Assembly (NCBI GenBank): GCA_001873285.1
Contig: MNYV01000062.1
Coordinates: forward strand, 1 to 19,286
Direction of reading: 5' to 3'
DNA: 19,286 nucleotides
Source of the DNA: Nitrospirae bacterium CG2_30_53_67
Lineage (GTDB): Bacteria > CG2-30-53-67
Part shown: positions 1 through 19,286 of the stretch, one piece after another
Numbering within the stretch: the first letter of the stretch is position 1
Layout: each line of letters starts with the position of its first letter
Notes under the pieces: generated by a model
The model's input: only the letters and a program-made list of their open reading frames with translations
The model's database searches: none
What the model was told of the DNA's origin: nothing
Translations under genes and position numbers: made by a program

Positions 1-166
1 ACATTTTTTTGAGCATATAGAATAAAGTACGCAAAATATATGCCATAAAAAAAGTTTTTAAAGTTTTTGGGGGTTAAATTAACTAACATCTTGTGTTTAA
101 AAGAATTTTCCTAAATTATTCTGTAGGTTGGCAAGAATATAAAAATATTATAATTTGAGAATAAGA

Positions 167-199
167 GAAAAGTTTTTCTCAAAAAAGGAAAAACTTTTC
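167..199 (-). terminator. A/T-rich hairpin, possible end of the minus-strand cluster
   Basis: Two 12-base arms (167-178 and 188-199, GAAAAGTTTTTC and its exact reverse complement) are separated by 9 bases. The hairpin lies 44 bases beyond the stop codon of the last minus-strand gene, where a terminator would be expected. The stem is almost all A-T and there is no clean GC core followed by a U-run, so it is only a weak intrinsic-terminator candidate. The surrounding 1-243 is A/T-rich and shows no gene. Confidence 0.35.
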
Positions 200-243
200 C
201 ATATCTGAGTAAATTGACATGTATGAAAATAAAGGATAAAGCA

Positions 244-615
244 TCAGTGGATGTACTTCTTGACCACTTCCAGAAGGGTATGGGACTGGATCGGTTTGGC
301 GATATAATCGTTTGCGCCCAGGGCGAGACCTCTTTTCTTGTCTTCTTCAGCGCCTTCGGTGGTGATGATGATGATCGGGATGCTCCGCTTCTTTTCGTCG
401 TTTCGTATTAAACTGACGAGCTTCAGCCCGTCCATAACCGGCATGTTGATATCGGTCAGGATCAGATCGAAGTTCTGACCGGAGAGTTTCTTCCATCCGT
501 CGACGCCGTCCGTTGCCTCCACCAGGCTGCAATCAGAGAGCCTTTTGAGGGAGAAGATGATCAGCTGCCTCATGGTGGGCGAGTCCTCAACGATCAGAAT
601 GTTGTGCTTTGCCAT
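244..615 (-). CDS. cheY: Stand-alone CheY-like response regulator
   Basis: This is a single-domain receiver of 123 residues, the normal CheY length, with no output domain. The acidic pocket (E10, D11), phosphoacceptor D55 in LTDINMP, switch Thr85/86 and conserved Lys107 in the AKP motif are all present, so it should be phosphorylatable, presumably by the CheA of this cluster. The start is chosen at 615 because AAGGAG lies 8 bases upstream. It is the last gene of the cluster, 58 bases after the GAF-domain gene. It is clearly related to the other CheY at 15939-16313 (both have T-D-I-N-M-P and ITTE/VTTE-type segments) but is not identical. Whether it acts on a flagellar switch, acts as a phosphate sink or has another partner cannot be told. 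The absence of flagellar genes nearby argues against assuming motor control. Confidence 0.93.
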   Translation of the reverse strand: MAKHNILIVEDSPTMRQLIIFSLKRLSDCSLVEATDGVDGWKKLSGQNFDLILTDINMPVMDGLKLVSLIRNDEKKRSIPIIIITTEGAEEDKKRGLALGANDYIAKPIQSHTLLEVVKKYIH

Positions 616-650
616 GCCCTCTGCTCCTTCATGATAAAGGGGTCCTCATC

Positions 651-672
651 CCTGCCTGTCGCGGCAGACAGG
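651..672. repeat. 22-base quasi-palindrome between two genes
   Basis: The sequence CCTGCCTGTCGCGGCAGACAGG matches its own reverse complement at 18 of 22 positions. It starts just after the GAF-gene stop (674, minus strand) and precedes the ribosome binding site of the last cheY. It could be a small hairpin that protects or attenuates the transcript, or a copy of a dispersed genomic palindrome. No U-run follows it, so it is not called a terminator. Confidence 0.35.
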
Positions 673-673
673 T

Positions 674-1528
674 CTACTCAGGTTTCCGCTCAGGTGTTTC
701 GGTCAGAAGGTCCAGAAAACCCTGAATCGTCGAAAGTTTGCGTTCCGATTGCGAATAAAGTTTTGCGCTGTAAATGGCGGTGGCCGCATGGCTCGCCAGA
801 AGATTGAAGAGTTCGTAGTCGATGTTCTTGAACTGCTCCTTCTGAACCAGGAGACTGTAAATGACCAGCAGGCCGATGACGCTCTCTTTGATTTTCAACG
901 GCACGCAGGCAACCGGTTTTTCCAGATCAATTTCCCCGCGCTTGATCATGCTTTCTGAAAAATAACTTTCGCCGTTCTTGGCCACTTCACCGATGATCCC
1001 TTGACCGATCTTGATGTTCTTGACCTGATGGACCTCGATCCCCTCCGCGGCCACGGTAGCCATCTCGTTGTGTTTCTCGTCCAGAAGCATGAGACAGAAG
1101 GTCTCGGCGCCGACCAGGTTGATGACGATCTCCAGGACGATCCGGAGCACTTCTTTATAGTCCAGGGTTGAATGAAGCTGATGGCTTGCGATATAGAGAT
1201 TGGCCAGGTTGTTGTTTTCTTCCTGCACCACGATATACCGGTCCGCGAAATCCTTGTTCTCTTTTTCGACCTCTTCGTGTCTTTTCAGCAGGCGCTCCTT
1301 GTCATCTGCAAGGGCTTTGATCTCCTGTTCCATTTTCGCCAGGCGGTCATGCAGATTTGCATCCTCGCCGCCGGTCTGGATTTGTTCTTGCATCTGCATG
1401 ATTCTGTAACGGAGCTTCTCATTCTCATCCATCAGCTCTTTGGTGAATTCGGCTCCTTTATAAAAGACCTGAAGAAACTCTTCTCCCTTATGCCGGGGCC
1501 ATTCTCCTGGGATTTTTTTCTCCGTCAT
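674..1528 (-). CDS. Coiled-coil plus GAF domain protein
   Basis: The 284-residue soluble protein has no signal peptide or membrane segment. Residues about 20-115 form a heptad-rich, strongly charged coiled coil (runs such as ENEKLRYRIMQMQEQI). Residues about 120-270 form a GAF domain, with a typical helix ('LHSTLDYKEVLRIVLEIV'), the core GQGIIGEVAKNGE segment and a C-terminal helix with ASHAATAIYSAKLY. GAF domains bind small ligands such as cyclic nucleotides or act in protein-protein contact; no ligand can be named here. It carries no kinase, GGDEF or receptor module, so it is probably an adaptor or sensor that joins other components of the cluster. It lies between cheB and cheY. The start at 1528 is supported by AAGGAG 10 bases upstream. 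The family assignment is firm; the role is inferred only from context. Confidence 0.85.
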   Translation of the reverse strand: MTEKKIPGEWPRHKGEEFLQVFYKGAEFTKELMDENEKLRYRIMQMQEQIQTGGEDANLHDRLAKMEQEIKALADDKERLLKRHEEVEKENKDFADRYIVVQEENNNLANLYIASHQLHSTLDYKEVLRIVLEIVINLVGAETFCLMLLDEKHNEMATVAAEGIEVHQVKNIKIGQGIIGEVAKNGESYFSESMIKRGEIDLEKPVACVPLKIKESVIGLLVIYSLLVQKEQFKNIDYELFNLLASHAATAIYSAKLYSQSERKLSTIQGFLDLLTETPERKPE

Positions 1529-1633
1529 AAAATCATAACTCCTTGCATTGGGTCTTTATCTCCATGCCCCCTTTGAACCGGGAGAAGGGGAACCTGTATC
1601 GGATGCGATTGTGTTATAGGATCGTATAGGTCT

Positions 1634-1662
1634 ATGCTATCCCAAAAGTCCATAATAATCAA
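1634..1662 (-). promoter_or_regulatory. Weak sigma70-like promoter candidate before the GAF gene
   Basis: On the minus strand TTGATT (1662-1657) and TAGCAT (1639-1634) are separated by 17 bases, within the 147-base gap between cheB and the GAF gene. The -10 match is only 4 of 6, so this could be chance in an A/T-rich spacer. If real, it would give the last two genes their own transcript. Confidence 0.2.
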
Positions 1663-1675
1663 GAAAATTAAACAG

Positions 1676-2755
1676 TTATAGGTTGTCCCCGCTGCAGATG
1701 GATAAAATCTTGTCCGTGATGTCTCCCAGGCCGAGAATATGGTCAACGACCCCTTCTTTGATCGCTTCAGCCGGCATCCCGAAGACGATGGCCGTCTCCT
1801 CGGACTCGGCTATGGTTTCCCCGTTCATTTGCTTGATGGCCTTCATGCCGAGTTTCCCGTCATCCCCCATACCGGTCAGAAGGACCCCCAATGTCCGGCT
1901 TCCATAAATGGCGGAGGAGGATTCCATCATGGCATTGACCGAGGGGACGAACTTATCCTGTTCTCTCTGCGGGCCGAGGGTGACGCGGACGATGCCGTTA
2001 TACTTTTTGAGGGTCATGTTCATCCCGCCCGGCGCGATCAGAACAAGGCCCGGGCGGACTTCATCCCCCTCTTCGGCTTCTTTGACGTCCAGTGCGCACG
2101 ATTCGTGCAGGCGCTCGGCAAAGAAGTGGGTAAAGCTTGGAGGCATGTGCTGGACCACGGCAACGGCTGAAGGAAAGTTTGCCGGCAGCCGCGTCAGAAT
2201 CGTCTGCAGGGCGGGAGGGCCGCCCGTGGATGCGCCGATCGCCACCAGGTCGATTTGAGATTTTGAAGCCGAAGCAAGAACCGGCGCCTCCTTCACCCGT
2301 TGAACCCGGCGGGAATCCAGCCGGTCCGTGATTTTGTCTATCTTAAGGCTTCGAAGCGCCGTAAGTTTCTCGATGAGCGTCTCCTGGATGAAGGAGAGCT
2401 CCGGGCTGATCTTCCGGGTCGGTTTTACAATAAAGTCAACAGCGCCGAGATCCAGGGCCTTCAGAATATTCTCCTCGGCGCCTGCAGAGCTGATGATCAT
2501 GACGGGCGTGGGCTGGTTGTGCATGAGCCAGCGAAGGAACGTGAACCCGTCCATCTCCGGCATCTCAAGATCGAGTGTAATAAAATTCGGCTTAAGACGG
2601 ATAGCCATGGTAATGGCTTCCTGCCCATTGTAGGCGGTGCCCACCACCTCTGAATCCGGCAAAGAGTTCAGGGCGTTCGAGATGAGGCGCATCGAATAAG
2701 CGGAATCATCCACCACCAGGGCCCGAATATGTTTCAAGGACATTTTCTCCGGCAT
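1676..2755 (-). CDS. cheB: CheB: receptor glutamate methylesterase/deamidase
   Basis: CheB removes methyl groups from receptor glutamates (and deamidates glutamines) to reset signalling; phosphorylation by CheA activates it. Here a receiver domain (residues about 9-130; acidic D16/D17, phosphoacceptor D62 in TLDLEMP, Lys in the VKPT motif) is joined by a linker to the esterase domain (about 165-359). The catalytic Ser (AIGASTGGP), His (VVQHMPP) and Asp (LTGMGDDG) are all visible. Usual enzymes read PGGxHM where this one reads PGGMNM; that His is not part of the triad. The 359-residue length is normal. The start at 2755 is preferred (AAGGA 11 bases upstream); the in-frame ATG at 2794 has no ribosome site, and the ATG at 2743 is also possible. 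cheR lies 338 bases upstream across a repeat tract, so cheB may be transcribed separately. Confidence 0.95.
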   Translation of the reverse strand: MPEKMSLKHIRALVVDDSAYSMRLISNALNSLPDSEVVGTAYNGQEAITMAIRLKPNFITLDLEMPEMDGFTFLRWLMHNQPTPVMIISSAGAEENILKALDLGAVDFIVKPTRKISPELSFIQETLIEKLTALRSLKIDKITDRLDSRRVQRVKEAPVLASASKSQIDLVAIGASTGGPPALQTILTRLPANFPSAVAVVQHMPPSFTHFFAERLHESCALDVKEAEEGDEVRPGLVLIAPGGMNMTLKKYNGIVRVTLGPQREQDKFVPSVNAMMESSSAIYGSRTLGVLLTGMGDDGKLGMKAIKQMNGETIAESEETAIVFGMPAEAIKEGVVDHILGLGDITDKILSICSGDNL

Positions 2756-3093
2756 CTCTTGGTCTTTCCTTCTAATATCCGGTTCTTCTCCCATCTATCG
2801 GGTGAAAAAGGTTACGCTTCGCGTGTACCGCTTTTCTCCATTTTTGTCGTTAGATCCCGGCATCTCCTTGAATCTATTCTTGACGGGCCGGGACCGTCTG
2901 CGACGGCTGCTACACTGAAGTATCTTGGGGTCCCAGGGGTCCAGGGGTCAAGGATTCAAGTGAAATACTGAAACACAAGCAAAATCTCCAGAGAAAAACC
3001 CTTAAACCCTAGAACCCCCGGCCCCTTATTTTTTTAGCACTTCACTTGACCCCTGGAATCCTTGAACCCTTGACCCCTGATTTTTTCACCCAC
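2756..3093. other. Intergenic region cheR-cheB with short GGGGTCAAG-type repeats
   Basis: No gene is supported in this 338-base gap. Positions 2934-2969 (plus strand) and 3036-3080 (minus strand) carry versions of the same words, CAGGGGTCAAG, GATTC and AAGTGAA, in opposite orientation. The minus-strand copy contains CAGGGGTCAAG twice, so the plus-strand copy looks like a shortened version. Between them lies C-rich sequence with AACCCT/GAACCC words. Minus-strand RNA could fold into a long imperfect hairpin just after cheR. No convincing promoter for cheB was seen. Confidence 0.6.
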
Positions 3094-3936
3094 TCACGGC
3101 TTCTGGTACACCATGTCGTTTTTCAGGTGTTTGAGACGGAACGCCGTGGACAGGTTGATCAGGGATTCCGAATGACCGACGAGGAGGTAGCCTCCTCCGT
3201 TCAGTTGTCTCTCAAAATGCGATATGACGTTCTTTTTGGCTTCCTGATCGAAATAGATGATGACGTTCCTGCAGAAGATGACATCCATCTTCCCGAGCAG
3301 AAATATCTTGGTGCTGTCGAAAAGGTTCAGGTATCCGAAATTGACCAGTTTTCTTACCGGGTCGATGATCCTCTTTTTATCATTGGCATCCATAAAGTAT
3401 CTCCTGATGTATTCTTCCTTGGTGGTCCTGAAAGAAGACTTGCCGTATTCTCCTTTCCTCGCAACCTGCAGGACGCGGTGGCTGATGTCGCTTGCGAAGA
3501 TTTCGACGTCCCATCCGCTGAAGAGTTGAGATTCGAGAATGAGCATGGCGATGGTATGGGGCTCCTCGCCGGTTGAACATCCTGCGCTCCAGATCCTGAG
3601 AGACCGGTCCCCCTGCTTCATCTTCTTCTCCTTGAGTTCCTGGAGGATCTCTTCAGAGAACGCCTTGAGCTGTTGTTCCTCTCTGAAGAAGTAGGTCTCA
3701 TTGATCGTCAGGATATCTATGATGGAGCTGAGTTCATCGGATCGGTTCTTATCGTACATGAGGAAATAGTAATAATCCTGGAAATCCCTGAGCTGGTGCA
3801 TGGAGACACGGTTGGACAGGCGCTTCTCAAAAAAGTATTTTGAGTTGTCGTCGAATGTAAGGCCGCAAAACTTGTAAATGAGCTCTCTCATCAACCGATA
3901 GGTGGAGTCGCTCATGGAATAGGTCTGATCGAACAT
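3094..3936 (-). CDS. cheR: CheR: chemoreceptor glutamate methyltransferase
   Basis: CheR transfers methyl groups from S-adenosylmethionine to receptor glutamates. The 280-residue protein has the all-helical N-terminal domain (about 1-85) followed by the catalytic domain. The family signatures are in order: INETYFFRE (about 79-87), the SAM-binding loop WSAGCSTGEEP, FASDIS, the motif FCRNVIIYFD, and the C-terminal GHSESL. The length is that of a plain CheR, with no TPR extension. It has no visible defect; HT replaces the more common YS after GEEP. It follows the HEAT gene with no gap (TAG of that gene touches the ATG), with GAGG 6 bases before the start, so translation of the two is likely coupled. 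Neither receptor of the cluster ends in the NWETF-type pentapeptide, so tethering by that route is not expected. Confidence 0.96.
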   Translation of the reverse strand: MFDQTYSMSDSTYRLMRELIYKFCGLTFDDNSKYFFEKRLSNRVSMHQLRDFQDYYYFLMYDKNRSDELSSIIDILTINETYFFREEQQLKAFSEEILQELKEKKMKQGDRSLRIWSAGCSTGEEPHTIAMLILESQLFSGWDVEIFASDISHRVLQVARKGEYGKSSFRTTKEEYIRRYFMDANDKKRIIDPVRKLVNFGYLNLFDSTKIFLLGKMDVIFCRNVIIYFDQEAKKNVISHFERQLNGGGYLLVGHSESLINLSTAFRLKHLKNDMVYQKP

Positions 3937-5940
3937 CTAATTCCTCGTCAGCTTCTGCACGGCGATCTCGGCGGTCTTCCGTATCAGCGGATCCGGATCG
4001 TTCTTGATGATATCTTTAAGATAGAGCAAGGCCCGAGGATCTCCCAGAAGGCCCATGGCCTCCACCGTTGCGTTCCGTTCACTCCAGTCGGAGGAATCGA
4101 GCAGGTAAAGCAGGGATTCGAAAGCGGCAGGGTTCCCGTTCTTTCCGAGGGCCAGGATGGCCGCCCTTCGGATTTCCTTGTCCGTGTGTTCCAGTTTCTT
4201 GAGCAGGACCGGGAATACACGCCGGTCCTTTTTCCCGGCTAAAACCTCGATGATCGCGATCTCTACCGGAGGAATATTTTCTTTTAGCATGGGGATCAGG
4301 GCGTCCAGGGCCTTGTCGTTTCCGATCTTCCCGAGTCCCTTCACGGCGGCACACCGGATCCAGATGTTTTCGTCCTGAAGGATCGAGGTCAGGACCCGGA
4401 CGGCCTCGTCGGTTTGGAAATGACCCAGGGCCATGGCTGCTGAAAGACGGACGTCCGGCTCTTCGTCGGAAAGGGCATGGATCATCCCTTCCTGAGCCCG
4501 GCCGCCCCCGATTCGGCCGAGGGCCGTAGCCGCCGCTTTTCTCACATCGGGGTCTTCGTCCTTCAGGGCAAAGACCAGAGGATCCACAGCCTCCTTAACG
4601 CACAGATCGCCGAGCAGGATGGCGGCGTTCTTGCGGTATAGGACGCTCGGGTCCGAAAGGAGTGAGATCAGCCTCGGGATGCATGACCGATCTCCGATTT
4701 CATGCAAGGCCATGACGGCCGCATTCTGGACGTCGGGATAAGGATCGTTGAGCAGGGGAATGATCTGTTCTACAGTGATCGGATCCTTCAACATCCCGAG
4801 CGCCATGGCAGCCGACTGCCTGACGTGACCGTTCTTGTCCTTGAGCATGGGGATCAGTCTGCGCACGGTCTTGACGTTTCCGATCCGGCCGATGACATGC
4901 GCCGCCCCTTTTCTGATTAATTCGTCCGGGTGGTCCAGCGCCTGAATCAGTTCCTGTTCAGCCGAGGCCCCGATATGCTGAAGGGCCTCGATCGTGACCT
5001 CGTGGAAATCGAGATCACCCAGGATATCGATCAGATAATGGACGCACTTGGGATCCCCGAGAAGCCCGATCATCCGGATTGCCGCCAACCGTATGGAAGG
5101 ATCATCCTCCTGTATCGCCTCGATGAGGCCGTCCACGCCTTCACCGCCTACGGATTCCCTGAATTTTTGAAGCGTTTCCGTCCCTTCGGGAGAGCGTTTC
5201 ATGATCTCGGCCACCCCGACCACGGCCGCATTACGCACGATCCGTTTTTTGTCCTGAATAAACGGGACGATGGCGGGGAGCGCCTCCGGATTGCCGAGCC
5301 TCCCTAACGCCTCCACGACCGGTTTTCTGAGCGCCCGGTCAGGGATGAAGGCCAAGAGGCGGGAGACGGCCCGGTCATCCCCCAGTTTCCCTATGGCCTC
5401 GATGGCGGAGAACTTGAGCAGGAAATCGTCTCCGGAGAGGACATCGAGGAGCGGGTCCAGAGCCTTCGCGTCTCCGATCTTGCCGAGGTTTTCCGCGGCG
5501 GACGCACGGACGTTCTCGCTGGTGTCCTTGAGGGCCTCGATGATGGGCTCCACGCTTCTGGGATCCCGGATATCCCCCAAAATATCGATGGCAAACTTCC
5601 GGATATCGTGATCCGGGTCCTTCACCGCATGGCAAAGAGAAGGAACTGCCGCAGATCCGATACGGATCAAGGCCTCCGCGGCCGAGTTTCTCATCCCGGC
5701 ATTGTCCTCGGAGCGCAGGGCGAGGATCAGATTCGAGATCACCTCCTCGATATCGGGCATCTGTAACAGGGACTGGATGGACGCCTTTCTGATCCTCCAG
5801 TTCCCGTCCCCCAGCAGCCGGGTCAGAGGAATAATGACACGCCTGTCCTGAAGCCGGCCCATTTTCTCCGCCGCTCCCCTCCGGACCTCCGGATCCCCTG
5901 ATTCGATCTCTTTTAAAAGCGCTTCTAATTGATCAGACAC
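3937..5940 (-). CDS. HEAT-repeat (PBS-lyase type) solenoid protein, about 21 repeats
   Basis: The whole 667-residue protein is built from about 21 tandem repeats of roughly 31 residues, each with a core like D-P-D-V-R-K-A-A-A-x-A-L-G-x-I (examples: DPEVRRGAAEKMG, DPDVRKAAATALGRI, EPDVRLSAAMALGHF). Such arrays form a curved superhelix that binds other proteins; the same repeat type occurs in CpcE/CpcF phycobilin lyases. There is no signal peptide, membrane helix or catalytic domain, so a cytoplasmic scaffold or adaptor is most likely. The GTG start at 5940 is chosen because GGAGG stands 6 bases before it; an in-frame ATG at 6015 would overlap the upstream gene and adds 25 residues that do not fit the repeat. 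It sits between a receiver-type gene and cheR, and abuts cheR, so it belongs to the chemosensory operon. The partner is unknown. Confidence 0.9.
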   Translation of the reverse strand: MSDQLEALLKEIESGDPEVRRGAAEKMGRLQDRRVIIPLTRLLGDGNWRIRKASIQSLLQMPDIEEVISNLILALRSEDNAGMRNSAAEALIRIGSAAVPSLCHAVKDPDHDIRKFAIDILGDIRDPRSVEPIIEALKDTSENVRASAAENLGKIGDAKALDPLLDVLSGDDFLLKFSAIEAIGKLGDDRAVSRLLAFIPDRALRKPVVEALGRLGNPEALPAIVPFIQDKKRIVRNAAVVGVAEIMKRSPEGTETLQKFRESVGGEGVDGLIEAIQEDDPSIRLAAIRMIGLLGDPKCVHYLIDILGDLDFHEVTIEALQHIGASAEQELIQALDHPDELIRKGAAHVIGRIGNVKTVRRLIPMLKDKNGHVRQSAAMALGMLKDPITVEQIIPLLNDPYPDVQNAAVMALHEIGDRSCIPRLISLLSDPSVLYRKNAAILLGDLCVKEAVDPLVFALKDEDPDVRKAAATALGRIGGGRAQEGMIHALSDEEPDVRLSAAMALGHFQTDEAVRVLTSILQDENIWIRCAAVKGLGKIGNDKALDALIPMLKENIPPVEIAIIEVLAGKKDRRVFPVLLKKLEHTDKEIRRAAILALGKNGNPAAFESLLYLLDSSDWSERNATVEAMGLLGDPRALLYLKDIIKNDPDPLIRKTAEIAVQKLTRN

Positions 5941-6001
5941 GGGTTTCCTCCATAGTAGAGATAAATCGCTCAAGCCGTTCAAAGGGTTCAAACTGGTCAA
6001 A

Positions 6002-6826
6002 TTACGAAATCCCATGCACGGTCCTGTTTTTATTCATCAGGGCTTCAATTTCATTCTGAAGCAGCCTTCTGCAGTAATCCGGCTGGAACTCCGTAAACCG
6101 CTGCTTCATCATCTCCGCGCCCTCCTGCAGTTCCGGGGCCAGTCTCTTTTCAAGATCGCCGTTTCTGATCCCCTCTTCCACCTTCTTCTGGTTGTAAAGT
6201 GCGATATCGGAGATGATGATCCTGGCCAGCCGCTTGCTCTTGTTCCTGACCTCTTCAGGCAAGGTCTCCTCGAATGTCCGTTCTTCAACCCCTGACTTCC
6301 GGACGGGTTCCACCCTGGCCGCCTCCTCTCGGAACCGGCCGGGCAGAAGGTTTCGCACCTTGTAGAGAAGTTTATCCTGGATATGATGGGCTTCGATGTA
6401 GTCGTCGGCGCCGTACAGGGATTCGGGTAATCTCTTGTAGCGGGCCTTGTCGTAGACGGCCGTTAAAAGGATGATGCGGATGTCCTGCGTCAGGGGGTCC
6501 GACTTCAGGATCTCCGCCAGCTCAAAACCGAATATCTTCGGCAGCGCCACATCCAGGATGACCAGGGAGGGATGAAGCCGGCGGATCTTTTCAAGCGCCT
6601 CTTCACCGTCTTTCGCAAAGATGAGATCAAAAGGTTCCATCTCAAAGAGATCCCTGATGGATGAGCAGAAGTCCGCGTCTTCCTTCCCGACCAGGATCCT
6701 CGGCCTTTCCGATGCAATGGTAAAGACATGCTTGCAGCGGGAGCAGCGCAGACGGATCTCCCGTTTGGTGAACTTGGACGGATCGATCTTGTAGCGGGCC
6801 CCGCATTGCTCACATTGTATAATCAT
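6002..6826 (-). CDS. MJ0042-type zinc-ribbon plus degenerate receiver domain protein
   Basis: The 274-residue protein starts with a zinc ribbon (Cys5, Cys8, Cys28, Cys31; residues 1-36) of the MJ0042 type. A receiver domain follows (about 42-160): the phosphoacceptor Asp92 (VILDVALP) and Thr in ILLTA are kept, but the usual Lys-Pro is replaced by Glu-Ala (DDYIEAHHI) and the acidic pair reads E49-D50 after GK. The C-terminal 110 residues are helical, with a segment ARIIISDIALYNQ. No DNA-binding output domain is evident; the ribbon may contact nucleic acid or protein. The start at 6826 (MIIQCEQCG) has GGAG 6 bases upstream and is preferred to the ATG at 6838. It lies 28 bases after the second receptor gene and 61 before the HEAT gene. 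Function beyond a likely signalling role in this cluster is not known. Confidence 0.82.
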   Translation of the reverse strand: MIIQCEQCGARYKIDPSKFTKREIRLRCSRCKHVFTIASERPRILVGKEDADFCSSIRDLFEMEPFDLIFAKDGEEALEKIRRLHPSLVILDVALPKIFGFELAEILKSDPLTQDIRIILLTAVYDKARYKRLPESLYGADDYIEAHHIQDKLLYKVRNLLPGRFREEAARVEPVRKSGVEERTFEETLPEEVRNKSKRLARIIISDIALYNQKKVEEGIRNGDLEKRLAPELQEGAEMMKQRFTEFQPDYCRRLLQNEIEALMNKNRTVHGIS

Positions 6827-6854
6827 GAAAAACTCCATGTCAAAAGCCGGACGG

Positions 6855-9734
6855 TCAGGCCGTTTCTCTCTCCGAAAGGGCCATCATCTCTTCGATGCCC
6901 GCATAGTCTTTGTCCTCGGCAGGGATAAAGCAGTTATACTCGTATTCGACGGCTTTAATAATATTCCGATCCTCGGTCTTCTCCTCGTCCAGATGGAGCA
7001 GGGCCTGGGTAAGCGCCTCCGCTGTTTCCGGATCAAGGTCCTGCCTGACGCAGAAATTGAACTCCGGGATGTCGTCGGAGACTTTCAGTATCTTCAGACC
7101 TTTGGAGACGAACTTGTTGGCCATGGGCTCCAGCAGACCGCCGGCATCTACGTCCCCGTTGACAATCGCCCAGGCCACTGCATCATGGCGGCCGAGAAAT
7201 GTGTATTCCCTCAATTCCGAAAGGGGAATATTTTCTTTGAGCAGCATGGCCTTCGGCACGAGATAGCTGGACGTGGATTTTTTGTCGCCGAACCCGAATT
7301 TCTTCCCTTTGATTTCAGAAACCGACCGGATATGAGAGACCTCCCTGACGGCAATCACGGAACGGTAGAACGGACTGTGGTTCCGTACGGCCTTGAGGAT
7401 GACCCGGCTTCCGTAGAGTTTTTTGGCTTCCAAATAGGTGGATGGCGTCATATAGGCGATGTCTGTTTTTCCGGTACCCAGGTCCCGGATGGCGCTTTCG
7501 AAATCCTTGGCTACGAGGATCTGGACCTTCTTTCCCAGTTCCTTCTGCAGGCGCCGCGCCAGCGGGGTGAACTTGATCTGCATCTTGACTTCAGACTCCA
7601 GGGGGACGACTCCCAGGACGATCGGCTTTTCCTCGGAGATGAAATGAAAATTGTGCACCTCTTTCTGCAGTTCCTCGTTATGAATGGCAAGAGAGCCGAT
7701 CGCCGTATTCAAGTCGTCGGTCAGGTTCATGTTTTCTTCCGTAATAATCCGTATCCTTTCAATGGCCCGGCCGATCTGTTCGCTCCCTTTCCTGTGCTCC
7801 TGGATAGCCTTGTTGATCTCCTGGATCTTGTTGAAGAAGTTCTCGATCTCCGCACTGATGATCTTGCTTCCTTTGGTTTCCTCGTTCAGGGATTTTCTGA
7901 GTTCATGAGTGAATTCCCTGAGCTTCTCCACCATCTCCCGGATGATTCCTCCGCCCTTGCTTTGTTCATGGACTGCGGCCGTAATCTGGTGCACCATATG
8001 GTTGATGTTCTGAACCTCGGAGTCCACGTAGGCGACGGATTTCACCTGCTCGATGGCGGCGTTCTCGATCTTACATGACATGTCGCTTGCCTTCCTGGAT
8101 TGATCCAGGATCAGCTCCAGGGCCCGTTTTGTCTCTTCGGACAGGGAAACCCCCTCCTTGACCTGCTTGACGCTCTGGCGCATGGCCTCGGAAACGCCCT
8201 TGGTTTCTTCCTGAACGCTCGAGATGACTTTCTCGATCTGTTCAATGGAGGAAGCGGTCCTTTCGGCCAGGGCCTTGATCTCATCGGCCACCACAGAGAA
8301 CCCCTTTCCATATTCGCCGGCCTGCGCCGCAATGATGGATGCGTTCAATGCCAGAAGATTGGTCTGGTCGGCCACCTCGTCGATCACATTCAGGATATCT
8401 CCGATCTCTTCGGACCGTTGATTCAGGGATTGGATCATCCGGTCCGTGTCCTCGACCGTGCTCCGGATGCGGCTCATCCCCTCGATCGTTTTCTGTACGG
8501 CCATAATTCCCTTCTCGGAGGTTTCCGTGGTGTTCTTCTGAGATAGGGCCGCCGATTCCTTGGCCATTTGTTCCACTTCCTTGATGGATGCATTGATCTC
8601 GGAGACCGACGAAGTCGACGTATCCACCGAAGTGCTCAGTGAGTTCAGATTTTCCTGGATCTGTCCGATGGACACGACCATCTCGTTGATAGAGGATGAT
8701 GAGTTATCCACCAGGCTCAGAAGTTCCTGAACCTGTCCCGAGATCTGATTGACGGAGCTGTCCATCCCCTGGATGGAACTCGACGACTCCTCGGCGGACC
8801 GCGTGAGGCTTTGCACATTGGATCCGATTTCATTCAGGGTGGCGTTCATCTCGAAGGCCGAGGAGGATGTCTCGTCCGTGGCATTGGCCTGGACCCGCGT
8901 CCCTTCATAGATCTCCATGTGGCAGTTGCGGATCAGGCGGGTGGCATTCTCGCAGTTGTCGGCGGAGGCCTCGATCTTGTTGAGGACTTCCTTGTGTTTT
9001 TCAAGAAAACAGTTGAAGAGATAGGCAATCTTGGGGAAGGGATAGATCGAACCGATCCAACCCCTGACATTCAAGGAAATCGTGCTCCCGAGGTCGAAGC
9101 GGTTCTGGTTCAGGAGGATCAGGTTATCCCGAAGGGTCAGGAGGCGCCTCCGTATCTCACCCGCGAAGAAATTCTCCAGCAGGATGACCAGCAGAAGGGC
9201 CGCCGCCGTCATGAAGAAAATCAGGATAGGAGAGAGAGGCCGGTATGCCATAAGCGCTGATAAGGCCGCCTCCTGAGCCTTCGAGGACGCTGTTTCCATA
9301 TTCCCGACTTCATTCAGAAACCCTTGATAGGCGGCGGTGAGTTGATCGAAATGGATTTTGGAGATGTCCTGCTCAAGGAACGTGTCCGTTTCCGAAATAC
9401 GGTCTTTCCACCTGTTCCAAGCGGACTCGCCGAGGCCGTTCAGAAAATCCTTGCTGCGGGATTCTTCAATCAGAGCAGCGGCCTGGTGAAGGGTTTTTCT
9501 CAGGTCCGAGATCAACGACGGGTTCGGGGCGCCGCCAAGCCTCTCGCCCAAGCCTTTCCATGTTTTATCAAGGGAAGAGAATTGGGATGCAAGGGTTTCA
9601 TACTGCTCCACGGTTTGAATGCGTTTCTCCATCACCCTCGATGACTGCGTCTGCTGATAGCCGAGCCACAAAATGAGAGCGCAGAGGATCAAGAATGGAG
9701 CGGATGCTTTCAATCGTTCATTCATCTTCGGCAT
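6855..9734 (-). CDS. Methyl-accepting receptor with C-terminal PhnD-like solute-binding domain
   Basis: This is a 959-residue transmembrane chemoreceptor with an unusual end. Order: membrane helix 1 (about 12-27), a helical periplasmic loop of about 140 residues, membrane helix 2 (about 167-188), a linker without a clear HAMP motif, and a long signalling coiled coil whose hairpin tip lies near 450-480 ([13 protein letters not shown], then [13 protein letters not shown]). A phosphonate-type solute-binding domain follows at about 703-950 (DNA about 7628-6858). That domain shows the family signatures [31 protein letters not shown] and [18 protein letters not shown]. No membrane helix lies between the tip and this domain, so it should be cytoplasmic. 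The start at 9734 has AGGAGG 10 bases upstream; an upstream ATG at 9794 overlaps the previous gene. The gap to that receptor gene is 19 bases. The ligand is unknown. Confidence 0.93.
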
Positions 9735-9753
9735 GGAAGGGTGCCCTCCTGAT

Positions 9754-12222
9754 TTATACCTTGAATGTGTCAATTTCACTTTGCAGACGCTCAACCTTTT
9801 CAGCCATGTCGCTGATCGCTTGGGTCATCTCCTGAACCTGCTGGGCATTCCGTTCAGCGATCTGCTCGATGGTTTTGCTGTTGGACAGAACCTCCTGGGT
9901 CTTTTCCGTCTGAGACACGGTGAATTTCGAGATCTCCTGAGTTTTATAGTTGGTCTCTTCAATGGCCTTGGCGATCTGGCCGCTTCCCTTGGCCTGTTCC
10001 TGCATGGCCCGGCTGACATGATTGATCATTTCACGGATCCGCTCGGTGTTTTCAATAATCTGTTTGGATCCGACTTTCTGTTCCTGGGTTCCTTTGTTGA
10101 TCTGGCGCAGAGATTCGGTGATCTTCTCCACCGCCTTCTTCACCATCTGGCTCCCCTTGCTCTGCTCGATGGCCGCATGGGCGATCTCATTGACCATGGT
10201 CCTGGAATGGTCCACGCTCTCCATCATCTGGAGGAGCGCCTCCTTGGCCTGCAGAGAGAGGTTCATTCCACGGGTGATGCTCCCGGAACTGACCTCCATG
10301 GACTGGACAGCCTCCTCAGCCTCTTTTTGGACGCTTCGGATGACTGCTGAAATATCCTTGGTGGAGGCTGCGGACCGTTCTGCGAGGGCCTTGATTTCAT
10401 CGGCCACAACCGCGAAGCCTTTGCCGTGTTCTCCGGCCTGCGCCGCGATGATGGCCGCGTTCAGGGCCAGAAGATTGGTCTGGTCGGCCACCTCGTCGAT
10501 GACCTTGAGGATCTTGCCGATCTGCACGGATTTTTCCCCGAGCCGCTTGATCACCCTGGCGGACTCTTCAAAGGTCTCTTTGATTTTGACCATTCCCTCC
10601 TGGGTCTGGGTCACGGCGGTCATCCCCCCCTCCGCCTTGGAGACGCTTTGTTCGGAAATCTTCAGGGAGTTCTTCGCGTTTTTCTCGACTTCCTGAATGG
10701 AACGATCAATCTCCTCGGTGAATGAAGCCGTCTGGTCCGCGTTGGAAGAAACGGAAACGATGTTGTTTGAAATCTCGTTGATGGAGCCGACCATCTCGGA
10801 AATCGAAGAGGAGGTTTCTTCCACGGCACTGGAGGCATGCTTGGCGTTTTCCGCGACCTCGTCGATGGAGGCGCTCATCTCTATGATGGAGGATGAGGCC
10901 TCCTCCGTATGTGACGCCAGATTTTTTGCATTGTCGGCGACCTGCCGGTTCATCTGGTCCATGGCGGTTATGGAGACGGAGATCTCCTGTAGGGATCCCC
11001 CCTGCTCCTCGGTTCCGGCATTCAATTTTTCCGTATTCCGGGAGATCATCCGGGACGATTCGGAGACGCTCTTCATGGTCTCTTTGATCTCCCGGACGAT
11101 CCCCTGTATGTTGATGATGAAAGTATTCATCCAGTCGGCAAGTTCCTTGATTTCGTCATTAGATTGGACTTCGATATGTCTCGTGAGGTCCCCTTCTCCA
11201 CCTGCAATATCCTTGAGGATATCCACCATGTGAGTGATCGGACGGGTGATCCCCTTGGAGAAAAGGATGGCGATGGCCGGAATCAGAATCAGACAGAAAA
11301 CGCCCACCAGACTGAGTTGTCTGCCCAGATGGTAGACCGGCGCAAAGGCCGTGGCGCGGGGGATGGAGAGGATGACGGACCAGTCCGGCCCCTTCCCGTC
11401 CTTGTAGCCGGAGGCGTGCGCAAATCCGGAGAGATACGTCTTCCCGTCCCTGCCGGATTCCACCAGGAACCCCGCTCCGCCGGCCATGACCTTTTGAAGA
11501 AAGGGGTCGTCAGACGGAAAGAATTTCCGGACGGCGCCTTCGGCTGAGACGAACTGGAAGAGAACGCCGCCCTTATCATCAACGACAGTCAGACAGCCGT
11601 CTCTCAATTCTCCTTCTTTCCCCTCGTTCATGAGTCTAACTGCGCCGGAGAAGCTCTCCCAGCCGAACGTTGAGACAAGGACCCCGATAACCGAGGATCG
11701 GTCCGAGGCGTTATGGATCGGCTGGACGATGCCGATCAGGTTTTCCTGGGCGTTGCCCTGGGCATGGACAGGGCCTATATAAGGGACCCCCTCCATAACT
11801 CCCTTTTGGAACCAGGCCTCTTTTGAGACATCCATCCCGGTCCGGTACTTGTTTGCTGAAGCGATGACCACTCCCTTGGCGTTCACGCAGAAAAGCTCCC
11901 GGTAGAGCCCGGCATGCTTTTCGGAGATCTCCGAAAGGGACGAGGCGATCCTCCCGTCCGGGTCCCCCCTCAGGACGTCCTGCATCACGGCCGGACCGGC
12001 CCATGAGCGAAGGTCCGTGGAGCGTTCATAGAGGTCCCTGTCCATGGAATCGATGACGTACGCTGCGTCCTTCTGAAGGCTCCGGCCGGTCACCTGGCTC
12101 AGGGTGGAGACGCCGACCCTGAAGGCCAGGGTCCCTGCCAATATGAGGGGGATGAAAACCAGAGAAAGGTTCAAGATCAGAATCTTGTGACGTATTTTCA
12201 TGGAAATCATTTTTTTATTCAT
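9754..12222 (-). CDS. Methyl-accepting chemotaxis protein with dCache sensor and HAMP
   Basis: This is an 822-residue chemoreceptor that passes periplasmic ligand information to CheA through CheW. Membrane helix 1 is at about 13-35; the periplasmic sensor (about 36-302) looks like a double Cache domain (segments [58 protein letters not shown]). Membrane helix 2 is at about 303-321, a HAMP domain at about 322-375 ([21 protein letters not shown], then [14 protein letters not shown]), and the signalling hairpin tip near 574-605 ([15 protein letters not shown], then [13 protein letters not shown]). There is no C-terminal NWETF-type tether. The start at 12222 has AAGGA just upstream. It lies 101 bases after cheW and 19 before the second receptor. 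Double Cache domains often bind amino or organic acids, but the ligand here cannot be read from the sequence. Confidence 0.95.
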
Positions 12223-12323
12223 GCTGTCCTTCGAGATAAAATGGGTCTTGTCCTCCTTCGGACGGCCAAGACCAGATTGATGGAATCCTTAGCGGCTCTG
12301 TTGATGAACAGGACCCCTTGTTC

Positions 12324-12827
12324 CTACTCCATCTTGATGATCTCATCAATGTTCATGATGATCATCATCCGGCCCCTGTATTGCCCTATGCCGGTGATAT
12401 ATTCCGCCTCCAAACCCTTGATCATGGGAGGCGGAGGCTCAATGGATTTCTCAGGGATCTGCGCCGCGCTGGTGATCGCATCCACCAGAACGCCGACCTG
12501 CTCATCGTCATTCTTCAATACGATAATCCGGGTCTTTCCCGTGATTTCCGTCAGCGGGAGGCCCATCTTTTTCTTGATATCGAAGATCGGAACGATGTTC
12601 CCCCTCAGCGAGAGGATGCCCAGGATATACGAAGGCGCCCTCGGAATAGGAGTCAGCTCGAAGAAAGGAGTGATCTCCTTGATTCTCATGATATCAATGG
12701 CGTATTCCTCCTCGCCGAGCTTGAAGCCCATGACTTCCGTCATCCGGTCATGAACGGATTCTGCAGCAGTCTCTTCCATTCCGGCGGCAGGCGCCGCTTC
12801 CTGCTCTTTTGGGGTTTGATCCGTCAT
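12324..12827 (-). CDS. cheW: CheW: receptor-kinase coupling protein
   Basis: CheW links receptors to CheA in the signalling array. The protein has 167 residues: a poorly ordered acidic/alanine-rich N-terminal extension (about 1-28), then one CheW domain with the usual signatures EEYAIDIMRIKEI, LGILSLRGNIVPIFDI and VGVLVDAITSAAQI. The start at 12827 overlaps the stop of the diguanylate cyclase gene by 4 bases (ATGA), and GAGG stands 7 bases before it, so the two are likely translationally coupled. It is the only free CheW in the window, so both receptors presumably use it. The 101-base gap downstream, before the first receptor, contains a short inverted repeat (GGTCTTG/CAAGACC, around 12245-12273) that might modulate read-through. 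Confidence 0.95.
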   Translation of the reverse strand: MTDQTPKEQEAAPAAGMEETAAESVHDRMTEVMGFKLGEEEYAIDIMRIKEITPFFELTPIPRAPSYILGILSLRGNIVPIFDIKKKMGLPLTEITGKTRIIVLKNDDEQVGVLVDAITSAAQIPEKSIEPPPPMIKGLEAEYITGIGQYRGRMMIIMNIDEIIKME

Positions 12828-13804
12828 TTTTCAGCCTCATCCTCATGGACCGTGATGGATTCCATGCAGTCTTTCGACACGGTCACTCTGTTCTTGCCGC
12901 TCTTCTTGGACTCGTAAAGGGCCCGGTCGGCTTCCATGATGACCGTATCAATGGTATCGGTCTTGTTTTCCAGAAAACAGGATATGCCGCAGCTCAGTGT
13001 GACGTTGATCTTGTCTTCGTTGATCTGAAAGGGTTTCCCCGCCACTTCCTTGCGGATCTTCTCGGCCACGTTCTCGGCGCCGGTCAGCGAGACCTGGGGG
13101 AGAAGCACGGCGAACTCCTCACCGCCGTACCGGGCCAGCATGTCCGTGCTCCGGATGGTTTTGCCGATCCGGATGCAGATGTCCATCAGGATCTGGTCGC
13201 CTGCCTGATGGCCGTAGGTGTCATTCAGCGCCTTGAAGTTGTCAATGTCCATCAGCAGGAAGGAGAGTTCCGTCCGATAGCGCTTGGCGCGGCTGATTTC
13301 ATTCAACATCATCTTCATCAGGTGCCTTCGATTATAGATCTGGGTTAAGGCATCGGTGATGGATAAAGTGGTCAGGCGCTTGTTCGCCTCCAGGAGCTCG
13401 TCCTGAAGGAGCTTGAGCTTCAGGTGGAGGCGCACCCTCGCAAGAAGCTCAAAGTCATCGAAAGGCTTGGTCAGGTAATCACTCGCCCCTTGTTGCAGGC
13501 CGAGGTTTTTCTTCTCCTGCTCTTCTTCCGCGGTCAGCATAATGATCGGAATGCCCTTCAATTCCGGATGGCCCTTGATCATCAGCAGCAGCTTGAAACC
13601 GTCGATCTGCGGCATGACCACGTCACAGAGGATCAGATCGATCTTGTGTTCCAGGAGTTTCTTGTAGCCGTCGATTCCGTTCTCGGCTTCATAGATGAAA
13701 TCGAAGAGGCCTTTTTCGGAACTGAGGACCTTCTTGATTTTCGTACGGATGGTTTCCGAGTCATCCACAATCAGAATGGATGCGGTCTGTTTTTCTCCGG
13801 TCAT
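12824..13804 (-). CDS. Receiver-GGDEF response regulator (diguanylate cyclase)
   Basis: The protein has 326 residues. A receiver domain (about 8-125; acidic D14/D15, phosphoacceptor D61 in ILCDVVMP, T91, K113 in LTKPF) is joined by a helix to a GGDEF domain (about 145-310). The active-site motif is GGEEF at 227-231, so the cyclase should make c-di-GMP from two GTP. The product-inhibition I-site is intact (RSTD at 218-221, five residues before GGEEF). LMDIDNFKALNDTYGHQAGD also matches the active family. The architecture is like WspR (or PleD with one receiver fewer), and the gene lies between cheA and cheW, so CheA is the probable kinase. The start overlaps the cheA stop by one base (TGATG), with a G-rich ribosome site 8 bases upstream. 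It is the clearest output protein in the cluster. Confidence 0.95.
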   Translation of the reverse strand: MTGEKQTASILIVDDSETIRTKIKKVLSSEKGLFDFIYEAENGIDGYKKLLEHKIDLILCDVVMPQIDGFKLLLMIKGHPELKGIPIIMLTAEEEQEKKNLGLQQGASDYLTKPFDDFELLARVRLHLKLKLLQDELLEANKRLTTLSITDALTQIYNRRHLMKMMLNEISRAKRYRTELSFLLMDIDNFKALNDTYGHQAGDQILMDICIRIGKTIRSTDMLARYGGEEFAVLLPQVSLTGAENVAEKIRKEVAGKPFQINEDKINVTLSCGISCFLENKTDTIDTVIMEADRALYESKKSGKNRVTVSKDCMESITVHEDEAEK

Positions 13805-15858
13805 CAGAATTTCCCCCCTTGAGTGGATTCCTCAATGAGAGATCCGACGTCCAGGACCAGGACGGCCCTTTTGTCGCCGAGTTCCGTCGCGCCGGCGATC
13901 CCGGGTATTTTCTTCAGCGTTTTGCCGATCGGCTTGATGACGATTTCATGTTTGTCGATGAAGTCGTCGACGATGATGCCGATCTTCTTTTCTGCAAGGC
14001 CCGCCACCACGATCTTCGTCTTATTTTTATTGGAGTGATTGCTTTCCGGATTCAACGGACTCAACCCGAAGATTTCCTGGAGGCGCAGCAGCGACAGCGT
14101 CCGGTCCCTGAGCTTGATGACCTCTCTTTTCTCCACGGTCTGAATCGAGTTCTTCGCTACAATCAGGTTTTCAGAAACGGCATTCAGGGGGATGGCAAAT
14201 ATCTGGTCCGAGCATCGAATGATCAGGGCCGGAATGATCGCCAGGGTGATCGGCAGGGTGATGGTAAAAAGCGCCCCTTTGCCGACTTGGGTTTGGATAT
14301 CCACCATCCCGCCCAGCTTGGTGATGTTCTTTTTGACAACGTCCATGCCGACCCCGCGTCCTGAGATCTCGCTCACCTTTTCAGCCGTGCTGAAACCCGG
14401 CAGGAAGATATACTTCAGAATCTCTTCCTCGCCGGGGGTTTCGCCTTCCTGGACCAGCCCTCTTTCCACGGCTTTCTTTAAAATCTTCTCCGGGTCGATC
14501 CCGGCGCCGTCGTCCTCAACCTCGACGACGACGTGGTTTCCCTTCTGATAGGCTGTCAGCCTGATCATCCCCTCGGCGGGTTTCTTAAGGCGTTTTCGCA
14601 CGTCCGGGGATTCAATGCCGTGGTCGATGGCGTTCCGGATGATATGCATCAGGGGATCGGCGATATCCTCGATGACCAGTTTGTCGAGTTCCGTATCCTC
14701 TCCGGATGTCTTGAAGTTGATCTTCTTGTCCGAAGATTTGGAAAGCTTACGGATCATCCTGGCCAGGCGGTTGAAGATCTGGCCGATAGGGATCATGCGG
14801 ACCTCCAGGACCCCCTCCTGCAGTTCAGCGAGTCTCCTTTCGAGTGAATCGACGGCCTTCTGAAGGTCGCCGGTCAGAGTGGATAAGCCTTGGCGCTGCC
14901 TCATCTCCTTCAGAATCCTTTGCAGCATATTCTTGCTGAGAATCAGTTCCCCGACGAGGTTCATGAGGTTGTCCAATTTGTTGATATCCACCCGCACGGT
15001 CTTCGTGAGTCCACGGATGTCGTTGATGAAACTGTCCTGTTCCGAGGCCTTCTCCATCTGAGGCGCCGGTTCGGCCTTGAGATCCTTGATGTCGCCTTCC
15101 TTGAGATACTGGATCTCGTTTATGGTCGTGTTTTCGTTGGTGACGATCTCCTTGATCTCTTTCTCACCGCATAGGGCGCCCAGGATGATGTTGAACTGGA
15201 TGCCCGCCTCCGGGCTCGTGCCCGTTGAGGGAAGCGTGGTGATGATCTCCCCCTGCTCGGAGAGATCTTTGGTGAGCCGCTGCAGGTCCTGATCAAACGT
15301 GGTCAGATCGAAGTTGGCCTTGATCTCAAAGAGACGAGACCCCTTGCGGACATTTTCCATCAGGCGGTGTTCTTCGTACTCGGTCAAAACCTCCAGGATG
15401 GCTGACGAGAGATTGATATCGTCCAGGCCCGCTTTCTTGCCGGATTCCTCTTCATGGTCTCCGTGAAGGATCTTGTCGATCGTGGATAAGGCCTGAGTGA
15501 TATCCATCTGGTCGTTGCCTTCGCTTCCGATCCGGGTGATCAGGTTGTTGAGGGCCTCAAGGCTGGAGAAGAGCCCGTCCAGGACACGGCTGCTCAGTTC
15601 CAGCTTGCCCAGCCTCAGGCTGTCAAGGAGGTTCTCCAGGTTGTGGCTGAGTTCGGATACCTTGCTGAAACCCAGCATGCCGGACAACCCTTTCAGGGAA
15701 TGCGCGCCCCGGAATATACTGTTCACGACTTCGGGGTTGACGTTGGACTTTTTCATGCCTTCTTCGAGTTTGACAAGATTGTTCCCGATGCTTTCGAGAA
15801 TATCCTCACTCTCGGCAAGAAATTCAGTCACGGCTTTTTCCTGTCCCTTTTCAGTCAT
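13804..15858 (-). CDS. cheA: CheA: chemosensory histidine kinase
   Basis: CheA phosphorylates itself on a histidine and passes the phosphate to CheY, CheB and, here, probably the receiver-GGDEF protein. The domains are in normal order over 684 residues: Hpt/P1 with His53 (GAHSLKG); a P2-like segment around 130-235; the P3 dimerisation helices (DINKLDNLMNLVGELILSKN); the ATP-binding P4 domain with N box (IIRNAIDHGIE), G1 (DDGAGID) and G2 (FSTAEKVSEISGRGVGMDVV); and the CheW-like P5 domain to the end. There is no fused receiver, unlike many FrzE or CheA-hybrid kinases. All key residues seem intact. The start has AGGAG 5-6 bases upstream. The gene lies 80 bases after a stand-alone cheY and overlaps the cyclase gene by one base. 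Confidence 0.97.
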   Translation of the reverse strand: MTEKGQEKAVTEFLAESEDILESIGNNLVKLEEGMKKSNVNPEVVNSIFRGAHSLKGLSGMLGFSKVSELSHNLENLLDSLRLGKLELSSRVLDGLFSSLEALNNLITRIGSEGNDQMDITQALSTIDKILHGDHEEESGKKAGLDDINLSSAILEVLTEYEEHRLMENVRKGSRLFEIKANFDLTTFDQDLQRLTKDLSEQGEIITTLPSTGTSPEAGIQFNIILGALCGEKEIKEIVTNENTTINEIQYLKEGDIKDLKAEPAPQMEKASEQDSFINDIRGLTKTVRVDINKLDNLMNLVGELILSKNMLQRILKEMRQRQGLSTLTGDLQKAVDSLERRLAELQEGVLEVRMIPIGQIFNRLARMIRKLSKSSDKKINFKTSGEDTELDKLVIEDIADPLMHIIRNAIDHGIESPDVRKRLKKPAEGMIRLTAYQKGNHVVVEVEDDGAGIDPEKILKKAVERGLVQEGETPGEEEILKYIFLPGFSTAEKVSEISGRGVGMDVVKKNITKLGGMVDIQTQVGKGALFTITLPITLAIIPALIIRCSDQIFAIPLNAVSENLIVAKNSIQTVEKREVIKLRDRTLSLLRLQEIFGLSPLNPESNHSNKNKTKIVVAGLAEKKIGIIVDDFIDKHEIVIKPIGKTLKKIPGIAGATELGDKRAVLVLDVGSLIEESTQGGKF

Positions 15859-15938
15859 CTCTTCTCCTGCGTTTCCAGATCATTCAGACCGTCTCCGGTT
15901 TTTCGGAATATCAAACAGGATACCATCCTGTATAAGCC

Positions 15939-16313
15939 CTATTCCTCCTTCAGCAGTTTCTTCACTGAATTCTGTAATGCGTCAGGGGAGAAGGGTTTGG
16001 TGATGTAGTCGTCCGCTCCCAGGGACATCCCCTTCTTTCTGTCCTCTTCGGCCTTTTCGGTGGTGACAATGATCAAGGGGGTATCCTTATAGGTCGGGTG
16101 TTTCTTCACGAAGTTGACCAGCTCGAGGCCGTTGATATCCGGCATGTTGATGTCGGTGATGATCAGATCGAAGGATCGTCCCGGTAAAATCTTCAGCGCC
16201 TCAAAACCGCTTGAGGCCTCCGTGATCTCATAGTCCCCCAGATCTTCCAGAGTGGATGCAATGATGGACCGCATGGTCGCGGAATCTTCTACAATCAGGA
16301 TGGATCGTTTCAC
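15939..16313 (-). CDS. cheY: Stand-alone CheY-like response regulator, GTG start
   Basis: This is a single receiver domain of 124 residues with E9/D10, phosphoacceptor D54 in IITDINMP, T84/85 and K106 in ITKPF all present. It is the first gene of the main che block, 80 bases before cheA, so it is probably phosphorylated by that kinase. The start is a GTG at 16313: AGGAGG (16327-16322) lies 8 bases before it and the protein then begins like every CheY (VKRSILIVEDS). An in-frame ATG at 16421 would add 36 residues encoded inside a palindromic repeat and is rejected. The ribosome site sits next to the outer arm of that repeat (16329), so the hairpin could influence translation. Its output partner is unknown. 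Confidence 0.93.
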   Translation of the reverse strand: MKRSILIVEDSATMRSIIASTLEDLGDYEITEASSGFEALKILPGRSFDLIITDINMPDINGLELVNFVKKHPTYKDTPLIIVTTEKAEEDRKKGMSLGADDYITKPFSPDALQNSVKKLLKEE

Positions 16314-16328
16314 AGGATTCCCCTCCTC

Positions 16329-16493
16329 AGTGGTCCTGTTCGTAAATATGGTGACGTACAGAGAGTGTCGTAGGGCGGTCTCATCAAGGCGCGCGACTGA
16401 GGCGTACCCTCTGTGGTACACCGCAAGGAGCGGAACGCCGAGGAGACAGTTCTACGACACTCGAATGCCACTGTATTTACGAATAGGGCCACT
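16329..16493. repeat. Palindromic repeat element 1 (MITE-like), 165 bp
   Basis: The outer arms 16329-16353 and 16469-16493 match as an inverted repeat at 21 of 25 positions; the four differences would be G-U pairs in the minus-strand or plus-strand RNA. Inside are a perfect 11-base arm pair (GAGTGTCGTAG, 16363-16373, with 16452-16462), a GTCTC/GAGAC pair, and small hairpins around GTACC-GGTAC and CCGC-GCGG. No ORF in it looks real. It is related to the element at 17926-18083: both share TTCGTAAA arms, CAAGGCGCGCGA and a central GTAC stem. It is probably a non-coding mobile or REP-like element without its own transposase. Confidence 0.75.
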
Positions 16494-16550
16494 AATAGTG
16501 TCCATGCTCTCTTGCGGCCGTAAAGGCGAATGCAGAATAGAACGATCATT

Positions 16551-17870
16551 TTAATGTCCTTGCATATCCTGGAGCCTGCTCTCCAGCAGAGACCGGTCCA
16601 GTACAAAACCCGCCTGGATGATAAAAATCTCCAGCGCCCCGATATCCCCGATCGGGCTCCCGTGAAGGCCGTTATCTCCATAAAGCAGGGCGATCACCCG
16701 GTTATTGCTGACCAGAGGGAGAACCACGGACTCTTCCGGCGCCTCCCCGCCTAAATTCCCGCTAAGATACCGGTCCCATGACTTGTTCTCGTTCAGAGAT
16801 CCTTGAACCTTGTAACGGGCTCGGATGGCCGATGCGAGAAAGGAATCGCTCTCGCTCGGGATCAGGACATTGCGGATCCGGTCATTGGCCGCGTTGTCCT
16901 CCCCAGGGAGCCCGAACTGTCCGAACCCTCGGATTTCCCTTTCCCGGACCACAAAGAGAGCGGCGCGGTTGAGGAATTCGCCGGCATACCGCAGGATCAG
17001 GAGCAAAACCTCTGAAAGGCTGCTTTCGCCTTTAAGCTCCTCCACCATGGATTTCAGAGACGACAACCCGTCCGATGTTTCCCCATCCGCCCGTTCCGGT
17101 TCCAGGTCTTCGCCCACTTCAGACATCAACTGTTCTAAAAAACTCAATTCTTCCTGCTCTTTCTTCCCGGCCGCGGCCCCCGCCCCCGAAACCTCGGCCT
17201 TGTCCATCCCGATCTCGTCCTGGATCGATTCCCAGAGCCCATCGGGATGGCCGGTGTTGTCCTGGGGCGGAGCTGCGGGACCGGCCTCCACGAGTGAGAC
17301 CGGAGTCTTCTCCATCAGGGAAGAAAATCCAATGGCCTTCATCTTCTGATCCTTTTGCTGTTTGCGGTGCTTCTCTTCATCCAGGAGCCGTAATCCTTCT
17401 ATGATCAGATGCTGGGTTTCGATCCCCTGCTCCAGGATCAGTTCAGCCCCGTTGGGCGGCAGGACCTCACTCGGAGCGGAGAGGAGCTCGAACTGAAAGT
17501 GCCCTTCCTCCCAGCCCAGAAGCTCAAGGATGATGGTCTGTATATATCCCCTGAGGTTCGCCTCCATCTGCTCCCGGGAGATGATATGCTTATGAACCAA
17601 AATCGAGCCGAAAGGCGCCCTCGTTGTTCTTTGGGCTTCTATGACCATTCTCTCATCCTTATCGGTCATCAGTCCCTTGGCCTTGAGCACGGATCCAAGC
17701 GTCATCTTGTTCCGGGTTGAGGAGGCCTTGATGACATTTCCGTTCAAAAAGGTGATTGAAGCCTTATCCTCTGATGTAGCGATATTTAAAACGCCAGTCC
17801 TCTTGCTCAGGCTGACAATCTGAAAAATATCTGTAAGGGGCAAATCTGCTAAATTTCCGACAAGACTCAT
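16551..17870 (-). CDS. PATAN/DUF4388 protein with C-terminal GAF-like domain
   Basis: The 439-residue protein begins with a PATAN (DUF4388) domain of about 165 residues, recognised by the opening MSLVGNLADLPLTDIFQIVS, the GVLNIAT and ASITFLNGNVIKA strands, and the helical part with LGSVLKAKGLMT and GHFQFE. A low-complexity, acidic linker follows (about 170-265). A GAF-like region makes up the C terminus (about 270-435, for example LSEVLLLILRYAGEFLNRAALFVV, SVVLPLVSNNRVIALLYGDN). PATAN domains are found with PatA-type response regulators and GTPase/polarity proteins; they mediate protein contact. No membrane segment or enzyme motif is seen. The start at 17870 fits the family's N terminus, although its ribosome site is weak. 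The gene is flanked on both sides by related palindromic repeats, and its link to the che genes is by orientation and proximity only. Confidence 0.85.
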   Translation of the reverse strand: MSLVGNLADLPLTDIFQIVSLSKRTGVLNIATSEDKASITFLNGNVIKASSTRNKMTLGSVLKAKGLMTDKDERMVIEAQRTTRAPFGSILVHKHIISREQMEANLRGYIQTIILELLGWEEGHFQFELLSAPSEVLPPNGAELILEQGIETQHLIIEGLRLLDEEKHRKQQKDQKMKAIGFSSLMEKTPVSLVEAGPAAPPQDNTGHPDGLWESIQDEIGMDKAEVSGAGAAAGKKEQEELSFLEQLMSEVGEDLEPERADGETSDGLSSLKSMVEELKGESSLSEVLLLILRYAGEFLNRAALFVVREREIRGFGQFGLPGEDNAANDRIRNVLIPSESDSFLASAIRARYKVQGSLNENKSWDRYLSGNLGGEAPEESVVLPLVSNNRVIALLYGDNGLHGSPIGDIGALEIFIIQAGFVLDRSLLESRLQDMQGH

Positions 17871-17925
17871 CTATGGCCAGTCCATTTCAGCCGGGCATCA
17901 GGTTGGCTCGGGATGACCGGGAATT

Positions 17926-18083
17926 TTGACGGCTTCGTAAAAAGTCCGTCTGCGGCGTTGCGCTTCATTCTTCGTCATTGCAGCGTACTTCTAAGTACGC
18001 CTCATTCCTCAGAATTCGCGCGCCTTGCATCCGGAGCTTTTTACTGTGCCGTCCCACTTGTGGACTTTTTACGAGTCCATCAA
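17926..18083. repeat. Palindromic repeat element 2 (MITE-like), 158 bp
   Basis: The outer arms 17926-17946 and 18063-18083 are inverted repeats matching at 18 of 21 positions, ending in TTCGTAAAAAGTC / GACTTTTTACGA. The centre has a perfect GCGTACTT-CT-AAGTACGC hairpin (17983-18000). Its reverse complement shares GCAAGGCGCGCGA, TGAGGCGTAC and GCAACGCCG with element 1, in the same order. I recall sequences of this type scattered through deltaproteobacterial genomes, but no search was made. It sits in the leader of the DUF4388 gene. Confidence 0.75.
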
Positions 18084-18147
18084 TTGTGGATATTTCCTTG
18101 TTTCCCCCAGGGATGGTATGGAACTTTTTCTATCATGAATCGATACT

Positions 18148-18203
18148 TTTAATCCAGCGGGAACTCCCCGCCTTTACAGGCGGGGAGTTCCCGCTGGATT
18201 AAA
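18148..18203. repeat. Perfect 56-bp palindrome with 4-base loop
   Basis: Arms 18148-18173 and 18178-18203 are exact reverse complements over 26 bases, around the loop TTAC (core CCCCGCCTTTACAGGCGGGG). The stem is very stable. It is not followed by a U-run on either strand, and it lies between divergent genes where no terminator is needed. The core resembles hairpins at the ends of IS200/IS605 elements or REP sequences, but no transposase is present. Confidence 0.9.
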
Positions 18204-18218
18204 CCCGTTTTCCTCTAA

Positions 18219-18235
18219 ATTCAAACGATTTGAAT
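18219..18235. promoter_or_regulatory. Small perfect dyad, operator-like
   Basis: ATTCAAA and TTTGAAT flank a 3-base centre (CGA). The dyad lies in the A/T-rich divergent region, just downstream of a minus-strand TATAAT, where a repressor could block transcription. There is no direct evidence of a regulator, and 7-base arms can occur by chance. Confidence 0.25.
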
Positions 18236-18252
18236 CGGCTGTAATACCTTGT

Positions 18253-18258
18253 ATTATA
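18253..18258 (-). promoter_or_regulatory. Minus-strand TATAAT, possible -10 of the cluster
   Basis: A consensus TATAAT reads on the minus strand in the A/T-rich divergent region, but no good -35 stands 16-18 bases before it. If used, it would give a leader of about 375 bases through the palindrome and repeat element 2 before the DUF4388 gene. Confidence 0.2.
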
Positions 18259-18371
18259 GAATATTTATATCATTTTATGCCCTGGAAGTAAAGTCAATAA
18301 TTTCTTAATCATTTATTGACAGTTAATTTCGAGTTCTTCCCTGGAATGGAAGGCTCTCGTGCATATTTTTT

Positions 18372-18400
18372 TTGTCATTTTATCCGGGGAGTGATATATA
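18372..18400 (+). promoter_or_regulatory. Sigma70-like promoter for selB
   Basis: TTGTCA (18372-18377) and TATATA (18395-18400) are separated by the ideal 17 bases. Transcription would begin near 18407, about 60 bases before the selB ATG. Both hexamers match the consensus at five of six positions. Confidence 0.5.
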
Positions 18401-18467
18401 GGGAGAAACAGACAGGGGTCTATCTCAAAGAGTGAGTGAAAACATCATATGGGAGAAGAACCAAAGC

Positions 18468-19286
18468 ATGAAGTACCTTATCCTCGGTACCGCCGGGCAT
18501 GTGGATCATGGAAAGACGGCTCTGGTCAAGGCATTGACCGGTGTGGACACCGACCGTCTTGAAGAAGAGAAAAAGAGGGGGATCACGATCGTGCTCGGTT
18601 TTGCCGAGTTGGAGCTTCCGGGTGGGGTTCAAGTCGGGATCGTTGACGTGCCGGGCCACGAACGGTTTGTCAACCAGATGCTTGCCGGCGTCGGGGGGGT
18701 CGATCTTGTCATGCTGATCATTGCAGCGGATGAAGGGATCATGCCTCAGACACGGGAACACTTTGACATCTGCCGCCTCCTCAACATCCGGAGGGGGCTG
18801 ACCGTGATTACCAAAACCGATCTGGTAGACGGGGACTGGCTGCAGCTGGTCACCCAGGATGTGGAGGCGCTGACTCAAGATACCTTTTTGCAAGGCGGGG
18901 GGATCTATCCCGTCTCCTCAAAGACCGGGCAGGGGATACCCGAACTCATAGAGGGGCTCAGCCGGATTTGTGAGGGTGTGGAACCGAGGGGGAGCGCCGG
19001 GGTTTTCCGTCTTCCCGTTGACCGTGTCTTTACCATGAAAGGATTCGGAACCGTGGTGACCGGAACGCTCGTATCCGGAAGCGTAAGAAACGGCGAGACC
19101 GTGGAGATCCTCCCCAGAGGCCTGACAGCCAAGGTCCGGGGGATTGAGGTCCACGATAGACCCGTAAACCAGGCCTTGGCCGGCCAGCGCACGGCCCTGA
19201 ACCTTCAGGGGATCGAAAAAGACCGGATCGAACGGGGGGATACCGTGACGGCGCCAGGCCTTCTGAGCCCGACCTTTATGGTAGAC
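18468..19286 (+). CDS. selB: SelB: selenocysteine-specific elongation factor (partial, 3' end outside window)
   Basis: SelB is the GTPase that brings selenocysteyl-tRNA(Sec) to the ribosome at UGA codons marked by a SECIS hairpin. The first 273 residues are in the window. The GTPase motifs are G1 GHVDHGKT (10-17), the GITI segment (38-41), G3 DVPGH (60-64), G4 TKTD (115-118, in place of NKxD, as is common in SelB) and a G5-like VSSKTGQG. Domain 2 follows ([20 protein letters not shown] and on). The C-terminal winged-helix repeats that bind SECIS RNA would lie beyond the end. ATG 18468 gives the usual SelB N terminus; GGAG stands 12 bases before it, rather far. The gene is divergent from the che cluster and probably unrelated to it. 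It implies that this organism makes selenoproteins. Confidence 0.96.

Follow-up and report, generated by a model that had tools for sequence, protein, structure and literature searches.

Several chemoreceptors (MCPs) with a cytoplasmic module at the C-terminus are known, among them DcrH with a hemerythrin module and Azospirillum Tlp1 and Aer with a PilZ module (PMC13401364). In DcrH of Desulfovibrio vulgaris, a periplasmic domain is followed by the MCP hairpin and then by a cytoplasmic sensory domain, while in Azospirillum brasilense the C-terminal cytoplasmic domain of Tlp1/Aer tunes the chemoreceptor via an internal molecule, c-di-GMP (PMC13401364). A related case is CheWS of Treponema denticola, an array protein whose fused C-terminal domain senses the internal metabolite SAM (PMC10653840). 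Solute-binding proteins (SBPs) are described as extracytosolic, and a survey reported that SBP Pfam profiles also match sensor domains and cytosolic proteins (PMC9602780).

The window, a stretch of DNA of 19,286 nucleotides, encodes an MCP that is continued by an SBP domain of the Phosphonate-bd family (PF12974). The order of its parts is that of DcrH, but its module is a PF12974 clamp instead of a diiron oxygen-binding hemerythrin-like module, and the HAMP domain of DcrH was not detected. The PilZ domain of Tlp1/Aer has an unrelated fold, and CheWS carries a CheR-like domain fused to CheW, not to a receptor. In the open papers, no description of PF12974, PhnD or a binding-protein domain at the C-terminus of an MCP was found. 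What looked novel in the original prediction may be so for this combination, but not for C-terminal sensory modules in general, which are already known from DcrH and Tlp1/Aer.

Domain order, junction and topology of the receptor

The MCP-SBP gene is a single unbroken frame of 959 codons running from an ATG at 9734 to a stop at 6855 (Table 1). It is an MCP by its PF00015 hairpin and is encoded together with CheA, CheW, CheR and CheB. The PF12974 match spans the entire profile (1-242 of 242; 206 bits against a cut-off of 27; E 5.6e-61), and NCBIfam model TIGR01098 concurs above its own cut-off. The original description and its coordinates are thus confirmed: the complete PhnD-like domain noted from about residue 703 lies at 707-944, the full signalling hairpin at 424-580, with the tip Glu474 inside the stated 450-480, and the quoted motifs are present as S820-T821-S822 and H850-D851.

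A Kyte-Doolittle scan with a 19-residue window gave only two TM-grade segments, 8-26 (1.77) and 168-186 (2.65), close to the two helices proposed earlier (about 12-27 and 167-188). The third-best peak was 0.97 at residue 226, and the scan of the window protein detected no TM-like segment between the hairpin and residue 703, where a third helix would have contradicted the proposed topology. A HAMP domain usually follows TM2 in MCPs, although it is not obligatory; in the window protein, residues 169-255 had no Pfam HAMP match even at E up to 10. With two TMs and an extra cytoplasmic domain past the hairpin, the protein fits the class of chemoreceptors with C-terminal modules. It does not look like a transporter subunit of the PF12974 type, since the export or lipoprotein signal is absent and the SBP domain directly follows the MCP coil. 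Among the window genes assigned by Pfam or NCBIfam, none encodes an ABC transporter. AlphaFold models of residues 560-959 and 690-959 reached pLDDT values of 38.7 and 33.2, from an alignment of two sequences only (the window protein and L029).

Table 1. Positions of the receptor gene, its parts and the neighbouring che genes in the window.
Feature	Position	Strand	Basis
MCP-SBP fusion gene, 959 aa	6855..9734	-	ORF, Pfam, family orthologs
TM1, residues 8-26	9657..9713	-	hydropathy
Periplasmic domain, residues 27-167, fast evolving	9234..9656	-	without Pfam match
TM2, residues 168-186	9177..9233	-	hydropathy
MCP signalling domain, residues 424-580, tip Glu474	7995..8465	-	Pfam PF00015, E 1.9e-44
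Coiled-coil C-terminal arm, residues 475-702	7629..8312	-	arm-length measurement
Natural MCP C-terminus motif (10 residues, 689-698), fusion junction	7641..7670	-	
PF12974 solute-binding domain, residues 707-944, predicted cytoplasmic	6903..7616	-	Pfam, E 5.6e-61
L712, replaces cap-holding Asp22 of Te_PtxB	7599..7601	-	alignment; PMC5700983
S820-T821-S822, STS oxyanion-binding motif	7269..7277	-	alignment to PtxB
H850-D851; H850 equivalent to ligand-binding His160 of Te_PtxB	7182..7187	-	alignment to PtxB
F892, replaces capping Tyr208 of Te_PtxB	7059..7061	-	alignment; PMC5700983
CheA	13804..15858	-	Pfam, NCBIfam
Response regulator-GGDEF, candidate c-di-GMP output	12824..13804	-	Pfam
CheW	12324..12827	-	Pfam
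Adjacent ordinary MCP, HAMP present, similar C-arm length, without SBP domain	9754..12222	-	Pfam, arm lengths
Zinc-ribbon and receiver protein	6002..6838	-	Pfam
HEAT-repeat protein, 692 aa	3937..6015	-	Pfam
CheR	3094..3936	-	Pfam
CheB	1676..2794	-	Pfam, NCBIfam
CheY-like receiver	244..615	-	NCBIfam

The junction can be placed from the geometry of the coil. Residue 703 lies 229 residues past the tip Glu474; in the neighbouring ordinary MCP, the tip lies 225 residues after HAMP and 224 before the stop. The two receptors are thus length-matched, and the start of the SBP domain coincides with the point at which the neighbour stops. Moreover, the ten residues at the coil end resemble the C-terminus of a stand-alone MCP, as seen in the ten residues before the stop of the neighbour, which indicates that the fusion sits at a natural MCP end. 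In all three lineages with the fusion (see below), the SBP domain starts only after the C-arm is back at the HAMP level, with arms of 229 residues in the window protein, 232 in G292 and 139 in the G166 lineage (measured on L067); in G292 this placement is explicit, as a Pfam HAMP is present. These measurements agree with the proposed position at the membrane-proximal end of the cytoplasmic coil, and the SBP domain should therefore lie in the cytoplasm, beside the HAMP-level coil end.

The hairpin tip of both window MCPs reads NLLALNA(S/A)IIAAQAGE. The common form in MCPs is NAAIEAARAGE, so that a Glu and an Arg that are usually conserved have given way to other residues; the same replacement occurs in the orthologs and in G292 (ILAAQAGE).

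Conservation, recurrence and free relatives

When 60 related genomes were searched, each of the five remaining family genomes yielded a full-length ortholog, with 79, 57, 55, 51 and 50% identity. The fusion is thus present in 6/6 family genomes spanning three genera, and it is absent from both genomes of the other family in this phylum, which is represented by eight genomes. The operon order (DUF4388-GAF, receiver, CheA, receiver-GGDEF, CheW, MCP, MCP-SBP, zinc-ribbon receiver, HEAT repeats, CheR, CheB, GAF, CheY) is kept in the family wherever the contigs reach far enough, and the zinc-ribbon receiver and the HEAT-repeat protein are conserved members of it. In the G005 ortholog (L006:973-3852, G005:C71), the periplasmic region is interrupted by an in-frame TAA (NNLQKEM*SLRYLE), and the remaining open frame of 844 aa lacks TM1; a sequencing error, decay or a real change may account for it.

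Identity across the orthologs was 56-84% in the SBP domain and 52-88% in the coil and tip, compared to 25-58% from TM1 to TM2. Between the window gene and its nearest ortholog (G000 vs G001), Nei-Gojobori dN/dS was 0.427 in the TM-periplasmic part, compared with 0.123 in the SBP domain. The internal SBP domain is more constrained than the external domain.

The recurrence of the fusion was examined with a profile of the C-terminal 400 residues in 386 genomes. Outside the family, coil and SBP were both covered in two more genomes, G292 and G166, and 18/30 genomes of the phylum of G166 carry an MCP-SBP fusion. Together with the five family orthologs, these cases answer the proposed search for the architecture in other genomes. 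It is rare beyond its family, being known from two other phyla, one of them via the single genome G292. Two large phyla, sampled with 398 and 395 genomes, gave no fused copy at a strict threshold; the 395-genome sample returned free SBPs, showing that the search worked there, while the 398-genome sample returned nothing at all, so that the evidence of absence is weaker for it. Scans of viral contigs gave no further homologs.

The two additional lineages differ in what they carry outside. The receptor of G292 has a periplasmic Mcp40H-20-like domain in addition to its HAMP. The proteins of the G166 lineage comprise only about 650 aa, again with the junction at the coil end, and their TM helices lie less than about 10 residues apart, which leaves the SBP domain as the only sizeable candidate sensory domain.

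To place the SBP domain among its relatives, a maximum-likelihood tree of 70 PF12974 domains was used. The fused domains were separated from PtxB and the transporter-linked proteins; loci with adjoining ABC genes (L025, L079, L084 and L089) all fell in the PtxB half. The tree neighbours of the fused domains are free proteins with export or lipoprotein-like signals, most of which adjoin a gene for a sensor histidine kinase of the sCache type (Pfam-checked at seven loci). Unlike the window domain, these kinase-paired proteins are separate and exported, presumably acting outside; AioX and ArrX (PDB) are weaker matches to the window domain. The original prediction had described PF12974 domains as transporter subunits or outer sensor parts, and of these the sensor association stands, whereas the free relatives of the fused domain are mostly not associated with transporters.

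Two free proteins carry the signature of the fused type (PLE...PxF..C), and both directly adjoin an MCP gene. The order is MCP then SBP at L088/L120, where the frames are about 30 bp apart, and SBP then MCP at L112/L121. The former is the arrangement that would give rise to such a fusion. A single origin of the fused domains is neither established nor rejected (p-AU 0.27).

Other arrangements of PF12974 were also observed. The genome of the window also encodes a 724-aa protein (L003:97-2271, G000:C76) with an N-terminal PF12974 domain after a signal peptide-like start, one TM and a cytoplasmic part, in which the SBP domain is apparently used on the outer side. L045, L046 and L049 encode exported proteins of 532-553 aa with a tandem PF12974 pair, and the L045/L051 copy adjoins a sensor-kinase-like gene.

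The ligand pocket

The same Pfam family contains PtxB and PhnD, which bind phosphite and phosphonate for ABC transporters; the window domain is a full-length member and matches Ps_PtxB with a phmmer E of 3.8e-34. In Te_PtxB, phosphite is contacted by Y55, Y100, S130, T131, S132 and H160, while Y208 caps the ligand and D22 holds the cap; the Y208F change nearly abolishes the binding of phosphate and methylphosphonate and weakens that of phosphite more than 1000-fold (PMC5700983). Besides phosphite, PtxB and PhnD also bind phosphate at 47-182 uM (PMC5700983).

The window equivalents are, in order, F745 (Y55), Y790, S820, T821, S822, H850, F892 (Y208) and L712 (D22). The STS and His core of PtxB is present, and the capping Tyr208 with Asp22 is not. 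At the D22 position every tabulated fused copy carries L or I, and at the Y208 position F. In the G166 lineage STG replaces STS and Y55 is kept, and in G292 there is Q at the Y100 position. Within the family, 9/10 pocket-equivalent positions are invariant, compared with 96/270 columns overall. By this comparison, the oxyanion core is largely kept and the cap is hydrophobic.

The window domain thus differs from PtxB and PhnD in its L/F pair, in its fusion to a receptor and in having neither an export signal nor an adjoining transporter. The phosphite or phosphonate reading was weakened, since the cap residues that set the specificity of PtxB are replaced by Leu and Phe (PMC5700983), and a PtxB-type phosphite sensor, considered as the leading ligand idea, is unlikely because the cap D/Y is replaced in every fused copy tabulated. 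Judging from the cap, we guess that the ligand most likely belongs to the small anions that resemble phosphate or phosphonate and have a nonpolar side. Alternatively, the lost Y55 hydroxyl and D22/Y208 cap could mean a weakened or different pocket.

Proposed mechanism, alternatives and output

Taken as a whole, the observations are best explained by a two-input transmembrane chemoreceptor with a cytoplasmic SBP domain and a periplasmic domain, and we consider this reading probable. An ordinary MCP is continued in frame by a mature SBP of the sensor type without its export signal, which places the SBP in the cytoplasm. The second, internal input envisaged in the original prediction is likely, because conservation is higher in the SBP domain than in the periplasmic one and because the G166 lineage has almost no periplasmic loop. 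We infer that the SBP domain would close on a small internal compound bearing an oxyanion, that this closure would shift the helix packing of the C-arm near the membrane and thereby change the activity of CheA, and that the poorly conserved periplasmic domain would give a second signal. The receptor may work in a joint array with CheW, CheA and the neighbouring MCP, which matches it in length. A bolder version holds that a periplasmic-type SBP, moved inside by C-terminal fusion, gauges an internal phosphorus-like anion, so that outside and inside signals are compared in the window receptor and the inside alone is read in the second phylum; we regard the case for it as evenly balanced.

Four other explanations were weighed against the two-input receptor. 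Inorganic phosphate or another ubiquitous internal oxyanion, bound with low affinity, might report phosphorus status to pili and c-di-GMP, which is a narrower form of the same reading. The STS-H core is kept, and as PtxB and PhnD bind phosphate at micromolar levels, a low-affinity phosphate sensor would be a short step (PMC5700983); but Phe stands in every fused copy tabulated at the position where Y208F essentially abolishes phosphate binding in Te_PtxB (PMC5700983), and this version seems unlikely to us. We find it still less probable that the domain no longer binds a ligand and has become a structural or docking module, acting for instance as a spacer or holding the operon's zinc-ribbon regulator or HEAT-repeat protein. 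The cap and Tyr55 equivalents do differ from the PtxB pattern, and unusual partner genes are kept beside MCP-SBP in the family. However, in the stretches read from the G166 lineage no such genes were apparent beside the receptor gene, and both the core (STS/STG and His) and the new L/F cap are conserved inside each of three lineages and between them. Because this cap is also common to two free exported relatives, a specificity type is likelier than decay.

Export of the SBP part through an unrecognised internal signal or a third helix, with an external ligand, is very improbable. It would agree with the signals of the free relatives and with the hydropathy of some G166-lineage proteins, which near the junction shows a peak of moderate height (1.34-1.54). 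That peak, however, covers the linker and the first beta strand and is below the TM level, no signal peptide was seen at the listed junctions of the fused proteins, and the window protein has no TM-grade segment past residue 186. An artefact in which a frameshift, misassembly or gene prediction joined two genes might be suspected, as the windows are draft-genome contigs; it is refuted by the same in-frame fusion in six independent genomes, which represent three genera, and in two further phyla, and we give it practically no credence.

For the two-input receptor, the conserved and recurrent placement of an SBP at the membrane-proximal inside suggests that the clamp is reusable as an internal gauge. 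If this is true, one receptor could compare a signal from outside with one from inside. The protein, especially in its form of about 650 residues, also offers a compact system in which to ask how a signal from the C-terminus travels to the kinase-control tip, a question not yet settled for DcrH (PMC13401364).

The genome, which is 95% complete, gave no match to flagellin or FliG, and three PilT-type ATPases scored over the curated cut-off. The receiver-GGDEF gene lies between the CheA and CheW genes. Judged by gene content, the output of the array is probably type IV pili and/or c-di-GMP; the receptor would then act on pili and/or on the response regulator-GGDEF enzyme of the operon, not on flagella. 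In G387 (L125:8951-11500), frames that by eye resemble phosphate butyryltransferase and then acetate/butyrate kinase adjoin the MCP-SBP gene, and these neighbours, in a single case, hint at acyl phosphates.
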